From: Chloroflexota bacterium
GTDB lineage: Bacteria > Chloroflexota > Dehalococcoidia > DSTF01 > RBG-16-68-14
Reading direction: 5' to 3'
NCBI GenBank assembly: GCA_003228685.1
Contig: QIFC01000095.1
Location: 120,948 to 184,947, forward strand
Length of the DNA: 64,000 nucleotides
Part shown: one piece after another, positions 1 through 64,000 of the stretch
Layout: each line of letters begins with the position of its first letter
Position numbering within the stretch: the first letter of the stretch is position 1
Notes under the pieces: model-generated
Database searches by the model: none
Told to the model about the DNA's origin: nothing
The model's input: only the letters and a program-made list of their open reading frames with translations
Translations under genes and position numbers: made by a program

Positions 1-462
1 ATGGCAAACGCAGAACACCTCAAGCTGGTGCGCAGCGGCGTCGAAGCGGTTAACCGCTTCGCACAGGAGCACCCAGACGTGCCTCTGGATCTCCAGGACG
101 CGGACCTGAGCGGACTTGATCTGCACGACGCACGCCTCAACGTCGCCCGGCTGTCGGGCGCCAACCTGGAGGGCGCCAACCTCCGCAAAGCCCGCCTCAA
201 CGCAGCCGACATGCGGAACTGCAACCTACAGAAGGCCGACCTCTCTGGTGCGACGTTGCACCGTGCCGACCTCACCGGCGCCGACCTGCGCGGTGCGCAC
301 ATCGAAGCCATTGGCGGCGACAACCAGCGGCTTTGCCTCGCGCCCCAGTCCTTCCAGGGCGTGCGCTGGAACCGCGAGGACCTGGAGCACATGCTGGCTG
401 TGATGAACCTCAACCCGGATTGGGAGGTCCGCTTCGAGATCGTCCCGAAGCCGGGCAAGTAG
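1..462 (+). CDS. Pentapeptide-repeat protein
   Basis: A 153-aa protein whose residues about 28-100 form a run of pentapeptide repeats of the A(D/N)LxG kind (ADLSG, ANLEG, ADLTG, ADLRG), which in this family fold into a right-handed quadrilateral beta-helix. There is no signal peptide or membrane segment, so it is probably cytosolic. The N-terminal segment before the repeats and a short non-repeat C-terminal tail look complete. The ATG at the first base of the window is a plausible true start, although the upstream sequence is not visible. Family members include gyrase-protecting proteins, but nothing here supports a specific role. Confidence 0.85.
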   Translation: MANAEHLKLVRSGVEAVNRFAQEHPDVPLDLQDADLSGLDLHDARLNVARLSGANLEGANLRKARLNAADMRNCNLQKADLSGATLHRADLTGADLRGAHIEAIGGDNQRLCLAPQSFQGVRWNREDLEHMLAVMNLNPDWEVRFEIVPKPGK

Positions 463-575
463 GCGGGCGACGCGACCCTAATCCCGCAACGTGACGCCGG
501 GCTGCCGCGCTAGGCAGCTAGCTCTGCCGCGCCGCCACACGCCAGAACCGACGGCTGTGAGTACATGCTATCTGC

Positions 576-581
576 TAGAAT
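576..581 (+). promoter_or_regulatory. Candidate -10 box TAGAAT for the LLM oxidoreductase
   Basis: TAGAAT lies 42 nt before the ATG at 624. The same hexamer precedes several other genes in this window. The gene itself has a GAGAGGA ribosome-binding site, so this would give a normal leadered mRNA. No clear -35 box is seen. Confidence 0.4.
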
Positions 582-623
582 ACGCCAGCACTAAGGGAGC
601 CCCGCTCAGAGAGGACGCGTAGT

Positions 624-1868
624 ATGAAATTCGGGCTGTTTTACGAACACCAGCTTCCCAAGCCGTACGACGGCGACCAGTGGGACCCGGACGCCGAGCA
701 CAAGCTGCTTAAGGACGCGCTCGACCAGGTCGAGCTGGCCGACCAGCTCGGGTTCGACTACATCTTCGAGGTCGAGCACCACTTCCTGGAGGAGTACGCG
801 CACTCCAGCGCGCCCGAGATCTTCCTCGCCGCGGCCAGCCAGCGCACCAAGAACATCCGACTGGGCCACGGCATCGCGCTGATGCCGCCGCGCTACAACC
901 ACCCGGCCCGCGTCGCCGAACGCATCTCGACGCTCGACCTGATCTCCGACGGCCGCGTCGAGTTCGGCACGGGCGAGTCGGCGTCCGAGATGGAGCTGGG
1001 CGGCTTCGGTGTCCCGCGCGAGGAAAAGAAGCTCCAGTGGGAAGAGGCAACGCGCCAGTGCGTGCGCATGATGACCGAGACGCCCTACCCCGGCTACGAA
1101 GGCGCCTACTTCGGCATGCCGGAGCGCAACGTGATCCCCAAGCCGCTGCAGAAGCCACACCCGCCGCTCTGGGTCGCCTCGTCGCGACGCGAAACGACCA
1201 TGGTCGCGGCGCGCCTCGGCATGGGCTCATTAGGATTCGCGTTCGAAAAGCCCGAAGAGGCGGCAGAGCGCGTGCAGCAGTACTTTGAGCTGGTGCGCGA
1301 GGAGTGCACGCCGATCGGCGTCGCGATCAACCCGTCGTTGGCCGTGCTGTCGTCGCTGATGTGCTGCGACAGCGACGAGGAGGCGATGGCCAAGGGCGTC
1401 GAAGGCACGCAGTTCTTCAGCTACTCGCTGGCCTACTACTACAACCCGTTCACCGGCGCGAAGCACCCGCCGGGCAAGGGCCACATCTACAAGAAGTTCA
1501 AGGACACGCCGGAGGACGAACGCATGGGCATGTTCGGCGGTCGCGGGCGAGGCTTCGGTGGCTTCAAGCCCGACGAAGAGCCGGAGGACGAAGTCCAGCG
1601 CGCACTCTGGCGCGCCGCCCAGCGCGGAGGCTGCATCGGCACGCCCGACTTCATCCGCGAAACGCTACTCAAGTACGAAGCCGCCCACCTGGACACGATG
1701 ATCTTCGTCGCGCAGTCGGGCACGCGCAAGCACGAGGACATCATGGAGTCGCTCGAGAAGTTCGGCAAGCAGGTGCTGCCGGAGTTCAAGGAGCGCCACA
1801 AGGAGCACCAAAAGTGGCGCGACGGGCAGCTCGCAGGCGTCGACTTCGAGATCAACTCGTCTATTTAG
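624..1868 (+). CDS. LLM-class flavin-dependent oxidoreductase (luciferase-like monooxygenase)
   Basis: A 414-aa protein of the bacterial luciferase-like TIM-barrel family, which uses FMN or F420 to oxidise diverse substrates. Diagnostic stretches are the N-terminal KFGLFYEHQLP, the HHFLEEYAHSSAPE segment with a His pair, IRLGHGIALMPPRYNHPARVAERISTLDLISDGR and the downstream GTGES phosphate-binding-type turn. The length is somewhat above the usual 330-370 aa because of a C-terminal extension after about residue 300 that contains a Gly-rich stretch (GGRGRGFGGF). The start is set by GAGAGGA upstream of the ATG. Substrate and cofactor cannot be read from the sequence. Confidence 0.9.
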   Translation: MKFGLFYEHQLPKPYDGDQWDPDAEHKLLKDALDQVELADQLGFDYIFEVEHHFLEEYAHSSAPEIFLAAASQRTKNIRLGHGIALMPPRYNHPARVAERISTLDLISDGRVEFGTGESASEMELGGFGVPREEKKLQWEEATRQCVRMMTETPYPGYEGAYFGMPERNVIPKPLQKPHPPLWVASSRRETTMVAARLGMGSLGFAFEKPEEAAERVQQYFELVREECTPIGVAINPSLAVLSSLMCCDSDEEAMAKGVEGTQFFSYSLAYYYNPFTGAKHPPGKGHIYKKFKDTPEDERMGMFGGRGRGFGGFKPDEEPEDEVQRALWRAAQRGGCIGTPDFIRETLLKYEAAHLDTMIFVAQSGTRKHEDIMESLEKFGKQVLPEFKERHKEHQKWRDGQLAGVDFEINSSI

Positions 1869-1870
1869 AT

Positions 1871-1899
1871 CATCCTTCGACAAGCTCAGGATGGAGTGA
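1871..1899 (+). repeat. Dispersed repeat copy (TCGAAGGAT family)
   Basis: Contains ATCCTTCGACAAGCTCAGGA, whose reverse complement recurs at about 41.8 kb and 47.7 kb. The ends ATCCT/AGGAT are inverted. It starts within a few bases of the stop codon of the LLM gene. Confidence 0.75.
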
Positions 1900-1997
1900 G
1901 GCGCACCTAGACACAGACACCGTGCGCAAACGAAGCTGGTTCCCCTCTCCCTTTGGGAGTGTACAGAGGGAGAGGGGTCAGGGGTGAGGGCTGAACC

Positions 1998-2333
1998 ATG
2001 GCTGCGACGAACGTTGAGAAGATCAAGGACGCGGAATTGCGCGAGACGATGGCGACGGCGCATAAGGCGCTCAAGGAGGGCGACTACCTGGGCGTCGTCC
2101 GGCGCTCGGGAGACGTCTACCTGGAGCTGCTCGAGCGCAAGCCGGAGCTACTCGCGGAGGGCGGCATTCCGGCAATGATGCGCATCAGGATGTTCCCTCG
2201 CCTGGGCGCGCGCTTGGAGCGCGAAGGAGAGGAAGCGCCAACGCTCGTCTGGGACCGCGAGACCTTCGGCTTCTCAGAGGCCGTCACGTATTTCGAATTC
2301 GCCGTCGACCAGCTCGTCGGCGAGGGGCTGTAG
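1998..2333 (+). CDS. Hypothetical protein, 111 aa
   Basis: I do not recognise this protein. It is a compact 111-aa, mostly helical, soluble protein rich in charged residues, with no signal peptide, Cys motif or membrane segment. It follows the LLM oxidoreductase after about 130 nt containing a dispersed repeat and a GGGAGAGGGGTCAGGGGTGAGG stretch of the kind repeated in many genomes, which also supplies the only G-rich sequence before the ATG. Codon use resembles that of its neighbours, so I accept it as real. Confidence 0.6.
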   Translation: MAATNVEKIKDAELRETMATAHKALKEGDYLGVVRRSGDVYLELLERKPELLAEGGIPAMMRIRMFPRLGARLEREGEEAPTLVWDRETFGFSEAVTYFEFAVDQLVGEGL

Positions 2334-2346
2334 GCTCTAGGCGCCT

Positions 2347-2370
2347 GGGCGGGTTTAAAACCCGCCCCTA
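2347..2370. repeat. Palindromic element, TTTAAA core (possible bidirectional terminator)
   Basis: GGGCGGGTTT pairs with AAACCCGCCC around a single central base, followed by CTAC. It sits between the convergent ends of the 111-aa gene and the DUF6886-like gene, where a bidirectional terminator would be expected. It shares the outer GCCCCTAC end with the two palindromes near 7.3 kb. Confidence 0.7.
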
Positions 2371-2407
2371 CCCGACCCATCTGTACTCATCTGTGTGGCA
2401 TCTGTGG

Positions 2408-2926
2408 CTATGCCCCGTAGCCCTGCGCGTTCCTGAGCCGCGTCCCGCTGTACGCCAGAGTTGAGGCGACCACGCGCCACCAGAGTTGCATCAGGCGCGG
2501 CGTAACGCGCAATTCGATGTTAGATGCGGAGATCGCGCCCAGCAGATCGCCAACAGACTCGACGCTCAGCGGCTTGACCGTGTCCCGGCTCACCCAATGG
2601 CCGGCGTTGGCATCGTTGAGCGTGAAGCTCGCCGCAGGCAGCTCGTAGCGGTAGAGCGTCGCGGACCTGACCCGCTTAAGCCAGCCGCTCTCCACCGCGA
2701 TCACCATCCGGGCCTCGATGCCGCCGAACCACCGTTCGCGGTCCTCGTCGGTCGTGCTGGCGGCCGGCCAGAAGCAAGCGCGGGGACAGTCGCGCGGCAG
2801 GTAGTACATCGGAGCGTGGTCCTCGTCGATCGCCCAGACGTACGCGTCGACATCGTCGCGATGTTCCGGCACGTGCGGCGCGAACGACAGAATGCCGTCG
2901 TCTTCGCTAAAGTGGTACAGCTTCAA
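2408..2926 (-). CDS. DUF6886-like protein
   Basis: A 172-aa soluble protein beginning KLYHFSEDDGI and carrying VWAIDEDHAPMYYLPRDCPRACFW, a pattern I associate with the DUF6886 family of unknown function. The start appears to be TTG at 2926, because translation from it gives the family-typical N-terminus. There is no Shine-Dalgarno, but a TAGAGT box lies 6 nt upstream, so the message may be leaderless. It is convergent with the preceding gene across a palindrome. The function is unknown. Confidence 0.65.
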   Translation of the reverse strand: MKLYHFSEDDGILSFAPHVPEHRDDVDAYVWAIDEDHAPMYYLPRDCPRACFWPAASTTDEDRERWFGGIEARMVIAVESGWLKRVRSATLYRYELPAASFTLNDANAGHWVSRDTVKPLSVESVGDLLGAISASNIELRVTPRLMQLWWRVVASTLAYSGTRLRNAQGYGA

Positions 2927-2988
2927 GGACTCACTCTAACGCGCACGGGCCGTCGTTCCCGACGGTGAATCAGGAAGCGAGGGGGAAG

Positions 2989-3783
2989 ATGGAGATTAAG
3001 GACAAGGTAGCGCTCGTGACCGGCGGGGGCTCGGGCATCGGCGCGGCGACCTCGCTGCGCCTTGCCAAGGAGGGCGCCTCGGTTGTCGTCGCGGACGTGA
3101 ACGAGGACGGCGGGCGAGACACCGTCACGCAGATCGAATCCAATGGCGGCAAGGCTGCCTTCGTCCGCGCCGACGTGACCGGCCCCAAGGACGCGGAGGC
3201 GATGATAGCGTTCGCGAAGGAGACATTCGGCGGGCTGGACATCCTCCATAACAACGCGGGCATCCTCGACGGCCCGGACCGCTATCCGGACGCCGATCCC
3301 GCGCAGTGGCTCCCGGTGCTGGAGGTGAACCTGCGCGGCGTGATCCTCGGCACGCAGTACGGCATCCAGGCGATGAGGGAGCGCGGCGGAGGATGCATCG
3401 TGAACATGGCGTCGATGGCCGGCCTCGGGTTCGGCTATCCGCCGAACCCGGTCTACGCGGCGAGCAAGGGAGGCGTCGTGCTCTTCACGGCGTCGCTGGC
3501 GCCGCTGAAGGACTCGGACAACATCCGCGTCAACTGCATCTGCCCGGGCGTCGTGAACACGCCGATGGCAAGGGGGGGCATACCTGCGCTAGCCGAGCAG
3601 AGCGAAGAGGCCGCGAAGCTGATCGAATCACTCAACATGATCCCGCCGGAGGAGATCGCCGACATCGTCGTCCAGTTTATCACGGACGACTCGCTGGCCG
3701 GGCAGGCGATGATGGCCCGCAACGGCAGGGAGCGCCAGCTCGCGGCGACGGCGGCAGCGCCCAAGGAGTGGCGCGGCAGCTAG
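2989..3783 (+). CDS. SDR family NAD(P)-dependent oxidoreductase
   Basis: A classical short-chain dehydrogenase of 264 aa. It has VTGGGSGIG (TGxxxGxG cofactor turn) near residue 10, an acidic residue after the second strand (VVADVN) favouring NAD, NNAG near residue 86, a catalytic Ser in NMASMAG, and YAASK as the YxxxK motif. The track start at 2965 (GTG) is rejected in favour of ATG 2989 because GAGGGGGA directly precedes it and the family usually starts close to the Rossmann turn. The substrate is unknown. The C-terminus departs from the usual TGQxxxVDGG and reads AGQAMMARNGRE. Confidence 0.88.
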   Translation: MEIKDKVALVTGGGSGIGAATSLRLAKEGASVVVADVNEDGGRDTVTQIESNGGKAAFVRADVTGPKDAEAMIAFAKETFGGLDILHNNAGILDGPDRYPDADPAQWLPVLEVNLRGVILGTQYGIQAMRERGGGCIVNMASMAGLGFGYPPNPVYAASKGGVVLFTASLAPLKDSDNIRVNCICPGVVNTPMARGGIPALAEQSEEAAKLIESLNMIPPEEIADIVVQFITDDSLAGQAMMARNGRERQLAATAAAPKEWRGS

Positions 3784-3866
3784 AAGAATGTCCGACGGTT
3801 CCCGGCCGAACATGATGCGTCCGAGGCGGCGTCGCGAGAGTCGTCTGCCACGCCGCGGAGTGCTCG

Positions 3867-4919
3867 CTACTGCGACGTTTGCGGTGCGGGTGACGCGTCG
3901 TCAGCCACGGGGTACGCCGAACTGAAGTGCTCCCAGACCAGGCGCGACACGGTCTGCCCAAGGGGAACATCCGACAGCACCCACGGATTGTCTTGTGACC
4001 AGAAGGTGAGCGCGTACGCGTATTCCCGGCCGTCCCTCTCGAATATCACAAGTCCGATGTCGTTGTCGACGTAGTATGGGACGTAGTCGATATAGCCATT
4101 CTTGTGAGCCACGATAGCGTTCGGATCCGTGACCCCCGACGGGATCAAGTGGTTGAGGCCTGGCTTCACGCGGCTCATCTTGTCGATCAGATAGGCGGTC
4201 CATTCTGGGCTCAGTAGCTGGCGCCTATAGAGCATCGTCAACGCCCGGTTAAAGTCGAGTGGCGAGATGCGGTTCTCCTGCCACCGATCTGGCGTGAGGG
4301 AGACCACGTCACCCGCGGCAGGCGGATGGTCATAAACGGCCGAGTCGAGCCGTAGTTCGCGTAGTAGTTCATCGATCTTCACCAAGCCAGCGTATCCGTC
4401 ACCTCCGCCGGTTACATTCAATAGGTAGTGCGCCGTACCCGGGTTGCTCGACCAGACCGTCTCTGCGATGATCCGTCCGACGTCGCTCTCTGGATAGAGG
4501 CCAGCCTGTAGATCTCGTACCACGGAAAGCAGGACGAAGAAGTTCATCGTACATCCAGGGATGCGCGCGCCGTCATCACCATTGACGTGGATCGATTCGC
4601 CGGTCTGCAGATCGGTTACGGCTATCGCGAAGTTGCCCCCGACCTGTGTCGAAAAGGCTTCTACCTCAGCGGCAAGGCGGTCTTGCAGCGCTTGAAGCTC
4701 CGTGGAGACTTCTCCAAGCACTAGCGGATCAGGGACAGGAGTCGGCGTTGGCGTTGGGCTCGGAGACGGAGTAGCCGTCGATGTCGGTGTCACGGTCGCG
4801 GTTGGCGTCGGCGATGAGCCGGTAACGGCGGTGCATGCGATTCCTAGTACGCCGCCCAGGATGAGAAGGCTGGCGATGGTGTACGCGAACGAGCCGTGTG
4901 TTCGGGCGTTCATCCTCAT
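3867..4919 (-). CDS. Class A beta-lactamase-fold lipoprotein with altered active site
   Basis: A 350-aa exported protein with a hydrophobic N-terminal segment ending GIAC (lipobox-like, Cys29), a Thr/Pro linker of about 30 residues, then a beta-lactamase/penicillin-recognising domain from about residue 70. Motif equivalents can be placed: CTMN (123-126) where SxxK is expected, SSN (157-159) for SDN and HKNG (272-275) for KTG. Both the nucleophilic Ser and the general-base Lys of SxxK are replaced, so penicillin hydrolysis is doubtful. It may be a binding protein or use Cys. It is convergent with the SDR, and GAGAGGCG precedes the ATG. Confidence 0.75.
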   Translation of the reverse strand: MRMNARTHGSFAYTIASLLILGGVLGIACTAVTGSSPTPTATVTPTSTATPSPSPTPTPTPVPDPLVLGEVSTELQALQDRLAAEVEAFSTQVGGNFAIAVTDLQTGESIHVNGDDGARIPGCTMNFFVLLSVVRDLQAGLYPESDVGRIIAETVWSSNPGTAHYLLNVTGGGDGYAGLVKIDELLRELRLDSAVYDHPPAAGDVVSLTPDRWQENRISPLDFNRALTMLYRRQLLSPEWTAYLIDKMSRVKPGLNHLIPSGVTDPNAIVAHKNGYIDYVPYYVDNDIGLVIFERDGREYAYALTFWSQDNPWVLSDVPLGQTVSRLVWEHFSSAYPVADDASPAPQTSQ

Positions 4920-5235
4920 GGAGTTCGCCTCTCAGTGATCAAGTTCGGGAGGCCGGACCCGAATTGAGTCCTCCAGACTGTGTCCAAGCTGTTGGCAGCG
5001 TTGTCGTCGTCATCGCTGTGTCCCACTCGCCAAATCGTGGGCAGAGCTGGGCTATGTCAGGGCTGAACGCTCGTCATGCGTTCGCCGCCCGGCATGGACA
5101 GAATAGCACAAGCGCAGGGGACTAGGCCCTTTAGCAGATCGCGAACACCGTGCGCCCACAACAGTCTCTCGTCACTTCTTCGCGGAGTCGATCCTGACGG
5201 AGGCCGCGGGCTCACATCTGAGTCCGAATGGCCCG
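4920..5235. other. Intergenic region without a recognisable gene
   Basis: Divergent intergenic stretch between the beta-lactamase-fold gene and the enoyl-CoA hydratase. The short ORFs in the track here show no family features or ribosome-binding sites. I see nothing structured apart from the promoter annotated at its right end. Confidence 0.5.
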
Positions 5236-5264
5236 TTGAAAAATCTGGCGGGCTGGTGTAGGAT
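5236..5264 (+). promoter_or_regulatory. Sigma70-type promoter for the enoyl-CoA hydratase
   Basis: TTGAAA, then 17 nt, then TAGGAT. This is near-consensus spacing and lies 75 nt upstream of the ATG at 5340, giving a leader of roughly 65-70 nt that ends in a GAAAGG ribosome-binding site. Confidence 0.6.
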
Positions 5265-5339
5265 CGCTAGGCAAACAAACCTTGTAGAACCATAGCCGAG
5301 ACGTTCCAGCCTCGGCCCTGCAGAGAAAGGTGGCCCGCG

Positions 5340-6227
5340 ATGGCTGATGATCAATCCGAGGATGTCCTATACGAACAGCGTGACGACGGCGTCGCGGTGA
5401 TCACGCTGAACCGGCCCAAGAGCCTCAACGCGATGGGCGGCGAGCTGATGCTGCTGCTGCCGAAGTACCTGCAGCAGGCGCAGCGCGACCACAACGTACG
5501 CGCGGTCGTGCTGACCGGCGCCGGCCGCGCGTTCTGCGCCGGCGGCGACGTGAAGGGCATGGCGCGCAGGCCGGACAACTCCGAAGCCGCCGCGGTGCCG
5601 CCCAGCGGCGCGGGCGCAGCGGCCGACCGCGGCAACGGCGACAGCAAGCCGTCGCTGATCAGCGCGTTCGACGACGGCGTCGCGGGGCTGCGTCAGTCGC
5701 AGCTCGAAACGAGCGGCGTCCTCCACACGATGCCCAAGCCGACGATTGGACTGATCAACGGCTTCGCGGTCGGCGCCGGCCTCAGCCTGGCGCTCGCCTG
5801 CGACATCCGCATCGCGTCCGACAAGGCGAAGTTCGGCACGGCTTTCCGCAACGTGGGCCTCAGCGGCGACTACGGCGGCTCGTACTACATAACGAACATC
5901 GTCGGCACGGCCAAGGCCCGCGAACTGTACTTCGAGGCGCGCATCATCGACGCCGAAGAGGCGCTCAGCCTCGGGCTCGCGAACCGGGTCGTCCCGCACG
6001 ACAAGCTGATGGAGGAAGGCCTGGCATACGCCGCCGAGCTGGCGGCCGGGCCGACGCGGACGCTGGCGCGCATGAAGGAGAACCTCAACCTGGCGACCCA
6101 CGTCGACCTCAAGACGCTGATGGACCACGAGGCGCAGAACATGCGCCTCTCCGGCATGAGCAACGACTCGCGGGAGGCCGTGATGGCCTTCGTCGAGAAG
6201 CGTGAGCCGAAGTTCGCAGGCAAATAG
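5340..6227 (+). CDS. Enoyl-CoA hydratase/isomerase family protein
   Basis: A 295-aa crotonase-fold protein. VITLNRPKSLNAM opens the domain. AFCAGGDVKGMA supplies the first oxyanion-hole segment, and INGFAVGAGLSLALACDIRIAS the second. GLSGDYGGSYYI lies where one catalytic acid is expected. An insertion of about 35 residues rich in Ala, Gly and Asn after residue 80 is longer than in typical hydratases. It probably acts on an acyl-CoA in beta-oxidation-type metabolism, consistent with hotdog and CoA-transferase genes nearby. The start is supported by GAAAGG and a good upstream promoter. Confidence 0.9.
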   Translation: MADDQSEDVLYEQRDDGVAVITLNRPKSLNAMGGELMLLLPKYLQQAQRDHNVRAVVLTGAGRAFCAGGDVKGMARRPDNSEAAAVPPSGAGAAADRGNGDSKPSLISAFDDGVAGLRQSQLETSGVLHTMPKPTIGLINGFAVGAGLSLALACDIRIASDKAKFGTAFRNVGLSGDYGGSYYITNIVGTAKARELYFEARIIDAEEALSLGLANRVVPHDKLMEEGLAYAAELAAGPTRTLARMKENLNLATHVDLKTLMDHEAQNMRLSGMSNDSREAVMAFVEKREPKFAGK

Positions 6228-6298
6228 CGCAACCACGTACGCGGCGTGCGTCTTTGTGAATTTCGCGAAGGAACGCGAATTCGAAAAGGAGTGAGGAC

Positions 6299-7240
6299 AT
6301 GAAAGACGATCTGAGAGAGGAAATCGAACTTCGAGACGGCCGGCTGTATGGTGCCCTCAGGGCACCCGTGAACCCGATGCGCAAGGCCGAGGGCAGCATC
6401 CACGACGAGGGCGAGGCGCGGAAGCTGGGCTTCCGGGGCGGCCTGGTCGCCGGGTCGATCCATATGGAGCAGCTTGCGCCGCTGCTAGACCGCGCGTTCG
6501 GCGAGGCGTTCTTGGAGCGCGGCACGATCTCGCTCTACTTCCTGACACCCACGCTGCACGGCGAAGAGGTGCGCGCGGTGATTGGAGCGCCGCCCGCCCT
6601 GCCGGACGCTGGCAATGCAGCGAAGGAGGAAGCGCAGGTCGAGGCCTGGATGGAGAAGCCCGACGGCACGCGCATCTGCGAGGGCACGGCAAGCTTAGGC
6701 TCGCCGATCGAGCCGAGCGCCCTGCACGCGCGCAAGCTGGACAAGCACGCGCCCGGCGAACTGCGCATCCTAGCAGGCGCGACAGCGAGCGACGAGTTCC
6801 CCGAGGTCGACACGTCGGTCCCGCACAAGCACCTCGACGCACGGCTCAAGGTGATCACGGAGCCGATGCACTACTACATCGACGACTCTCGCTGGGGCGG
6901 CCGCGTGCCCACGGTACCCAACCAGGTCAACGCCCTGATTGAGCCGGCGAACGGCTACCTGCGCGCCATCCGCACCGGCGCGATCGGCCTCTACGGTGCG
7001 ATCGAGTTGCGCAACGTGAACGGCCCGATGCTGGTCGATACGCCATATCGCGCGGGCGGCAAGCTGCTGCACGCGGGCGACACCCCCAAGACGGAGTACC
7101 TCTGGTTCGACACTTGGGCCGACGACGAGGCCGGCAAGCGCATCGTGGAGATGCGCATGATGCTGCGCTTCATGAAGGCGTCGTCGGAGAAGTACGCGGA
7201 AGCCGCCGCGGAAGCCCCGGCAGGAGCGGCGACGGCGTAG
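6299..7240 (+). CDS. Hotdog-fold (MaoC/thioesterase-like) protein, 313 aa
   Basis: The first half contains FRGGLVAGSIHMEQLAPLL followed by a strand-rich SLYFLTPTLHGEEVRAVI, the arrangement seen in hotdog-fold dehydratases and thioesterases (helix packed on a beta-sheet). The second half, around TEPMHYYIDDSRWGGRVPTVPNQVN, looks like a second related domain. No signal peptide is present. AAGGAG sits 8 nt before the ATG. Its place 70 nt after an enoyl-CoA hydratase suggests a role in acyl-CoA hydration or thioester metabolism, but this is inference and the catalytic residues are not certain. Confidence 0.6.
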   Translation: MKDDLREEIELRDGRLYGALRAPVNPMRKAEGSIHDEGEARKLGFRGGLVAGSIHMEQLAPLLDRAFGEAFLERGTISLYFLTPTLHGEEVRAVIGAPPALPDAGNAAKEEAQVEAWMEKPDGTRICEGTASLGSPIEPSALHARKLDKHAPGELRILAGATASDEFPEVDTSVPHKHLDARLKVITEPMHYYIDDSRWGGRVPTVPNQVNALIEPANGYLRAIRTGAIGLYGAIELRNVNGPMLVDTPYRAGGKLLHAGDTPKTEYLWFDTWADDEAGKRIVEMRMMLRFMKASSEKYAEAAAEAPAGAATA

Positions 7241-7268
7241 GAGGCGCATCCCGAACACAAACGACCTC

Positions 7269-7296
7269 GTAGGGGCGTTCAATTGAACGCCCCTAC
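7269..7296. repeat. Perfect 28-nt palindrome, CAATTG core
   Basis: Outer arm GTAGGGGC, inner arm GTTC, centre AATT, then the exact reverse complement. It lies between convergent genes with a second element 22 nt further on. It probably acts as a bidirectional terminator and belongs to the same family as 2347 and 7319. Confidence 0.85.
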
Positions 7297-7318
7297 TTCA
7301 TTCTGTCGCTCTGAGCGC

Positions 7319-7344
7319 GGGGCAGGTCTGAGACCTGCCCCTAC
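7319..7344. repeat. Palindromic element, AGGTCT/AGACCT core
   Basis: GGGGCAGGTCT pairs with AGACCTGCCCC around one base and is followed by TAC. The inner arms differ entirely from its neighbour at 7269, but the outer arms match. It is placed between convergent genes. Confidence 0.8.
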
Positions 7345-7364
7345 CGCCATCTCAAGATTACTGC

Positions 7365-7937
7365 CTAGCTAGGAAAGTCGGGGGCTTCGTGGAGGTCGAT
7401 GCTTACGACGTCCGCGCCGTCCATGCGGATGCGATACCACTGCCCTCGACGCTCCAACTCCGGCACGTCCTCTAGGTCGTGCGCGGCGATCAGGAAGCTC
7501 ACGAGCGCCGGGATCACGTGGCCGTGCGAGCAGCCGACGACGCGCGCATCGGGATGCGCGAACTGGATGTCCCAGAGCGCCGACATCGCCATGCCGGCGG
7601 CGTACGGCGCGACGTTCGCGCCGCGGTTATGCTCGTGGTCCCAGCCGTCCGCGACGCGCCAGGTCTCGTTGTCGCCGAGGCCGTCTACAACCGCGATCTC
7701 GAGGCCCAGCGACTCCGCGAGCGGCTCCAACGTCTCGCGGGAGCGCAGCGCCGGGCTGGAGTAGAGCGCCTCGATCTTCTCCCCGCGGCGCGCGCCCTCG
7801 AGCGCTTCCGTGAGAGCGTCCGCCTGCGCCTGCGATTGCCGCCGGCCCAGCTTCGTGAGCGGCCGCACGTTCTGGTCGATCATCCACTCGTTCCTGTCGC
7901 CGGCGTCCATGTGCGGGACGAGGTCGATGATCGTCAT
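7365..7937 (-). CDS. Histidine phosphatase superfamily protein
   Basis: A 190-aa phosphoglycerate-mutase-like phosphatase. The nucleophile His appears in LVPHMDAGDRNEW, where the usual RHG/RHA arginine is replaced by Pro. The second conserved region SSPALRSRETLEPLAE gives the phosphate-pocket Arg, and CSHGHVIPAL carries the second catalytic His. Its ATG overlaps the stop of the upstream hotdog gene (ATGA), so it is the last gene of a three-gene operon with a CoA-transferase. The substrate is unknown. Loss of the first Arg might lower activity, although SixA-like members tolerate variation nearby. Confidence 0.82.
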   Translation of the reverse strand: MTIIDLVPHMDAGDRNEWMIDQNVRPLTKLGRRQSQAQADALTEALEGARRGEKIEALYSSPALRSRETLEPLAESLGLEIAVVDGLGDNETWRVADGWDHEHNRGANVAPYAAGMAMSALWDIQFAHPDARVVGCSHGHVIPALVSFLIAAHDLEDVPELERRGQWYRIRMDGADVVSIDLHEAPDFPS

Positions 7938-8659
7938 GTCGTCCCCGGGGGCGTTTCGTCGAGCTGGATCCAGGTCGATTTCGCGACGGCGCAGAGCGCG
8001 CCGTCTTCGCTATACAGCGCCGAGGCGGAGTAGAGCTTGCGCCCGTCCTGGCCCGTCGGCCAGCCGCGCACGATGTAGCGTTCGTCGCGATGGACGGGCG
8101 TCATCCGCTTGACGGCGTACCGCCCCAGGATCACGATGCCGTCCCGTTGGATGTACGGAAAGCCGCTGGGGCAATCGAGCGCCGACCAGACGATCTCCGG
8201 TGGCACGATGCCGTCGGGGTGGGCCACGGTCGCGTCAGGCAGCCACGTCGCCAGCATCTCGCGGCTGCCCTCAATGGCGGCGCCTGGGAAGATGCAGAGG
8301 CCATCGCCCGGGCCACGGTCCAGACCGCAAACGAAGCAGGAGTTGTACTGCATGCTCCTGCGTTCCGAAAAGCCACGCTTCGCGGCATCGACAGCCTCGC
8401 CCCAGCCGGGCGCGTCAGGCGCACCGACGTCGATCTGCGCGGGCTTCGCTTCGGCGACGAGGTTGTCGCCGTCCATCAGCCGTACGCCTTCGCCCTCGCG
8501 TATCACGTCGAGGGCGCGATCGAGCGGAGGCGGGGCCCGCAGCGTGACTTCCACGCCGCCCTCCACGTAGCCGGCCAGCAGCCCGCAGACGTAGCCGCCG
8601 TTGCCGGAGTTCGGCGGGCCTCGGAAGCGTCTGGGGACCGTGATCTGGCCTACCGCCAT
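7934..8659 (-). CDS. Hotdog-fold thioesterase-like protein
   Basis: A 241-aa protein beginning MAVGQITVPRRFRGPPNSGNGGYVCGLLAG, the N-terminal hotdog signature of acyl-CoA thioesterase-like proteins. A central CFVCG and a second hotdog-like half (PPEIVWSALDCPSGFP) suggest a double-hotdog layout. The track start at 8704 is rejected: the ATG at 8659 overlaps the CoA-transferase stop (TAATG), and the downstream phosphatase overlaps its stop. The operon suggests hydrolysis or editing of a CoA thioester made by the CoA-transferase. The substrate is unknown. Confidence 0.75.
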   Translation of the reverse strand: MAVGQITVPRRFRGPPNSGNGGYVCGLLAGYVEGGVEVTLRAPPPLDRALDVIREGEGVRLMDGDNLVAEAKPAQIDVGAPDAPGWGEAVDAAKRGFSERRSMQYNSCFVCGLDRGPGDGLCIFPGAAIEGSREMLATWLPDATVAHPDGIVPPEIVWSALDCPSGFPYIQRDGIVILGRYAVKRMTPVHRDERYIVRGWPTGQDGRKLYSASALYSEDGALCAVAKSTWIQLDETPPGTT

Positions 8660-9861
8660 TACAGGATCGCTCCCTTCTCCTTCAGCGGGACGATCTGGTC
8701 CCAATCGTAGCCCAGCTCCAGCAGCACCTCCTCGGTGTGCTGGCCCAGCTCAGGCGCCAGACCGCGGGGCTCCGACTCCGTATCGCTGAAGTCCGCCGGG
8801 CTGGCGACGAAGCTGACCGGCCCATCCGGGCCCTCCACGTCCTTGAACGCGCCTGACTCGTGCGCGATCGGGTCTTCCAGCATGTCGCTGATGCTGTTCA
8901 CGGGCGCGAACCAGACGTTCTCGCGGTCGAAGATTTCGCCCCATTCGTCCAGCGTCTTCCGCCCGAAGACGGCGTCCAGCTCCGCCACCAACTCCGGCCC
9001 ATGCTCGCGGCGGATGTTGATGTCGGCGAAGCGTTCGTCCTCCAGCAGGTTCTCGCGTTCGATGGCGCGCAGGAGGTCCGGCCAGTGGCGGTCCGCTTGG
9101 AGCAGCAGCAGCCAGAACCAGCGCTCGTCCTTCGACTTGAAGCAGTTGATAATCGGGTTGACCGCGTGTTCGCGGTCGTAGCCGTTGATCGGCACCTTCA
9201 GACGCATCGCCAGACTCGCGTCCCAACCCATCATGTAGATGCCCGTGCGAAGCAGCGAGATGGCGACGCGCTGCCCTTTGCCAGTACGTTCCCGCGAAAA
9301 CAGCGCCGCGCTGACGGCGCCTGCCGCGCCCATGCCGGTGATATGGTCGCCCATGCCGCCCCGCTGTTGCGGGATGGGCTGGCCCGGCGGCACGAGCGTC
9401 TGGCCCACGCCCGCCCGCGACCAGAACGCGCCGATGTCGTACGCGGCGCGGTCGCGGTTCGGGCCGTCGGGGCCGTAGCCGGTGATGTGCGCGTAGACCA
9501 GGCGTTCGTTGGCCTTCGCGAGCGTGTCGTAATCGAGCCCGAAGTCGTCGAGCGCGCGTGGGCGCATGTTGGTCACGAACACGTCGGCGCTATCGGCGAG
9601 CTTGCGCGCGATCGCCCGGCCGTCTTCGTGCTCCAAGTTCACGGCGACGCTCCGCTTGCCACGGTTGTCGACCTCGAATGGCGGATTGATCGTGATCGCG
9701 GCGCCCAACGCCGTCGCAAAGAGGCCGCGAAACGGGTCTCCGTTGGGCGGCTCCAGCTTCACGACGTCGGCGCCCCAGTCGCGCAGGATCATGGAGCAGG
9801 AGGGCCCTGCCACCCACAGCCCCAGCTCAACAACACGGATCCCCTCCAGCGGTCCGGACAT
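8659..9861 (-). CDS. CaiB/BaiF-type (family III) CoA-transferase
   Basis: A 400-aa protein starting MSGPLEGIRVVELGLWVAGP, the classic CaiB/BaiF N-terminus. It continues with WGADVVKLEPPNGDPFRG, SVAVNLEHEDGRAIARKLADSADVFVTNMRP and GGMGDHITGMGAAGAVSAAL, where the Asp of GD is the expected acyl-carrying catalytic residue. It transfers CoA between carboxylic acids. ATG 9861 is chosen over 9882 because GGGAGG lies 6 nt upstream. It is the first gene of a tightly overlapping operon with a thioesterase-like protein and a phosphatase. Confidence 0.93.
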   Translation of the reverse strand: MSGPLEGIRVVELGLWVAGPSCSMILRDWGADVVKLEPPNGDPFRGLFATALGAAITINPPFEVDNRGKRSVAVNLEHEDGRAIARKLADSADVFVTNMRPRALDDFGLDYDTLAKANERLVYAHITGYGPDGPNRDRAAYDIGAFWSRAGVGQTLVPPGQPIPQQRGGMGDHITGMGAAGAVSAALFSRERTGKGQRVAISLLRTGIYMMGWDASLAMRLKVPINGYDREHAVNPIINCFKSKDERWFWLLLLQADRHWPDLLRAIERENLLEDERFADINIRREHGPELVAELDAVFGRKTLDEWGEIFDRENVWFAPVNSISDMLEDPIAHESGAFKDVEGPDGPVSFVASPADFSDTESEPRGLAPELGQHTEEVLLELGYDWDQIVPLKEKGAIL

Positions 9862-10050
9862 TAGCTTCCTCCCTTTGTGCAATCGTGTGTGCCGGTGAGT
9901 ATAGCAGCAGTCAGCTCGTCGGCTATGCCCTGGCCGGCTGGTATGGCCCAGGGAATGGCATCATCGATACCAGTAAGGCGCATAAGTATGTAATCCTATC
10001 TTGCATAAGTACTCATAAATGACTACGCCGGTCCGCCGATTAGCTCCCCC

Positions 10051-10080
10051 AACGCTGTTAGACTGAACTTGTCAACCGGA
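10051..10080 (+). promoter_or_regulatory. Conserved upstream element of PAS-LuxR gene 1 (TAGACT box)
   Basis: A 30-nt stretch matching 23 of 30 positions in the corresponding region of the second PAS-LuxR gene (13602-13631), with TAGACTGA conserved. TAGACT is a plausible -10. The leader to the TTG start would be about 55 nt. Confidence 0.45.
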
Positions 10081-10124
10081 GGGAGGCGAGCCGACTTGGC
10101 GGTCTGGCTAGGAAGGATCTGCGC

Positions 10125-13100
10125 TTGGCGAATAGCGATGACGTTACCCCAGAAGAGAACGTGGCAGATCCTGCCGCTACCGCAGCTGGCCCTCTGAACG
10201 CCGAAGGCACGCTGCCGCAGGGTGCTAACCTCTTCAAGGCGCTCTTCTTGGAGCACCCTGATGGCGTCGCGTTGATTGTGAAGGGGCGGATAGTGCTAGT
10301 CAATGAACGCTTTGCTGAAATGAGCGGCTACTCGGCTGAAGAAGCCATCGGCATGGCCCCCAGTGAACTGGTCGTTCCGGAGGACAAGGAGCGTCTCGAT
10401 GACCGGATACAGGAGCTGCACGAACAGGGAGCAGTGTACCCATCTGCATACACGCTCCTCTGCAAGGACGGGTCCCGCCTTCCCATCGATGCTTACTCGA
10501 ACCCGATACAGCATGACGGGCAAACCGTCTTAATCAGCGTCCTTCGCGACATTTCCGACCAGAAGCAGGCTGAAGAGGCGCAACAGGCGACCACAGAGCG
10601 GCTATTGAAAGCGCAGCGCGTTGCCAAGATAGGGTTCTTGGACTGGAATCTGAAAACGAACGACATAGTCTGGTCGGATCAAATCTATGACCTCTATGGC
10701 GTCGACCCACGAGCCGATGGCGAGACCCTTGACTCCACCATACGGCTCGTTCACCCCGACGACTTGAAATTCGCAGAAGAGAATCTTGAACGGGCCACGA
10801 AGGGTGAGCAGGCATACGACATCGATCACCGCATACTGCGGCCCGATGGCAAGGTGCTATGGGTCCATGCGCAAGCGGAGCTGGTCTGGGGCGCGGACGG
10901 CAACCCGGAAAGCCTTCTGGGAACCGTCGTGGACATTACCGAGCGCAAGGAAGCGGAGCAGGCACTGCGGACCAGCGAAGAGCGCTACAGGACGCTGTAT
11001 GAGCTAGCGAGCGACGCTTTCCTGAACGTTCACACAAATGGCGAAATCCTAGATGCGAACGTCGCGGCGGCCGAATTACTTGGTTACACCTTGGAGGAGC
11101 TCAAGGAACTGAGCGCCCTCCACGATATCATCGCGCCCGAGATATCTGAAGAAACCATGGCGTCGTTGGCAAAGCAGCTTAAAGAGCAAGACCACTTTGA
11201 AGTCGGTACGATATGGCTGCGCAAGGATGGGTCGCGAGTACAGGTAGCCGTGAGCGGGAAGCCCCTGACAATAGACGGCCAGCCTCTGCTTCAGATCATC
11301 GGCCGGGACATCACCGAGCGTAAGCAGGCAGAGGAGGCGCTCCTGGAGAGCGAGGCGAAGTACCACGACCTGGTAGAGACATCGCAGGACATGATCTGGA
11401 AGTGTGCCGCTGACGGACGCTTCACGTATCTGAACGGCGCCTGGCGTGAGACGCTTGGCTATGAGCTCGAAGAAATGCTCGGCCGCCCCTTCACAGACTT
11501 TCAGACGCCGGAGGCCGCCGCACAGGACACCCAGGAGTTCGCCAGCCATCTCGCGGGGGGCTCGGTAACGGGCTACGAGACAACACACGTCTCCAAGTCC
11601 GGCGAGGAGGTTCATCTAGTCTTCAACGCCATGCCGCTGTTTGGCGCCGACGGGAACATCGTAGGCACCCAGGGCACGGCTTACAACATCACGGCGCGGA
11701 AGCGGGCGGAGGAGGCGTTGCGGCTGCGAAGCGCCGCTGTTGAGGCCGCCGCCAACGGCGTCGTCATCGCCGACCGTGAAGGCGATATCGTTTGGGTGAA
11801 CGCAGCCTTCACGGCCCTCACTGGCTATCCCTTCGAGGAGGCCATCGGCCAAAATCCACGCCTCCTCAGATCGGGCAAGCACGATCAGCCGTTCTATAAG
11901 CAGCTCTGGGACACGGTCCTGGCCGGACAGGTCTGGAGAGGTGAGATAATCAACCAGCGCAAGGACGGCAGCTTCTACACGGAGGAGCAGGCCATCACGC
12001 CGGTATCTGACGAACACGGCGAGATCACGCACTTCATCGCCATCAAGCAAGACATCACCGACCGCAAGCAGGCAGAGGAGGCGCTGCGAGCCCTGCAAGA
12101 GGAGCGCTACGACCGGCTGCTTGAAGTGGCGCCGGACGGCATTGTGATCGTCGATGGCGCAGGCGTCATCGAGACCGTCAATGCGAAGACAGAAGAGATG
12201 TTCGGCTACGATCGGAGTGAGCTGATTGGCAGGCCCGTAGAGATGCTCATTCCTGAGCGCTTTCACGAGCGCCATCTAGCCCACCGCCAGGCATACACGG
12301 CTGCGCCCCACGCGCGTCAGATGGGGCCTGAGATAGACCTCTACGGGCTGCGTAAGGATGGGAGCGGATTTCCCGTAGACATCAGCCTCAATACGACGCG
12401 GACAGCAGATGGGGTCCGCGTCATTGCCGCCGTCCGAGACGTGGCGGAACGTGTCGCTGCCGAAACTGCGCTGCGTGAGAGCGAATCCACAAACCGCGCG
12501 CTGTTGGCGGCGATGCCCGACATGATATTCCGGATCGCGCGTGACGGCACGTACCTGGGCTTCACGCCAGGCGCGACAGCAATGCCCATCGTCGAACCGA
12601 ACGAATTCCTGGGCAAGAGCGTACGCGAGGTCATCCCCCAGATTGCTGAACAGTTTCTGCAAGCCATTGAGCGGGCACTGGATAGCCGGGAAACACAGAC
12701 GTTAGAGTACGAACTCGCATATGGCGAAGAGTTAAAATTCTTCGAGGCCCGGATTAACGCTTCCGGCGAGAAAGAAGCGCTCACGATCGTCCGTGACATC
12801 ACAGCTCGCAGGCAGGCGCAGGAGTCGCTGCGGCATAGCGAAGCGCGCTTTTCCACCGCGTTTCACGACAACCCCGTTCCCGTTGTGATCTCCAGAGTGA
12901 ACGATGGAAAGCTCATCGACGTGAATGATGCGTTCCTTAGCATGACCGGACAGCGCCGGGCGGAGACCATTGGGCGCACGAACATCGAACTGGGCATGCA
13001 GACCGACCCCGCCCCGCTCGAGGATGTAGCGGAAGCGGTCCGCAAACACGGAACGGTCATGGACTTCCCAGCACAGCTCAGGCTCAAGACGGGCGATGTC

Positions 13101-13460
13101 CTCGACGTGCTGGCGACCGTGACGCAGATCGAATTGGAAGGCCAGCCCTGCTTCCTGACCACGTTTGTTGACATCACGGAACGCACACGGCTCGAACATG
13201 AGCTACGGCAGATGCGTGACGACCTGGAAAGCAAAGTCGAGCGCCGGATGGCCGGCGACAACCCCTATCGGCTGACCTTTCGCGAGTATACTGTCCTTCA
13301 CCTGATCGCCGCCGGTAAGGCCGACAAGGAGATTGCTGCCGAACTGGGGATCAGCATCTACACCGTCCACCGGCACGTGAGCAAGATCCTGGCGAAGATG
13401 GACTCCCCATCCAGGACAGAGGCGGGAACCCGTGCGCTCCGCGAAGGGCTGCTGGACTAG
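10125..13460 (+). CDS. Multi-PAS LuxR-type regulator (eight PAS domains), paralogue 1
   Basis: A 1111-aa soluble protein with about eight consecutive PAS/PAC units of roughly 120 aa, each ending in the D(I/V)(T/S)(E/A)RK-type PAC motif. The C-terminal LuxR helix-turn-helix (LTFREYTVLHLIAAGKADKEIAAELGIS) occupies the last 70 residues. No kinase, receiver or transmembrane segment is visible, so it probably senses a cytosolic ligand, redox state or light and binds DNA directly. The start is TTG, with GGAAGGA upstream, in the same sequence context as the paralogue at 13675. The cofactor of each PAS domain cannot be told from sequence. Confidence 0.9.
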   Translation: MANSDDVTPEENVADPAATAAGPLNAEGTLPQGANLFKALFLEHPDGVALIVKGRIVLVNERFAEMSGYSAEEAIGMAPSELVVPEDKERLDDRIQELHEQGAVYPSAYTLLCKDGSRLPIDAYSNPIQHDGQTVLISVLRDISDQKQAEEAQQATTERLLKAQRVAKIGFLDWNLKTNDIVWSDQIYDLYGVDPRADGETLDSTIRLVHPDDLKFAEENLERATKGEQAYDIDHRILRPDGKVLWVHAQAELVWGADGNPESLLGTVVDITERKEAEQALRTSEERYRTLYELASDAFLNVHTNGEILDANVAAAELLGYTLEELKELSALHDIIAPEISEETMASLAKQLKEQDHFEVGTIWLRKDGSRVQVAVSGKPLTIDGQPLLQIIGRDITERKQAEEALLESEAKYHDLVETSQDMIWKCAADGRFTYLNGAWRETLGYELEEMLGRPFTDFQTPEAAAQDTQEFASHLAGGSVTGYETTHVSKSGEEVHLVFNAMPLFGADGNIVGTQGTAYNITARKRAEEALRLRSAAVEAAANGVVIADREGDIVWVNAAFTALTGYPFEEAIGQNPRLLRSGKHDQPFYKQLWDTVLAGQVWRGEIINQRKDGSFYTEEQAITPVSDEHGEITHFIAIKQDITDRKQAEEALRALQEERYDRLLEVAPDGIVIVDGAGVIETVNAKTEEMFGYDRSELIGRPVEMLIPERFHERHLAHRQAYTAAPHARQMGPEIDLYGLRKDGSGFPVDISLNTTRTADGVRVIAAVRDVAERVAAETALRESESTNRALLAAMPDMIFRIARDGTYLGFTPGATAMPIVEPNEFLGKSVREVIPQIAEQFLQAIERALDSRETQTLEYELAYGEELKFFEARINASGEKEALTIVRDITARRQAQESLRHSEARFSTAFHDNPVPVVISRVNDGKLIDVNDAFLSMTGQRRAETIGRTNIELGMQTDPAPLEDVAEAVRKHGTVMDFPAQLRLKTGDVLDVLATVTQIELEGQPCFLTTFVDITERTRLEHELRQMRDDLESKVERRMAGDNPYRLTFREYTVLHLIAAGKADKEIAAELGISIYTVHRHVSKILAKMDSPSRTEAGTRALREGLLD

Positions 13461-13494
13461 CAGCGGCCAGCTTCTCTACCCGCCCTGCTGGGCG

Positions 13495-13541
13495 CCATCC
13501 TGTCCGCCCGCCCGCGGGAGGGAGTCTGTCGCCCGTCCTGA
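13495..13541. repeat. Degenerate dispersed repeat with GC-rich centre
   Basis: CCATCCTG then a CCCGCCCGCGGGAGGGAG centre then TCTGTCGCCC. It resembles the copy at 28.86 kb (CCTGCCCGCCGCAGGAGGGAG). It lies in the gap between the two PAS-LuxR genes. Confidence 0.5.
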
Positions 13542-13601
13542 TCGGCCCTGCGGTGATGGTTGGTTAGAATTGGCTATGCCTACCAGCCGACTGACACGAC
13601 C

Positions 13602-13631
13602 AACACTGATAGACTGAGGCTGTCAGCCAGA
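13602..13631 (+). promoter_or_regulatory. Conserved upstream element of PAS-LuxR gene 2 (TAGACT box)
   Basis: Counterpart of 10051-10080. It shares TAGACTGA and the TGTCA stretch and is followed at similar distance by a ribosome-binding site (GAGAGGA) and a TTG start. The similarity indicates the duplication included the promoter region. Confidence 0.45.
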
Positions 13632-13674
13632 AGACAGCCAGCCTGGCCGGTATCGCTTAGGAGAGGAATCGCGC

Positions 13675-16257
13675 TTGGCAGACATCGGGTACGAAGACCC
13701 CGAAGGGCATGCAGCGAAGTTGGCCGGCATTACTAGCGGCGACGCACAGGCAGAAGACCGGCTCCCCCAAAGCGCACAGCTGTACCAGATGCTCTTCGCA
13801 TCCCACCCCGACGGCGTCGTCCTGACCGTCGAGGGCAAGATCGCGCTCATCAACGATCGCTTTGCCGAGCTGAGCGGCTATTCGACTGAAGAAGCCATCG
13901 GGATGACCCCGAGCGATCTGGTGGTCCCCGAGGAGCGCGAGCGAGCCGGCGAGCGAGTGCAGGCGCTCCTGACGAAAGGGCCGGCGTTCCCGTCCACGTA
14001 CACCTTCGTGCGAAAGGACGGGACCAAACTACCCATCGATGCGCTCTCCAGGCCGGTGCAGCATGACGGGAAGGCGGCCATCATCAGCGTCGTGCGCGAT
14101 ATCTCCGAACGGAGGCGGGCGGAGGAAGCGCTGCTGCGCACCGGGGAGCGCTACCAACACCTGCTTGAAGTGGCGCCGGACGGCATTGTCGTCGTCGATG
14201 GCGCCGGTGTCATTGAGACGGTCAACGCGAAGACGGAGGAGCTCTTTGGCTACGGTCGGGAAGAACTGGTGGGTCGTTCGGTGGAGATGCTCCTTCCCGA
14301 GCGATATCGGGAGCATCACACCGCTCACCGCCAGACATATACGGCCGCGCCCTACGTCCGAACAATGGAGTCGGGGACCGACCTCTACGGCTTGCGCAAA
14401 GACGGAAGCGAATTCCCGGTAGACATCAGCCTCAACGCCATCCAGTCAGACGCTGGGACCAACGTCATCGCTGCCGTACGCGATTTGAGCGAGCGCGCCG
14501 AGGCCGAGAAAGGGCTGCGCCGGAGTGAGGAGCGTTTCAAGGTCTCGCTCATGAATACGCCAATCGTGGTCTTCGAACAGGATTCGGACCTCCGCTACAC
14601 GTGGGCTCACAATCCAGTGCCCGGCTTCACGCTGGAAGATCTGCTCGGCAAGACCGACATCGAATTGCTTCCCGCCGGCGAGGCAACGCGGCTGACCGAA
14701 CTGAAACAGCAAGTCCTCCGTTCCGGCAAGGGAACACGGGAGATCGTCGAAGCCACTATCGACGGTCGGCTCGGCTACCACGACATTACGATCGAAACGT
14801 TGCTTGACGGCGAGGGCGCCATCGTGGGGATCACGGCCGCATCGTTCGACATCACCGAACGCAAGCAGGCAGAAGAGGCGTTGCGAGCGCTGGAAGAGGA
14901 GCGCTACCGCCGTCTGCTTGAAGTGGCGCCGGACGGCATCGTGATCGTCAATGACGCCGGCGTCATCGAGACGGTCAACGCGCGGACGGAAGAGTTGTTC
15001 GGCTACGACCGGAAGGAACTGATCGGCAGGCCCGTGGAGACGCTCATGCCCGACCGGCATCACCAGCTTCATACGGCTCACCGCCAGGCATATACCGCCG
15101 CTCCTCACGCCCGCCCCATGGGGCAGGAGATGGAGCTGTACGGGCTGCGTAAAGATGGGAACATATTCCCGATTGACGTGAGCCTCAACACGATGCGCTC
15201 GGCCGATGGGATCAGCGTCATCGCCGCCGTCCGTGATGTGACCGAGCGCGTTGTTGCCGAGAAGACGCTGCGTGAGAGCGAAGCGACAAACCGTGCGCTG
15301 TTGATGGCAATGCCGGACATGATCTTCCGGCTGGACCGCGATGGCACGTACACGGGCTTTGTGCCGGGCGCAACGTCGGAGCCCATCGTCCAGCCGAGCG
15401 AACTCCTGGGCCGTAGCGTGCGAGAGATCATTCCTAGCCTAGCCGAAGAATTTCTGCAGGCCATTGGCCGGGCACTGGACAGGCAGGACGCACAAACTCT
15501 GGACTATGACCTCCCGTATGATGACGAACTCCGCTCCTTCGAGGCCCGAATCAACGCCTATAGCGATGACGAAGTCTTGGCGATCGTCCGCGATGTGACC
15601 GCGCGCAAGAGAGCCGAGAAGGCGCAACGTGAAAGCGAAGCGCGGTTCTCCACAGCGTTTCACGACAACCCCGTTCCCGTCGCGATCTCCAGAGTGCGGG
15701 ACGGCAAACTCATCGACGTGAATGATGCGTTCCTGAGCATGACCGGACATCGGCGAGCGGAGACCATCGGGCGCACGAACATCGAGCTTGGCATGCTGGC
15801 CGACCCCGGCGCGCGTGAGGACGTAACAGAAGCAGTCCGCGAACACGGAACAGTCCGTGACTTTCCGGCACAGCTCAGGCGCAAGACGGGCGACGTCCTT
15901 GACGTGCTAGCGACGGTGACGCAGATCGAACTGGAAGGCGAGCCCAGCTTCCTGACCACGTTTGTCGACGTCACCGAACGCAAGCGGCTCGAAGCGGAAC
16001 TGCAGGAGATGCGTGACGACCTGGAAAGCAAAGTCGAACGCAGGATGGCCGGCGACAACCCATATCAGCTTACCTTCCGCGAGTTCACGGTCCTTCACCT
16101 CGTCGCCGCAGGCAAAGCGGATAAGGAGATCGCGGTCGAACTGGGTATCAGCGTCTACACCGTCCACCGGCACATGAGCAAGATCCTGGCCAAGATGGAC
16201 TCCCCTTCCAGGACCGAAGCGGGAACGCGAGCGCTCCGCGAAGGGCTGCTGGACTAG
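13675..16257 (+). CDS. Multi-PAS LuxR-type regulator (six PAS domains), paralogue 2
   Basis: An 860-aa paralogue of the preceding gene. The N-terminal PAS and the last PAS units plus LuxR helix-turn-helix align closely with paralogue 1. The middle differs: one PAS type (LLEVAPDGIV...) occurs twice here and once in paralogue 1, separated here by a unit with DITIETLLDGEG. The C-terminal DNA-binding domains are almost identical, including AGKADKEIA and MDSPSRTEAGTRALREGLLD, so both may bind the same operator while sensing different inputs. TTG start, GAGAGGA upstream. No membrane segment. Confidence 0.9.
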   Translation: MADIGYEDPEGHAAKLAGITSGDAQAEDRLPQSAQLYQMLFASHPDGVVLTVEGKIALINDRFAELSGYSTEEAIGMTPSDLVVPEERERAGERVQALLTKGPAFPSTYTFVRKDGTKLPIDALSRPVQHDGKAAIISVVRDISERRRAEEALLRTGERYQHLLEVAPDGIVVVDGAGVIETVNAKTEELFGYGREELVGRSVEMLLPERYREHHTAHRQTYTAAPYVRTMESGTDLYGLRKDGSEFPVDISLNAIQSDAGTNVIAAVRDLSERAEAEKGLRRSEERFKVSLMNTPIVVFEQDSDLRYTWAHNPVPGFTLEDLLGKTDIELLPAGEATRLTELKQQVLRSGKGTREIVEATIDGRLGYHDITIETLLDGEGAIVGITAASFDITERKQAEEALRALEEERYRRLLEVAPDGIVIVNDAGVIETVNARTEELFGYDRKELIGRPVETLMPDRHHQLHTAHRQAYTAAPHARPMGQEMELYGLRKDGNIFPIDVSLNTMRSADGISVIAAVRDVTERVVAEKTLRESEATNRALLMAMPDMIFRLDRDGTYTGFVPGATSEPIVQPSELLGRSVREIIPSLAEEFLQAIGRALDRQDAQTLDYDLPYDDELRSFEARINAYSDDEVLAIVRDVTARKRAEKAQRESEARFSTAFHDNPVPVAISRVRDGKLIDVNDAFLSMTGHRRAETIGRTNIELGMLADPGAREDVTEAVREHGTVRDFPAQLRRKTGDVLDVLATVTQIELEGEPSFLTTFVDVTERKRLEAELQEMRDDLESKVERRMAGDNPYQLTFREFTVLHLVAAGKADKEIAVELGISVYTVHRHMSKILAKMDSPSRTEAGTRALREGLLD

Positions 16258-16307
16258 GCAGCGAACACGCAACGCGCGGGCGGGCTGCATCAGGTAGGCT
16301 GTACTCC

Positions 16308-16601
16308 ATGGCGAAGAGCAAGCAACCAGCCAGCATGACTCCAGCCGAGAGAAAAGAGCGTGGCCTGAAGAAGCTCCGCGCGCTCCTGAATGAGCTGCTT
16401 GAGACAGACGCGCTCGACGAGAAGAGCCCCGGTGTCTTTCGCTGGAAGTCGCGGGCCTTCCTCCACTTCCACTACCTCTTGGACGGCAGCTTCGTCGCGG
16501 ATGCCCGCATCGGCGGCGACGACTTCCATAAGTTCGACGTCACAACGCCCCCTGGGCAGGCCGTATTTCTCGCTGCTCTCCGCGACACGATCGGCGAGTG
16601 A
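16308..16601 (+). CDS. Hypothetical protein, 97 aa
   Basis: I do not assign a function. A small soluble protein with a basic N-terminus and a compact domain containing FRWKSRAFLHFHYLLDG and FVADARIGGDDFHKFDV. Two His residues in FLHFH and one in DDFHKF might bind a metal or substrate, but that is conjecture. No Shine-Dalgarno precedes the ATG. TAGGCT lies 7 nt upstream, as in other candidate leaderless genes here. It is followed directly by the NrtS-like gene. Confidence 0.6.
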   Translation: MAKSKQPASMTPAERKERGLKKLRALLNELLETDALDEKSPGVFRWKSRAFLHFHYLLDGSFVADARIGGDDFHKFDVTTPPGQAVFLAALRDTIGE

Positions 16602-16603
16602 TG

Positions 16604-16609
16604 TAGAAT
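16604..16609 (+). promoter_or_regulatory. TAGAAT box 9 nt before an ATG (leaderless promoter candidate)
   Basis: TAGAAT, then ACGTCCGCC, then the ATG at 16619. The same box-spacer-start arrangement recurs at 17144 and 18330. There is no Shine-Dalgarno in the 9-nt gap, so transcription would begin at or just before the start codon. Confidence 0.55.
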
Positions 16610-16618
16610 ACGTCCGCC

Positions 16619-16972
16619 ATGGAACCACTCATTCAGGATGCCAGTCTCGATGGCCTGCGGTCTAGTTGCCGTCGCTGCGACGCCGAGCTGCACCGCTCGG
16701 CCTACGAAGTCCGAATGTCCGGAACGGCCGCCTACTACTGCCTGCGCTGTGCCCTTATGCACCGGCCTATGGTTCGACGTTCACTCGTCATTAGCCTGAT
16801 CGTGGGGACCCTGCTCACAGCCATCAACCAAAGAAACGTCCTCGTTCAAAGCGGTCTGCCGGCTAGCTTGGCGTGGCAAGTCCCGCTCACCTACGTCGTG
16901 TCCTACTGTGTGGCTACGTTGGGAGCTATCCTCAACGCTCGTAGTGCCGGCGTTGAACTCGATCATGCATAA
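16619..16972 (+). CDS. NrtS-like small membrane protein with N-terminal Cys-pair motif
   Basis: A 117-aa protein. Residues about 17-45 hold two CxxC pairs (CRRC and CLRC), a zinc-ribbon-like arrangement. Residues about 52-105 hold two membrane helices with RRSLVISLIVGTLLTAINQ and LTYVVSYCVATLGAI, which resemble the short NrtS (nitrate/nitrite transport-associated) family. The start lacks a Shine-Dalgarno and has a TAGAAT box 9 nt upstream. Its first codons (MEPLIQ) also resemble the N-terminus of the cyclase-type remnants nearby, so the start may have been borrowed from one. Confidence 0.65.
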   Translation: MEPLIQDASLDGLRSSCRRCDAELHRSAYEVRMSGTAAYYCLRCALMHRPMVRRSLVISLIVGTLLTAINQRNVLVQSGLPASLAWQVPLTYVVSYCVATLGAILNARSAGVELDHA

Positions 16973-17158
16973 CGCTCGTCGGTCTTGCTACGCGCTGGTG
17001 GCAATCAACGTCGTGAGTTCGCTTGTGCACATCGTGCTGATCCCATACGTCGCGGTTGGACTCACGCTGTTGTGCCACGACCTGAACGCGGCTCGAACGC
17101 CCCAAGACTAGCCGGCCCAGCAGCAGGTTCGCACACATTCCGTTAGAATACGTCCGCC

Positions 17159-17191
17159 GTGGAACCACGCCGCTCATGGGAGCGCCGCTGA
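17159..17191 (+). pseudogene. Remnant of a cyclase-type gene start
   Basis: Preceded by TAGAAT and the same 9-nt spacer as at 16604, then GTG GAA CCA CGC, encoding VEPR before running to a stop after 10 codons. This matches the first residues of the MxPRIQYAxTKDGV leader seen at 18345. It is a short fragment, so the call depends on the shared upstream sequence. Confidence 0.4.
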
Positions 17192-17206
17192 GGAGAGCAC
17201 CTGATA

Positions 17207-18319
17207 GTGGACCAAGAGATTCCAGAGAGCCCGGCGCAACTAACGCCGGAGTGGCTCACGGCGGCGTTACGGGCTGACGGCGCCATCACCAGGGACGACG
17301 CCACCGTGACCTCGTTCGACGCGGAGACGGTGGGCGAAGGAGTCGGCTTCATCGGACTGCTCGCGCGCCTGCATCTGCGATACAGCGGGGACGCTGAGGG
17401 CGCGCCACCGACTGTCATCGCAAAGTTCCCTTCCCAGGCGGAGGGAGCCAGGGCGATCGGCAAGCTCTACGGCGTGTACGAGCGAGAGGTCCGCTTCTAC
17501 GCCGAGATCGGCGACGATGTCGGCCTCACCACGCCGCACTGCTACTACAGCGCCATGGACATCGACAGCGACCGGTACTTCCTGCTGCTTGAGGACATGG
17601 CCGCGTCAGGCCGCGTGGGCGATCAGGTCGCTGGGTGCTCCGAGGAAGAGGCGCTGCTGGCCGTGACGGAACTGGCGAAACTCCACGCCTCCTGGTGGGA
17701 CAGCTCGGCGTTTCCCGAGGTCGCCTGGCTGCCGCGCGGAAGCGACCTCGTGCGCGCGTTGATGCAGGCGTTGTACCCGCAGTCGAGCAAGGCGTTCACG
17801 GAGGAGTTCGGCGAGCGGCTGACGCCAGAGATCGCCGCCGCGATGGCGACGCTTGACCAGCGCATCCTGGCTTCCCTCCCCGAACTCGAGACCCGGCCGG
17901 AGACGGTCATCCACGCCGACTACAGGCTGGACAACATGTTCTTCGGGATCGACCGGGCGCCATACGAGCTGGCGGTGTTTGACTGGCAAACGACGAACCG
18001 CAGCAACGGCCCGTACGATCTCGCCTACTTCGTGAGCGGCTGCATGGCTCCCGAGCGCCGGCGCACGAGCGAGCCGCGGCTGATCCAGGCCTATCACGAC
18101 GTGCTGGTCGAACGGGGCGTGCGTGGCTATCCGTTCGATGAGCTGATGGAGGACTACGGCCGGTCGCTCGTGCTGGCACTCGCGATCATGACCGTGAGCG
18201 GGGCGACACTGGAGCGGACGAACGAGCGGGCGGTGAAGCTCTGGGAGGGGCTGCTCGATGGCTTGGTCACGTCGATCACCGACCACAGCGCACTCGCTCT
18301 ACTGCCTGCGGCACCGTAG
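17207..18319 (+). CDS. Phosphotransferase (APH / ecdysteroid-kinase-like family)
   Basis: A 370-aa kinase-fold protein. The N-lobe has VIAKFPS as the ATP-binding Lys strand, YEREVRFYAEI as the helix with conserved Glu, and FLLLEDM at the hinge. The C-lobe has VIHADYRLDNMFF (catalytic-loop HxDxxxxN) and FDWQT (metal-binding D). It resembles aminoglycoside-phosphotransferase and EcKL-type small-molecule kinases, and the substrate is not predictable. The GTG start is supported by GAGGAGAG about 8 nt upstream. It lies between two cyclase-start remnants. Confidence 0.85.
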   Translation: MDQEIPESPAQLTPEWLTAALRADGAITRDDATVTSFDAETVGEGVGFIGLLARLHLRYSGDAEGAPPTVIAKFPSQAEGARAIGKLYGVYEREVRFYAEIGDDVGLTTPHCYYSAMDIDSDRYFLLLEDMAASGRVGDQVAGCSEEEALLAVTELAKLHASWWDSSAFPEVAWLPRGSDLVRALMQALYPQSSKAFTEEFGERLTPEIAAAMATLDQRILASLPELETRPETVIHADYRLDNMFFGIDRAPYELAVFDWQTTNRSNGPYDLAYFVSGCMAPERRRTSEPRLIQAYHDVLVERGVRGYPFDELMEDYGRSLVLALAIMTVSGATLERTNERAVKLWEGLLDGLVTSITDHSALALLPAAP

Positions 18320-18344
18320 CCGTTGAGGGTAGAATCAGTCCGCC

Positions 18345-18422
18345 ATGGTGGAACCACGCATCCAGTACGCCCAGACCAAAGATGGAGTCAACATCGCCTA
18401 CTACGCGATCAGGCACCGGCCG
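18345..18422 (+). pseudogene. N-terminal remnant of an alpha/beta-hydrolase/adenylate-cyclase gene
   Basis: TAGAAT at 18330, a 9-nt spacer, then codons for MVEPRIQYAQTKDGVNIAYY, the typical N-terminus of hydrolase-cyclase fusion proteins in this lineage. After about 26 codons the similarity stops. A matching C-terminal cyclase piece lies at 19153-19578, with the OsmC gene between them. Confidence 0.6.
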
Positions 18423-18491
18423 AGCGTACGGGAAACGGTCGTGAGAGATGTGGAAGGGAAGAGCTTGCCACGAGATCAAGGAGGAGTTATC

Positions 18492-18575
18492 ATGCTAGCC
18501 CCTAACTGTAGGCCCCCTTCGGGGGTCACGAGGTTGGTATCGGAAATCCCGGGTAGGCGACCACACGGAGGGTGA
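18492..18575 (+). CDS. Possible 27-aa leader ORF upstream of OsmC
   Basis: AAGGAGGA lies 6 nt before an ATG that opens a 27-codon ORF. Its stop ends 5 nt before the OsmC ATG. Within it lies a CCCCCTTCGGGGG hairpin. A strong ribosome-binding site on so short an ORF, directly abutting the next gene, suggests a leader peptide or translational coupling. It could also be a coincidental in-frame stretch of the cyclase remnant. Confidence 0.3.
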   Translation: MLAPNCRPPSGVTRLVSEIPGRRPHGG

Positions 18576-18580
18576 AGAGG

Positions 18581-19141
18581 ATGACTACTGCGACAAGCCT
18601 CAACGGAGTAAACGTCGAACAGCTGGTTGGCACTATCAATGCTATCAAGGAGAATCCTGAGATCGCGCAGTTCAAATTCCGATCAGAGACGCAGTGGGTT
18701 GACGGCGGCCACTCGCGGACCGAGATCAAGGGATTCTACGGCGCCGAACAGGAGGACGATTCCCGCACCGAGCCGTTCATCCTGGAAGGGGACGAGCCCC
18801 CGGTGCTCCTGGGACACAATGCCGGCCCTAACGCGGTCGAGGCGGTTCTGCACGCCCTTGCGTCCTGTCTGTCGGTCGGGTTCGTCTACAACGCCGCGGC
18901 GCGGGGCATCACGATCGAAGCGCTTAGCTTCACACTGGAGGGCGACGTAGATCTTCATTGCTTCCTGGGACTCTCGGAGGAGACCCGGGCTGGCTACCAG
19001 AACGTCAGAGTCTCCTACCGGGTCAAGAGTGATGCCCCGAGGGAGAAGATCGTTGAGTTGTGCGACTACGTCCAGAAGACCTCCCCGGTCATGGACATAA
19101 TCCGCAACCCAGTCCCGGTTAGCGTGTCACTGGAGGACTAA
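18581..19141 (+). CDS. OsmC family protein
   Basis: A 186-aa OsmC/Ohr-type protein. It shows GPNAVEAVLHALASCLSVGFVYNAAARGITIEALSFTLEGD, the central helix and strand that carry the family's redox Cys, here in ASC. The second Cys is plausibly in IVELCDYVQKTSPV. Family members reduce organic hydroperoxides or handle thiol stress. GGAGGG lies 9 nt before ATG 18581, so the GTG at 18572 is rejected. The gene sits exactly between an N-terminal and a C-terminal cyclase remnant. Confidence 0.88.
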   Translation: MTTATSLNGVNVEQLVGTINAIKENPEIAQFKFRSETQWVDGGHSRTEIKGFYGAEQEDDSRTEPFILEGDEPPVLLGHNAGPNAVEAVLHALASCLSVGFVYNAAARGITIEALSFTLEGDVDLHCFLGLSEETRAGYQNVRVSYRVKSDAPREKIVELCDYVQKTSPVMDIIRNPVPVSVSLED

Positions 19142-19152
19142 GCATAGGGTAT

Positions 19153-19578
19153 GTGGCAACAGAACCCATGCCGCTGCGTCAGGGCTGCCAGGCAGGATTA
19201 GGAATCAAGCACACGGACGACGGCATCATGACCTCGTCCTCGACGGCGTCGTCCGCGCTCGATTGTAGCATCGCGATTCAGCAGGTCGTGGCGTCTCATG
19301 CCGACGAGCATCCGGACGTCTACGTGGGGCTGAATGCGGGCGAGCCGATCGCGGAAGAAGACCCAGACGGGCGAGTCGCCCCCTTCGGCACGTCGATCGA
19401 TCTCGCCGCACGCATCTGCGACCGCGCCCAGCCCAGCCAAATCCTGGCCGCGGACGTGGTGCGCCAACTCGCCGCAGGGAAGCAGTTCTTGTTCTCGGAC
19501 TTGGGCGACACGGAGTTGCGCGGCTTCGAGGACCCAGTGAAACTCTGGGAATTGCGCTGGGAGGCCGCAGAGCCGTAG
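19153..19578 (+). pseudogene. C-terminal fragment of a class III adenylate cyclase gene
   Basis: From about 19201 the translation reads GIKHTDDGIMTS, then GLNAGEPIAEEDPDGR, FGTSIDLAARICDRAQPSQILAADVVRQL and GFEDPVKLWELRW. These are the second metal-site region through the C-terminal end of a class III nucleotidyl cyclase. The first half, with the FTDxxGS metal-binding Asp, is absent. The open frame from GTG 19153 to the stop is intact, so a short protein could be made, but it would not form a complete catalytic site. Confidence 0.7.
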
Positions 19579-19623
19579 GCGGGCCCTGCCTCAGTTCGCC
19601 CGGCGCGTCCTCGCCGGCGCGCC

Positions 19624-20016
19624 CTAGCCGACGCGCTCGAACTGAGGCTCTACGGCGGCGCGGAGCAGGTCGGGCCTGGAGACGATGCCCACCATGGTCC
19701 CGGCCTGCATGACCGGGACGCGCAGGATCTTCGCGGACTCGAGGACCTCCATGATCTCCTCGACTGGGGTGCCAACGTCCACGGTGACGATATCGCGAGT
19801 CATGATTTCGTCGACCGTCGTATCCTCGAGCGATTTGCCGCTGCGTATGGTGTGGAGCAGGTCCATCTCCGTGACGATACCCGCAAGCTTGCCATCCTTC
19901 TCCAGGATGGGGACTCCACTGAAGCCGCCAAGGAGCATATAGAGAGCGATCTCCCGAGCGGAGGCCTTTGTCGTTGCCGCAACGATTGGACTGTTCATCA
20001 CGTCAGCTGCGTTCAT
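19624..20016 (-). CDS. CBS-domain pair protein
   Basis: A 130-aa protein made of two CBS motifs: MNAADVMNSPIVAATTKASAREIA...GVPILEKDGKLAGIVTEMDLL and TVDEIMTRDIVTVDVGTPVEEIM...RVPVMQAGTMVGIVSRPDLL. Such pairs bind adenine nucleotides and regulate partners. AAGGAG precedes the ATG. It starts 11 nt after the EAL gene stop on the same strand, so the two are very likely co-transcribed. A link between nucleotide sensing and cyclic-di-GMP turnover is an inference. Confidence 0.9.
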   Translation of the reverse strand: MNAADVMNSPIVAATTKASAREIALYMLLGGFSGVPILEKDGKLAGIVTEMDLLHTIRSGKSLEDTTVDEIMTRDIVTVDVGTPVEEIMEVLESAKILRVPVMQAGTMVGIVSRPDLLRAAVEPQFERVG

Positions 20017-20027
20017 CGTTCATCTCC

Positions 20028-21077
20028 TTACGCGGCACGCTCGGACGCCGAATGCTCAAGCACCGAGCCGAGTTGGTTCGCGGGCTCCGGACGCCCGAGA
20101 AGGAATCCTTGATACCTATCGCAACGGATGCCCTTTACGAAGGCGAGTTGGGCCCGCGTCTCAACGCCTTCGGCCACCACCTCTAGGTCCATTCCGTCCG
20201 CCATCGCGACGATCGCCGTAGCTATCGCCGCATGGCTCCGTGACTTCGTGACACCGCTGATGAGCGAGCGGTCGATCTTCAACGTATCGAGCGGCAGGTC
20301 TTTGACGTGAGCCAGCGAAGAGTATCCGGTGCCGAAGTCGTCCATCGATATCCGCAGTCCCAGGTCGCGGAGGTCATGCAACGCCTTGATCGATTTGACC
20401 GGATCGCGCATCGTTGCGGTTTCTGTCACTTCCAGCTCAAGCCAATTCGAGCCAAGCCCCGTGTCTGAGAGGACACCCTCAACGATGTCGGTCAGGCCCG
20501 GCTGATCCAGCTGACGCGCCGAGATGTTGACTGCCATTCGCAGCGGCCGCATCCCAGACCGGATCCATTCGGCGTTTTGCTCGCAAGCGGCGCGCAGGAC
20601 CCAGTCGCCCAGGGTAAGGATCAGCCCGGTCTGCTCGGCAAGCGGAATGAAGGTATCCGGTAGGATGAGTCCTCTGCTGGGATGGCGCCACCGAACGAGC
20701 GCTTCCACGCCATCGATTTCGCCGCTCAGAAGATTCGCCTGCGGCTGGAAGAACACCTCCAGTTCTTGTTTCTTGAGCGCACCGCGAAGGTTGCTCTCCG
20801 CGACAAGGCGGTTGACGACCCGGCGGGGCAGTTGCCACATCTGTGCGAATCGCTGGTTCAACGGTATGGACCGGCCGCCATGGGGGACTCTCCATACCAC
20901 GTCGGCTTGGCGCGTCAGTGGAGCGACTTTACCCGATCGATCGACGATCAGCATCCCGTCGTTCGTTGCTGGAGGCACAACGCTCGACGAGCCGCCAGGC
21001 TGCGGGGCATTCAGGAACACGAACCGACCCTGTGGGGTTGGCTCAACCGCTTTGCGGCTGTCGTCGCTTAATGACAT
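20028..21077 (-). CDS. EAL-domain cyclic-di-GMP phosphodiesterase
   Basis: A 349-aa protein with an N-terminal region of about 90 residues lacking a recognised domain and a full EAL domain. Catalytic landmarks are present: EALVRW, AVNISARQL, LEVTET, MDDFGTGYSSL, LKIDRSLI, VAEGVET and the Gln of RYQGFLLGRP. An active enzyme that linearises cyclic-di-GMP is therefore likely. The start is ATG 21077, with AAGGAG 7 nt upstream, rather than the 21107 start in the track. The N-terminal part (PATNDGMLIVDRSGKVAPLTRQADVVW) could be a degenerate sensor. First gene of an operon with the CBS protein. Confidence 0.92.
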   Translation of the reverse strand: MSLSDDSRKAVEPTPQGRFVFLNAPQPGGSSSVVPPATNDGMLIVDRSGKVAPLTRQADVVWRVPHGGRSIPLNQRFAQMWQLPRRVVNRLVAESNLRGALKKQELEVFFQPQANLLSGEIDGVEALVRWRHPSRGLILPDTFIPLAEQTGLILTLGDWVLRAACEQNAEWIRSGMRPLRMAVNISARQLDQPGLTDIVEGVLSDTGLGSNWLELEVTETATMRDPVKSIKALHDLRDLGLRISMDDFGTGYSSLAHVKDLPLDTLKIDRSLISGVTKSRSHAAIATAIVAMADGMDLEVVAEGVETRAQLAFVKGIRCDRYQGFLLGRPEPANQLGSVLEHSASERAA

Positions 21078-21362
21078 CGCCAGTCTCCTTCCGCCCTGCG
21101 CTCGCATCCGCGCGAGGGCGGCTCTGTATTAAGTGTCGGCTAATTCATGGCCAACTTTGGCTACCGCGGGTCGGCCTAGCTGAAAGAAGCTCTCGCCCGC
21201 AGCTTCCCAGTGCCGCCTCAAGACGGCCCAGAGGCTGGTGAGCCACCCGATTAGCGAGCCCCGCAACCCAGAAGTGGCTCTGTAAGCTCGCTCACGCTTC
21301 CCTATCCGTCGTGTAGTATAGTGGGGCTCAGATACGAACGGTCGGCGGGAGGGAGGCAGTCG

Positions 21363-22088
21363 ATGCTACGTGCATGGCTCGTTCCAGTAGTGAAGATCGT
21401 TGCGGTTGCGGGACTCTCGCTGGGTGTCGCCGCTTTTCTCCTGCTCGGATCTGAGTCGCGGAGTCCAACGCCTGCGAGTGCGGCGGCCGTCGTCATAGAA
21501 GTAGGCGATTTGTGGTTCTGCGATTCATCGTTCCAGAGCGGCGACTGCGAGATTGAAATCGGAGTTGGCGACAGCGTCACCTGGGACTTCGACTCGGCGT
21601 CAGCAACCCACACAATAACCGAGTGCACCGGCTCTTGCGGGAGTGCACTCGGCAACCCGGACTCCAGGGAGTGGCACTCAGGCAACGTGACCAGCGGCAC
21701 GTTCGAACGAACCTTCAATACGGCCGGCGTTTTCCAGTATCAGTGCAATATCCACCCAGTTTCCATGCGCGGCACGATCACCGTGAGTGGCGCCCCGCCG
21801 ACGCTCCCGGTGCCGCCTTCGCCGATACCAAGTGAGACGGAGACGCCTGTACCTACTGATACCCCGGTGCCCGTACCAACGCCGGCACCACCGGGCTTGC
21901 GGGGCGACGTCAACGGCGACGGCACGATCAATGCCATCGATGCGGCGCTCGTCTTGCAATTCGGCGCCGGATTGCTGCCGGCGTTGCCCAGCATCGACCG
22001 GGGCGACGTCAACGGCAACGGAGTCGTGGACGCGATCGACGCCGCGCTCATTCTCCAGTTCAGCGCGGGTCTACTGACCACACTCTAG
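21363..22088 (+). CDS. Exported cupredoxin with dockerin-like tail
   Basis: A 241-aa protein. Signal or anchor helix at about 8-30, then a plastocyanin-like domain: GDSVTWDFDS, SATHTITEC with a His ligand, and the C-terminal FQYQCNIHPVSMRG carrying Cys, His and Met for type 1 copper. A Pro/Thr linker (TPVPTDTPVP) leads to two dockerin-type repeats, GDVNGDGTINAIDAALVLQF and GDVNGNGVVDAIDAALILQF. It probably carries electrons or copper outside the cell. GGGAGG precedes ATG 21363. A TAGTAT box lies about 50 nt upstream. Confidence 0.85.
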   Translation: MLRAWLVPVVKIVAVAGLSLGVAAFLLLGSESRSPTPASAAAVVIEVGDLWFCDSSFQSGDCEIEIGVGDSVTWDFDSASATHTITECTGSCGSALGNPDSREWHSGNVTSGTFERTFNTAGVFQYQCNIHPVSMRGTITVSGAPPTLPVPPSPIPSETETPVPTDTPVPVPTPAPPGLRGDVNGDGTINAIDAALVLQFGAGLLPALPSIDRGDVNGNGVVDAIDAALILQFSAGLLTTL

Positions 22089-22152
22089 GCAGAGTCTTGA
22101 GTTGGTAGAATCACCAACAGCTGCATTAGCTGTGCTGGGAGGAGACGCCCCC

Positions 22153-22692
22153 ATGAATCGGATCGAAGTGGAGGCCAAGCTGGGGCGCGACCGCGCCAAG
22201 CTGATCGAGCTATTCAAAAGCCTGAGCGAAGCAGACCTGACGCGCGACGCGACGCCAAGCGAACACGACAGCTCCAGCGCATGGAGCGCGAAGGACCATC
22301 TGGCGCACCTGGCCGGCATTGAGAAGAGCTTCAACCACATGATCCGCCGTCATCTCGACGGCGACGAGCAGCCCGTCGGCCTTCGCACCGACGCCGGCGG
22401 CAACCCGCGCAGCCGAGAGCGGATCATGGCGGCCGTTCACGAATCGAACGAGGATTGGGTGTCGCGCCATCGCGTCATGTCGCTCAGCGAGACTGTCGCC
22501 GCCGGCCAGCGGGTCCGGAGCGAGACGCTGGCGCTGCTGGCCGAGCTGAGCGACGAGCAGCTACTGGAAAAGCTGCCAGGCGCGCCCTGGGCGGACGGCA
22601 CGATCGGCGGCGTGCTGGCCGTCAACGGCGATCACGGTCGCATGCACTGGTCGTGGCTCCGCGAAGGACTCGGCGCGTCAACGCAACCGTAA
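22153..22692 (+). CDS. DinB-like four-helix-bundle protein
   Basis: A 179-aa protein of the DinB / maleylpyruvate-isomerase-like fold. SSAWSAKDHLAHLAGIEKSF gives the first His, FNHMIRRHLDG further His residues, and GDHGRMHWSWL the C-terminal His, consistent with a three-His metal site. These proteins are thiol-dependent metalloenzymes or stress-related, and the substrate is unknown. GGGAGGAG precedes ATG 22153, with a TAGAAT box about 45 nt upstream. The track start at 22102 is rejected. Confidence 0.75.
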   Translation: MNRIEVEAKLGRDRAKLIELFKSLSEADLTRDATPSEHDSSSAWSAKDHLAHLAGIEKSFNHMIRRHLDGDEQPVGLRTDAGGNPRSRERIMAAVHESNEDWVSRHRVMSLSETVAAGQRVRSETLALLAELSDEQLLEKLPGAPWADGTIGGVLAVNGDHGRMHWSWLREGLGASTQP

Positions 22693-22735
22693 CACCGCAT
22701 CGGTTCACCGGCAGGCACGAGTCAGAATCCAACGA

Positions 22736-23422
22736 TCAGGGACTAAGCAGGCCAGACTTTATCGCTACCACGCTCGCCTCGGTACGAGAGCTGACGCGCA
22801 TCTTCCGAAGGATGCTTGAAACGTGCTTGTGCACGGTCTCGGCGCTGATGTCGAGCGCCTTGGCAATTTCCTTGTCCGCTCTTCCTGCCGCGACGTAATA
22901 GAGGACCGTCGTCTCCCGCTTAGTTAGCCCGAAATCGGTCTCTGCGCGGACTTCTCCTGATGGCTCCTCAGTATCAACAATCTCGAACATCGTGCCTACA
23001 CAGTCAGCGGCAATCGGAAACGCTCTCACGTGGTAATCAGCTTCTGGAATGTGTTCGTCACCGTAGTGCACGACTCCCAGATCAGTCGCCTCGGCTGACC
23101 GGACGACGTCGGCGAGGATCGTCACCAGTCCGGTTCTGAGTGCGCCAGGGAGCGCTTCCGTGATGGTGGCGCCTATAAGTGACCCGGGCGGCATGCGTCC
23201 AATCTGTCGTGCGGCTGGATTACTGGCGATGAGCCGGAGCGTAGTCTCATCATGGATGTCTTCCAGCCGCCAGACAGCCAGGCCAAGCTGCATGTTCGAG
23301 AACACATCGACAAGTACCTGAACGTCCACGCCTTCCGAGATATCGCCACCAGGCATCTCGGCTCCGCCCTGAACTGGACGATCCGTGCGGTTCTGGCGCG
23401 CCGTCATCGACACCACCGCCAT
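22736..23422 (-). CDS. PAS-LuxR family transcriptional regulator
   Basis: A 228-aa protein. Residues about 35-150 form a single PAS-like sensor (FSNMQLGLAVWRLED...LIASNPAARQIGR). Residues about 160-228 form a LuxR helix-turn-helix (LTKRETTVLYYVAAGRADKEIAKALDIS). The HTH shares the A(A/G)GxADKEIA and SSRTEA patterns with the two giant PAS-LuxR proteins at 10-16 kb, so it is a single-sensor relative. No receiver domain is present. The start is uncertain because no strong ribosome-binding site is seen upstream of 23422. Confidence 0.85.
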   Translation of the reverse strand: MAVVSMTARQNRTDRPVQGGAEMPGGDISEGVDVQVLVDVFSNMQLGLAVWRLEDIHDETTLRLIASNPAARQIGRMPPGSLIGATITEALPGALRTGLVTILADVVRSAEATDLGVVHYGDEHIPEADYHVRAFPIAADCVGTMFEIVDTEEPSGEVRAETDFGLTKRETTVLYYVAAGRADKEIAKALDISAETVHKHVSSILRKMRVSSRTEASVVAIKSGLLSP

Positions 23423-23651
23423 CCTGTTGCTTCAGGTTGTCTTGCGCGGCCGGCGATGCCGGCGCAGCAACCAACCATTTGGCGTCTAACAGTAATTAGG
23501 TGTCTCATGGAGCGCTCGCAATGCAATACTACTACTACTCGGCCTTTGTTGCCTCGTTGCCCATGATCGCGCCCGCTAACCGCCTTGCTCCCTTGTTAAC
23601 AGTATACTCCCTATCTAAACCTCTTCAAGCTAAACGCGAGCGTCTAACACA

Positions 23652-24560
23652 ATGCTAGAAGCCTCTTTCGACTCTGACGGCGTCAATCTGCATTATGTGG
23701 AGTATGGGGGCCATGGCCCGCCCCTCGTGCTCCTCGCTGGCCTCGGTGGCACGGCCCAACTGTTCCGCGGCCTCGCGCCGAGGCTCAGCCATCGGTTCCG
23801 CGTCGTCGCTCTCACGCGTCGCGGCCACGGACGGTCCGAGCGCCCCGGCGATGGCTACAACATCGAGACGCTCGTCGAAGACATTCGCCGCTTTCTTGAT
23901 GCGCTCGGGATCGAGCGCGCCGTGTTCGCAGGCCACTCGTTCGCCGGCCTTGAGCTGCCCCTCTTCGCCATTCGCTACCCAGACCGCGTGGACGCCATCA
24001 TCTACCTCGATGGGGTCAACGTCCTCCTGGAGCCGCAGCCTGATCCAGCGAACGACCCAGTCTGGGCCACGCTAGAGACGCACCCCAAAGAAGAGGACCT
24101 CCTCTCGCAAGAGAGCTACCTCAGCTACCTCAAGCGATCTCGCCCTGATCTAGCCAACATCTGGTGCGAGGCGATCGAGGCTGACCGTCTTGAAGACCTG
24201 ACGATGGACGGCAAGCGTGTCGTCATGGATGGGCACGGCCGCGCTATCACCGCCAAGATGTTCGGCGGCCTCGGTGCGCAACGCGACCCGGCCTACGGCG
24301 ACGTCAAAGCTCCCATGCTCGCGATCGTACTGGGCGGGCTTCAGAATCCCTTCCTCCCGCCGGACGCGCCTGAGGTGCTAGGACGTTCGGCGAACGCCTA
24401 CTACGTGGAGAGCTTCCGTCCCTGGGTCCGGCGCCGAACCGAGTTGTTCCGCGAGGCTGCTCCGAGTGCCCGCGTCGTCGAACTCGACACGTCCAACCAC
24501 ACGGTCTTCGTCGCCAAGAAGCACGAAACCGTGAACGCGGTCCTCGACTTCCTGGACTAG
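23652..24560 (+). CDS. Alpha/beta hydrolase
   Basis: A 302-aa alpha/beta-hydrolase. The HGPPLVLLAGLGG oxyanion region, the GHSFAG nucleophile elbow (catalytic Ser) and a C-terminal SNHTVF giving the catalytic His are visible. No signal peptide. The ATG has no Shine-Dalgarno; TATACT lies about 50 nt upstream. The substrate is unknown. Unlike the hydrolase-cyclase family whose remnants occur nearby, this protein has no C-terminal cyclase domain. Confidence 0.85.
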   Translation: MLEASFDSDGVNLHYVEYGGHGPPLVLLAGLGGTAQLFRGLAPRLSHRFRVVALTRRGHGRSERPGDGYNIETLVEDIRRFLDALGIERAVFAGHSFAGLELPLFAIRYPDRVDAIIYLDGVNVLLEPQPDPANDPVWATLETHPKEEDLLSQESYLSYLKRSRPDLANIWCEAIEADRLEDLTMDGKRVVMDGHGRAITAKMFGGLGAQRDPAYGDVKAPMLAIVLGGLQNPFLPPDAPEVLGRSANAYYVESFRPWVRRRTELFREAAPSARVVELDTSNHTVFVAKKHETVNAVLDFLD

Positions 24561-24563
24561 CCC

Positions 24564-24821
24564 CTAGCCCATGAAGCGATCCAGGACGCGCGAGCGCAGC
24601 TTGGGCCTCTTGCCGTTCTTCAGCTCGGACGCATCGACCGACTCCGCCAGCGACGTGATCGCCTTCACGCCCGCCCAGCGAAACGGCTCGGGCTCCCAGT
24701 TCGGGAACGGCTTGCCGACCCACGGCAGGCCCACAAGCTCCGTGTTTCGCTCCAGGATGAGATCTGCGACCGTCCGTCCGGCCAAGTTCGAAGCCGCGAC
24801 TCCCTCGCCCACGTGATACCA
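24564..24821 (-). pseudogene. C-terminal remnant of a DAO-type FAD oxidoreductase
   Basis: Translation of the minus strand gives WYHVGEGVAASNLAGRTVADL and then LVGLPWVGKPFPNWEPEPFRW, the C-terminal FAD-binding end of glycine-oxidase/DAO-type flavoproteins. Only about 85 residues are present, with no Rossmann N-terminus upstream. It abuts the alpha/beta-hydrolase stop, and its 5' side is replaced by unrelated sequence that contains the promoter of the NIPSNAP gene on the other strand. Confidence 0.65.
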
Positions 24822-24912
24822 CTTCGCCCTCAGGCATGCTACGCGGCGTTCTCGCACTACGGTAGAATTGGCGCGCCAGAGCGCCACACGTGTCGTAATG
24901 CCGGGAGGAGCC

Positions 24913-25656
24913 ATGATCTACGTTGAAGAGACGCTGAACTTGATGCCGGCCGGCCCGGAGACCATCGAGACGCTCGTGTCGTTTTCCGAAGAGCAGCTCG
25001 TGCCGTGCTCAGAGCGATTGGGCGCCCGGCTCGTCGCGGCCTGGTCGAGTAACGCGGACGCGTTCGCGCAGGTGATGAACGTGTGGGAGTTCGATGACCT
25101 GGCCGCGTTCGGCGCGTTCCGGGCGAACGGCTCAGACGACGAAACTTGGCTCGCGTGCCAGGAGCGCCTGGAGGAGCTAGCGCCGGAACAGAGCACGCGC
25201 CTCATGGAGGCGCTGGGCCCGGTGCCGGCGGACGTGCTAGCGGAGGCTTCCGCAACCAGTCAGGACTCGCCGCTGGGCATCTACTCGATGGCCATCTTGC
25301 AGGTCGCGCCTGGCAAGATGGCTGCGTTCAAAGCGGGGCTCGAGGCCTCCAAGCACCTGCCCATCGTTGCGAGCTGGCTGACTATCGGCGGCCAGCACAA
25401 CGAGGTGACCGACATCTGGAAGGGCGCCGTAGGCCAGGGCGCTTACGGGCCGCCCGACGACGCCACGAGGCAGTTCTTCCGCGGCCTGCGAGAACTGGCC
25501 CCGGCGAGCGCGTCAAGATCGTCTACCCGCTCCCCTACTCGCCCCTGCGTTAACGCCTCGGACGGCGGGCGGACGGAGATGCCCCCGCCTGCTATATGGC
25601 CCCTTACTACTCTGGCCGTCGGGCGCATGGCAGCGCCCGGCGTCGCCCCTCCGTAG
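24913..25656 (+). CDS. NIPSNAP-like protein, probably frameshifted at its 3' end
   Basis: From ATG 24913 (GGGAGGAG upstream) the protein reads IYVEETLNLMPAGPETIETLV, a NIPSNAP/ferredoxin-like fold, with a second similar half near IYSMAILQVAPGKMAAFKAGLEA. Up to FFRGLREL the frame looks real. The natural ending appears in another frame as GERVKIVYPLPYSPLR followed by a stop at 25553, so a 1-nt deletion near 25505 would explain the low-complexity 50-residue tail in the annotated frame. The intended length is about 213 aa. Function of the family is unsettled. Confidence 0.7.
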   Translation: MIYVEETLNLMPAGPETIETLVSFSEEQLVPCSERLGARLVAAWSSNADAFAQVMNVWEFDDLAAFGAFRANGSDDETWLACQERLEELAPEQSTRLMEALGPVPADVLAEASATSQDSPLGIYSMAILQVAPGKMAAFKAGLEASKHLPIVASWLTIGGQHNEVTDIWKGAVGQGAYGPPDDATRQFFRGLRELAPASASRSSTRSPTRPCVNASDGGRTEMPPPAIWPLTTLAVGRMAAPGVAPP

Positions 25657-25892
25657 AGCCAACCGCTTGGGTCCAGTGCAGCCACCTCAGACGTACACCG
25701 GACTACGCTTACACCGCCGTTCCAGAAGAGGCCAATTGCGGATGTGCTTCAGGCTACCTGGCAGATGACAAATGCCTTCGACCGAGACAACATGAGACAA
25801 AGGTCATTCAATTGAAGCGGTGCCGTGTCGGGCGGCTACGGATCGTTGACGCCCACACGCCACACGCAATCGATTGCGAGGATCAGCGAGCC

Positions 25893-26096
25893 ATGCTCTT
25901 CCTTAAGGCTTGCCCGCGTTGCGAGGGCGGCCTTGTCCAGGAGTCAGACTTCTATGGCGCATACGCCGTGTGCATTCAGTGCGGCTGCCGGCTGGCTGAT
26001 GACCAGCTCGAGCGCGTGCTGAGGTTCAGGCGTTCTGGCGCCGGGGGTCGTGTCGCAGGTGGACAGAGGGCCGGGCCTGAGCGCGCCGCCGCTTAG
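25893..26096 (+). CDS. Small zinc-ribbon protein
   Basis: A 67-aa protein beginning MLFLKACPRCEGGLVQESD with CPRC and later CIQCG, forming a four-Cys zinc-ribbon-like motif of the kind found in many short Chloroflexi proteins. The longer ORF from 25596 is rejected because its first 99 codons show no family features. No strong ribosome-binding site is visible. The function is unknown, possibly a structural or nucleic-acid-binding accessory protein. Confidence 0.6.
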   Translation: MLFLKACPRCEGGLVQESDFYGAYAVCIQCGCRLADDQLERVLRFRRSGAGGRVAGGQRAGPERAAA

Positions 26097-26172
26097 GAGG
26101 CACGCAGCCCGCATGTGGGGGCCTGCGCTTGGGCTCATGACAGACCGCAGCCGCCGAAAGGAGTCGACCGTG

Positions 26173-26577
26173 ATGACGGTGAAGAAGGACCTGAAGCCAC
26201 ACGGTTCGCCAAGGACCGAGGCTCCTCTCGCTCTGGGCTTGGTCGGGCATGACCTCCAACGTAGCATTGAGTCTGTCGCAGCCGGATTCGACATCCGGCT
26301 CTCCATGGGTGAACAAAGCCGGGAGTTTCGGGAGAGCCTCGAACGCGGGTCGCCCGACATCGTCCTGATCGACAGTGACGTTATGACCAACCCATGCGAG
26401 GTCTGCGAACTTGTCCGGTCGCGCAATCCGTTCGTGAAGATACTGATCGCTGCCTGCTTCTGGTCCGAACGCGAACAGGCCCTTCAGTGCTGCGCCGACG
26501 TTCTCGTCCACAAGCCAGTCAGGGAGGCTGAGTGGAACCATGCGTTCATTGCGCTGGGCGTTCCCGAGCGCACGTAA
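26173..26577 (+). CDS. Receiver-like (CheY-fold) protein without output domain
   Basis: A 134-aa protein in which SPDIVLIDSDVM resembles the phosphoacceptor-Asp strand of a response regulator. ILIAACFW sits where the conserved Thr/Ser is expected and is changed to Ala, and VLVHKPV supplies the conserved Lys-Pro. The N-terminal acidic pair cannot be placed with confidence. AAAGGAG lies 9 nt before ATG 26173. It has no DNA-binding or enzymatic output domain and no kinase neighbour, so a pseudo-receiver or stand-alone signalling role is possible. Confidence 0.6.
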   Translation: MTVKKDLKPHGSPRTEAPLALGLVGHDLQRSIESVAAGFDIRLSMGEQSREFRESLERGSPDIVLIDSDVMTNPCEVCELVRSRNPFVKILIAACFWSEREQALQCCADVLVHKPVREAEWNHAFIALGVPERT

Positions 26578-26698
26578 CAGGCGGTCGGGCCGGCCACGAG
26601 CTAGCGCGAGCCGATGCGCTTGGCCGCTCAGGCCCCGAACGGCCGCGGCGAGGCGCTCAGCTTCACGCAGGCAGAGAGCTACCTCTGGCGCCTCGCCC

Positions 26699-27490
26699 CT
26701 ACAGGTTGTGCTCGCCGGCCAGTTCGCGAGCGGTGATGATTTGGCCGGTGTATGGCATTGGGTCGCGGGCGAGGAAGGCGATGGCCTTCGCCGTCGTTTC
26801 CGGCCGCTCCATCCTCGATGTATCGGCGCCCTTCATGATGCGGGCCAGGCGCTCGGTCAGCGTAAAGCCGGGGTTGATGTTGATGATGGCGATGTTCTTC
26901 TCCCGCAGCTCTGCGGCGACGCCGGCGGCAAACCTATTGAGGGCGGCCTTCGTCATTCCGTAGACGTTGCTCGGGCCGCCGAATCTCGGGCGCGCTGACC
27001 CCGGCGAGCCAGGCGGGTCTGGCAGGCGGGCGAGCCCCGAGCTGATGTTGAAGATCACGCCATGGCCCTGCTCGGCCATTCTGACGCCCACGATCTTGGC
27101 GAGGACGTAGGGCGCTCTCAGGTTCGTGCGATAGAAGAAGTCCAGTTCGTCTGGGTCGCTCTCTAGGAACTTCGGCTGGCCGCCAAGCGCGCCAGCGTTG
27201 TTGACCAGGATGTCGATCCGTCCGAACTCAGTGATCGTCTTGTCGACGAGGGCTTCAAGCTCTATATCCACTGTGACGTCGACTTTCACCGGCAGGGCCT
27301 TGCCGCCGGACTCCTCGATCGCCGCGGCAGTCTCTCCGATCGACCCCGGCCTGTCTTCAGTCCCCTCTTCCGTCCTAGCGCCGACAACGACCGCCGCGCC
27401 ATCGCGGCCAAGCTGCAACGCGATCGCTTTGCCGATGCCACGCGAAGCGCCTGTGACGATAGCGACCTTGCCCTCAAGCTCCTCAGACAT
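26699..27490 (-). CDS. SDR family oxidoreductase
   Basis: A 263-aa short-chain dehydrogenase. VTGASRGIGKAIA is the cofactor turn. VVVGARTEEG after the second strand suggests NADP preference because of the Arg. NNAGALGG, NISSGLARL with the catalytic Ser, and VYGMTKAALNR as YxxxK follow. An insertion PPGSPGSARPRFGG lies between Ser and Tyr, unlike many SDRs. GGAGG precedes the ATG. The substrate is not known. Confidence 0.9.
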   Translation of the reverse strand: MSEELEGKVAIVTGASRGIGKAIALQLGRDGAAVVVGARTEEGTEDRPGSIGETAAAIEESGGKALPVKVDVTVDIELEALVDKTITEFGRIDILVNNAGALGGQPKFLESDPDELDFFYRTNLRAPYVLAKIVGVRMAEQGHGVIFNISSGLARLPDPPGSPGSARPRFGGPSNVYGMTKAALNRFAAGVAAELREKNIAIININPGFTLTERLARIMKGADTSRMERPETTAKAIAFLARDPMPYTGQIITARELAGEHNL

Positions 27491-27574
27491 TAGCGCCTCC
27501 TACGTGTTCATGGCTGACGTAGAAGACGATAGCATAGCCGCCAGCACACTCCGGTGTGCCCGGCAGCAACGGTC

Positions 27575-28775
27575 CTACGGCCGTTGCGCGTAGGTCAGCG
27601 GGATCAGGCCGCCGGCCGACAGCTTCTCGCGCGGGTCCTCGGATGCCGCCAGCATGTCCCGCAGGTCGTAGAGCACTTCGCCCAGCGTGGTCTCCTTGTA
27701 GAGCCAGTCGTTGAGGTCGGTAGACGTCGCGCTGCGGCCCGGCTGCGCCGTCGCCGCTTCCTGATAGAACGCCTTGATGTCGTCGGCCAGATAGCGCAGC
27801 AGGAACGGCATCTCTTCGTTCGCGCCTTCCGGCGGCGTGCCCGGCTCGCCCGACACGAAGCCCGCGAGGAACGACGCTATCGTATCGACGCCCTCGACGC
27901 CGCTCAGGCCGACCGCGGACCTCCCGCGCGACCGTGTCGCCTCCTCATACCACGGCTGCAACAGCTCGACTTCGCGCAAGAGGCGCGCTTCCTGGTCGCC
28001 CGCCTCGGCTCCCGGCAGCGCGACCGGGCAGGCCCACGGCTCGCCACCGCCCGCGGGCGCGTCGTGCGGATAGTCTTCCAGCACGGGGCCGCTTTCGCGC
28101 TCCAGCAAAGCCAGTGACGCGCGCAGCACGCCGGTCTGGAACTCGGGGTCGTTGGGCGCGCCCAGCGGCCGGCCCAGCTCGAACGGCACCCAGAGCGCGC
28201 GGGGCGGGCGGATCTTCTCCGTGTGTTCGCGGATCAGGCTGATGCTCGTCGTCGCCAGACCCGCCGATTCCATATAGTGAGTCAGCGCGCCGACGGCGCG
28301 CGTGCAGAATGGTCAGATGGGGATCAGGACGGCGGCTGTCACGCCGTCGTCCTTCAGCAGCCTGGCGACCTCCGCGCCGGATTCCGCGAACCCCTCGGGC
28401 GCGGACGCTCCCATGAACGCGTAATGCCACTGCGACACGCCGCCGATCTCGCCACTGGCGGCCAGCGCATGCAGATGCTCCGGCGGGAACGCGATGTTCA
28501 CGTCCTGCTGGAATCCGCTCCTGTCGAAGTTGACGCTGACGTGGGCTCATCGCCAGGTCCGCGTAGTCCACGTCGTCCGGGATCAGGCGGTAGTCGTTCG
28601 CGCCGCCCCGGAACTTGCGGTCGTCCCGCCGATGCAGCCCCGCCGTCGACACAATCGCCACGCGCGCGTCGCGGAGCGGTGGCGGCGTGACCCACGGCGT
28701 CGACTCGAACTCGGGCATCGGCATGCTGCCGAGGAACGCACCCGCGGGGCCTGGAATATCGCTTAGTCGTACCAT
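27575..28775 (-). CDS. GrdB/PrdB-like reductase with in-frame UGA (candidate selenoprotein)
   Basis: One gene split over three track ORFs. The N-terminus (28775 leftwards) reads VRLSDIPGPAGAFLGSMPMPEFESTPW and RVAIVSTAGLHRR, typical of the glycine/sarcosine/betaine/proline reductase selenoprotein-B family. After a 1-nt shift at the GGG at 28543-28545 the frame continues as VNFDRSGFQQDVNIAFPPEHL to VLIPI. There a UGA (28315-28313) is followed in frame by PFCTRAVGAL, giving UPFC, a UxxC redox motif. The rest runs to a stop at 27575 (about 399 aa if UGA is read as Sec). A TAGCAT box 10 nt before the ATG suggests a leaderless message. Confidence 0.7.
28285..28301 (-). promoter_or_regulatory. Bacterial SECIS-like hairpin downstream of the UGA
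   Basis: On the coding strand GCGCGCC GTC GGCGCGC is a perfect 7-bp stem with a 3-nt loop starting with G. It begins 11 nt after the UGA, so the loop lies about 18 nt downstream, inside the 16-37 nt window known for bacterial SECIS elements. GC-rich DNA can give such stems by chance. Confidence 0.45.
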
Positions 28776-28842
28776 TACGTGACCGATGCTACCAGCCGCG
28801 CCTCCTGAGTATTGTGACGAAGCTTACCAAGCAATTGAGTGC

Positions 28843-28898
28843 CATTCTGAGCCTGTCGCCCATCCTGCCTGCCCGCCGCAGGAGGGAGCCTGTCGAAG
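28843..28898. repeat. Composite dispersed repeat
   Basis: CATTCTGAGCCTGTCGCCCA, a GC-rich centre CTGCCTGCCCGCCGCAGGAG and CCTGTCGAAGGATG. It combines the TCGAAGGAT repeat end seen at 1.9, 41.8 and 47.7 kb with the GC-rich centre seen at 13.5 kb. It lies between divergent genes. Confidence 0.6.
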
Positions 28899-28970
28899 GA
28901 TGCTCCGGTGCCACTCGTCCCTTTGAAAGAGAGCGCGCTGCCATAGTAAGAGTCGATAGAATGCTCCACT

Positions 28971-29402
28971 ATGAGTAATGACCGGACCAGCATCCATCTG
29001 TTTACGGACGTCTCCGGCGGACCCGAGCTGGCGGACCGCCATCGCGAGGTCGCGGCCGACGTCTTGGAGCGCATCGGTGGCGTCGAGGCCCGCGAGACCG
29101 GCACGGGCGTCGCGGCGATCTTCACCGACGCGAACCGCGCCCTGATCTGCGCCGTGCAGATCCAACGCTCGTTCGAAGATTGGGGCTCGTCCAGCAGCGC
29201 GCCCGTGCGCGCCGGCATCAGCCGCCATGACGAGGACGCGGCCACCGTTACGGCGCAAGCCGGCGCTGGCGAGATCCTCGTGACGGACAGCGTGCGAGCG
29301 CTCACAGAACCTCGCGGCCACCTCTTCACGGCCAGAGGCGAGCTTCAGCTCGCCAGCGCCGTCGTCCCGCTCTTCGCCGTCCGCTGGTGGGAACACGACT
29401 GA
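28971..29402 (+). CDS. Degenerate adenylate/guanylate cyclase-like domain protein
   Basis: A 143-aa single-domain protein resembling the class III cyclase homology domain. LFTDVSGGPELADRH matches the FTDxxGST region with the first metal Asp, ETGTGVAAIF corresponds to the usual GDGxxAxF with the second Asp replaced by Thr, and AQAGAGEILVTDSVRAL is the late helix-strand segment. It ends in AVRWWEHD, as do fragments at 32998 and 34853. The lost Asp argues against catalysis. It has a TAGAAT box 8 nt before the ATG and no Shine-Dalgarno. It may be a relic or a binding module. Confidence 0.6.
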   Translation: MSNDRTSIHLFTDVSGGPELADRHREVAADVLERIGGVEARETGTGVAAIFTDANRALICAVQIQRSFEDWGSSSSAPVRAGISRHDEDAATVTAQAGAGEILVTDSVRALTEPRGHLFTARGELQLASAVVPLFAVRWWEHD

Positions 29403-29449
29403 TGCAGCCACGCATCTAGCGTGCGCAGACGAAGGACGGCGTGGACATC
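29402..29449 (+). pseudogene. N-terminal remnant of a cyclase-type gene with a nonsense codon
   Basis: ATG overlaps the stop of the preceding cyclase-like gene (TGATG). The codons give MQPRI, then TAG, then RAQTKDGVDI, which is the MxPRIQYAxTKDGV leader with its Gln codon changed to amber. Nothing of the expected hydrolase domain follows. Confidence 0.55.
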
Positions 29450-29488
29450 CCTTCCTTACGCTAGGGCATTGTCAGTTTGATCGTCGAG

Positions 29489-29531
29489 TTGACAAGTCAC
29501 ATCCGATCCAGTAGAAAGATGAAAGCATCTT
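29489..29531 (+). promoter_or_regulatory. Promoter with overlapping palindromic operator for the TetR gene
   Basis: TTGACA, 17 nt, TAGAAA: a good sigma70-type promoter. Overlapping the end of the -10 is AAGATGAAAGCATCTT, an inverted repeat with 6-bp arms, followed 20 nt later by a further CATCTT half. This is where a TetR-type autorepressor would bind. Confidence 0.6.
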
Positions 29532-29573
29532 CATTATACGCACTGAGCGTTCATCTTATCGGAGGCGTGACGG

Positions 29574-30263
29574 ATGCCGAAAGTTCCTAGCAGCTATCTG
29601 GAAGCGAGGCGCAGCGAAGTCATGGACGCCGCAATTCGCTGTACGGTTCGCAACGGCCTTCACCAGACAACGATGCAGGATATCTGCGAGGAAGCTGGTC
29701 TGAGTTCCGGCGCTCCGTATCGCTACTTCGACAACAAGGACGAGATCTTGCGGGCGATCATCGAACGTGGAACTCAGCGAGTGCAGGACGTACTCGGCGG
29801 CATGATCGAGGCGGCTCCGGACGCCGTAAGCGCGCTTGATGTGCTAACTGAATTCGAAGCCGCTGCGTTCCACGAGTCCGATTTCGAGGATCTGGTGCGG
29901 CTGGACATCGAGAGCTGGCCCGAGATTCTTCGGCACCGCGATCTCGGCGATGCGCTGAGGGAGAGGTTGGCCTTCCAGCGTGCGGTCTTGGCCGACATGC
30001 TACAGAACGTACCCATCGCATCAGCGGATCACGAGCCCTACGACCCAGATGCGCTCGCCAATCTGCTCATCGCCTTTATCCTCGGTCTTCGATTTCTCAG
30101 CGTGCTGGATTCCGAAGGCGTCGATTCAGACGCGGTGTTCTCAATCTTCAAGCGCGTCCTAGCCGACCAGGCAGGCCTCACCTCTGGGAAGAACGAAGGA
30201 TCGTTGCCTGGCGAAGCAGAAGTGCCTGAGAGCCAGGAGACCGAGGAGGGACCGCCGCCATGA
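29574..30263 (+). CDS. TetR/AcrR family transcriptional regulator
   Basis: A 229-aa regulator. The N-terminal HTH reads EVMDAAIRCTVRNGLHQTTMQDICEEAGLSSGAPYRYFDNKDEIL, a complete TetR DNA-binding domain. The C-terminal ligand domain covers about residues 70-200 and ends in an acidic, Pro/Glu-rich tail (PESQETEEG). GGAGG precedes the ATG. A palindrome over its own promoter suggests autoregulation. The alpha/beta-hydrolase 115 nt downstream on the same strand is a likely target or operon partner. Confidence 0.92.
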   Translation: MPKVPSSYLEARRSEVMDAAIRCTVRNGLHQTTMQDICEEAGLSSGAPYRYFDNKDEILRAIIERGTQRVQDVLGGMIEAAPDAVSALDVLTEFEAAAFHESDFEDLVRLDIESWPEILRHRDLGDALRERLAFQRAVLADMLQNVPIASADHEPYDPDALANLLIAFILGLRFLSVLDSEGVDSDAVFSIFKRVLADQAGLTSGKNEGSLPGEAEVPESQETEEGPPP

Positions 30264-30378
30264 ACCAGGCATGTGAAGTTGGTCGACCCCGGCAAAGCAT
30301 CCGGATGGCGATGCAAAGGGCGCTGCGGCTAGTTGTTCCGATTCTGGCGGAAACAGACGGGTACCTGTGGGCGCGCTG

Positions 30379-31251
30379 ATGGCTCTTGGCAAACCCGACA
30401 ACATACTTCGCCTGAAGGACGGCCGCCTTCTCGGTTACGCGGAATACGGCGATCCCGAAGGCAAGCCTGGGTTCTTCTTTCACGGCACACCAGGCTCGCG
30501 CATGGAGGGCCAGCTCGGCCATGCCGCGGCCGCGAGCCTGGGCATGCGAATGATCGCCATCGACAGGCCGGGCTACGGACTTTCAGACTTCAAGGCGGGC
30601 CGCACTCTCCTCGACTGGCCGGACGACGTTGTCGAGCTAGCCGGCGCTCTCAACATCCAGCGATTCGCCGTCGCCGGGCTTTCTGGGGGCGGGCCATACG
30701 CGGCTGTGTGCGCTTTCAAGATTCCCGAGCGTCTAGCCGCCGCTGCCATCATCAGCGGCTCCGGCCCCCTCGATGCGCCGGATGCCATGGAAGGGATGAC
30801 CAGAGTATTCCGCATCATCAACGGTATGGCCCGCCGCTTCCCCTGGTTGATGAACGTGCCCTACTGGCTAATGTCTCGGGGCTCCCCTGACCACATTGTC
30901 TCTCGGATAACATCCTTCCTTCGCGAGCCGGATAGCTCCGTCGTCGCTCGCCCTGAGGTACGGGCGGTGCTCAGGGACGACGAGCGCGAGGCATTCCGCT
31001 CCGGCAGTCGGGGAGCCGCATGGGATTCCGTTGTACTCGCCCGTCCCTGGGGCTTCCGGCTGGAGGACATCACCATGCAGGTCCATCTCTGGCAGGGCGA
31101 TAAGGACCTGAATGTCCCTCCGGCCATGGGGCGCTACCAGGCGCAGGCCATCCCGAACTGCCGTGCCACCTTCTATCCCGACGATGGCCACTTCTCGCTG
31201 ATAGTAGACCGCATGGAGGAGATCTTGGGCACACTGGCCGCCCTGGAGTGA
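30379..31251 (+). CDS. Alpha/beta hydrolase
   Basis: A 290-aa alpha/beta-hydrolase-fold protein with FFFHGTPGSRM (oxyanion HG), MRMIAIDRPGYGLSD, the nucleophile elbow GLSGGGPYA with the catalytic Ser, LWQGDKDLNVP for the Asp strand and DDGHFSLI for the catalytic His. It follows the TetR gene on the same strand. ATG 30379 is chosen because the domain begins directly after it; the GTG at 30367 is an alternative, and neither has a strong Shine-Dalgarno. The substrate is unknown. Confidence 0.88.
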   Translation: MALGKPDNILRLKDGRLLGYAEYGDPEGKPGFFFHGTPGSRMEGQLGHAAAASLGMRMIAIDRPGYGLSDFKAGRTLLDWPDDVVELAGALNIQRFAVAGLSGGGPYAAVCAFKIPERLAAAAIISGSGPLDAPDAMEGMTRVFRIINGMARRFPWLMNVPYWLMSRGSPDHIVSRITSFLREPDSSVVARPEVRAVLRDDEREAFRSGSRGAAWDSVVLARPWGFRLEDITMQVHLWQGDKDLNVPPAMGRYQAQAIPNCRATFYPDDGHFSLIVDRMEEILGTLAALE

Positions 31252-31298
31252 CATCCATAGGAGACGCACAATCTGACCCTTTTGAAGGGAGCACGACA

Positions 31299-31460
31299 AT
31301 GTGCGGCATCATCGGCGACGTGATGCAGCCAGAGCGGTGGCTCACCATGGATTACACGAAGCTTTCGCCAGAGAGCGGACAACAGTGCCGCACGACTGTT
31401 CGAGGAGCGGGAGCAAGGCGGATGGAGCCGCGCAGTACGCCAAGACGAAGGACGGCGTGA
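31299..31460 (+). pseudogene. Short ORF (MCGIIG start) containing a cyclase-type start remnant
   Basis: AAGGGAG precedes an ATG that encodes MCGIIGDV, which resembles the N-terminal Cys of glutamine amidotransferases, but only 53 codons follow. At 31422-31459 the sequence ATGGAGCCGCGC then AGTACGCCAAGACGAAGG is the MEPRIQYAKTKDGV leader with about 4 nt missing, which shifts the frame. The stretch is best read as decayed gene starts upstream of the serine hydrolase. Confidence 0.4.
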
Positions 31461-31490
31461 GATATACCGGGCCAGTAGGAGGACAGGACG

Positions 31491-32891
31491 ATGGGAGTGC
31501 TGAGCGAACGGAGAACCGAAATTCAGGCCCGCCTGGACGAGGTCGCGGCCAAGCACGGAATTCCGGGCATGGCCCTGGGCGTTCTCAGCGGGGAGGAGAC
31601 GCTGGAACTGGCAACCGGCGTGGCCAACATCGACACAGGCGTCGAAGCCACTCCTGACGCCGTCTTTCAGATCGGTTCAGTCACCAAGATGTATACGGCC
31701 ACCCTGGTGATGCAGCTAGTCGCGCGGGGACTCGTCGACCTGCGTACTCCGATTACGACGTACTTGCCCGAGCTGCGAATGGAGGAGACGGCGGACATTA
31801 GCGACATCACAGTCCTGCATCTTCTCACCCATACGAGCGGCATCGAAGGAGACTGCTCCTTCGACACCGGCCGCGGGGACGACGCCATCGAGAAGCTCGT
31901 GGCCAAGCTCGACCGGGTGGGCCTGATTCACGCGCCAGGTGAGATGTGGTCGTATTCCAACTCGGGCTTCGTGCTGGCGGGGCGCATCATCGAAAAAATC
32001 ACGGGGCTTCCCTGGCACGAGGCGCTCGCTACTATGCTGCTGAGGCCGCTGGGAGTCGAGACGCCCGTAACGCTCTTCGATGAGGCGATACTGTACCGCG
32101 CCGCCGTCGGACATGTGCGGAATGCCGAAACCGGGAGCATGGAGACGGCTCCATTCGGCCGCATGCCGTTCTCGAACTCCCCTGCCGGCTCGCAGTCCTT
32201 CGCCCGGGTCGGCGATGTTCTCCGCTTCGCGCGACTTCATCTCGACGGCGGCCTGGCCGCGGACGGCGAGCGGCTGCTTCCGGAGGAATTGATCCGGTCC
32301 ATGCAGGACCATCACGCCGACCAACCGCTCTCGCTCACGCGGGGTCAGGGCATAGGCTGGTTCCGGTTGAGCATCCAGCCCGAAGTCCTGCTGGCCCATG
32401 TGGGCGAAACGAGGGGGTTCTATAGCTTGCTGATCGTCGCGCCCGAGCGAAGATTCGCACTCGTCTGTTTGACGAACGCGGAGCAGGGCCTTGAGGCCGA
32501 TTACGAGCTGGCGTTCTGGGTAGGCAGCGGGCTCTTCGGCATCAACGCCGAGGTCCCAGGACAGCGCGTGGCGGGCACGAGTCCGGCCCCTGACGATCTC
32601 TCACCGTTCGCCGGAACCTACCGGCGTCTGGGCGCGGTGGTCAAGGTGGCCGTCGACGGCCCGGAGCTGGTTGTCCAGACGGACTACGAGGGGCCCCTCA
32701 AGCACACAGCGAGCACGACAGCCCGCGTGCGGCCGGTCTCGGCAACGGTATTCGTTGATTCAGCGGGCGGCGGGTTCCCGTCAGAGTTCCTTGACATCGG
32801 CGAGGAGAGACGTCCCCGGTACTTCCAATCCGGGCTACGGGCGCACCGGCGGGTTGAGCCGGACACGGGCGAGGCAGATACCCGCTCGTGA
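31491..32891 (+). CDS. Class C beta-lactamase-like serine hydrolase
   Basis: A 466-aa protein of the serine hydrolase/beta-lactamase-C family. FQIGSVTKMYTATLVMQL contains the SVTK nucleophile motif (SxxK), and MWSYSNSGFVLAGRII the YSN motif. HVGETRGF is the likely C-terminal HxG-type motif. A C-terminal extension of about 110 residues after residue 350 forms a separate beta-rich domain (FAGTYRRLG), as in many esterase-like members. No signal peptide is evident. GTAGGAGG precedes the ATG. It lies between a cyclase start remnant and a cyclase end remnant. Confidence 0.9.
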   Translation: MGVLSERRTEIQARLDEVAAKHGIPGMALGVLSGEETLELATGVANIDTGVEATPDAVFQIGSVTKMYTATLVMQLVARGLVDLRTPITTYLPELRMEETADISDITVLHLLTHTSGIEGDCSFDTGRGDDAIEKLVAKLDRVGLIHAPGEMWSYSNSGFVLAGRIIEKITGLPWHEALATMLLRPLGVETPVTLFDEAILYRAAVGHVRNAETGSMETAPFGRMPFSNSPAGSQSFARVGDVLRFARLHLDGGLAADGERLLPEELIRSMQDHHADQPLSLTRGQGIGWFRLSIQPEVLLAHVGETRGFYSLLIVAPERRFALVCLTNAEQGLEADYELAFWVGSGLFGINAEVPGQRVAGTSPAPDDLSPFAGTYRRLGAVVKVAVDGPELVVQTDYEGPLKHTASTTARVRPVSATVFVDSAGGGFPSEFLDIGEERRPRYFQSGLRAHRRVEPDTGEADTRS

Positions 32892-32950
32892 TCGCCGGTG
32901 GGGAGGGCTTTCTCTTCTCCCCCACCGGTGAGGCCGTACCGAATGGGTTA

Positions 32951-32998
32951 GAGAGACCTGTGAAGCTCCGATATCTCCGCTGGTGGGAGCACGACTGA
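32951..32998 (+). pseudogene. C-terminal remnant of a cyclase gene
   Basis: The frame reads ERPVKLRYLRWWEHD then TGA, matching the end of cyclase proteins (EDPVKLWELRW at 19.5 kb; AVRWWEHD at 29.4 kb). Only about 15 codons remain. The stop overlaps the ATG of the next gene (TGATG). Confidence 0.6.
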
Positions 32999-33561
32999 TG
33001 CGAGACTCACCCATGGGGCGGCCCCACAATTTCGGCCCCGCGGACGATGACCCGAGCGAACGCGTCTTCGGCGCTTGCCGCCCGGGCTTCCCGGCGAAGC
33101 AGGTCTCGGCGGAGGAGGTCGATGCCTGGACGGGCTTTATGGCTGCCGCGGCCGTGCGCCGCGTCGTCTGTCTGCTCGCCAGCAGTGCTGAGTTCAAGCC
33201 GTACCGCCGGCTACCCGGCGGACTGCTCGGCGAGTACGAGCGCACCTTTGGCTCAGGCAACGTCCTCCACGCCCCCATCCGGGACTACCGCCTCTCCAGC
33301 GCGGAGAACCTCGAGCGCGTGCTCGCGTTCCTGCGAGAAGGCGTGGAGCGAGGCGAAAAAGCCGTCGTTCACTGCGCCGGTGGCAGTGGCAGGAGCGGCC
33401 ATGTGCTGGCCGCGTGGCTGGCGCATAGCAAGGGCCTCGAGCCACATCAGGCGCTCGCCAGCATCAGACGCACGGGACGCAATCCCTACGAAGCGGTCGA
33501 ACGGGGCAGAACGGACGAGGCTGCGCTGGTGGCGCTGCTGGATAGCCAGGTCATGAGGTAG
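32998..33561 (+). CDS. Dual-specificity/tyrosine phosphatase-like protein
   Basis: A 187-aa protein with VVHCAGGSGRSGHVLAAWLA, the HCxxGxxRS(G) active-site loop of cysteine phosphatases. An Asp in APIRDYRLSS lies about 30 residues before it and may be the general acid. The N-terminal part (PHNFGPADDDPSERVFGACRPGF) resembles prokaryotic DSP-like proteins. The ATG at 32998 overlaps the stop of the cyclase remnant; 33013 is an alternative start. The substrate (phosphoprotein or small molecule) is unknown. Confidence 0.85.
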   Translation: MRDSPMGRPHNFGPADDDPSERVFGACRPGFPAKQVSAEEVDAWTGFMAAAAVRRVVCLLASSAEFKPYRRLPGGLLGEYERTFGSGNVLHAPIRDYRLSSAENLERVLAFLREGVERGEKAVVHCAGGSGRSGHVLAAWLAHSKGLEPHQALASIRRTGRNPYEAVERGRTDEAALVALLDSQVMR

Positions 33562-33583
33562 GATTGTCGCACTGGAGGTGCGT

Positions 33584-34024
33584 ATGGACACAAACGAACG
33601 GCTCTTAATCGAACGGGATTGCCAACGCCTGGTCACCGAATACTGCCACCTGGTCGACCACGGCGAGGCGGCCCAGATCGCGGAATTGTTCAGCGAGGAC
33701 GGTGTCTGGAAGTCGCCTGAGGTCACCATGAACGGCCAGGCTGAGGTGAAGCGCGGCTTTGCCGCGCGGCAGGCGAACGCCAAGCGTATGTCGCGCCACG
33801 TCTGCAACAATTTCCTCCTTGACGTGATCGACGAAGATCACGCGGAGGGCACTGTGTACCTGACGCTCTATCGCCACGACGGCGAGCCTGGCCGGCGCAC
33901 CTCGCCACTGGAGGGGCCGCGGATGGTGGGCGAATACCGCGACCGCTTCGTCCGCACGAGCGAGGGTTGGCGCTTCGCGCACCGCGAGATTGAGGTCAGC
34001 TTCTTTCGCGGGGCCAACGCGTGA
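33584..34024 (+). CDS. SnoaL/NTF2-like family protein
   Basis: A 146-aa protein of the NTF2-like alpha+beta cone fold. RDCQRLVTEYCHLVDHGEAAQIAELFSEDGVW is the usual N-terminal helix pair, and the beta-strands near SRHVCNNFLLDVIDEDHAEGTVYLTLYRHD and FVRTSEGWRFAHREIEV close the cone. Members act as isomerases, dehydratases or ring hydroxylase subunits. GGAGG precedes ATG 33584. Its stop overlaps the GTG of the next SDR (GTGA), so the two are co-translated and may act on one substrate. Confidence 0.85.
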   Translation: MDTNERLLIERDCQRLVTEYCHLVDHGEAAQIAELFSEDGVWKSPEVTMNGQAEVKRGFAARQANAKRMSRHVCNNFLLDVIDEDHAEGTVYLTLYRHDGEPGRRTSPLEGPRMVGEYRDRFVRTSEGWRFAHREIEVSFFRGANA

Positions 34025-34815
34025 GCGAGACGCCGCGCAGGCTGGTCGGCCGTCGCGTCTTCGTGACCGGCGGCGGGAGTGGCATCGGACGGGCGAGCGT
34101 GCTCCGGCTCGCCGCGGAGGGCGCGAACGTCGCGGTCGCCGACAAGCGTGCGGACATCGCGGAAGAGACCGTCGCACTCGTCGATGAGGCCGGCGGCGAG
34201 GCCCTCGCCGTGGCCTGCGACGTCGGCTCCGAGGCGGACGTAGCGGCAGCCGTCAAGCAGGCCGTCGACGCGTTCGGCGGGCTGGACTCCGTCTTCGCCA
34301 ACGCGGGGACCTCCGGCGCGGGCTGGATCCACGAGCTGACGTTGGAGGATTGGGACGCCATCATCCGCACAAACCTGACGGGCGTGTTCCTCACCGCCAA
34401 GCACACGATCCCGCATCTCCTGGAGGCGGGCGGCGGCGCTATCGTAACGACTGGCTCCGTCGCCTCCGTCATCATCGCCGCCGGCGGCTCCGCTGCCAGC
34501 TATGCCGCCAGCAAGGGCGGAATCCTCCAGCTCACGAAGCAGATCGCAGTCGACTATGGCTCGCAGGGCATCCGCGCCAACTGCATCCTGCCGGGCGCCG
34601 TCGCGACGAACATCGGCAAGCATTCGGTGGAGGACCTGAAGACGGCCACGACCCAGGTCAGCGGGCGCCTGCCTCGCCAGATACCGGCCATTCCCATGGC
34701 CCGCCGTTCTGATCCCTCGGAACTCGCCAGCGTCGTCGCCTTCCTGCTCTCGGACGACGCCTCGTTCATGACAGGTACCGCGGTGACGGTCGACGGCGGC
34801 TATACCGCCATCTAG
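34021..34815 (+). CDS. SDR family oxidoreductase
   Basis: A 264-aa short-chain dehydrogenase with VTGGGSGIGRASV, VAVADKRAD (Asp after strand two, NAD-type), NAGTSGAG, TGSVASV with catalytic Ser, SYAASKGGILQLTK with YxxxK, and the terminal TGTAVTVDGGYTAI. A GTG start overlaps the NTF2 gene stop by 4 nt. The operon partner suggests a small hydroxy- or keto-substrate, but identity is unknown. Confidence 0.92.
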   Translation: MSETPRRLVGRRVFVTGGGSGIGRASVLRLAAEGANVAVADKRADIAEETVALVDEAGGEALAVACDVGSEADVAAAVKQAVDAFGGLDSVFANAGTSGAGWIHELTLEDWDAIIRTNLTGVFLTAKHTIPHLLEAGGGAIVTTGSVASVIIAAGGSAASYAASKGGILQLTKQIAVDYGSQGIRANCILPGAVATNIGKHSVEDLKTATTQVSGRLPRQIPAIPMARRSDPSELASVVAFLLSDDASFMTGTAVTVDGGYTAI

Positions 34816-34823
34816 CACGCTAG

Positions 34824-34853
34824 GAGCGCCTCCGCTGGCGGGAGCACGACTGA
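34824..34853 (+). pseudogene. C-terminal remnant of a cyclase gene
   Basis: Nine codons ERLRWREHD then TGA directly after the SDR stop, matching the tail of the cyclase fragments at 29402 and 32998. Too short to stand alone; the call relies on the recurrence of the motif. Confidence 0.45.
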
Positions 34854-34909
34854 CATGAGGCTCACTGCCCTGCCCTGACGGAGTCCGGCAACTCCCCTAC
34901 TCCGCCTAA

Positions 34910-34952
34910 TTGACATCGCTGTCCAAATCTATCAAACTGAACTATCGACAGC
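34910..34952 (+). promoter_or_regulatory. Candidate promoter and inverted repeat upstream of TetR gene 2
   Basis: TTGACA at 34910 and an inverted repeat GCTGTC (34918) with GACAGC (34947) flanking AT-rich sequence. The -10 is not clear. The repeat could be an operator for the TetR protein encoded just downstream. Confidence 0.35.
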
Positions 34953-34971
34953 ATTAGGAAGGAACGAACTT

Positions 34972-35568
34972 GTGACAACCGCACCTCCGAGAACCCACAA
35001 TCGGCAAGCGACATGCGAGGCGATTCTCTCGGCAACCGCCGCGATTATCACCGAGAAGGGCCTGGACAATTTCACGATCAGCGAAATCGGCAGACGCGCC
35101 GAAGTGAACCGCGCCCTCATCTACCACTACTACCAGAACCGCGAGAACCTGATCACCCATGCCGTCGACTGGATCATGGAGCGTTACAACATCACAGCGT
35201 CGCAACTTAGCGGCGACGCCGTGGCCCAGAACGCCCGCATCTACATCGAGCACCCTGAGATTGGACGCTTCGTCTTTCAACTCCTGCTCAGTGGCCGGCC
35301 GCTTCTCCGCCTGGGCGAGCGCTTGCAGGAGGCCCTCGCCCACGTGGACCTTCTCATGCGGCAGCAGTTCCCCAACACCAAGGAGGACTCCACCTTCTCC
35401 ATGGTCATCCTGGCTCTCTCGCAGTATGCCTGGTCGTTCTCGCGCCAGGAGATCGCCAACGTGTTAGGACTGAGCGTAGAAGAAGCTGATGAGCGCTTCA
35501 TCGAAGCGCAGCGCCACGTCTCCGAGCTCGGCCTTGAGAAACTGGCCGCCGAGGCCAGCAAGTCCTAA
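34972..35568 (+). CDS. TetR family transcriptional regulator
   Basis: A 198-aa regulator. The HTH reads CEAILSATAAIITEKGLDNFTISEIGRRAEVNRALIYHYYQNRENLI, a full TetR DNA-binding domain, followed by a helical ligand-binding region. GTG start with AGGAAGGAA about 6-8 nt upstream. Its neighbours are an SDR operon upstream and a convergent dockerin-tailed protease downstream; neither is an obvious single target. Confidence 0.92.
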   Translation: MTTAPPRTHNRQATCEAILSATAAIITEKGLDNFTISEIGRRAEVNRALIYHYYQNRENLITHAVDWIMERYNITASQLSGDAVAQNARIYIEHPEIGRFVFQLLLSGRPLLRLGERLQEALAHVDLLMRQQFPNTKEDSTFSMVILALSQYAWSFSRQEIANVLGLSVEEADERFIEAQRHVSELGLEKLAAEASKS

Positions 35569-35619
35569 CGCCTGCGCTGAGTCCTTAGCCGTCGCCGCCG
35601 GACCTCCGCCGGACAAGAC

Positions 35620-37941
35620 CTACGTCATCGCGTTCTGGAACACGATCTCGACATGCTCACCGGCATCCAAGTCCACGTCCTGGCACGTATCTGAAATAGC
35701 CACGAAGCCTGGCTGCAGCGTCTCCTGGACAGAGTACTCGCCTGGCGACAGCCCGATCGTCAGGCCATTTGTCTGCGTCGCCGCGATCGTAAACGGCGAG
35801 CCCGCGCAGCCTCCGCCGGTGTAGATCTTGATCTCCCACCCGGCCGCGCTTTCCTGAACGACCATGTCGCCGTTTAGGATCTCTTTGCGTATCTTCAGTG
35901 TGCCCGTGTTGGACGGCGTGTTCGTCGCCGTCGGCGTGATCGGTGTATTGGTTGCCGTTGGCGCGGCGGGCGTGTTGGTTGGCGCTGGTGGCACCGGCGT
36001 CGGCGTCGATGTCGAAGTGGGTGGCGGAGGCGCCGGCGTGTTCGTCGGTGGCGGGCCTCCTACTGGCAGGCCGTCCAGCAGACCCGCGACGAACTGCAGG
36101 ATCAACGCCGCGTCGATCGCGTTGGAGGCGCCGCTGAAGTCCACGTCGGCCGCGGCCGGGCAGGCGAACGGGCTGAAGAGCCCAGCGATGAACTGCAACA
36201 CCAGCGCCGCATCGGTCGCGTCGACGCGACCGTCGCAGTTAACGTCACCCGAGCCGCCGCCGGGGGGCGCCTGCGTGGGCGGTGGTGCCGTGGGCGGTGG
36301 TTCGGGGCACACGCCGCCAGCCCCACCAGGAGGACAGGTGCTGTTTTTCCAGACGACCAGCGAAACTTCCGTGAGGAAGTTGGTAAGCACACTCACGCTC
36401 ACCGTCGCCCCCGGCTGAGCGCACTTCTCCCCCCAGTCGATGATCACATCGCTGTTGTCGCCCACGATGACCGAGGCTATGGTGCAGTCTGTGGTGTCGG
36501 ACACGATGAACGGGTCGTCGAGTTGTCCGCCCGTGAACTGGAAGACAATGTTGAGGCCCGTAGCGGCTCCTGGACCTGGGTTCGTGAACTCAAACGAACG
36601 TTTCGACTTCTGGCCCAAGACGCCTTCCACCGCGCCGAGCGCGTCGAGCAACCCGAAGCCGGAGAGGTCATCGAAGCCGGGGTCCTCAATGTCCTGTGCA
36701 GTGTCGACCATCGCATCTCTGATCTCGGCCGGACTCAACGTCGGATCCAATTCCAGCAAGAGCGCAGCGACGCCTGCCGCATGCGGCGCTGAGGCTGACG
36801 TGCCGAAAAATGGATCGAATCCACTGGTAGCCGTGGAGACCCCATCAGCCGCCGCGATGTCCGGCTTATCGCGCACGATGCCGCCCGAAGACGAGAAGTC
36901 CCCGGGGGTGAACGGATTGCCGTCGGCGTCGAAGAAGACGCGGCGGGGGCCATCGGAGCTAAAGGGCTCTATCAGCGCCGTTCCGTCGAAGGGGCCGCCT
37001 CCGGCTTGCGCCACATCGGCAGCGCCTACCGTAATCGCAAAGTCGGACCCGGCGTGGCCGCCGATAGCGCCGTTCGTGCCGAACGTCAGCGGCGCGCCAA
37101 ACGTATCCACACGCATGAAGCGGGGATCCGCTTCGCCGCCCCAGTTCACCACAATGATGTGGTCACCCTTCTGGGGCAGCGGCTCGCCGGGGTCGTCTCC
37201 CAGGATCTCGATCGGGTCCTGCGTTCCCGTCTGCGGATCGGTCGAGCATGTCCACGCGGGGATGTCTGGCTCGATTAGGCATAGATCGTAGTCGTTTTCG
37301 GAGCCGGCCAGCGAGTCGGCCCATTGGAGGACGATCGGGGCGTCTCCATTCTGCACAACGTTAGACGGCTGGCCGAAGTCCAACACCGTGCCGTTGATCG
37401 GCGGCGGACCAAGCCCAGGGAAGAATCCTTGGACGTCCTGAGTGGTCAGCCCCATGGTGTTGAAGTCGCCTTCCCAAACGCTGGAGGTCCCATTGCTCAG
37501 GTTGCCGCCATCACCCGCTGCGGCAAAAAAGACCGAGATGTCCAGCGGAGCGTCCCTCATCGCCCGCGCGATGGCGCCGTCCTGGAAGACGGGCTCCCTG
37601 AAGAAGAGCACATCATCCACGATGATGTCGCACCCCCTCTCTACCAGCCCGTCAATGTTCGTCGCCATCTGGGCCTGGCTGGGGCCGCCAGTCGCGAAAC
37701 CGAGGTCCGCGCCCGGCGCCAGATCGTGGACGATCTCCAGCATCGCCGTGCCGGCGTCGCCCGAACCTTGCTGGCCGGGAAGGATGTCGATTCCTAGTGG
37801 CAGGTCGCCGGAGAGCTCGAGGTCGGGGAGGCTGTCGACGCCGTCCGAGATGACACAGACCTTCACGCCAGAGCCATCGACGCCAAATGTGGTTCGCGCC
37901 AAGTCTACGCGATGCGCCACATCGCCCTGGGAAATGTTCAT
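35620..37941 (-). CDS. Subtilase-like protease domain with dockerin tail (3' part of an interrupted gene)
   Basis: A 773-aa extracellular protein. A subtilisin-like (S8) domain occupies residues about 1-440: VCVISDGVDSL for the Asp, GTSASAPHAAGVAALLLELDP for the catalytic Ser. The usual HG(T/V) His is not evident; the equivalent stretch reads DAGTAMLEIVHDLAPGA. Then a beta-rich region, a dockerin-like pair (DVNCDGRVDATDAALVLQF and SNAIDAALILQF), long Pro/Thr linkers and a C-terminal prealbumin-like beta domain (LKIRKEI...WEIKIYTGGGC...YSVQETLQPGF). Its N-terminus joins in frame, after an amber codon, to the ORF at 37957. Confidence 0.8.
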   Translation of the reverse strand: MNISQGDVAHRVDLARTTFGVDGSGVKVCVISDGVDSLPDLELSGDLPLGIDILPGQQGSGDAGTAMLEIVHDLAPGADLGFATGGPSQAQMATNIDGLVERGCDIIVDDVLFFREPVFQDGAIARAMRDAPLDISVFFAAAGDGGNLSNGTSSVWEGDFNTMGLTTQDVQGFFPGLGPPPINGTVLDFGQPSNVVQNGDAPIVLQWADSLAGSENDYDLCLIEPDIPAWTCSTDPQTGTQDPIEILGDDPGEPLPQKGDHIIVVNWGGEADPRFMRVDTFGAPLTFGTNGAIGGHAGSDFAITVGAADVAQAGGGPFDGTALIEPFSSDGPRRVFFDADGNPFTPGDFSSSGGIVRDKPDIAAADGVSTATSGFDPFFGTSASAPHAAGVAALLLELDPTLSPAEIRDAMVDTAQDIEDPGFDDLSGFGLLDALGAVEGVLGQKSKRSFEFTNPGPGAATGLNIVFQFTGGQLDDPFIVSDTTDCTIASVIVGDNSDVIIDWGEKCAQPGATVSVSVLTNFLTEVSLVVWKNSTCPPGGAGGVCPEPPPTAPPPTQAPPGGGSGDVNCDGRVDATDAALVLQFIAGLFSPFACPAAADVDFSGASNAIDAALILQFVAGLLDGLPVGGPPPTNTPAPPPPTSTSTPTPVPPAPTNTPAAPTATNTPITPTATNTPSNTGTLKIRKEILNGDMVVQESAAGWEIKIYTGGGCAGSPFTIAATQTNGLTIGLSPGEYSVQETLQPGFVAISDTCQDVDLDAGEHVEIVFQNAMT

Positions 37942-37956
37942 CTGGTTCGTCTTGAA

Positions 37957-38334
37957 CTAGTCCGGCGCCCTGATCGCGTACACGTCGTCGCGCTCGGCGA
38001 GCACCTCCAGCGACGCGAGAGGCAAGACCGCCTCGATCGCGCCGTACTTGGGATAGCTGGCGAGGACGGAACCGCCCAGTTCCGTGATGGCCGTCTCAAG
38101 ATCGTCGGAAACGGCCGCCCTGACGCTCACCTCTCGCTCAGTATCACCGGAGGCTCCCATGCTGTGCAGCATCTGCGAGCCGATCTTCTTCTGCGCGTCC
38201 GTCAGGTACGCTTTTGCGTCCTGGCCGGCCTGCGATGCGGGCGGCGCGACTTCGCGGCCGCCGGAGTTGCTCGTGATCGTGATCGTGAGGATCACGAAGA
38301 CGGCGCACGCTGTAATCGTTAGGAAGCGTTGCAT
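37957..38334 (-). pseudogene. 5' part of the subtilase gene: signal peptide and propeptide, ending at an in-frame TAG
   Basis: From ATG 38334 (GGGAGG 5 nt upstream) the frame gives a signal-type helix QRFLTITACAVFVILTITIT and an inhibitor-like propeptide ending LASLEVLAERDDVYAIRAPD, then TAG. Without a frame change the sequence continues FKTNQMNISQGDVAHR into the protease. Homologous proteases read through this junction, so the TAG at 37959-37957 splits one gene. The longer start at 38454 is rejected. Confidence 0.75.
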
Positions 38335-38416
38335 GATGGCCTCCCTGCTGCCAAATGGCGCTCTCTCAGGACAGCAAGTATACAGTGTGCCATCGCCTCG
38401 ATGCGAACCTATTGCG

Positions 38417-38422
38417 TATAAT
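38417..38422 (+). promoter_or_regulatory. Consensus TATAAT box, leaderless start of the sulfurtransferase
   Basis: Perfect TATAAT, 9 nt, then the ATG at 38432 with no Shine-Dalgarno. It shows the leaderless pattern with a consensus -10 box. Confidence 0.65.
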
Positions 38423-38431
38423 GCGCGCACG

Positions 38432-39256
38432 ATGACAGACGCCCTCGTTTCCACATCTTGGCTCGCCGAACATGCCGGCGATCCCAGCCTCCGCGTCTTC
38501 GAAGCCTCCCAGGAGCCCGCGTCCTATGCCTCCGGCCACGTCGAGGGGGCGTTCGCGATCGACTGGAAGACCGAGCTGATCGAACGCGCCGACGAGTCCT
38601 CCGGCAAGGTGATCGACGCCGGGCGCTTCGTCGCGCTCGCCGGCCGCCTCGGCATCGAGCCCCATGACACGCTCGTCTTCTACGGCGACCAGGGCGGCCG
38701 CCACGCCACGCGCGCCTTCTGGGTCTTCGAGTACTACCGCCACCCGGGCAAGCTCCACTGGGTCGACGGCGGCCGCGAAGTCTGGCAGCAGGAGGGCCGC
38801 CCGCTCACCGCGGCTGTCCCCGACGTCACTCCGTCCACCTACCCGGAGCCGCCCGCGCCCGACTACACGATCCGCGCCACGCTCACGGACATCGTTGCCG
38901 GCCTCGACAACGCGGACCTCACCGTGATCGACACGCGCAGCCCCGATGAGTACGCCGGCGCGGACATCCGCGCCGCGCGGGGCGGTCGCATCCCGGGCGC
39001 GCGAAACGTCTTCTGGAAGACGTCGCTTGCCGAGTCCACGGCGCTCCTGCCCAAAGCGCAGCTCGAGCAACTCTACGCCGCCGTGGGTCGCGACGGCAGC
39101 GTCGCCGCCTACTGCCAGCTTGGCGTCCGCGCCGCCCACACCTGGTTCATCCTCCGCCACGTCCTCGACCACCCCGGCGCCAAGAACTACGACGGCTCGT
39201 GGCAGGAGTGGGGCAACCTGCCCAACACGCCGATCGAGCACGAGACAGCGCCGTGA
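38432..39256 (+). CDS. Thiosulfate/3-mercaptopyruvate sulfurtransferase-like (two rhodanese domains)
   Basis: A 274-aa two-domain rhodanese. The N-terminal domain (LVSTSWLAEHAGDPSLRVFEASQ...HVEGAFAIDW) lacks the active Cys. The C-terminal domain has IDTRSPDEYAG, GRIPGARNVFW and AAYCQLGVRAAHTWF, where Cys is the persulfide-carrying catalytic residue in CQLGVR. It moves sulfur between donors and thiols. The start is ATG 38432 with a TATAAT box 9 nt upstream and no Shine-Dalgarno. Its stop overlaps the GTG of the next gene. Confidence 0.92.
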   Translation: MTDALVSTSWLAEHAGDPSLRVFEASQEPASYASGHVEGAFAIDWKTELIERADESSGKVIDAGRFVALAGRLGIEPHDTLVFYGDQGGRHATRAFWVFEYYRHPGKLHWVDGGREVWQQEGRPLTAAVPDVTPSTYPEPPAPDYTIRATLTDIVAGLDNADLTVIDTRSPDEYAGADIRAARGGRIPGARNVFWKTSLAESTALLPKAQLEQLYAAVGRDGSVAAYCQLGVRAAHTWFILRHVLDHPGAKNYDGSWQEWGNLPNTPIEHETAP

Positions 39257-40098
39257 CCCCACGGCCCGGCACCTTGAAGTTCTCCTTCAACATCCAGAAC
39301 TTCGCGCCGTTCGACGACGTGCATCGGGTCGTCGAGCTGGCCAAGGAGGCCGAGGCAGGCGGCTGGGACGGCTTCTTCCTCTGGGACCACATCCACTGGG
39401 ACGGACCGCCCATGCTCGACCCCTGGGTCACGCTCGCCGCTATCGCGACGGCCACCGAGCGCATCCGCATCGGCGCGCTCGTCACGCCGCTCGCGCGACG
39501 CCGGCCATGGAAGCTCGCGCGGGAGACCGTCACGCTCGATCACCTCTCGCGAGGCCGGCTGATCGTGGGCGCCGGGCTCGGCTTCCCCGTCGACGTGGAG
39601 TTCGCGCAGCTCGGTGAGGAGACGGACGACCGCGTGCGCGCCCAGAAGCTCGACGAGGGTTTGGAGATCCTCACCGGCCTCTGGTCGGGCGAGCCGTTCA
39701 GCTACCAGGGCGAGCACTACCAGCTCGACAACGTCACGTTCCTGCCGAAGCCCGTGCAGGAGCGCATCCCGGTCTGGATCGCCGGCATGTGGCCGTCGAA
39801 GCGCCCGTTCCGCCGCGCCGCCCGCTACGACGGCGTCGTGCCGCTGAAAGTGCAAGAGACCGGCGAGCCGACGATACTCACGCCGGAGGTCCTCGCCACG
39901 GTCGTCGCATACGTCCGCCGGCACCGCGACAGCACTGAGCCGTTCGACGTCGCGCTCGGCGTGTATCTGCCGCCCGACCGCGCCCAGGCCCGCGATATCA
40001 TCGACGCCTACGCCGCCGCCGGCGCCACGTGGCTGATCGATTCGCCGCCCAACCCCGACGCGGTCGCCCAGCGCATACGCGCGGGACGGCCGATATGA
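39253..40098 (+). CDS. LLM-class flavin-dependent oxidoreductase
   Basis: A 281-aa luciferase-like protein: LKFSFNIQNFAPFDDVHRVVELAKEAEAGGWDGFFLWDHI, TATERIRIGALVTPLARRRPWKLARETVTLDHLSRGRLIVGAGLG, and WSGEPFSYQGEHYQL are typical of the F420/FMN-dependent family. The GTG start overlaps the sulfurtransferase stop by 4 nt (GTGA). It also overlaps the next gene. Sulfur chemistry by the neighbours (for example an alkanesulfonate-type reaction) is an inference only. Confidence 0.9.
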   Translation: MTPRPGTLKFSFNIQNFAPFDDVHRVVELAKEAEAGGWDGFFLWDHIHWDGPPMLDPWVTLAAIATATERIRIGALVTPLARRRPWKLARETVTLDHLSRGRLIVGAGLGFPVDVEFAQLGEETDDRVRAQKLDEGLEILTGLWSGEPFSYQGEHYQLDNVTFLPKPVQERIPVWIAGMWPSKRPFRRAARYDGVVPLKVQETGEPTILTPEVLATVVAYVRRHRDSTEPFDVALGVYLPPDRAQARDIIDAYAAAGATWLIDSPPNPDAVAQRIRAGRPI

Positions 40099-40901
40099 CC
40101 ACCGCTCCCCGCGCGAACGACCCGCAGGCGATCAGCGAAGCCCAGCGTCCCATCTGGAACAGCGCCGCGGCCGCGTATCCGGACGTGACAGCAATGGCAG
40201 TTGGACCGATGCTGGATGCGGCCGGCGTTGAGATTGGCACCCGAGCCCTAGACGTCGCCTGCGGACCGGGCCTCGTCGCTGGAGCAGCCGCTGCACGCGG
40301 AGCCGCCGTCACAGGCATCGATTTCGCAGAAGGCATGGTTGAAGAAGCGCGCCGCCAACACCCATCGATCGAGTTTCGTGTGGGCGATGCGGCCGCCCTG
40401 CCGTTCGATGACGAAGCCTTTGACGCGGTGGTGATGGGGTTCGGGATTATCCACATGGCCGAGCCGCAGAAGGCATTCGAACAAGCGAAGCGCGTACTGA
40501 AGCCGGGCGGCCGCCTCGCGTTTACCGTATGGGATGCGCCCGAGACGCTGACGGCGTTCAGGATCGTCTTTGAGACCGTCGGAGCCCACATCAAATCTGA
40601 GGACGAGGATGCGGAAGAGCCGCCGCTTAGAGGTAAGACAGACGAGGCGCTGCTGACCGGCTACTTGACAGAGGCCGGATTCATCGACCCAACATTCGAG
40701 CGACTGCCGCTCGTGTGGGAAGTGGCATCAGCCGACGCGTTGTTCCAGGCGTTTCGCTCGTTCGCCAGTGTGGAGAGCGCATCTGACGATGTCGTTGAGG
40801 CGATCCGTGCAGACATTCGAAGCGCTGCCGCCAAGTACGAACGCGACGGCATCCTGCACCTGCCCATGCCTGCCATCCTCGTTTCGGGGATCCGGCCATA
40901 A
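40095..40901 (+). CDS. Class I SAM-dependent methyltransferase
   Basis: A 268-aa methyltransferase. ALDVACGPGLVAGAAAARGAAVTGIDFAEGMVEEAR gives motif I (VACGPG) with the acidic end of strand two (GID). FRVGDAAALPFDDEAFDAVVMGFGI holds motifs II and III, and VLKPGGRLAFTVWD motif IV. It resembles UbiE/COQ5-type small-molecule methyltransferases. The ATG overlaps the upstream LLM stop (ATGA). The substrate is unknown. Confidence 0.92.
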   Translation: MTTAPRANDPQAISEAQRPIWNSAAAAYPDVTAMAVGPMLDAAGVEIGTRALDVACGPGLVAGAAAARGAAVTGIDFAEGMVEEARRQHPSIEFRVGDAAALPFDDEAFDAVVMGFGIIHMAEPQKAFEQAKRVLKPGGRLAFTVWDAPETLTAFRIVFETVGAHIKSEDEDAEEPPLRGKTDEALLTGYLTEAGFIDPTFERLPLVWEVASADALFQAFRSFASVESASDDVVEAIRADIRSAAAKYERDGILHLPMPAILVSGIRP

Positions 40902-40911
40902 CGCCAGCGCC

Positions 40912-41721
40912 ATGAACTCTGCGGCACGCCCAGACGACGACACCGGCCTCGATGGCAAGGTGGCGATCGTCACGGGCGGCGGCGCGACCGGCGACGGGAT
41001 CGGGAACGGGCGGGCGGCCGCCATGTTGCTCGCGCGCGCCGGCGTCAGCGTGCTCGTCGTCGACCGCAAGGTGGAGCTGGCGCGGCGCACGGTCGAGATG
41101 ATCGCGGCGGAGGGCGGCGCGAGCGAGGCGTTCGAGGCCGACGTCACGAGCAACGGCCAGTGCGAGGCGATGGTCGCCGCCGCGCTGGAGTGCTACGGCA
41201 GGCTGGATTTCCTCGACAACAACGTCGGCATCGGCAGCCGTGGCAGCGTCGTCGACGAAGAGCCGGAGAGCTGGCAGCGCGTGATGCGCATCAACGTGGA
41301 GAGCATGTTCCTCGCCAGCAAGCACGCCATCCCGGCGATGCTCGCCAGCGACGGCGGCGGCGCGATCGTTAACGTGGCGTCGCTGGCGGCGCTGCTGCCG
41401 AGCAGGCTGACGGCCTACTCGACGTCGAAGGGCGCCGTCATCTCGCTCACCCGCGCGATGGCCGTCGACCACGGGCGCGACGGCATCCGCGTCAACTGCG
41501 TCGCGCCCGGCCCCGTGCACACGCCGATGGTCGCGACACCCGGCATGGCGGACGAGCTGCGCGAGGCGCGGCGCAAGGCGAGCCTGCTGCGCATCGAGGG
41601 CACGGGCTGGGACGTCGGGCAGGCCGTCCGATTCCTGCTCAGCGACCAGGCCCGCTATATTACCGGCCAGACGCTCGTCGTCGACGGCGGCACGATGCTG
41701 CGCGGCCCAACGCGCTTCTAG
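40912..41721 (+). CDS. SDR family oxidoreductase
   Basis: A 269-aa short-chain dehydrogenase: VTGGGATGDGIGNGRAAA is a cofactor turn with an insertion relative to the usual TGxxxGIG, VLVVDRKVE gives the Asp after strand two, NNVGIGS replaces the usual NNAG, NVASLAALLP the Ser, and YSTSKGAVISLTR the YxxxK. The end ITGQTLVVDGGTML is standard. It starts 10 nt after the methyltransferase stop with no clear ribosome-binding site, so it is probably translated as part of the same operon. Confidence 0.9.
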   Translation: MNSAARPDDDTGLDGKVAIVTGGGATGDGIGNGRAAAMLLARAGVSVLVVDRKVELARRTVEMIAAEGGASEAFEADVTSNGQCEAMVAAALECYGRLDFLDNNVGIGSRGSVVDEEPESWQRVMRINVESMFLASKHAIPAMLASDGGGAIVNVASLAALLPSRLTAYSTSKGAVISLTRAMAVDHGRDGIRVNCVAPGPVHTPMVATPGMADELREARRKASLLRIEGTGWDVGQAVRFLLSDQARYITGQTLVVDGGTMLRGPTRF

Positions 41722-41750
41722 CCACGCGCTACAATCGCTGTTATAGAATC

Positions 41751-41848
41751 CCATCCTGAGCCCGTCGCCTGTCCTGAGCGCAGCCGAAGGGAAGGATGAG
41801 CCTGAAGAAGACCCCTCCATCCTGAGCTTGTCGAAGGATGAATAGTTG
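41751..41848. repeat. Two tandem copies of the dispersed TCGAAGGAT repeat
   Basis: CATCCTGAGCCCGTCGCCTG (first, interrupted, with CAGCCGAAGGGAAGGATGAG) and CATCCTGAGCTTGTCGAAGG (second, nearly perfect). The second copy is the reverse complement of the copy at 1.87 kb. They lie between the SDR and the CMD gene. Confidence 0.75.
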
Positions 41849-41859
41849 AAGGAGACCAG

Positions 41860-42426
41860 ATGGCCCGCGTACCCTACCTCAACAAGGACGACCTCGAAGA
41901 AAGCGACCAGAAGATGCTGCAGCGGCCCGCGAACATCTTCCGGGCGCTGGTGAACAGTCCGGGCGGCGCCCGCGCTTTCATGCGCAACGGGAACTACCTG
42001 CTGAACTGGAGCAAGCTGGACGTGCGCCTGCGTGAGCTTGCCATCCTGCAGGTCGGCTACCTGCTCAACGCCCCCTACGAGTACTCGCATCACCTGCAGA
42101 TCGGCCAGCAGGCCGGCCTCACCGACGATGACCTCCGCGCCATCGCGGACGACACCGCCGGCAGAAAGACTGACCTCAGCGACCTCGACCGCGCCGTCCT
42201 CAGCGCCGCCCGCGAGATGACCCGCGACGCGCAGCTCTCCAGCGAGACGTTCTCCAAGCTGGAGGCGGCACTCAGCGCGGCGGACCTCGTCGACCTGGTC
42301 CTCGCCATCTCGTTCTACAACGGCGCCTCGCGCACGTTGAACGCGCTCCAGATCGACGTCGAGGAGCCGTACCTCCACCTGCTAGAGAAGTTCCCGCTCC
42401 GACGAAGTAAGCGCGCAAGCGGGTGA
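41860..42426 (+). CDS. Carboxymuconolactone decarboxylase (AhpD-like) family protein
   Basis: A 188-aa helical protein of the CMD/AhpD fold. The central helix RLRELAILQVGYLLNAPYEYSHHLQIGQQAGLTDDDLRAI matches the family, but the CxxC peroxidatic pair of AhpD is absent; YEYSHH keeps the His. This points to the non-peroxidase CMD branch. GAAGGAGA lies just before the ATG. The dispersed repeat upstream probably separates it from the SDR operon. Substrate unknown. Confidence 0.85.
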   Translation: MARVPYLNKDDLEESDQKMLQRPANIFRALVNSPGGARAFMRNGNYLLNWSKLDVRLRELAILQVGYLLNAPYEYSHHLQIGQQAGLTDDDLRAIADDTAGRKTDLSDLDRAVLSAAREMTRDAQLSSETFSKLEAALSAADLVDLVLAISFYNGASRTLNALQIDVEEPYLHLLEKFPLRRSKRASG

Positions 42427-42498
42427 TTGTCCCCGTCACTCTGAGCGGCGCGAAGCGCGGTCATGGACAGTACGTTTGTTCTGTAGGCCGAACTGTGA

Positions 42499-42504
42499 TA
42501 GCAT
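42499..42504 (+). promoter_or_regulatory. TAGCAT box 8 nt before the methyltransferase ATG
   Basis: TAGCAT, 8 nt, ATG at 42513 with no Shine-Dalgarno. A candidate leaderless promoter, as at 28971 and on the minus strand at 28786. Confidence 0.5.
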
Positions 42505-42512
42505 CTTGCTCA

Positions 42513-43664
42513 ATGGAGCGCGAGCAGGCGAAAATGGGCCCATCAAGTCTCCCCGCCATTAGCCTCTTCTCCGGAGTGGGCGGCCTCGACCTTGGTGTCC
42601 GCCAGGCGGGATTCGACATAAAGGCATGCGTTGAATCTGAGCCGGACGCCGCAGCAAGCCTCAGAGTAAATCACTTCGCGGACCAGCCGCAACGCGTCCT
42701 CAACAAATCGATCCTCGAGGTTTCCACCGACGAACTGCTTCAGGCATGCGAACTCCAGGTGGGAGAAGCAGCTCTCGTGATTGGCGGGCCACCATGCACC
42801 CCTTTCTCAAAGTCCGGCTACTGGCTGGAGTACAAGCGGCGCGGCCTCGATCCAGACGCTACGCTGCTGGATGAATTTACGCGGGTTGTCCGGGAGACTC
42901 AGCCTCGCGTAGCCCTCCTGGAAAACGTTCACGGCCTCCGCTACACGAACCACAATGTGCGGCCGTTTACACGCCTCGTCGATCAGCTCCAAGACGCGGG
43001 GTACAACGTTTCCTCAGAAGTTCTAAATGCGGCTGACTACGGAGTACCTCAGCTGCGCAAGCGCCTCTTTGTGTACGCTGTCCGCGACGAGATTCCTCCG
43101 CCTTTTCCCCTGCCGACTCACTCCGGATGGTCGGAAACGAGACGGAGCTTCGATGAGACACTCACCCCTTACGTGACGGCCCACGACGTGATCGGAGACC
43201 TTGCTGAAAGGGAGGATCTTGCCGAACCGGAAGAGGAGGCAGGCGGCAAGTACGGAGGCCTTCTTCCAGAAATCCCGCCTGGTGACAACTATCTATACTT
43301 CACAGCCAAGCGCGGCCATCCCAAGCCACTGTTCGGCTGGCGCACCAGATATTGGACGTTTCTATTGAAACTGGACCCTAACAGGCCATCCACGACGATT
43401 CAGGCACAACCTGGACCCTACGTAGGGCCATTCCATTGGAAGAACCGCCGTCTTCGGGCGCTCGAGGTAAAGCGACTCCAAACGTTCCCCGATGACTATG
43501 CTGTTGTTGGCTCCAGGCGGTCGGCACAGATCCAGCTTGGGAACGCAGTACCCCCGCTGCTTGCAAGATTGGTTGTTGAGCCATTGCGCAAGACTGCCTT
43601 GGGAACCGCAGATACGGCCACTTACCAGCCGCGGCTTCCGGTAACATCGGCGGCGGGCGCCTAA
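42513..43664 (+). CDS. DNA (cytosine-5) methyltransferase
   Basis: A 383-aa C5 methyltransferase. Motif I ISLFSGVGGLDLG, motif IV GGPPCTPFSKSG with the catalytic Cys (PCT instead of the usual PCQ), motif VI LLENVHGL, motif VIII QLRKRLFVYAV, and motif X QIQLGNAVPPLLA are all present. It methylates a specific site whose sequence cannot be read here. A short target-recognition region lies between VIII and IX. It is tail-to-tail with a putative restriction enzyme, the two stops sharing CTAA. Confidence 0.92.
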   Translation: MEREQAKMGPSSLPAISLFSGVGGLDLGVRQAGFDIKACVESEPDAAASLRVNHFADQPQRVLNKSILEVSTDELLQACELQVGEAALVIGGPPCTPFSKSGYWLEYKRRGLDPDATLLDEFTRVVRETQPRVALLENVHGLRYTNHNVRPFTRLVDQLQDAGYNVSSEVLNAADYGVPQLRKRLFVYAVRDEIPPPFPLPTHSGWSETRRSFDETLTPYVTAHDVIGDLAEREDLAEPEEEAGGKYGGLLPEIPPGDNYLYFTAKRGHPKPLFGWRTRYWTFLLKLDPNRPSTTIQAQPGPYVGPFHWKNRRLRALEVKRLQTFPDDYAVVGSRRSAQIQLGNAVPPLLARLVVEPLRKTALGTADTATYQPRLPVTSAAGA

Positions 43665-44560
43665 AGCGATGGATCTGCCACTTCTCGTGTCGTCCTGTGC
43701 CGTATCATGTCGAGCACTGCTTGGATGCCGCTCCGCTGGAGCGCCTCACTAACATCCTGCCAAGAAACAGTCTCGTCATTTGCGGAGACGTGAATGTTGA
43801 CTTCGGCGTTGAATCCTCCGGTACCCGCTGCCCTCACACCGAGACCGGGACATCGCCTTGGCTTATCCCTCATAATGGCTAGCACCCGCTGTGCGCTTAT
43901 CACTCGCCAGCTGCTCGTTTTTGGAGCGAGCGACATCAGCTTCTGTTCATGAAGATCAAAGAGCTTGGCTACATAACCATCCTGGGCTTTCCTCACACCT
44001 TTGCCGCCATACCAAGAAAGAACCTTCCACAGATAACCTGCGCTCCCCCTTAGACTGTCTGTGAATTCATCAACTCGCTGTCGAAACGAAAAGTCGACCA
44101 AGTCCACATAGACAAGATCAGGAACCCGCTCAGATACGGCAACCGCCTTATAGGCCGGGATTGGTATGCAATCGTTCGGTTCGAGTCCAACGATTTCCTT
44201 TGCCTTCCTGAAAATGGTGCTGGCCGTCTTCACGTTTATCGGGAGTTCGAGGCCATCCTTCCGAACCGCAAAGTCCCGATTCTCTCCTCTCTCGTGCAGG
44301 TCGTCGATAGAGAAACCAGCCACCTCAAGAGGCTGAAGGTGCTCCTCTCTATACACCACTTCAGCTATCCTCCCGACGATCAAGTTCTGGAATGCTTGGC
44401 TGGGGTTGTTGCGGGCTTCGTGTACGCCAAGGGTGCCGCCGTCCCGCACGTCCTTGGCGATCGACCAGTCGTCCGTGATGGAGAATTCGTCGAGCGCCGT
44501 TTCTAGTGTCGTGGCATTCAGTTGTCGGACATCGTTTGGTACGCTCAATCGGACCACCAC
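43661..44560 (-). CDS. Putative type II restriction endonuclease partner
   Basis: A 299-aa soluble protein without a domain I recognise by name. ENRDFAVRKDGLELPINVKTAS could be a PD-(D/E)xK-type nuclease core (Asp, then strand with NVK in place of ExK). SWYGGKGVRKAQDGYVAKLFDL and a C-terminal basic region may bind DNA. Its position convergent with, and overlapping by 4 nt, a C5 methyltransferase is the main argument. Start probably GTG 44560, with no clear Shine-Dalgarno. Alternatives: another defence or DNA-repair protein. Confidence 0.55.
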   Translation of the reverse strand: MVVRLSVPNDVRQLNATTLETALDEFSITDDWSIAKDVRDGGTLGVHEARNNPSQAFQNLIVGRIAEVVYREEHLQPLEVAGFSIDDLHERGENRDFAVRKDGLELPINVKTASTIFRKAKEIVGLEPNDCIPIPAYKAVAVSERVPDLVYVDLVDFSFRQRVDEFTDSLRGSAGYLWKVLSWYGGKGVRKAQDGYVAKLFDLHEQKLMSLAPKTSSWRVISAQRVLAIMRDKPRRCPGLGVRAAGTGGFNAEVNIHVSANDETVSWQDVSEALQRSGIQAVLDMIRHRTTREVADPSL

Positions 44561-44761
44561 TTTCGCAGCTCTCAGAGTGCGTTACATAACACGCCATCCG
44601 AAGCTTAGGTGATTCTGAACACGCAGGCAATGGCCGCTGGATTCCTGCGCTGATGGCCCCACCCGTGATCTCAGCTCCCGCCACTCCCCACCGCCGCCCG
44701 CGACCCGAGCTTCGTGCGCCACCAGCCAGCAGTCGCTCCGGGCGACTGCCAGGCTAGCCAA

Positions 44762-45529
44762 TCAACCGGGTACCGGCGCAACTTCATCGCCGAGGGAGAC
44801 CTCTCCTGGCTCGGCGACCGTGCAGTACACGCCGAAGTTCACCTGCTCGGGCTGGCCGGTGCGATACGACGGGATGATCTTGAGCGTGTCCATGTCGACC
44901 TCGCCCGTGTCCGGGCTCTGCGTCGTCACCGCGCATCGCGGGTCGCGCATCCGTACGCGCAGCAGCGCCGCCCCAACGCGCACCTCGCCCTCGAGCCACG
45001 TATCCTCTTCGTGCGCCGCCGCGCCTTCGAGGTAGATGTTCTGGCGGAATCTGCGTCCGTCGACCGAGTCGGTCTCGGCGGCCTGAGCGAGCGCCTCCAA
45101 CGAGGCCGACGAACACATCGAGATCGGGAAGGCGTCGAACGAAGTTCCGGCGGCGTCCGCCTTGACGAGCCGCAGCTCCTGCCCCGCGAACGCCGAAAGC
45201 GCCTCGTTCCAATCACCTTCCACCACGCGCCCGGCCACGTCGCGCACACCGAAGAACGATGCATCGATCGCATCGGCTGGCTCCGGCACGCCCGCGACCG
45301 TGCTGCCGTCCGGGAACGCGAGTTCCAGACGTTCGCTGGTGACGTCGTAGGCGGCCTGGATCTGCACCATGGGCCCGAAGACCCGCTGCGTGAACGGCGC
45401 CCCTTGGGCATCGATGATGAAGAAGGCGCGGTCGCCCGCGATGCCGGGCTTATCCAGAAACGCTCGGTCGACCGGCGTCAGTCTGAGCGACTTCACCGGC
45501 GAGATGTACATGCGCTGTACGCGGATCAT
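44762..45529 (-). CDS. MOSC-domain protein (molybdenum cofactor sulfurase C-terminal-like)
   Basis: A 255-aa protein. Residues about 1-100 form the MOSC N-terminal beta-barrel (VQRMYISPVKSLRLTPVDRAFLD, GIAGDRAFFII). The C-terminal MOSC half holds RMRDPRCAVTTQSPDTGEVD, where the Cys in DPRC is the conserved sulfur/cofactor-binding residue. Family members act in molybdenum-cofactor enzymes or N-hydroxylated compound reduction. AGGAGG precedes the ATG. It stands alone. Confidence 0.9.
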   Translation of the reverse strand: MIRVQRMYISPVKSLRLTPVDRAFLDKPGIAGDRAFFIIDAQGAPFTQRVFGPMVQIQAAYDVTSERLELAFPDGSTVAGVPEPADAIDASFFGVRDVAGRVVEGDWNEALSAFAGQELRLVKADAAGTSFDAFPISMCSSASLEALAQAAETDSVDGRRFRQNIYLEGAAAHEEDTWLEGEVRVGAALLRVRMRDPRCAVTTQSPDTGEVDMDTLKIIPSYRTGQPEQVNFGVYCTVAEPGEVSLGDEVAPVPG

Positions 45530-45715
45530 GACGTCCTCCTGGCCAAGACTAGCAGACGGCTTAGCCGGCTAATCGTGCAGCTCCTTGTCGCGGCGCGCGT
45601 GTGGGCTTCGTAGGCCACCCGCCGCCAGCAGTCGCGTTAGCCTGCACTAAGAGACCTTCCGGCTGGAACGTAGTACAATCGGGTCGACTACAAGGCGTGC
45701 GCGGAGGAGAATATC

Positions 45716-47008
45716 ATGAATCAACTCAACTTCTTGTTCATCAATCGAGACCGGCGGCGGACCGCCATTCTGACAGCAGCCGTCGCCCTAGCGTCGATTG
45801 TGGCGGTCACGTTGCTGCTCTTGTTCCCCGGCCGCAGCCAAGCTGCCAGCCACCTCACGCTCGGCTTCTTGCCGCCATCAGACTTCGCAGGTGAGACCGT
45901 CACGGCTACGGGAGAGGGCTTTCTGTTCAACGTCAATCCGCCCTACCAGATCTTCTGGGAGGCGAAGGGCGGCACTGAGCTGGGAACGTTTGCTCCAAAT
46001 CCAGCCGGCTCCTGGTCTGAGAGCATCACGATCCCTGGGGGCGCGTCACCAGGCGCTCACCAGATCGTCGCCTGCGAGGGCGCTGGAGGCGATTTCCAGG
46101 ACTGCGTGTCGGCACCCTTCACGGTGCTCGCCCCTCCCACCGCGACCCCGACGCCAGCGGCCAAGACACTCGGCGTCTCGCCGCCATCAGGCCCAGCAGG
46201 CGCGTCCGTCACCGCTTCGGGAGTCGGCGGCTGGCTGGTCTCCGTTAATCCGCCGTACCAGATCTTCTGGGAGTCGAAGGCCGGTCTTCTGCTGGGAACG
46301 TTCACACCAAGTGGAGGCGGATCCTGGAACGCGAAGATCACCATTCCTGAGAGCGCAGATCCAGGCGCCCACCAGATCGTAGCCTGTGAAGGCGTTGGGG
46401 GCGATTTCCAGAACTGCGAGTCGGCCTCCTTCACGGTGCTCGCCCCGCCTCCGGGCAAGTCCCTTGAAATCTCGCCGCCATCAGGCCTGCCGGGCGCGAC
46501 GGTCTCGGCTGCGGGAGACGGCTTTCTGTTCAACGTCAATCCGCCCTACCAGATCTTCTGGGACGCGAAGGGCGGCCTTGTGTTGGGAACGTTCACGCCA
46601 AACGAAAGCGGGTTCTTTCTCGAGGAGATTACGATTCCTGAGAGCGCGGATCCAGGCGCCCATCAGATCGTAGCCTGCGAAGGTGTTGGAGGCGACTTCC
46701 AAAACTGCGAGTCGGCCGGCTTGACGGTGCTCGCCGCTCCTACGTCGACCCCGACCCCCGCGGACACTCCCAGCGGGCCGACCGCGACCTCAACTCCAGG
46801 GCCGGGCGGGTTGTTGGGTGACGTCGACTGCAGTGGATCGGTCAACGCGATCGATGCGGCGCTGATCCTGCAGTTCGCGGCGGGCCTGCTCGGGTCGCTG
46901 CCTTGCCCCGAGAACGCGGACGTCAACAGCGACGGCAATATCAGCGCAATCGACGCCGCGCTAATACTACAATTCGCCGCTGGACTGCTGGGCAGCCTGC
47001 CGCCGTAG
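45716..47008 (+). CDS. Exported repeat protein with three IPT-like repeats and dockerin tail
   Basis: A 430-aa protein: signal/anchor helix at about 17-40, three beta-sandwich-like repeats of about 95 aa each containing PPYQIFW(E/D)(A/S)K and GAHQIVACEG(A/V)GGDFQ(D/N)C, a Thr/Pro linker, then two dockerin-type repeats ending DAALILQFAAGLLGSLP. The repeats resemble IPT/TIG-type domains of surface proteins. GGAGGAG lies just upstream of the ATG, with a TACAAT box about 40 nt upstream. Probably secreted and structural or adhesive. Confidence 0.8.
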   Translation: MNQLNFLFINRDRRRTAILTAAVALASIVAVTLLLLFPGRSQAASHLTLGFLPPSDFAGETVTATGEGFLFNVNPPYQIFWEAKGGTELGTFAPNPAGSWSESITIPGGASPGAHQIVACEGAGGDFQDCVSAPFTVLAPPTATPTPAAKTLGVSPPSGPAGASVTASGVGGWLVSVNPPYQIFWESKAGLLLGTFTPSGGGSWNAKITIPESADPGAHQIVACEGVGGDFQNCESASFTVLAPPPGKSLEISPPSGLPGATVSAAGDGFLFNVNPPYQIFWDAKGGLVLGTFTPNESGFFLEEITIPESADPGAHQIVACEGVGGDFQNCESAGLTVLAAPTSTPTPADTPSGPTATSTPGPGGLLGDVDCSGSVNAIDAALILQFAAGLLGSLPCPENADVNSDGNISAIDAALILQFAAGLLGSLPP

Positions 47009-47017
47009 ACATCGCGG

Positions 47018-47623
47018 CTAGCCATGTAACTCTTGGTCGCGGCGCGCGAGGTGGGATTCATACGCCGTTGCGTGTTCGTCGGTCATCCAGCCGGCGCGGA
47101 TGCGATGGCCGGCCGTCGAGATGTGGTTCTCTTCGACCTCCTCAGTGTACGTCCACGCCTCGCCGCGCACGATCGCCAGGATTTCGTTCAGTTCACCCGT
47201 GTGGTATGTCCAGTGCGCCGCGTTGAACACGACGATGTCGAAGAGCGGCATCTGCTCGCCCCAGTGCAGTGAACGCAGCTCGTCGAACTCCTCGTCGCTC
47301 GCGCCCCCAACCGACGCCTCCCAGAGCGCGAACGACTCCTCCAGCCAGGCCACGGTGTCATCCAGGTACGCTTGCGTCGGCTCGATCGTGTCGCGCAGGC
47401 CGCGCGGCCAGTCGAGCGTGTTCAGGTGCGTAGGCTCGGCATCGAACGCGTAGGAGCGATAGACGTGGCTCCAGCTCGCCGTGTGCTTGAGAATTCCCAG
47501 CACGGAGCGATACCCGCCCGCGGCCTCCAGCGCCTCCTCCAGCGTGAGCGCCTTCAGGTTCTCCCGCAGCATCTGCCGCGCTGTTGCCAGTACGCCTAAC
47601 GCGAGTTCCGATCTCGTCCTCAT
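47018..47623 (-). CDS. DinB-like family protein
   Basis: A 201-aa protein of the DinB/YfiT four-helix-bundle fold: LEAAGGYRSVLGILKHTASWSHVYRSYAFDA, with a conserved His in the ILKHTASWSHV region, and FNAAHWTYHTGELNEILAIVRG with a second His pair. A three-His metal site is plausible. It is tail-to-tail with the dockerin protein, 10 nt apart. A GTGAAG stretch precedes the ATG, so the start is moderately supported. The truncated glyoxalase gene lies immediately upstream. Confidence 0.8.
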   Translation of the reverse strand: MRTRSELALGVLATARQMLRENLKALTLEEALEAAGGYRSVLGILKHTASWSHVYRSYAFDAEPTHLNTLDWPRGLRDTIEPTQAYLDDTVAWLEESFALWEASVGGASDEEFDELRSLHWGEQMPLFDIVVFNAAHWTYHTGELNEILAIVRGEAWTYTEEVEENHISTAGHRIRAGWMTDEHATAYESHLARRDQELHG

Positions 47624-47665
47624 ACTTCACCGTCCTCACGCGCGGGCAGCCAGCAGGTTGGCCGC

Positions 47666-47800
47666 TCACTCCATCCTGAGTCTGTCGAAGGATGGGCCCA
47701 TCTCCGCATTTGGCCTCAGGCCGACGGTATCGCGATAGAACGCGATCAGCGCCTCCGGCTGCTCGCTGTTGAGGTTGACGACGAACTGTTCGACGTTCAT
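47666..47800 (-). pseudogene. Truncated glyoxalase/VOC gene ending in a dispersed repeat
   Basis: GAGGAGG precedes an ATG at 47800 that encodes NVEQFVVNLNSEQPEALIAFYRDTVGL, a typical VOC/glyoxalase N-terminus. After about 35 residues the frame runs into the dispersed repeat (SFDRLRM) and stops at 47666. The expected C-terminal 90 or so residues are absent downstream. Too short for the ORF track. Confidence 0.65.
47671..47695 (-). repeat. Dispersed TCGAAGGAT repeat inside the VOC gene remnant
   Basis: CCATCCTGAGTCTGTCGAAG on the plus strand, a copy of the family at 1.87 and 41.8 kb in inverted orientation. It supplies the last codons and the stop of the truncated VOC frame. Confidence 0.75.
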
Positions 47801-48110
47801 GCGCCCTCCTCTTGCTCAGCACTGATGCGCCCTCGCCGATATCGAGGATTGTACACGTCCCGCCACGGATCTGCAGGGCAAGCTTCACCCGCTGGCTGGG
47901 AGAAGTCCCTATTTCTCCCCCGAACAGCACCTAACCAATCCACACCACGGGAATCCTGCCGCCGACTGTCCGCCGCACGGTCGACAATTAGATGCGGATA
48001 CTAGCATTGCTTCATGAAGAATCGGAGCACACGTTGTCGAACGCAGGAGCCAAACAGGGTTGCATCTTGACCGCGAATCCGCCGCCCAGCGCGAACCGAG
48101 AGGCGGCGTG
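47801..48110. other. Intergenic region with one hairpin
   Basis: No convincing gene. A 7-bp stem GGGAGAA/TTCTCCC with an 8-nt loop lies at 47898-47919, and a TAGCAT box lies near 48000. The hairpin could be a terminator or attenuator, but it has no T-run. Confidence 0.4.
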
Positions 48111-48560
48111 ATGATGGGTCAGGCTGCGTTCTCATCGGGCGAGGGCAAGCTGGAGGCGGCCCGCCAGGAGATCGCGTGGATATCGGAATCCTTTTCGGCG
48201 ACCACCCCGACTGAGGCCGTACCGGACGTCCTGGCCGACGATTCGATCATCCGTCGTCCGGTACCGAAAGCCCCGCTCCAGGACCTGATCGATGCGGTCG
48301 GCCATTACCTTAGCGCTTCGTTCGCAAGCTTCCCGAGGCCTGCCGCGTCCGCGGAGCAGGCGCTCGCGAGGATGATCCTCGAACGTGGCCTCAACTCGGG
48401 CGACGTGCTCGGCTTGTTCGCGGCCTCGCTGCGCAGCCTCGATACCGATCACCAGGAGCCGCCGTTCAGTCCGACGCTCTGCGTCACGCGGCTGCTGGCG
48501 GTGCTCGTGGAGCAACAACAGGAATCGGCGACGTTCAGCGCACTGCGCAAAGCGGCGTAA
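48111..48560 (+). CDS. Hypothetical protein, 149 aa
   Basis: I do not recognise this protein. It is soluble and helical, with no signal or Cys motif. ARMILERGLNSGDVLGLFAASLRSLDTDHQEPPFSPTLCVTRLLAVLVEQQQ forms the longest helical stretch. GAGAGGCGG precedes the ATG at 48111; the GTG at 48108 and ATG at 48114 are alternatives. It precedes the GNAT gene by 43 nt on the same strand, so the two may share a transcript. No function is offered. Confidence 0.5.
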   Translation: MMGQAAFSSGEGKLEAARQEIAWISESFSATTPTEAVPDVLADDSIIRRPVPKAPLQDLIDAVGHYLSASFASFPRPAASAEQALARMILERGLNSGDVLGLFAASLRSLDTDHQEPPFSPTLCVTRLLAVLVEQQQESATFSALRKAA

Positions 48561-48603
48561 CTCTCTCCTCGCCTCCTACGCCCTAATCTGCTATCCCGAC
48601 CCT

Positions 48604-49533
48604 GTGGACGAAGCGGACGTACGCGCGATGCAGGCGCTGGCTCAGGAGGTCTGGCGCCTGCGTCCCGAGCTGACCGCCAGCGAGGGCACATTAGGCGAAC
48701 TCGCCTGGAGTTGGGGCGCTGGGCGTCGCGAGGACGCCGGCAACTGGAACGGGCGCGTCTGGTACGACGGCGGCGCCACCCGCGAGGCGCTCGCCTGGGG
48801 CTGGATCTACGCCCCCATGTCGACCATCCTCTCCGAAACGGAACGCCGCGCCCAGCCCGCCTCGCTTGCGTGGCAGGTGCACCCGAACCGCCCGGAGCTG
48901 CTCGACGACGTGCTCGACTGGTTCGACGCGGAGGCGCCGGACAACGAGCGTGAGACCTCAGCGCGACAGATCGACGCCGGCGCGCTCGACCGGCTCCGGC
49001 GCCACGGCTACGAGCGCGACCCTGAGTCGCCCTGGGGCATGCTCAACATCAGGGACCTCGATGAGATTGAGACGCCCCGGCTCCCCGCCGGCTATCGCTT
49101 CCTCACCATGCGCGAGATCGGAAGCGACGCTAACGGCATCGCCCGGCGCGTCGAAGCCCACCGCGGCGCTTGGGCGCCGAGCAGCCTCACCGCGGAGGCC
49201 TACGAGGACGTCATGCGCACGCCGCCCTATCGCGACGACCTCGACTTCGCGATCGAGTCAGCCGATGCCACGTTGGTGGCATCAGCCATCGGCTGGTTCG
49301 ACGAAGCAAACGCTGTCGCTGAGTTCGAGCCGGTCGGGACGCATCCCGGCTACCGCCGGCGCGGCCTCGGCCGCGCGCTCCTGCTCCACGGCATGCAGCG
49401 TTTTCGTCATGCCGGCGCCACCCACGCGATCGTGGGCTGCAGAGGAGATGCGCACTACCCGATCCCGAAGAAGCTCTATCGCTCAGTCGGGTTCCGCGAA
49501 CTGACGCGGGAGTTACGATACGCTAAGGACTAG
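48604..49533 (+). CDS. GNAT family N-acetyltransferase
   Basis: A 309-aa protein. The C-terminal GNAT domain (about residues 160-309) has AVAEFEPVGTHPGYRRRGLGRALLLHGMQRF, the acetyl-CoA-binding R/Q-x-x-G-x-G/A loop (RRRGLGRA), and ends PKKLYRSVGFRELTRELRY. The N-terminal half (LRPELTASEGTLGELAWSWGAG) looks like a degenerate second GNAT fold, as in two-domain members. A GTG start at 48604 is set because translation from it gives a plausible N-terminus; no clear Shine-Dalgarno. Substrate unknown. Confidence 0.85.
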   Translation: MDEADVRAMQALAQEVWRLRPELTASEGTLGELAWSWGAGRREDAGNWNGRVWYDGGATREALAWGWIYAPMSTILSETERRAQPASLAWQVHPNRPELLDDVLDWFDAEAPDNERETSARQIDAGALDRLRRHGYERDPESPWGMLNIRDLDEIETPRLPAGYRFLTMREIGSDANGIARRVEAHRGAWAPSSLTAEAYEDVMRTPPYRDDLDFAIESADATLVASAIGWFDEANAVAEFEPVGTHPGYRRRGLGRALLLHGMQRFRHAGATHAIVGCRGDAHYPIPKKLYRSVGFRELTRELRYAKD

Positions 49534-49559
49534 GCATATCACAGCAGGAGGGCCAACGC

Positions 49560-50078
49560 ATGACACTACGCATAGCAGCAGCACTGGTGGCGTTCGCAAT
49601 CGCGATCATGTTCGCTGCGTGCGGCGGCGACGGCGGCATCGACGTGGTGCCGGACGACGAACGCCAGGAGCGTCAGGACATCCTCGACCGCGAGAGCGAT
49701 GGCAACGCCGGCTTGGGTGACGAGAACTCGAGCGACGCGCGAGACGACACGCTCGATCAGGAACTCGACGGCGACGCTCGCCGGGCCGGCGAAGACTCAG
49801 GCGATGCGCCGGAGGCCGTCGCCATCGAGAGCTTGGGCGCGTCGATAGCGGTACATGAGCTTCCGTGCTTCGCGGACGAAGGCTTCGTAAGAACGTCGGA
49901 CGGCGCCGTCGGTTGCGCGTCAGTCGCGGAGATCGTGAACATCGTCTCCTGCGGCGACGCCTCAAGACCTGTCGTGGACTTCACGGACCTGCCAGATGAC
50001 GCCGTCCCGCTCACAGCGTGCGTGCCGTTCGCAGAAACGCCCGAAGATGTCTTCGAGGAAAGAGAGATGGACGACTGA
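49560..50078 (+). CDS. Small lipoprotein, acidic
   Basis: A 172-aa protein with a signal helix TLRIAAALVAFAIAIMFAAC whose Cys is a lipobox (FAAC), then a long Asp/Glu-rich, probably disordered stretch (DILDRESDGNAGLGDENSSDARDD) and a C-terminal half with four Cys. CAGGAGG precedes the ATG. It starts 26 nt after the GNAT stop on the same strand. A membrane-anchored extracellular protein of unknown function. Confidence 0.75.
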   Translation: MTLRIAAALVAFAIAIMFAACGGDGGIDVVPDDERQERQDILDRESDGNAGLGDENSSDARDDTLDQELDGDARRAGEDSGDAPEAVAIESLGASIAVHELPCFADEGFVRTSDGAVGCASVAEIVNIVSCGDASRPVVDFTDLPDDAVPLTACVPFAETPEDVFEEREMDD

Positions 50079-50255
50079 TACCTAGGCCGCCTTCAGCCCT
50101 GACGAAGTAAGCGAGTAGCCAGCGCAGCCAACTGCCAAGCAAACCGACAAGTTGGGCTGCAGCCTCTCCATTCGCCTATCACGTCGCACCCCCTCGCGCG
50201 CCTCTATTAGTTTCTGCTACACTCGCGCCATCCGGTCCCGTAGGAGGCGGCGATC

Positions 50256-50843
50256 ATGCAGAGCGATAACGAACAGAACGCACTCTCTCGAATCCGAGAC
50301 TACTTGGAACGAGGCCATAGCCTAGAAGGCATCAGGGAGGCCGGCTGGGGTACGTGGCTCGACTATTTCGAGGCCAAAGGAATTGACGTGGGAACTGGTC
50401 CCGGCCCCGAATCTTCGCAGCCGGAAGACGGCCCGCAGGACGACAACGATCCGAAAGACTACTCTGACTCGACGGCAGAAATCGATGCAGAGTGGGCTAA
50501 AGAAAAGGACTCGTTGAAACATAACGATGCCCACGTCAAACCCGTCGAGGCCCGGTACGGGGCGCTAGCTATAATTAGCACCGCTCTACGAGTACTAGGG
50601 TGGTTAGTCATCACAGGCGGAATTATCGCCTCCGTCTTGTTCGCGTTCGGTGCCTTCGCCACGACCTCTGAGAGTACAGATGACGGTTTTGCTGCGGCGG
50701 CGGCCCTGTTCGCCATAGCAGGCGTGATTTCTTCAGTCGTTTACGGCGTGATACTGATTGCGGTCGCCGAGCTTATCCGGCTGATGATCGACCTTGAGCG
50801 AAACACTCGTGCAACAGCCCTCTATCTTGTCGACCGAGAATGA
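50256..50843 (+). CDS. Membrane protein with two transmembrane helices
   Basis: A 195-aa protein. The N-terminal half is soluble and acidic (GPGPESSQPEDGPQDDNDPKDY). Helices at about 104-130 (LAIISTALRVLGWLVITGGIIASVLFAFGAF) and about 146-175 (AALFAIAGVISSVVYGVILIAVAELI) span the membrane. GTAGGAGG precedes the ATG, with a TACACT box about 35 nt upstream. The function is not recognised; the first 45 residues (RDYLERGHSLEGIREAGW) resemble a short helical interaction region. Confidence 0.65.
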   Translation: MQSDNEQNALSRIRDYLERGHSLEGIREAGWGTWLDYFEAKGIDVGTGPGPESSQPEDGPQDDNDPKDYSDSTAEIDAEWAKEKDSLKHNDAHVKPVEARYGALAIISTALRVLGWLVITGGIIASVLFAFGAFATTSESTDDGFAAAAALFAIAGVISSVVYGVILIAVAELIRLMIDLERNTRATALYLVDRE

Positions 50844-50951
50844 GGCCTCATAGATCGAGCACGAGCCGCTGCCACCTCCCTCTTCGCACTCTCCCTCTGA
50901 CGCCCTACCCCCTGCCCAAGCTGTCTGGTCGCACCAGACAGCCGCGCTAGC

Positions 50952-50957
50952 TACAAT
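50952..50957 (+). promoter_or_regulatory. TACAAT box 6 nt before a GTG start
   Basis: TACAAT then TGCCTC then the GTG at 50964, with no Shine-Dalgarno. Leaderless promoter candidate for the HAD gene. Confidence 0.5.
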
Positions 50958-50963
50958 TGCCTC

Positions 50964-51692
50964 GTGACCCACACCATCCTCTTCGACGTCGACCACACGC
51001 TGCTCTACACCGGCGGCGCCGGCGGCCTGGCGATGGGCCGCGCCTTCCAGCAGCTCCACGGCATCGAGAACGCCTTCCAGAACATCGAAGCAACCGGCCG
51101 CACGGACTGGTCGATCTTCAAGCGCGGCCTCCAGACGCACGACCTCTTCGACGATGCCCAAGACTTCGACGACGCGCTCGCGGCCTTCATCGACGCCTAC
51201 GTCGGCCAGCTCGCGACGACGCTGCGCGAAGCGCCCGGCTACGTCGAGCCCGGCATCCCCGAACTGCTCGACGCCCTCGCCGCCCGCGACGACGTCCGGC
51301 TCGGCCTCGCGACGGGCAACTTCCGCCGCACGTGCCTCCTCAAGCTCGAGTACTACGAACTGAACGCCCACCTCAGCGAAGGCGGCTTCGGCGAAGACGC
51401 CGAGAACCGCGGCGACATGGTCACCCGTGCCATCGAGAGAGTCGCGAGCGGCTTGCCAGCGAGCGACAGGTCCGCGCACGGTGACAATGCCTCTAACGGC
51501 TCGCGACCGAACGAGATCTGGATCGTCGGCGACACCCCCCGCGACGTCGAGGCCGCGCGCGCGAACGGCGTCCGTTCGCTCGCCGTCGCCACCGGCGAGA
51601 GCACCGCTGGCGAGTTGCGAGCCGCGGGCGCGGACGTCGCGCTGAAGGACCTATCGAATACAGAGGAAGTGCTGAGCGTCCTGTTCGACTAG
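50964..51692 (+). CDS. HAD-family hydrolase
   Basis: A 242-aa haloacid-dehalogenase-like phosphatase. ILFDVDHTLL is motif I with the nucleophile and acid-base Asp pair (DxD), RLGLATGNFRRT gives motif II Thr, and IWIVGDTPRDVEAARANGVRSLAVATG supplies the motif IV Asp region. A helical cap lies between residues about 15 and 85. Substrate not known. GTG start with a TACAAT box 6 nt before it. The stop shares CTAG with the convergent M28 peptidase gene. Confidence 0.9.
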   Translation: MTHTILFDVDHTLLYTGGAGGLAMGRAFQQLHGIENAFQNIEATGRTDWSIFKRGLQTHDLFDDAQDFDDALAAFIDAYVGQLATTLREAPGYVEPGIPELLDALAARDDVRLGLATGNFRRTCLLKLEYYELNAHLSEGGFGEDAENRGDMVTRAIERVASGLPASDRSAHGDNASNGSRPNEIWIVGDTPRDVEAARANGVRSLAVATGESTAGELRAAGADVALKDLSNTEEVLSVLFD

Positions 51693-52879
51693 CGAGCCGA
51701 GCGGCGTAGCGCCACGGCGGCGGCCACCGCGACCACCAACGCACCCACGGCCAACCACAGCACGAAAGACCCGCTCAGTCCGCCGTCCCCTGCCCCACCG
51801 CTGGCCTCCGGCAGCCCGTCGACATCCACGACAGATGTCGGCATAGCCTCAGGAATCGCCGACGGCGATTCCTCAAGCAACTCCTCCGGAGTTGCCGTCG
51901 GCGTAGCGATGAGCGGGCCGGAGCAAGCGTCGGGCTGGCCGTCGGCGTCGCCATCGTAGGTCAGGTACTCGACCGTCGTCGCCAGCATCGCCCTGGTCAC
52001 GTTCGTCATGAAGGCGAAGTCGAGCGTGTCGATTGTGTCCGTTGGCTCGTGGTAGTTGGGGTTGCGGAAGTTGGCGGTGTCGGTCACCATCATCGCCTGG
52101 TAGCCGCGATCCCAGAAGGGCGCGTGGTCGCCGCGGCGCGAGTCCGGCTGCTCCTCGCCGTTCCCGAGCAGGTTCAGGATCGCGATCGGCAGATCCGGTA
52201 CGTAGTACTCCTGCGCCCGACGATAGGCGCCGGTGAGCCGCACCGACGCGGTGTTGCCCAACACGACGATGAAGTCGCCCTCCTCCGTCGTATACCCGAC
52301 CATCTCCAGCGACATCATTCCTACGATCTCGAGCCCCGCCTCCGCCGCGTCCATGGCCATATTGAAGCTCCCAACAAGGCCGTTCTCCTCCATCGTGAAG
52401 CCGGTGAACCAGACCGTCGCCGGCAGGGGCGTATCCGCCAGCGACCGCGCGATCTCGAGCATCGCGGCCACGCCGCTGGCATTGTCGTCGGCGCCGGGCG
52501 TATCGCGCACGGAATCGTAGTGCGCCCCGACGATGAACACGCGCTCGCTGCAGGACGTCCCTTCCTGCACCGCGATAAGGTTCGGGAAGGTCGCGTCGCT
52601 GAAGGACACAGGCTCCAGCCGCACCGGGTAGCCGTAGTCTTCCAACTCACCCTGCACGTAGCCGGCGGTGCGCTGCAGCGCCTCTGGTTGATCGAAGGCG
52701 TTGCGCGGCTCATCGATGGCGTCCACGTGAGCCCGCAGCCGCTCCTGCTCAACACGGTCAACGAGCGCCGCGATGTCAGGGCGATCAGGACCGGCGAAGG
52801 AGGCCGGCCCAGTGAGGGACGCCGCGAACATGCCGGCAACAACGAGGATGAACAGCGCGAGGCGGATGTTGGGCTTCAT
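51689..52879 (-). CDS. M28-family metallopeptidase, exported, C-terminally anchored
   Basis: A 396-aa protein. Signal helix RLALFILVVAGMFAASLTGP at the N-terminus, M28 zinc peptidase domain with VGAHYDSV (first zinc ligands), DDNASGVAAMLEIAR, GFTMEENGLVGS (catalytic Glu pair) and GDHAPFWDRG, then FRNPNYHEPTD carrying the last His. A Pro-rich linker and a single C-terminal helix (SFVLWLAVGALVVAVAAAVALRR) with basic tail resemble a sortase-less membrane anchor. Aminopeptidase-like, acting outside the cell. GAAGG precedes ATG 52879. Confidence 0.9.
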   Translation of the reverse strand: MKPNIRLALFILVVAGMFAASLTGPASFAGPDRPDIAALVDRVEQERLRAHVDAIDEPRNAFDQPEALQRTAGYVQGELEDYGYPVRLEPVSFSDATFPNLIAVQEGTSCSERVFIVGAHYDSVRDTPGADDNASGVAAMLEIARSLADTPLPATVWFTGFTMEENGLVGSFNMAMDAAEAGLEIVGMMSLEMVGYTTEEGDFIVVLGNTASVRLTGAYRRAQEYYVPDLPIAILNLLGNGEEQPDSRRGDHAPFWDRGYQAMMVTDTANFRNPNYHEPTDTIDTLDFAFMTNVTRAMLATTVEYLTYDGDADGQPDACSGPLIATPTATPEELLEESPSAIPEAMPTSVVDVDGLPEASGGAGDGGLSGSFVLWLAVGALVVAVAAAVALRRSAR

Positions 52880-52906
52880 CGGCATCCTTCGGCGCGTCAC
52901 GATGCG

Positions 52907-53719
52907 TCATTCGCCTTTCGCCTTGAAGGCCACGACCTCCTGCTCGACGACGGGGATCGCGCTCTTGCCCTCATCAAGCAACCGTTGCAGGAACCTTTCT
53001 CGCTCGGTCAGCCCCGACTCGAACGCCTCGAGTTGCATGCCCAGCCGTTCCGCGAGCGCCTCCCGCGACGACGGCTCCTCCAGCACTGAAAACGTGTCCG
53101 CTTTCGCGTCCCACGCCGCCAGCCGCTCGATCTCGATACCGCCCGCGCCGTTGCTCAGCAGCCCGACGTCGCGCACGCGGCGCAACGTCTCTCCGTTGCG
53201 AGTCTCGATCACCATTGGGACGACGAACTCCAGGCGCGCCACATGTTCGGGCGCGGCGTCGTTGTCCTCTACTAGCTGCTCGATCACTTCTTCTACCGTC
53301 TCCGCGTGCACCGTCGTGGCGAGCGAGTATCCTTCTGCCAGCAGTTCGAAGGACTTCACAACGTACGGTCCCCACGAGTACACGGGCAGGTGATCGCTCA
53401 TCTCGTTCACCATGATGTAGGTTGAGTAATCGTCGCTTGGCGGTGGCAGATCGAACGTCTCGCCCCAGCCGCGCGTGAAGTAGACCAACGTCTCGTCTCG
53501 CGCGAACGCCAGCAGCGCCGTCAGGATCGTCGTCTTGCCCGCGCCGGGAGGCTCCGCCGCAAAGACGAACGACGCGCCATGTTCGATGCCCAGCCAGAAC
53601 GCGGCCGCCATCCGAGGCGGCAGTGTGCCAGTCTGCATGATCTGTACGATCGAGAGGGCCTCCGGCTGGTTCCAGCCGTGCCATCCCCACCAGCTTTCCG
53701 GTTGGTTGACTGCGCGCAT
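52907..53719 (-). CDS. VirB11/CpaF-like secretion-type ATPase fragment or paralogue
   Basis: A 270-aa P-loop protein. FVFAAEPPGAGKTTILTALLAFA is Walker A, YIMVNEMSDHLPVYSW is in the Walker B position (MVNEM), and TTVHAETVEEVIEQL resembles the His-box of type II/IV secretion ATPases. It lacks the long N-terminal domain of full GspE/CpaF proteins. No pilus or secretion genes are visible around it. The start at 53719 is uncertain. It lies 27 nt from the M28 gene on the same strand. Confidence 0.6.
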   Translation of the reverse strand: MRAVNQPESWWGWHGWNQPEALSIVQIMQTGTLPPRMAAAFWLGIEHGASFVFAAEPPGAGKTTILTALLAFARDETLVYFTRGWGETFDLPPPSDDYSTYIMVNEMSDHLPVYSWGPYVVKSFELLAEGYSLATTVHAETVEEVIEQLVEDNDAAPEHVARLEFVVPMVIETRNGETLRRVRDVGLLSNGAGGIEIERLAAWDAKADTFSVLEEPSSREALAERLGMQLEAFESGLTERERFLQRLLDEGKSAIPVVEQEVVAFKAKGE

Positions 53720-53778
53720 GGTCAGCGGCCATGATAGCTCATGGAGAAGAGCAGCGCCCAAACGAACCGGAGGTACGC

Positions 53779-54828
53779 ATGGTCACGAACTCTACGATGA
53801 AGGCCGCGGTCGTGGCGGGGCCCCAGCAATTCGAAATCCAGGACATCCCCGTCCCGGCGCTGGAGCCGGGCGGTGTGCTCGTCCGCGTCCGCAACTGCGG
53901 CATCTGCGGCAGCGACCTCCACTTCTATCGAGGTGAGTTCCCGTCCGCGCCGGGCATGCGTCTGGGCCACGAGATCTCCGGTGAAGTTGCCGCTGTGGGC
54001 GAAGGCGTGACCGGGCTCTCGGAAGGCCAGCCGGTCGCGATCGAGCCGGTGGAGGTCTGCCGCAACTGCGACTTCTGCCGAACGGGGCGCCCCCAACTCT
54101 GTGCGAACCGCAAGCTGCTGGGCACCGTGATACCTGGAGCGCTTGCTGAGTATGTCCAGGTGCCGTCCTACTTGGTCCACCCGCTTCCTGAAGCAGTCGA
54201 CTTCGAGGTCGGCGCGCTGGTCGAGCCGTTGGCCGTTGCGGTCCACGGACTGAGGCTCGTCAGCCTCTCAGTCGGCGAGCGCGTGGCGATCCTCGGCTCC
54301 GGCACGATCGGCCTCATGGCGGTCGTCGCCGCCCGAGCGATGGGCGCGTCCAGTGTCTTCACCACTGCTCGCCATCAGCACCAGGCCGACGCGGCGATGG
54401 CGCTGGGAGCCACGCAGGTGATCGAAGCTAACGAGGGCGCCGTTGAGGCTCTCACCGCTGCCTTTGCGGACCGTTCGCCTGAGGTGGTCGTCGAGACGGT
54501 GGGCGGCAGCGCGAACACAATCAACGAGGCGATCACTCTTGTTGCCTCCGGTGGTCGAGTCTCTATCCTCGGCATCTTTACGGGGCCCGTCACGATGAAC
54601 GCCACGGCCGCGGTGCTCAAGGAAGCGCAGCTCGTGGGCAGCATGACGTACGGCCGGCCCGGCCCAAGGTCCGACTACGAGGTCGCGCTGGAGGTCGCGG
54701 CGGCGCAGGCGGATGACCTTCGCAGCTTGATCACGCATCGCGTCTCGCTGGCAGACGTCGAATCTAGCTACGCGATCGCCGCTGACAAGTCGCAGAAGTC
54801 GATCAAGGTGACGGTGCAGGTCGGCTAA
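53779..54828 (+). CDS. Zinc-dependent alcohol dehydrogenase (MDR family)
   Basis: A 349-aa medium-chain dehydrogenase. VRNCGICGSDLHFYRG and RLGHEISGEV provide the catalytic zinc Cys and His-Glu, CRNCDFCRTGRPQLC the four-Cys structural zinc, and VAILGSGTIGLMAVVAARAMGAS the NAD-binding Rossmann turn. It resembles sorbitol/threonine-dehydrogenase-like enzymes acting on polyols or alcohols. GGAGG precedes ATG 53779. Immediately after its stop a 15-nt tandem copy of the last codons and stop occurs. Confidence 0.92.
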   Translation: MVTNSTMKAAVVAGPQQFEIQDIPVPALEPGGVLVRVRNCGICGSDLHFYRGEFPSAPGMRLGHEISGEVAAVGEGVTGLSEGQPVAIEPVEVCRNCDFCRTGRPQLCANRKLLGTVIPGALAEYVQVPSYLVHPLPEAVDFEVGALVEPLAVAVHGLRLVSLSVGERVAILGSGTIGLMAVVAARAMGASSVFTTARHQHQADAAMALGATQVIEANEGAVEALTAAFADRSPEVVVETVGGSANTINEAITLVASGGRVSILGIFTGPVTMNATAAVLKEAQLVGSMTYGRPGPRSDYEVALEVAAAQADDLRSLITHRVSLADVESSYAIAADKSQKSIKVTVQVG

Positions 54829-54855
54829 AGCCGCAGGTCGGCTAAAGCTGGCCGG

Positions 54856-55506
54856 CTAGTTCAGTGCGGAGCCGGCGAACCGCTTCTGCCGGCTCTCTTC
54901 CCAGCGCTCAGTCAGGGTTCTAATGAGGTCGCCCAGCAGCTCCTCCTCATGGGCGAGGCGAGCGGGCACCGAGAGCGTCTCCAGCAATTCTTGCTTGGCT
55001 TCGTTGGGGACGTCGAGCTGGCTTGCGACAAAGTCGGCAAGGGCGGCCGGCGCTCCCGGGATGTTCACTTCCCGCGTCCACTGACTACTGATCGCCATGA
55101 CGAGACGGTACTGTTCGGCGAACAGCGCCGCTATCCGCACGGCGGACGTTTCGACTTCTTCGCCGGCGGCTCCGGTGTTTTCGAGAAACTCCACTTCAGC
55201 CGAGAGGTACTCCTCACTGCGATCCAATTCCAGGATGCGAAAGCGCCGCCGCCCGAGATTGATCAGGTTCATGCGACCGTCGGGCAAGCGCTGAACGCGA
55301 GCGACGAGAGCCGTGGTCCCAACGTCATATGGCTCAGCGTCGCCGCCGGCCTCCTCACCACTCTTGATGAGGACGACGCCGAACGGCTCCTTCTCGTCAA
55401 TGCAGCGGCCGATCATCAGCTTGTAGCGCTCCTCAAAGATGTGCAGCGGTAGCGCCTGTTTCGGGAACAGCACCGAATTCAAGGGAAAGAGCGGGATGTG
55501 TGCCAT
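54856..55506 (-). CDS. Lon N-terminal (substrate-binding) domain protein
   Basis: A 216-aa protein made only of the LON N-terminal domain: IPLFPLNSVLFPKQALPLHIFEERYKLMIG, then beta-strand-rich segments and a C-terminal helix bundle (VASQLDVPNEAKQELLETLSVPARLAHEEELL). Stand-alone versions lack ATPase and protease domains and may bind substrates or adaptors. No clear Shine-Dalgarno before 55506; TACCCT lies 9 nt upstream. It is encoded next to the NuoG-like gene but has no obvious link. Confidence 0.92.
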   Translation of the reverse strand: MAHIPLFPLNSVLFPKQALPLHIFEERYKLMIGRCIDEKEPFGVVLIKSGEEAGGDAEPYDVGTTALVARVQRLPDGRMNLINLGRRRFRILELDRSEEYLSAEVEFLENTGAAGEEVETSAVRIAALFAEQYRLVMAISSQWTREVNIPGAPAALADFVASQLDVPNEAKQELLETLSVPARLAHEEELLGDLIRTLTERWEESRQKRFAGSALN

Positions 55507-55551
55507 TTCGCTCAGAGGGTACCACGGCGGCGTGTACGCCGCGCAGCCGGG

Positions 55552-58206
55552 CTACTGCTTCAGCAGCTTGACTCGCGCAGGGACCGTGGAACCGTTTTCG
55601 GCAGGCAGAAGCGAACCAACAACGCCACCGTCATAGTAGGAGGACACGAATACGGCGCCGCGCGGGACGGTATTACTGAGCACAGCCTTGATGGCCAGCT
55701 GCGACGAGCCGTTCCGCAGAACGACTTGATCCCCTGTGCTGATTCCGAGTTCGACAGCGTCGTACTGGTTGACGAGCACTCCGTCTTCCCGGTGCAGCTT
55801 GTCAGCATCCGGCGAATGGATAGAGGCGGCCTCAAGATTCGTGAACAGCGTTCGGCCCGTCAACAGCGCCACCTCGCCCTCCCCGGGTGTTGTGGTCGGT
55901 GACACGCTTACCGGCTGTAGCGCGATCGTCTCCGATGGAGTCTCGCCGACGGCACGTCCCTTGCCCCAGCCCAGGTACCCGTAGAAGTGGAACGGCTCGT
56001 AGCCCGGCACCTTGGAGGTGATCTCCTCGGTGATGTCGGATGCCTCGGCGTAGCTGAAGCTCTCGCTGACGCCGAGCTTCGCGCTGAGGCGCTTGCCGAG
56101 TTCCCGCAGCGTCTGCCAGGCCGGCTGCGCTTCAGCCAGCGCGCCTTCCGCGGCGAGCTTCCGCTGGACGCGCCGGTCCGCGTTGGTGACCGTCCCCTCT
56201 TTCGCGAGCGCCGGGACGTCCGCCAGCACAACGTGAGCTAGCTTGGCGGTATCCGTCAGCACCTGATCGATCACGACGAGCACCTCGAGCTTGGAGAGCG
56301 CCTCTTCGATGCGCGCCCTCCCGGGGGCGAACATCACCGGGTTGTCCCCGACGACCACAAGCGCCTTGATCGTGCCCTTGTTCGCGCCATCGATGATGCC
56401 CTGGAAGTCGAGGCCGCCTTCGGCTGGCATGACGCCCATGTCGCGAGCGCCGTTCACGTTCGCCTCGGTGGGGAGCAGGTAGAAGGAACGAGCAGCGTTT
56501 TTACCTCGAAGGAGGAGCGCAATGTTCGCGGCAGCCTTCGTGGTTTCGGCAGCAGCGGCCACGCCCGTACCGTTGGGCGCGACGACCACCGCGATGTGCC
56601 GATCCGCTTCCAACGCTGCTTCCTTGAGGATGCCGGTAGCCGCATCAAAGCCCTCCACATCAACGCTGACCTGAAGGACGCCAGCTTCATCGAGGCCCGC
56701 CGCTTTGGCGGCGGCCGCGATCCCCTCATCCTGAATCAGAGCGCCGGCAAGGGCCGCAACTACTGTCGCTTCCTGGCCCGGCTCTGGCTGGAGCCACACG
56801 CCGCCGTATGGTTCGGCGAAGTCGCACAGCTCACCGCGCCGCGCAGAGACGACGATCAGCCGCGCCGGCTCGCGCAATGGCAGCTTCTTCGGATCAACAG
56901 CGTCCTTGATCCGGAGAGCGGCAACGTTGTGTGACTCTTCGAGATCGTCGGCGATCACCAAGATCGTCTTAGCGTTCTTCGGGATGTCCGTGAGGTCAGC
57001 CGGAAGTCGCTCGGTTCCAAAGGCTGCGGCAGCAGCGCCGGCGGACGCATCGTTCAACGGCCCGGCACTGAAGTCGAGATGGGGCGTGTCAAGAACGTCG
57101 TGTGCGAGGCGGCGGACGAGGTAGTTCTCCTCGTTGGTGATGAAGGGCGATCCCAGCAGCGCTACCGATGAGGCGCCGTGCGTTTCGTGCACTGCTGACA
57201 GGCGCTCCACAGCACGGTCCAGCGCGTGGTCGAGGGGTGCTGGGACTAGCTGATCGCTTTCACGAAGTAGGTGTTGGCTTAGCCGCTCCTTCGGTTTGAG
57301 GGCATCGTAGTGGAACCGCCCGCGGACGCAGATCTGATCGTCGCTGAACGGGTTCATCGTGTCCGGCTTAACGATCACCGACTTGTCGCCCCGCCGGCCG
57401 ACGCTGATGGTGCAGCCTACACTGCAAGAGGTGCAGACCGTCGACACCCAGTCTTCAGTGCGGGCCAGCCATTTGTTCGGCTTCTCCATGAGCGTGGCTG
57501 TTGGGCAGACGTCGATGCAGGAGCCGCAGAAGTCACAGTTTGATTCGTCGATCTGGCCGCCCGTTCCGAACGCAATCCTCGTGGAGAACCCGCGGCCGGC
57601 CAGCGTGATGGCCCCCGTGTGCCGCAGATCGTCGCAGGCGCGGACGCAGCGGGTGCAGATGATGCACATCTGCGGGTCAAACTCTAAGAAGGGGTTGGCG
57701 CGGTCCGGCTCAGGCTGCTCCGACTGGTAGTAGGTGCGATCCTCCGATTCCCACGGTTCGACATTGTCCTGGCCCATGTCGAGCAGATCGTTGGTGGTCT
57801 GGAGTTCGCAGCGATAGTTCTTCGAGCAGGTGAGACAGCGGTGGGTGACGACATCGTCGCGCAGGCAGACATCGCCGGGCATGCACTTCACGCGGCGGTG
57901 GCAAGTGAGGCAGCGGTCCGAGTGGTTCGCGTCGATGAGCGACAAGACGTACTGGCGCGCCTGCTTGACCTCCGGCGTGTCGGTGCGCACGACCATCTCA
58001 TCGCGGACGGTCGAGGTGCAGGAGAGTTGCAGGCCGCCCCGCGCGCCCTCGATCTCGACCAGACAGGTCCGGCAGCCCGCGTAGGGCGGCAGGTTATCGA
58101 TGTAGCAGAGGTTGGAAACGTAGATGCCGTGTTCTTTAATGACCTCGACGAGCGGGGCGCCGTCTGGCGCCTCGATTTCGCGGCCGTCGATAGTGAGCTT
58201 CGCCAA
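55552..58206 (-). CDS. NADH-quinone oxidoreductase subunit G-like protein (NuoG)
   Basis: An 884-aa iron-sulfur protein. The N-terminal [2Fe-2S] site uses C34, C45, C48, C63. A 4Fe-4S site follows with HSDRCLTCHRRVKC (H95, C99, C102, C108), then a second similar cluster THRCLTCSKNYRC (C124, C127, C133). CIICTRCVRAC and CDFCGSCIDVC are ferredoxin motifs, then a molybdopterin-oxidoreductase-type domain beginning TVCTSCSVGC. It is the electron-input arm of complex I-like enzymes. TTG start with AAAGGAGG upstream, 11 nt after the NuoI-like gene stop. Confidence 0.88.
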   Translation of the reverse strand: MAKLTIDGREIEAPDGAPLVEVIKEHGIYVSNLCYIDNLPPYAGCRTCLVEIEGARGGLQLSCTSTVRDEMVVRTDTPEVKQARQYVLSLIDANHSDRCLTCHRRVKCMPGDVCLRDDVVTHRCLTCSKNYRCELQTTNDLLDMGQDNVEPWESEDRTYYQSEQPEPDRANPFLEFDPQMCIICTRCVRACDDLRHTGAITLAGRGFSTRIAFGTGGQIDESNCDFCGSCIDVCPTATLMEKPNKWLARTEDWVSTVCTSCSVGCTISVGRRGDKSVIVKPDTMNPFSDDQICVRGRFHYDALKPKERLSQHLLRESDQLVPAPLDHALDRAVERLSAVHETHGASSVALLGSPFITNEENYLVRRLAHDVLDTPHLDFSAGPLNDASAGAAAAAFGTERLPADLTDIPKNAKTILVIADDLEESHNVAALRIKDAVDPKKLPLREPARLIVVSARRGELCDFAEPYGGVWLQPEPGQEATVVAALAGALIQDEGIAAAAKAAGLDEAGVLQVSVDVEGFDAATGILKEAALEADRHIAVVVAPNGTGVAAAAETTKAAANIALLLRGKNAARSFYLLPTEANVNGARDMGVMPAEGGLDFQGIIDGANKGTIKALVVVGDNPVMFAPGRARIEEALSKLEVLVVIDQVLTDTAKLAHVVLADVPALAKEGTVTNADRRVQRKLAAEGALAEAQPAWQTLRELGKRLSAKLGVSESFSYAEASDITEEITSKVPGYEPFHFYGYLGWGKGRAVGETPSETIALQPVSVSPTTTPGEGEVALLTGRTLFTNLEAASIHSPDADKLHREDGVLVNQYDAVELGISTGDQVVLRNGSSQLAIKAVLSNTVPRGAVFVSSYYDGGVVGSLLPAENGSTVPARVKLLKQ

Positions 58207-58216
58207 CAGGCCTCCT

Positions 58217-58693
58217 TTAGCTCTCGCGCTCGATCAATTCGATAGTTTCGTCCGGAGCCCGCCCGCCGTGCGGATACACGAAGTCATTCTCCTTCAGGAA
58301 GTTGTGCGCGAAGTCCGTTAAGGACTCTTTGTCCCGGTACATGGAGTCAAAGTCCGCGGTGACATCCTTCCAGGTACCGCCCGCCTGGATCGCCTGGTAC
58401 GGGCAGGCCTCCGTGCAGAGCCCGCAGTACATACAAATCCGGAAGTCTATCTCGTAGCGGTCGACGTTGAGTTCGCCGCCTTCCGCCGGCGACGTAGCCA
58501 CGAGGATGCAGCCATCGGGACATGCTTGAGCGCACGTAGAGCAGCCGGTACAGCGCTCCTCGAACCAGATGAGGTTCGTACGGGCGCGGGGTGGAATGTC
58601 CCTCACTTCTTCGGGGTACTGGACGGTGAACGACGGCCTGAAGATGTGTTTGAACGTCACCATCATGCCTTTGAGCATGCCCAAGCCGTACAT
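58217..58693 (-). CDS. NuoI-like 4Fe-4S ferredoxin subunit
   Basis: A 158-aa protein with two ferredoxin motifs: CTGCSTCAQACPDGC and CMYCGLCTEACPYQA, each giving four Cys for a 4Fe-4S cluster. The N-terminal stretch MLKGMMVTFKHIFRPSFTVQYPEE is typical of NuoI/NqrI-type proteins of complex I. GGGAGG lies upstream of the ATG. First of a two-gene set with the NuoG-like protein; the remaining nuo genes are not in the window. Confidence 0.9.
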   Translation of the reverse strand: MYGLGMLKGMMVTFKHIFRPSFTVQYPEEVRDIPPRARTNLIWFEERCTGCSTCAQACPDGCILVATSPAEGGELNVDRYEIDFRICMYCGLCTEACPYQAIQAGGTWKDVTADFDSMYRDKESLTDFAHNFLKENDFVYPHGGRAPDETIELIERES

Positions 58694-58870
58694 CCGAGGA
58701 GCCCTCCCTATCAGCGAATGGAGAATTGTTTCACAAACTCTCCGAATTCTACCAGTGGACGGTGCAGATATTCAAACCGGCCCCACATAGTGACTCCATG
58801 GAGCGCGGAAAACGAGGTGATCGTAACTCCGGTTAGCCTGTTGCGAGCGCTCAGCAGTGGTGAAGCCGAG

Positions 58871-59734
58871 TTAGTGCTGTCCCGCCAACGCGGTCTGGGG
58901 CGCCGCGGAGCGCCTCTGCATGAACTCGCGGAGGATCATTGCGCCGCCAAGCCCCAGCAACGCAAGCGCGCCACCGGCCAGCCCATCGATGATGTAGTGG
59001 TTCGCGGTGAGCACGATGCTCGCAAACATGATCACCGGCAAGGCTATGCCGATCGCTTTGAAAAGGATACTCTTGCTGTGCTGGAAGATGGCGATCCCGA
59101 CAAGGAGGTTCCAGCCAAAGTGCAAGCTCGGCATGGCCGCGTACTGGTTCACGAATGCAGGCGGCTGCAGAACGCGGTATGCGTGAGAGCGCTCCGTGAT
59201 CGTGTCAACGAAGCCCCAGGCGTCCATGAACCTGGGAGGCGCGACCGGCAGCAGGTAGAAGATGACGAGCCCTACTGCCCCTGAAATGAGGAAGGCATTT
59301 CTGTACACGGAGTATGCGTCCCGATGGAGCAGGAACAGCCATGTGGCCGCGAAGACGATGACAGGCCAGTGGCCCCAGACGTACGTCCAGTTCGCGACGT
59401 TCACCAACCAATCGAAGCGCATGATTGCACTCTGCAGGTCTGGCTCCCAGAAGATCCCCAGGGTCTGTTCGAGTTCGATGATATCGATGGCGCGGTGAAA
59501 CGCCTGCGCTTCGCGCGCCTCAGCTAGCCCACGGACGGTAAAGTAGGCGAAGTAGGCCGGTATCAGGATGCCGACTTCGCCGAGCAATTCACGCAACGTG
59601 GTGCCCGATGACCGGCGTGACCAGTTGAAGAGAATGAACAGAAGGAATCCGGCACCGACCAGGGGCCAGCGGGCGGCGGTCAGAAACGTCGAGTCGAGTG
59701 CAGGGAGTATGCCCAGCAGCCAGCAGCCATCCAT
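58871..59734 (-). CDS. PAP2-superfamily membrane phosphatase
   Basis: A 287-aa integral membrane protein of about six helices. The PAP2 signature is PPRFMDAWGF, AMPSLHFGWNLLVG with the catalytic His, and TANHYIIDGLAGG as the third motif. This arrangement matches the PAP2_3/inositolphosphorylceramide-type group that handles lipid phosphates. The start at 59734 is chosen because a good helix begins there; the longer start at 59803 is less likely. It stands between the nuo pair and an MBL hydrolase. Confidence 0.82.
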   Translation of the reverse strand: MDGCWLLGILPALDSTFLTAARWPLVGAGFLLFILFNWSRRSSGTTLRELLGEVGILIPAYFAYFTVRGLAEAREAQAFHRAIDIIELEQTLGIFWEPDLQSAIMRFDWLVNVANWTYVWGHWPVIVFAATWLFLLHRDAYSVYRNAFLISGAVGLVIFYLLPVAPPRFMDAWGFVDTITERSHAYRVLQPPAFVNQYAAMPSLHFGWNLLVGIAIFQHSKSILFKAIGIALPVIMFASIVLTANHYIIDGLAGGALALLGLGGAMILREFMQRRSAAPQTALAGQH

Positions 59735-59823
59735 GCAGCGCCCCCGCTCACCTGATTCCCCAGCCCCTCGATGGGGAATATCCCAGCGTAAACCAGCGCC
59801 CACCTGACCGCAAGTTCTTTCAG

Positions 59824-60558
59824 CTAGAACCTGTAGCGCGCCAGATCCTCCGCAACCAGCGTGTTCTCGATTCCCAGGTCCTGCTGGCCGCCATCAAGAT
59901 GAGTAAGAATGAACGTCGGCTTCGGACCAAGGCGGCGGCGAAGTTCGCGCAGATCGTCGGGTCCTAGATGCGGGCCGCACGGCCCTTCCCAGCAAGTGCA
60001 CTCAACCACGAAGACGTCCGCGCCGTCAGCTAGCTCGACGAGCGGTTCGCACATCACGCTGTCGCCGGAGTAAGAGACGCTGCGTCCCGCTGCTTCTACC
60101 CGATAGCCGAAGCATGGGAAGTCGTCAACGTGGGTGACGGAGCGGGCCTGCCACTTCAGCCCGCCTATGTCTCCTTCCTGGCAATCAGAGACCTCAACGA
60201 AGTTGAGGTCGTAGGTACGCTCCTTCTGGAGCAAGTGGGGAAAGGTGGCCTCCGTCACGGTGCGCAGCCGCTCTTCGATCGAAGGGGGGCCGATCACGGT
60301 CAAGGGCTTGGAGCGATCGGTCTGTTCGGAGTACTCAAGCAGCAAGAACGGCAAGCCAAGGAAGTGATCGGCATGGAAGTGGCTGATGAAGACCGCCTCT
60401 AACTCGGCCAGGTCCGCGCCGCTCTGCTTCAGGTGCGGCAGCGCGATAGGCGACGCGTCGAACAGAAAGCGGCCGTTGAGGAGAAAGCAACTCCAATAGC
60501 GGCCCGATGCAAACGCATTGCCAGATCCCAAAAAGAGGAGGTCTAGAGTACTACTCAA
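59824..60558 (-). CDS. Metallo-beta-lactamase-fold hydrolase (RNase Z-like)
   Basis: A 244-aa MBL-fold protein. LLFLGSGNAFASGRYWSCFLL opens it, FISHFHADHFLGLPFLL is the HxHxDH zinc motif, SYSGDSVMCEPLVELADGAD gives the Asp zinc bridge, and ILTHLDGG the last His. It resembles RNase Z / ribonuclease-type and other MBL-fold hydrolases. TTG start with GGAGG before it; the start lies inside the end of a small upstream ORF, so translation is coupled. Confidence 0.88.
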   Translation of the reverse strand: MSSTLDLLFLGSGNAFASGRYWSCFLLNGRFLFDASPIALPHLKQSGADLAELEAVFISHFHADHFLGLPFLLLEYSEQTDRSKPLTVIGPPSIEERLRTVTEATFPHLLQKERTYDLNFVEVSDCQEGDIGGLKWQARSVTHVDDFPCFGYRVEAAGRSVSYSGDSVMCEPLVELADGADVFVVECTCWEGPCGPHLGPDDLRELRRRLGPKPTFILTHLDGGQQDLGIENTLVAEDLARYRF

Positions 60559-60721
60559 CCAGCGACCTCCGAAGCGACTTCAGCCCGTACACGCGATCAA
60601 GGAATGTCCAACGCGCTCCGCGCTCTTTAACCGCGCACTCGACGTCCTCTGCGATCGAGGTGGTCGTCTCGGTCATCTGGGCGATCCTCCGTACGATGGT
60701 CTTCGATGCTGGAATATACAT
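60551..60721 (-). CDS. Small 56-aa protein coupled to the MBL gene
   Basis: A 56-aa protein starting MYIPASKTIVRRIAQMTETTT and ending GLKSLRRSLVE, not recognised by family. It has an excellent ribosome-binding site (AGGAGG, 6 nt before the ATG). Its stop overlaps the MBL start by 8 nt, so it may translate as a pair with the hydrolase. Basic, soluble and probably helical. The longer ORF from 60826 is rejected because the ribosome-binding site supports 60721. Confidence 0.6.
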   Translation of the reverse strand: MYIPASKTIVRRIAQMTETTTSIAEDVECAVKERGARWTFLDRVYGLKSLRRSLVE

Positions 60722-60831
60722 GATCCACCTCCTACGGTGAAGGAGCCCTGGATCAAGGGGCTGGTAACCATGGTATGCTTGTCCCCAATGGAGTGACCCG
60801 CGGTTGCGGGCAGAGTCCGCCGCCATCTCCT

Positions 60832-63270
60832 ATGATGAACGCCTTCTGGCTGTTCTGCGCCGAAGCCATTCGCAAATGGCACGTGTGGCTGTTGGTCCTT
60901 TCGGCCGCGGCCACGATCGGGTTGGCGTTCGGCATCCCCAGGCTGGAATTCAAGACCAGCCAGGACACGATTGTCCCCTCCGGTTCAGAGATCTACGCAC
61001 AGAACGTCCGCTATGAGCGCCAGTTTGGCGGCGAGCCGGTCTTGGTGCTCTTCTCCGGAGAGGACATCCGCCAACTCTTCACAGGTGAGAACAAGGATAA
61101 GCTGGCCGCGCTCGAGGCCGAGCTGGTGGCCAGCGGCCTCTATCACTCGGTGTTTGGGCCTCTCGGTCTGCTGGAGTTCGCGCGCGACCAAGTCCCGGTA
61201 GGAGCCGAACTGGCCGTCGCGAGGCAGGATCGTGCCGCCGAGGCGGCCCGGCAGGAGGCGGCGGCGCAAGGCGCCAGCGCTGCGGAGCAGACCGCCGCGG
61301 CCGACGCGGCACGCCAGGCAACAGCCGCGGCATTCATCGCAGAGCAAGCGGCGGATGCGCAGCGCTTCGCGGCGGCCGGAGAGCCAACGCTGGACAACCC
61401 CGCATTTATCGAGTTCCTCATCTTCGACGGCACCGGCGAGATCCGTCCGGAGTTCCAGGGCGTCTTCCCCGACGCGCAACACGCCCTGATGGTGGTGCGG
61501 CTCAACGGCAACATGTCGATCGATGAGCAAGGCGAAGCGAGCGGGAAGGCTGTCGGCATCGTGGAGCAGTACTCCTTCGAGGGGTTCGAGGTCCTGCCGA
61601 CCGGCCCAACGATCTTGCTCAAGGAGATCAACGACACGATGCGGGAGAGCATCTTCACGATGGCAGCGCTGGCGAGCTTCATCATGGTGATCGTGCTCTT
61701 CCTCGTGTTTCGCGCGCGCTGGCGGCTGCTGTCGCTGGGCGTCGTGCTAGTCGGCAGCGTCTGGGCGTTCGGTCTGATGGGGTTCCTTGGGATTTCACTT
61801 ACGATGGTCACCATCTCCGGGCTCCCGATCCTGATCGGACTCGGCATCGACTTCTCGATTCAGATGCACAGCCGGTATGAAGAAGAATGCGACCGCACGG
61901 GCAGCTCCGTCGAGGGACTGCGGTCTGCGCTGACAAATCTCGGACCTGCTCTGGGCATCGCCGTCGTAGCTGCCGCCGGCGGCTTCATGATTCTGCACAT
62001 TTCGCGCGTGCCAATGATCCGGGATTTTGGCTCGATGCTGGCCGTCGGCATTACGATTCTGGCCATCGCGGGACTCCTCGTGCCATCCTGCATCCTGTTC
62101 TGGCGCGACCGCAGACACGAGCCCGGCCCGCGAACGAGCACGAACGGCGGCCTACGGGTCGAAGGCATCGTCCGAGCGCTCACCTCATCGGACAGGCGGT
62201 TGTTTCCAGTGGTTGCGATCGGCGTCGCGTTCGTCTTCATCGGGTTGCTCGCTGACAGGCAGATCACGATCCAGACGGACCCGGAGAAGTTCGTCCCGCG
62301 GGACAGCCCCGTGCTGGCGGACCTCCGCACCATCCGGGACGTCGCGGGCTCCTCGAGCCAGTTAGGCATCATGGTCGAGGCGGAAGACGTGACGGATCAG
62401 GCGGTCCTAAACTGGATGGACAGCTTCGTTTCCCGCCAGATAGATGAACATCCGAACGAGTTGAAGAGCGCCGAGAGCATCGCATCAATCGTCGGACGCA
62501 TCGTGGGAGGTGTTCCCGGGCCCGAAGACGTCGAAACAGTGCTAGCGATGGCGCCGCCTTCGATCACGAAAACCTTCGTGAGCGACGACCGGACGCGGGC
62601 GCACATCATCTTCGCGATCGGGCCGGTGTCGCTGGACGAGCAACGGGTACTGCTGGCCGACATGCAGGAGAGCCTCGATACGCCGCCCGGCGTGAGCGCG
62701 ACGCCGGCAGGGCTGGCCGTGATTGGCATTGAGGCCGTCGACGCCCTGAGCGCGAACAGGACGCTGATGATCTACGCCGCGCTCGGCGCCGTTCTCGTCT
62801 GGCTGCTCCTGGCCTACCGCAACATTGTCAAGACGATGCTCCCGCTTGTTCCGGTGCTCATCGCTCTTGGAGGCTCATCGGCCGCGATCTACGTACTGGG
62901 GATCGAACTCAACCCGCTGACGGCGGTGTCCGGCCCGCTGATCATCGCCACATGCACGGAGTTCTCGGTGCTGATCATGGCTCGCTACTTCGAGGAGCGG
63001 GAGCGGGGACACTCCCCACGTGAAGCGATCGACGTGGCCTCGAGCCGCATTGGGCGCGCGATCACAGTGGCGGGGCTCACGACTATTGGCGGGTTCGGCG
63101 TCCTGGCGTTCTCCGGCTTCCCACTGCTCGAGACGTTCGGCATCGTGACGGCGCTCAACGTGGGTATCGCGCTGTTCAGCTCGCTCGTCGTGCTGCCTCC
63201 GCTGCTCGTCTGGGCAGACGAAGAGACCGGCCTGATCCCCTACCAGAAAGACCTGCGGCCGGTTGAGTAG
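60832..63270 (+). CDS. MMPL/RND-family transporter (HAE3-type)
   Basis: An 812-aa membrane transporter with 12-helix RND architecture: N-terminal helix (WLLVLSAAATIGLAFG), a first periplasmic loop with an Ala/Gln-rich coiled-coil insertion (ARQEAAAQGASAAEQTAAAD), helices through residue 430 with GLGIDFSIQMHSRYEEE in the fourth-helix region, a second loop, and a mirrored second half. HAE3-type RND proteins move lipids or hopanoids. ATG 60832 or 60835 is taken as start; no Shine-Dalgarno is visible. A ChbG/HpnK-like gene follows 33 nt downstream. Confidence 0.88.
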   Translation: MMNAFWLFCAEAIRKWHVWLLVLSAAATIGLAFGIPRLEFKTSQDTIVPSGSEIYAQNVRYERQFGGEPVLVLFSGEDIRQLFTGENKDKLAALEAELVASGLYHSVFGPLGLLEFARDQVPVGAELAVARQDRAAEAARQEAAAQGASAAEQTAAADAARQATAAAFIAEQAADAQRFAAAGEPTLDNPAFIEFLIFDGTGEIRPEFQGVFPDAQHALMVVRLNGNMSIDEQGEASGKAVGIVEQYSFEGFEVLPTGPTILLKEINDTMRESIFTMAALASFIMVIVLFLVFRARWRLLSLGVVLVGSVWAFGLMGFLGISLTMVTISGLPILIGLGIDFSIQMHSRYEEECDRTGSSVEGLRSALTNLGPALGIAVVAAAGGFMILHISRVPMIRDFGSMLAVGITILAIAGLLVPSCILFWRDRRHEPGPRTSTNGGLRVEGIVRALTSSDRRLFPVVAIGVAFVFIGLLADRQITIQTDPEKFVPRDSPVLADLRTIRDVAGSSSQLGIMVEAEDVTDQAVLNWMDSFVSRQIDEHPNELKSAESIASIVGRIVGGVPGPEDVETVLAMAPPSITKTFVSDDRTRAHIIFAIGPVSLDEQRVLLADMQESLDTPPGVSATPAGLAVIGIEAVDALSANRTLMIYAALGAVLVWLLLAYRNIVKTMLPLVPVLIALGGSSAAIYVLGIELNPLTAVSGPLIIATCTEFSVLIMARYFEERERGHSPREAIDVASSRIGRAITVAGLTTIGGFGVLAFSGFPLLETFGIVTALNVGIALFSSLVVLPPLLVWADEETGLIPYQKDLRPVE

Positions 63271-63303
63271 GCGAACGCCGGCGCCGTGTAGTACGCTCTC
63301 TGC

Positions 63304-64000
63304 ATGAATCTCGCCGAACGTCTCGGATACTCAGCGGACGACCGGGTGTTGATCCTCAACGCCGACGACGTCGGCAGCACACATGCGTCCAACGCCGCGA
63401 CATTCGAGTGCCTGGAGCGCGGCAGCCTAACGTCGGGCTCAATCCTCATGCCGGCAGCTTGGTCACCAGAGGCCGCAGCGTACGCTCGCGACCACGCCGA
63501 AGCGGATCTGGGCGTTCACCTTACGCTGACGTGCGAGTACAACGGGTACCGCTGGCGGCCGATCACCGAACGCAGCCGGGGACCAGGCCTCTACGACGAA
63601 GAGGGCTACCTCTGGAGGACGATGGCGGAAGCGATCGAGCACATCTCACCCGAGGAAGCGAACCTCGAACTGCGAGCGCAGGTCGATACCGCGCTGGAGG
63701 CCGGCATCGACGTGACGCACCTCGACACGCATATGGGCACCGTGATCATGCCGAAGTTCATGGAGGTCTACTTCTCGCTCGGATTGGATTACAGGATCCC
63801 AATCTTCGTTTTCAGGCCAAGCGTGGACCGCCTGCGCAAGGCCGGCATGAACGATTACTGGGACGCCCTGGAGCCACAGCTCGGCCGTCTCGACGAGGCG
63901 GGCTTCCCCGTACTCGATCACATCTTTGCGACACAGCTAGAGGTCCCGCCACAAGAGCGCTCCGCATACTTCCTGGAGTTCTTCGAGAACTTACGCCCTG
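63304..64000 (+). CDS. ChbG/HpnK-like carbohydrate deacetylase (incomplete)
   Basis: The window ends within this gene; 232 residues are visible. ILNADDVGSTHASNAATFECLERG carries the DD metal-binding motif of the YdjC/ChbG/HpnK family, LGVHLTLTCEY the HxxLT motif, and VTHLDTHMGT the second metal His. It deacetylates N-acetylated sugars or glycolipids. The start at 63304 has a TAGTAC-type box 9 nt upstream. It directly follows an HAE3-type RND transporter, a pairing known for hopanoid genes hpnK and hpnN, but no other hopanoid gene is visible here. Confidence 0.85.
   Translation, partial: MNLAERLGYSADDRVLILNADDVGSTHASNAATFECLERGSLTSGSILMPAAWSPEAAAYARDHAEADLGVHLTLTCEYNGYRWRPITERSRGPGLYDEEGYLWRTMAEAIEHISPEEANLELRAQVDTALEAGIDVTHLDTHMGTVIMPKFMEVYFSLGLDYRIPIFVFRPSVDRLRKAGMNDYWDALEPQLGRLDEAGFPVLDHIFATQLEVPPQERSAYFLEFFENLRP

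Follow-up and report, generated by a model that had tools for sequence, protein, structure and literature searches.

The window, i.e. the whole 64,000-nucleotide stretch of DNA from a Chloroflexota bacterium that was analyzed here, contains an intact gene of the OsmC family placed between an N-terminal and a C-terminal remnant of alpha/beta-hydrolase/class III cyclase genes, with all three on the + strand. Upstream of these lies a kinase-like gene of the EcKL/APH family (17207-18319, +; Pfam PF02958, 6.2e-23), followed by a -10-like box, TAGAAT (18330-18335, +), situated 9 nt 5' of the ATG of the N-terminal stub, which is a near-leaderless spacing. The first codons of the stub frame, from the ATG at 18345, read MVEPRIQYAQTKDGVNIAYYAI. 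The remnant proper occupies 18345-18422 (+), with homology that is clear to about 18402-18407 and ends near 18402-18422, and its open frame continues for 76 codons in all (18345-18575, +) up to a TGA stop (18573-18575) that overlaps the Shine-Dalgarno region of the OsmC gene. The latter is preceded by a 158-bp leader (18423-18580, +), in which a promoter scan picks up a second promoter-like site (18465-18493), and by a ribosome-binding site, GGAGGG, read from the sequence (18567-18572, +); the gene itself extends from an ATG at 18581 to 19141 (+; PF02566, E 7.5e-17). A 62-bp spacer (19142-19203, +) separates it from the C-terminal cyclase-domain remnant (19204-19578, +), which corresponds approximately to residues 324-451 of an intact 454-aa protein, and beyond this the right flank begins with a CBS-domain gene on the opposite strand (19624-20016, -).

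The N-terminal remnant is 52-83% identical to the N-termini of hydrolase-cyclases of the same genome over 18-22 residues in the clear cases, and its DNA is 84-89% identical to the best copies over 54-63 nt (DNA-profile E 2.1e-16). The C-terminal remnant matches PF00211 as a partial domain (E 2e-5, from profile position 73 on) and shows 70-80% amino acid identity to the C-terminal ~125 residues of its closest homologues; the source genome has six close relatives of this part, and four of these lie within hydrolase-cyclase frames that are intact, at 454-503 codons. The preliminary description, which had read in a single direction an N-terminus at 18345-18422, a full OsmC gene with its own GGAGGG and a cyclase C-terminal half reaching 19578, is thus borne out part by part, except that the N-terminus it termed cyclase-type, while belonging to the bifunctional protein, is really that of its alpha/beta-hydrolase half.

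The best intact match is a 454-aa alpha/beta-hydrolase/class III cyclase from a genome of the same genus (G002:C85, P0002). Its alignment to the window is confined to residues 1-25 (18348-18422) and 324-451 (19195-19566), with DNA identities of 84% over 18340-18402 and 77% over 19204-19579. Compared to this intact gene residues ~26-323 (~298 codons) are absent, and ~800 bp of other DNA stand in their place. The alpha/beta-hydrolase domain is not complete in the window copy, the 76-codon stub frame being without any Pfam match, and the first half of the cyclase catalytic domain (the FTDMESS stretch of the CN segment) is likewise absent, with only the CC segment matched. Since the first half of the catalytic domain is missing, its anatomy indicates that the C-terminal remnant alone cannot be a working cyclase, and both remnants appear to be dead as coding sequence. 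Sequence comparison further establishes the kinship of the remaining ends to the LipJ-like hydrolase/cyclase family. The LipJ-type bifunctional lipase/adenylate cyclase (NCBIfam NF058673) has, like the intact parents, a hydrolase followed by a class III cyclase; in contrast, the window copy has neither the hydrolase nor the first half of the cyclase domain and no longer forms one gene, its C-terminal remnant matching model positions 338-444 of 449 with a score of 44 against a cut-off of 800. At the G002:C85 locus itself, a second, orphan cyclase C-tail (L100 4808-4867) is found downstream of a small membrane ORF that follows the intact cyclase, and this ORF is thus bracketed by two C-tails.

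The OsmC gene and its surroundings

The OsmC domain is full length (profile positions 1-99 of 100) and scores 62 bits against PF02566, above the curated gathering cut-off of 27.5. In an alignment with homologues Cys96 is present in 35/35 and Cys161 in 29/35, and Ser168 is conserved too. The protein scores below the cut-off for the OsmC-related (seleno)protein family NF041052 (57.4 vs 95), and going by its family it is most likely, as a prediction, an ordinary thiol-dependent OsmC/Ohr-type protein handling peroxides.

No OsmC match at E 1e-3 or better was recovered in two genomes of the same genus and three of the same family, and the gene was found in 14/60 relatives, mostly distant ones. Its nearest sequences come from other Chloroflexota, at 79% identity at best, in a tree that is poorly resolved. 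This absence from all near relatives supports horizontal acquisition, which is the simplest account of its presence; its GC content is only mildly low (0.596 against a mean of 0.645, sd 0.035, for the ORFs of the window). In several other Chloroflexota (L101, L104, L108, L135, L093) OsmC lies between a BTAD/AAA-TPR regulator upstream and a class I methyltransferase downstream, whereas in the window it stands alone between the cyclase remnants. A motif like GGTAAGATTTTTGGGAGG occurs upstream of OsmC in several members of that set; the corresponding upstream motif (AAGATTTTTGGGAGG) is absent from the window locus. Neither the leader (18423-18580) in the 60 relatives nor the spacer (19142-19203) has a convincing match, and a DNA profile detects no second copy of the family's N-terminal tag (N-tag) before the C-terminal remnant.

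Several other descriptions of the inserted segment were discarded. Domain insertion within one polypeptide is excluded by the stops at 18573-18575 and 19139-19141, which separate three frames; no terminal or target-site repeat pair of an IS or transposon brackets 18403-19203; the leader has no Rfam match at gathering score that would mark an RNA element; and the homologues of OsmC on plasmids are all <60% identical, which does not favor a plasmid origin.

Gutted copies in the wider family

We searched six genomes of the family (G000-G005) with the N-tag pattern GARCCNMGNATHCARTAYGCN, allowing one mismatch, and obtained 62 places, against 2 in the same six for the reversed control pattern. A hydrolase profile finds the hydrolase retained behind 40 of these tags, none behind 20 and only 69 residues of it behind 1; as one further tag lies at a contig end, the hydrolase is lost in 21/61 classifiable cases, most of which precede unrelated genes. 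The losses are unevenly spread (G005 12/18, G002 7/13, G001 1/4, G000 1/6, G003 and G004 together 0/20; p 3e-5), and for a sister N-terminal subfamily (EQxxxFCT) of these genomes the figure is 0/19 (p 0.002, or 0.008 if only stubs of at least ~12 codons are counted, the length needed by the sister's longer pattern). Among the genes behind stubs Pfam recognizes DUF1330, methyltransferase, enoyl-CoA hydratase, MFS_3, DinB, beta-lactamase and AlkZ-related domains, and fusions of FHA and of SCO4226 with cyclases are also found there.

The anatomy closest to that of the window is seen at G002:C39, where ~100 N-terminal residues are followed by a DUF1330 gene and then by cyclase residues 382-450. 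At G002:C112 there is a plain deletion, with codon ~10 joined out of frame to the cyclase C-half. Two contigs of G005 share 93% identity between positions -384 and +37 relative to the tag and diverge from there on, with one going on as hydrolase and the other stopping after 13 codons before an SCO4226-cyclase gene; identity here is highest upstream and drops towards the tag, and strain mixing or gene conversion are therefore possible causes. G005:C183 does not count as a gene inside one split gene, for the C-tail behind its inserted methyltransferase is part of another gutted gene, which has an N-tag of its own. The OsmC locus is best seen as one gutted member among many in a hydrolase-cyclase family that has expanded and recombines, OsmC being its cargo, and the best reading is that bodies of this family have been repeatedly lost or replaced while the ends persist, in a recurrent rather than a one-off process.

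Besides these, hydrolase N-parts and cyclase C-parts are found fused unusually far apart at L182 5942-8224 (G000:C35), L169 1299-3524 (G001:C12) and L183 (G005:C35); in the first two the translation between the parts reads as a Ser/Thr protein kinase domain.

Putative promoters and possible coupling at the stubs

In 34/62 tags a TANNNT hexamer lies 14-19 nt upstream of the start codon, the commonest position being exactly -15, as compared to 2.7% in shuffles, 3/20 sister tags and, in a similar test, 3/58 ORFs of the window. This spacing predicts transcripts starting within a few bases of the stub ATG, and OsmC may accordingly be transcribed from the promoter retained with its stub; the site inside the leader (18465-18493) could serve it instead, which counts against this part of the account. 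The stub stop falls within 25 nt of the start of the next gene in 10/15 cases, against 8/30 for the two other frames (p 0.02). As some of the start codons in this test were chosen by hand, the coupling of stub stop to next start is only suggestive. Two further tags in the window are degenerate, and count against a coding function of the tag: one (29402-29455, +; DNA profile E 8.4e-5 within the window), after a cyclase-like ORF and before a TetR-like gene, carries an in-frame stop, and the other (31422-31461, +; E 3.2e-8 within the window), before a beta-lactamase-like gene, is frameshifted by a 4-nt deletion, the names TetR-like and beta-lactamase-like coming from reading the translations.

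Origin of the arrangement

The preliminary description had pointed to relatives with an intact cyclase at this locus as the telling comparison, and in part such a state is found. Three loci of relatives, G003:C63, G003:C27 and G004:C152, each pair a kinase from this family with an intact hydrolase-cyclase that begins 66-184 bp further down, directly after the kinase, and has the start seen in the window. Identity to the window kinase is 41-44%, and the loci are thus homologous and not strictly orthologous. No strictly orthologous empty locus was found, the same-genus genomes examined being devoid of an orthologue of the kinase. To the right, the genes of G001 (CBS, EAL, cupredoxin-like, LuxR) match the window with 83% DNA identity over most of the stretch, but there a ferredoxin-reductase-like gene adjoins CBS. 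Elsewhere in that genome (G001:C12) a short relic of a CBS-like 3' end, alignable to window positions 19385-19659, comes after the 3' end of a cyclase, which suggests that the cyclase-end-to-CBS-end order of the window is probably the older arrangement.

Elsewhere in the window, the cupredoxin-like gene at 21321-22088 carries dockerin-like repeats, and its 3' part recurs near 36073 and 46990. Two adjacent large genes (10062-13457 and 13675-16257) resemble each other, and shared stretches of both have matches at G001:C168, where the homologue directly precedes an intact hydrolase-cyclase; the first of the two genes is a multi-PAS LuxR-type regulator.

We favor the account in which a single hydrolase-cyclase gene behind the kinase lost its middle and acquired OsmC in the gap, and assign it a probability of about 0.6. 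An ancestral member of this multi-copy family would have stood behind the kinase gene and lost ~298 codons by non-homologous recombination, and OsmC, acquired horizontally together with its own leader, would have come into the gap; the near-leaderless promoter of the stub (TAGAAT, then ATG), whose frame ends at the OsmC Shine-Dalgarno site, may still transcribe it. This account is supported by the match of both ends to one intact family (best to G002:C85), in which N- and C-parts occur in a single gene of ~455 aa, by the kinase and intact hydrolase-cyclase order of G003 and G004, by the cyclase and CBS ends at G001:C12, by the absence of OsmC from the five nearest genomes together with its closest sequences being in other Chloroflexota, and by the comparable anatomy with DUF1330 at G002:C39, the contrast of 21/61 losses with 0/19 in the sister subfamily and the fixed -10 spacing. 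Against it stand the missing orthologous empty locus, an N piece of ~20 codons that is nearly the same in many copies and too short to prove the same parent gene, the mere 77% DNA identity of the C-terminal remnant to intact copies and the weak coupling statistics (p 0.02).

The earlier proposal that OsmC replaced the middle of a hydrolase-cyclase gene is accordingly supported in part, by the missing middle, the absence of OsmC nearby and the intact counterpart in relatives, where N- and C-parts do form one gene, contrary to the outcome that would have spoken against the proposal; descent of both ends from one parent is probable rather than certain, and the event is not unique, there being ~20 further losses. 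Either OsmC itself replaced the middle or it landed in a gene already internally deleted, and plain internal deletions such as that at G002:C112 do exist in the family.

Two neighbouring broken copies in a decaying tandem array would give the same order, the 5' stub before OsmC coming from one gene and the 3' end after it from a second, with no single gene ever interrupted. Tandem arrays of hydrolase-cyclase genes exist (G003:C27, G003:C88) and the two gutted genes at G005:C183 offer a precedent, but the spacer before the C-terminal remnant of the window is without a second N-tag, and the presence of a single N piece and a single C piece in the expected order, next to a kinase as in the relatives with one intact gene, is more simply explained by one gene. 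We therefore consider two parents somewhat unlikely.

It could further be proposed that the promoter and first codons of hydrolase-cyclases constitute an expression module, i.e. a near-leaderless promoter with a short translated start, repeatedly left or placed before unrelated or foreign genes (OsmC, DUF1330, methyltransferase, MFS, DinB, beta-lactamase and others) and driving them by translational coupling; we regard this as quite doubtful. That a mobile module of promoter and first ~10-25 codons, spreading or selectively kept before new genes and expressed through such coupling, accounts for the locus we judge clearly improbable. Stubs do precede at least ten unrelated genes, with the fixed -10 spacing, the 10/15 against 8/30 stop positions and near-identical upstream DNA before different genes, but their lengths range from 9 codons to ~100 and they share no border, the -10 box is absent by inspection in 8/21 stubs, the two other tags of the window are broken and orphan C-tails are left too, all of which fit plain decay. 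An assembly chimera of unrelated fragments is hardly credible: the draft genome is fragmented, at 128 contigs and 87% completeness, but the locus lies inside a 185-kb contig, its right flank is collinear with G001 at 83% DNA identity and similar gutted copies occur in independent genomes (G002:C39, G001:C250, G005).

Disruption of a host gene, or capture of its promoter, by an acquired gene is a general process. The window locus is like it in having an acquired gene between two host-gene remnants, downstream of an old promoter, and differs in that one gene family loses its body repeatedly, with the start kept, across several genera; no paper on this pattern turned up in searches of the literature for leaderless promoter capture, short leader ORFs or gene-remnant hotspots. 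The loci bear on the unsolved question of how acquired genes come to be expressed in a new host: in a few genomes one recognizable gene start, often with a promoter-like box, stands before ten or more unrelated genes, beside intact and half-replaced copies, and this forms a natural series for asking whether decaying multi-copy genes are landing places and ready-made promoters. If only decay is at work, the series still shows the dismantling of an expanded signalling-gene family, and cautions against annotating such stubs as real genes.

All six family genomes also contain a dispersed repeat of ~36 bp (TTCTGCTATACTCCGACCACCAGAGCAGGAGGTGGC and near copies), for example at about 6264-6300 of L218. 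A 150-bp stretch shared with 87% identity by two genera (L218 6226-6376 and L240 640-790) ends in the N-tag; it lies near a tRNA-like sequence, is followed by different genes in the two, and is possibly an island edge.
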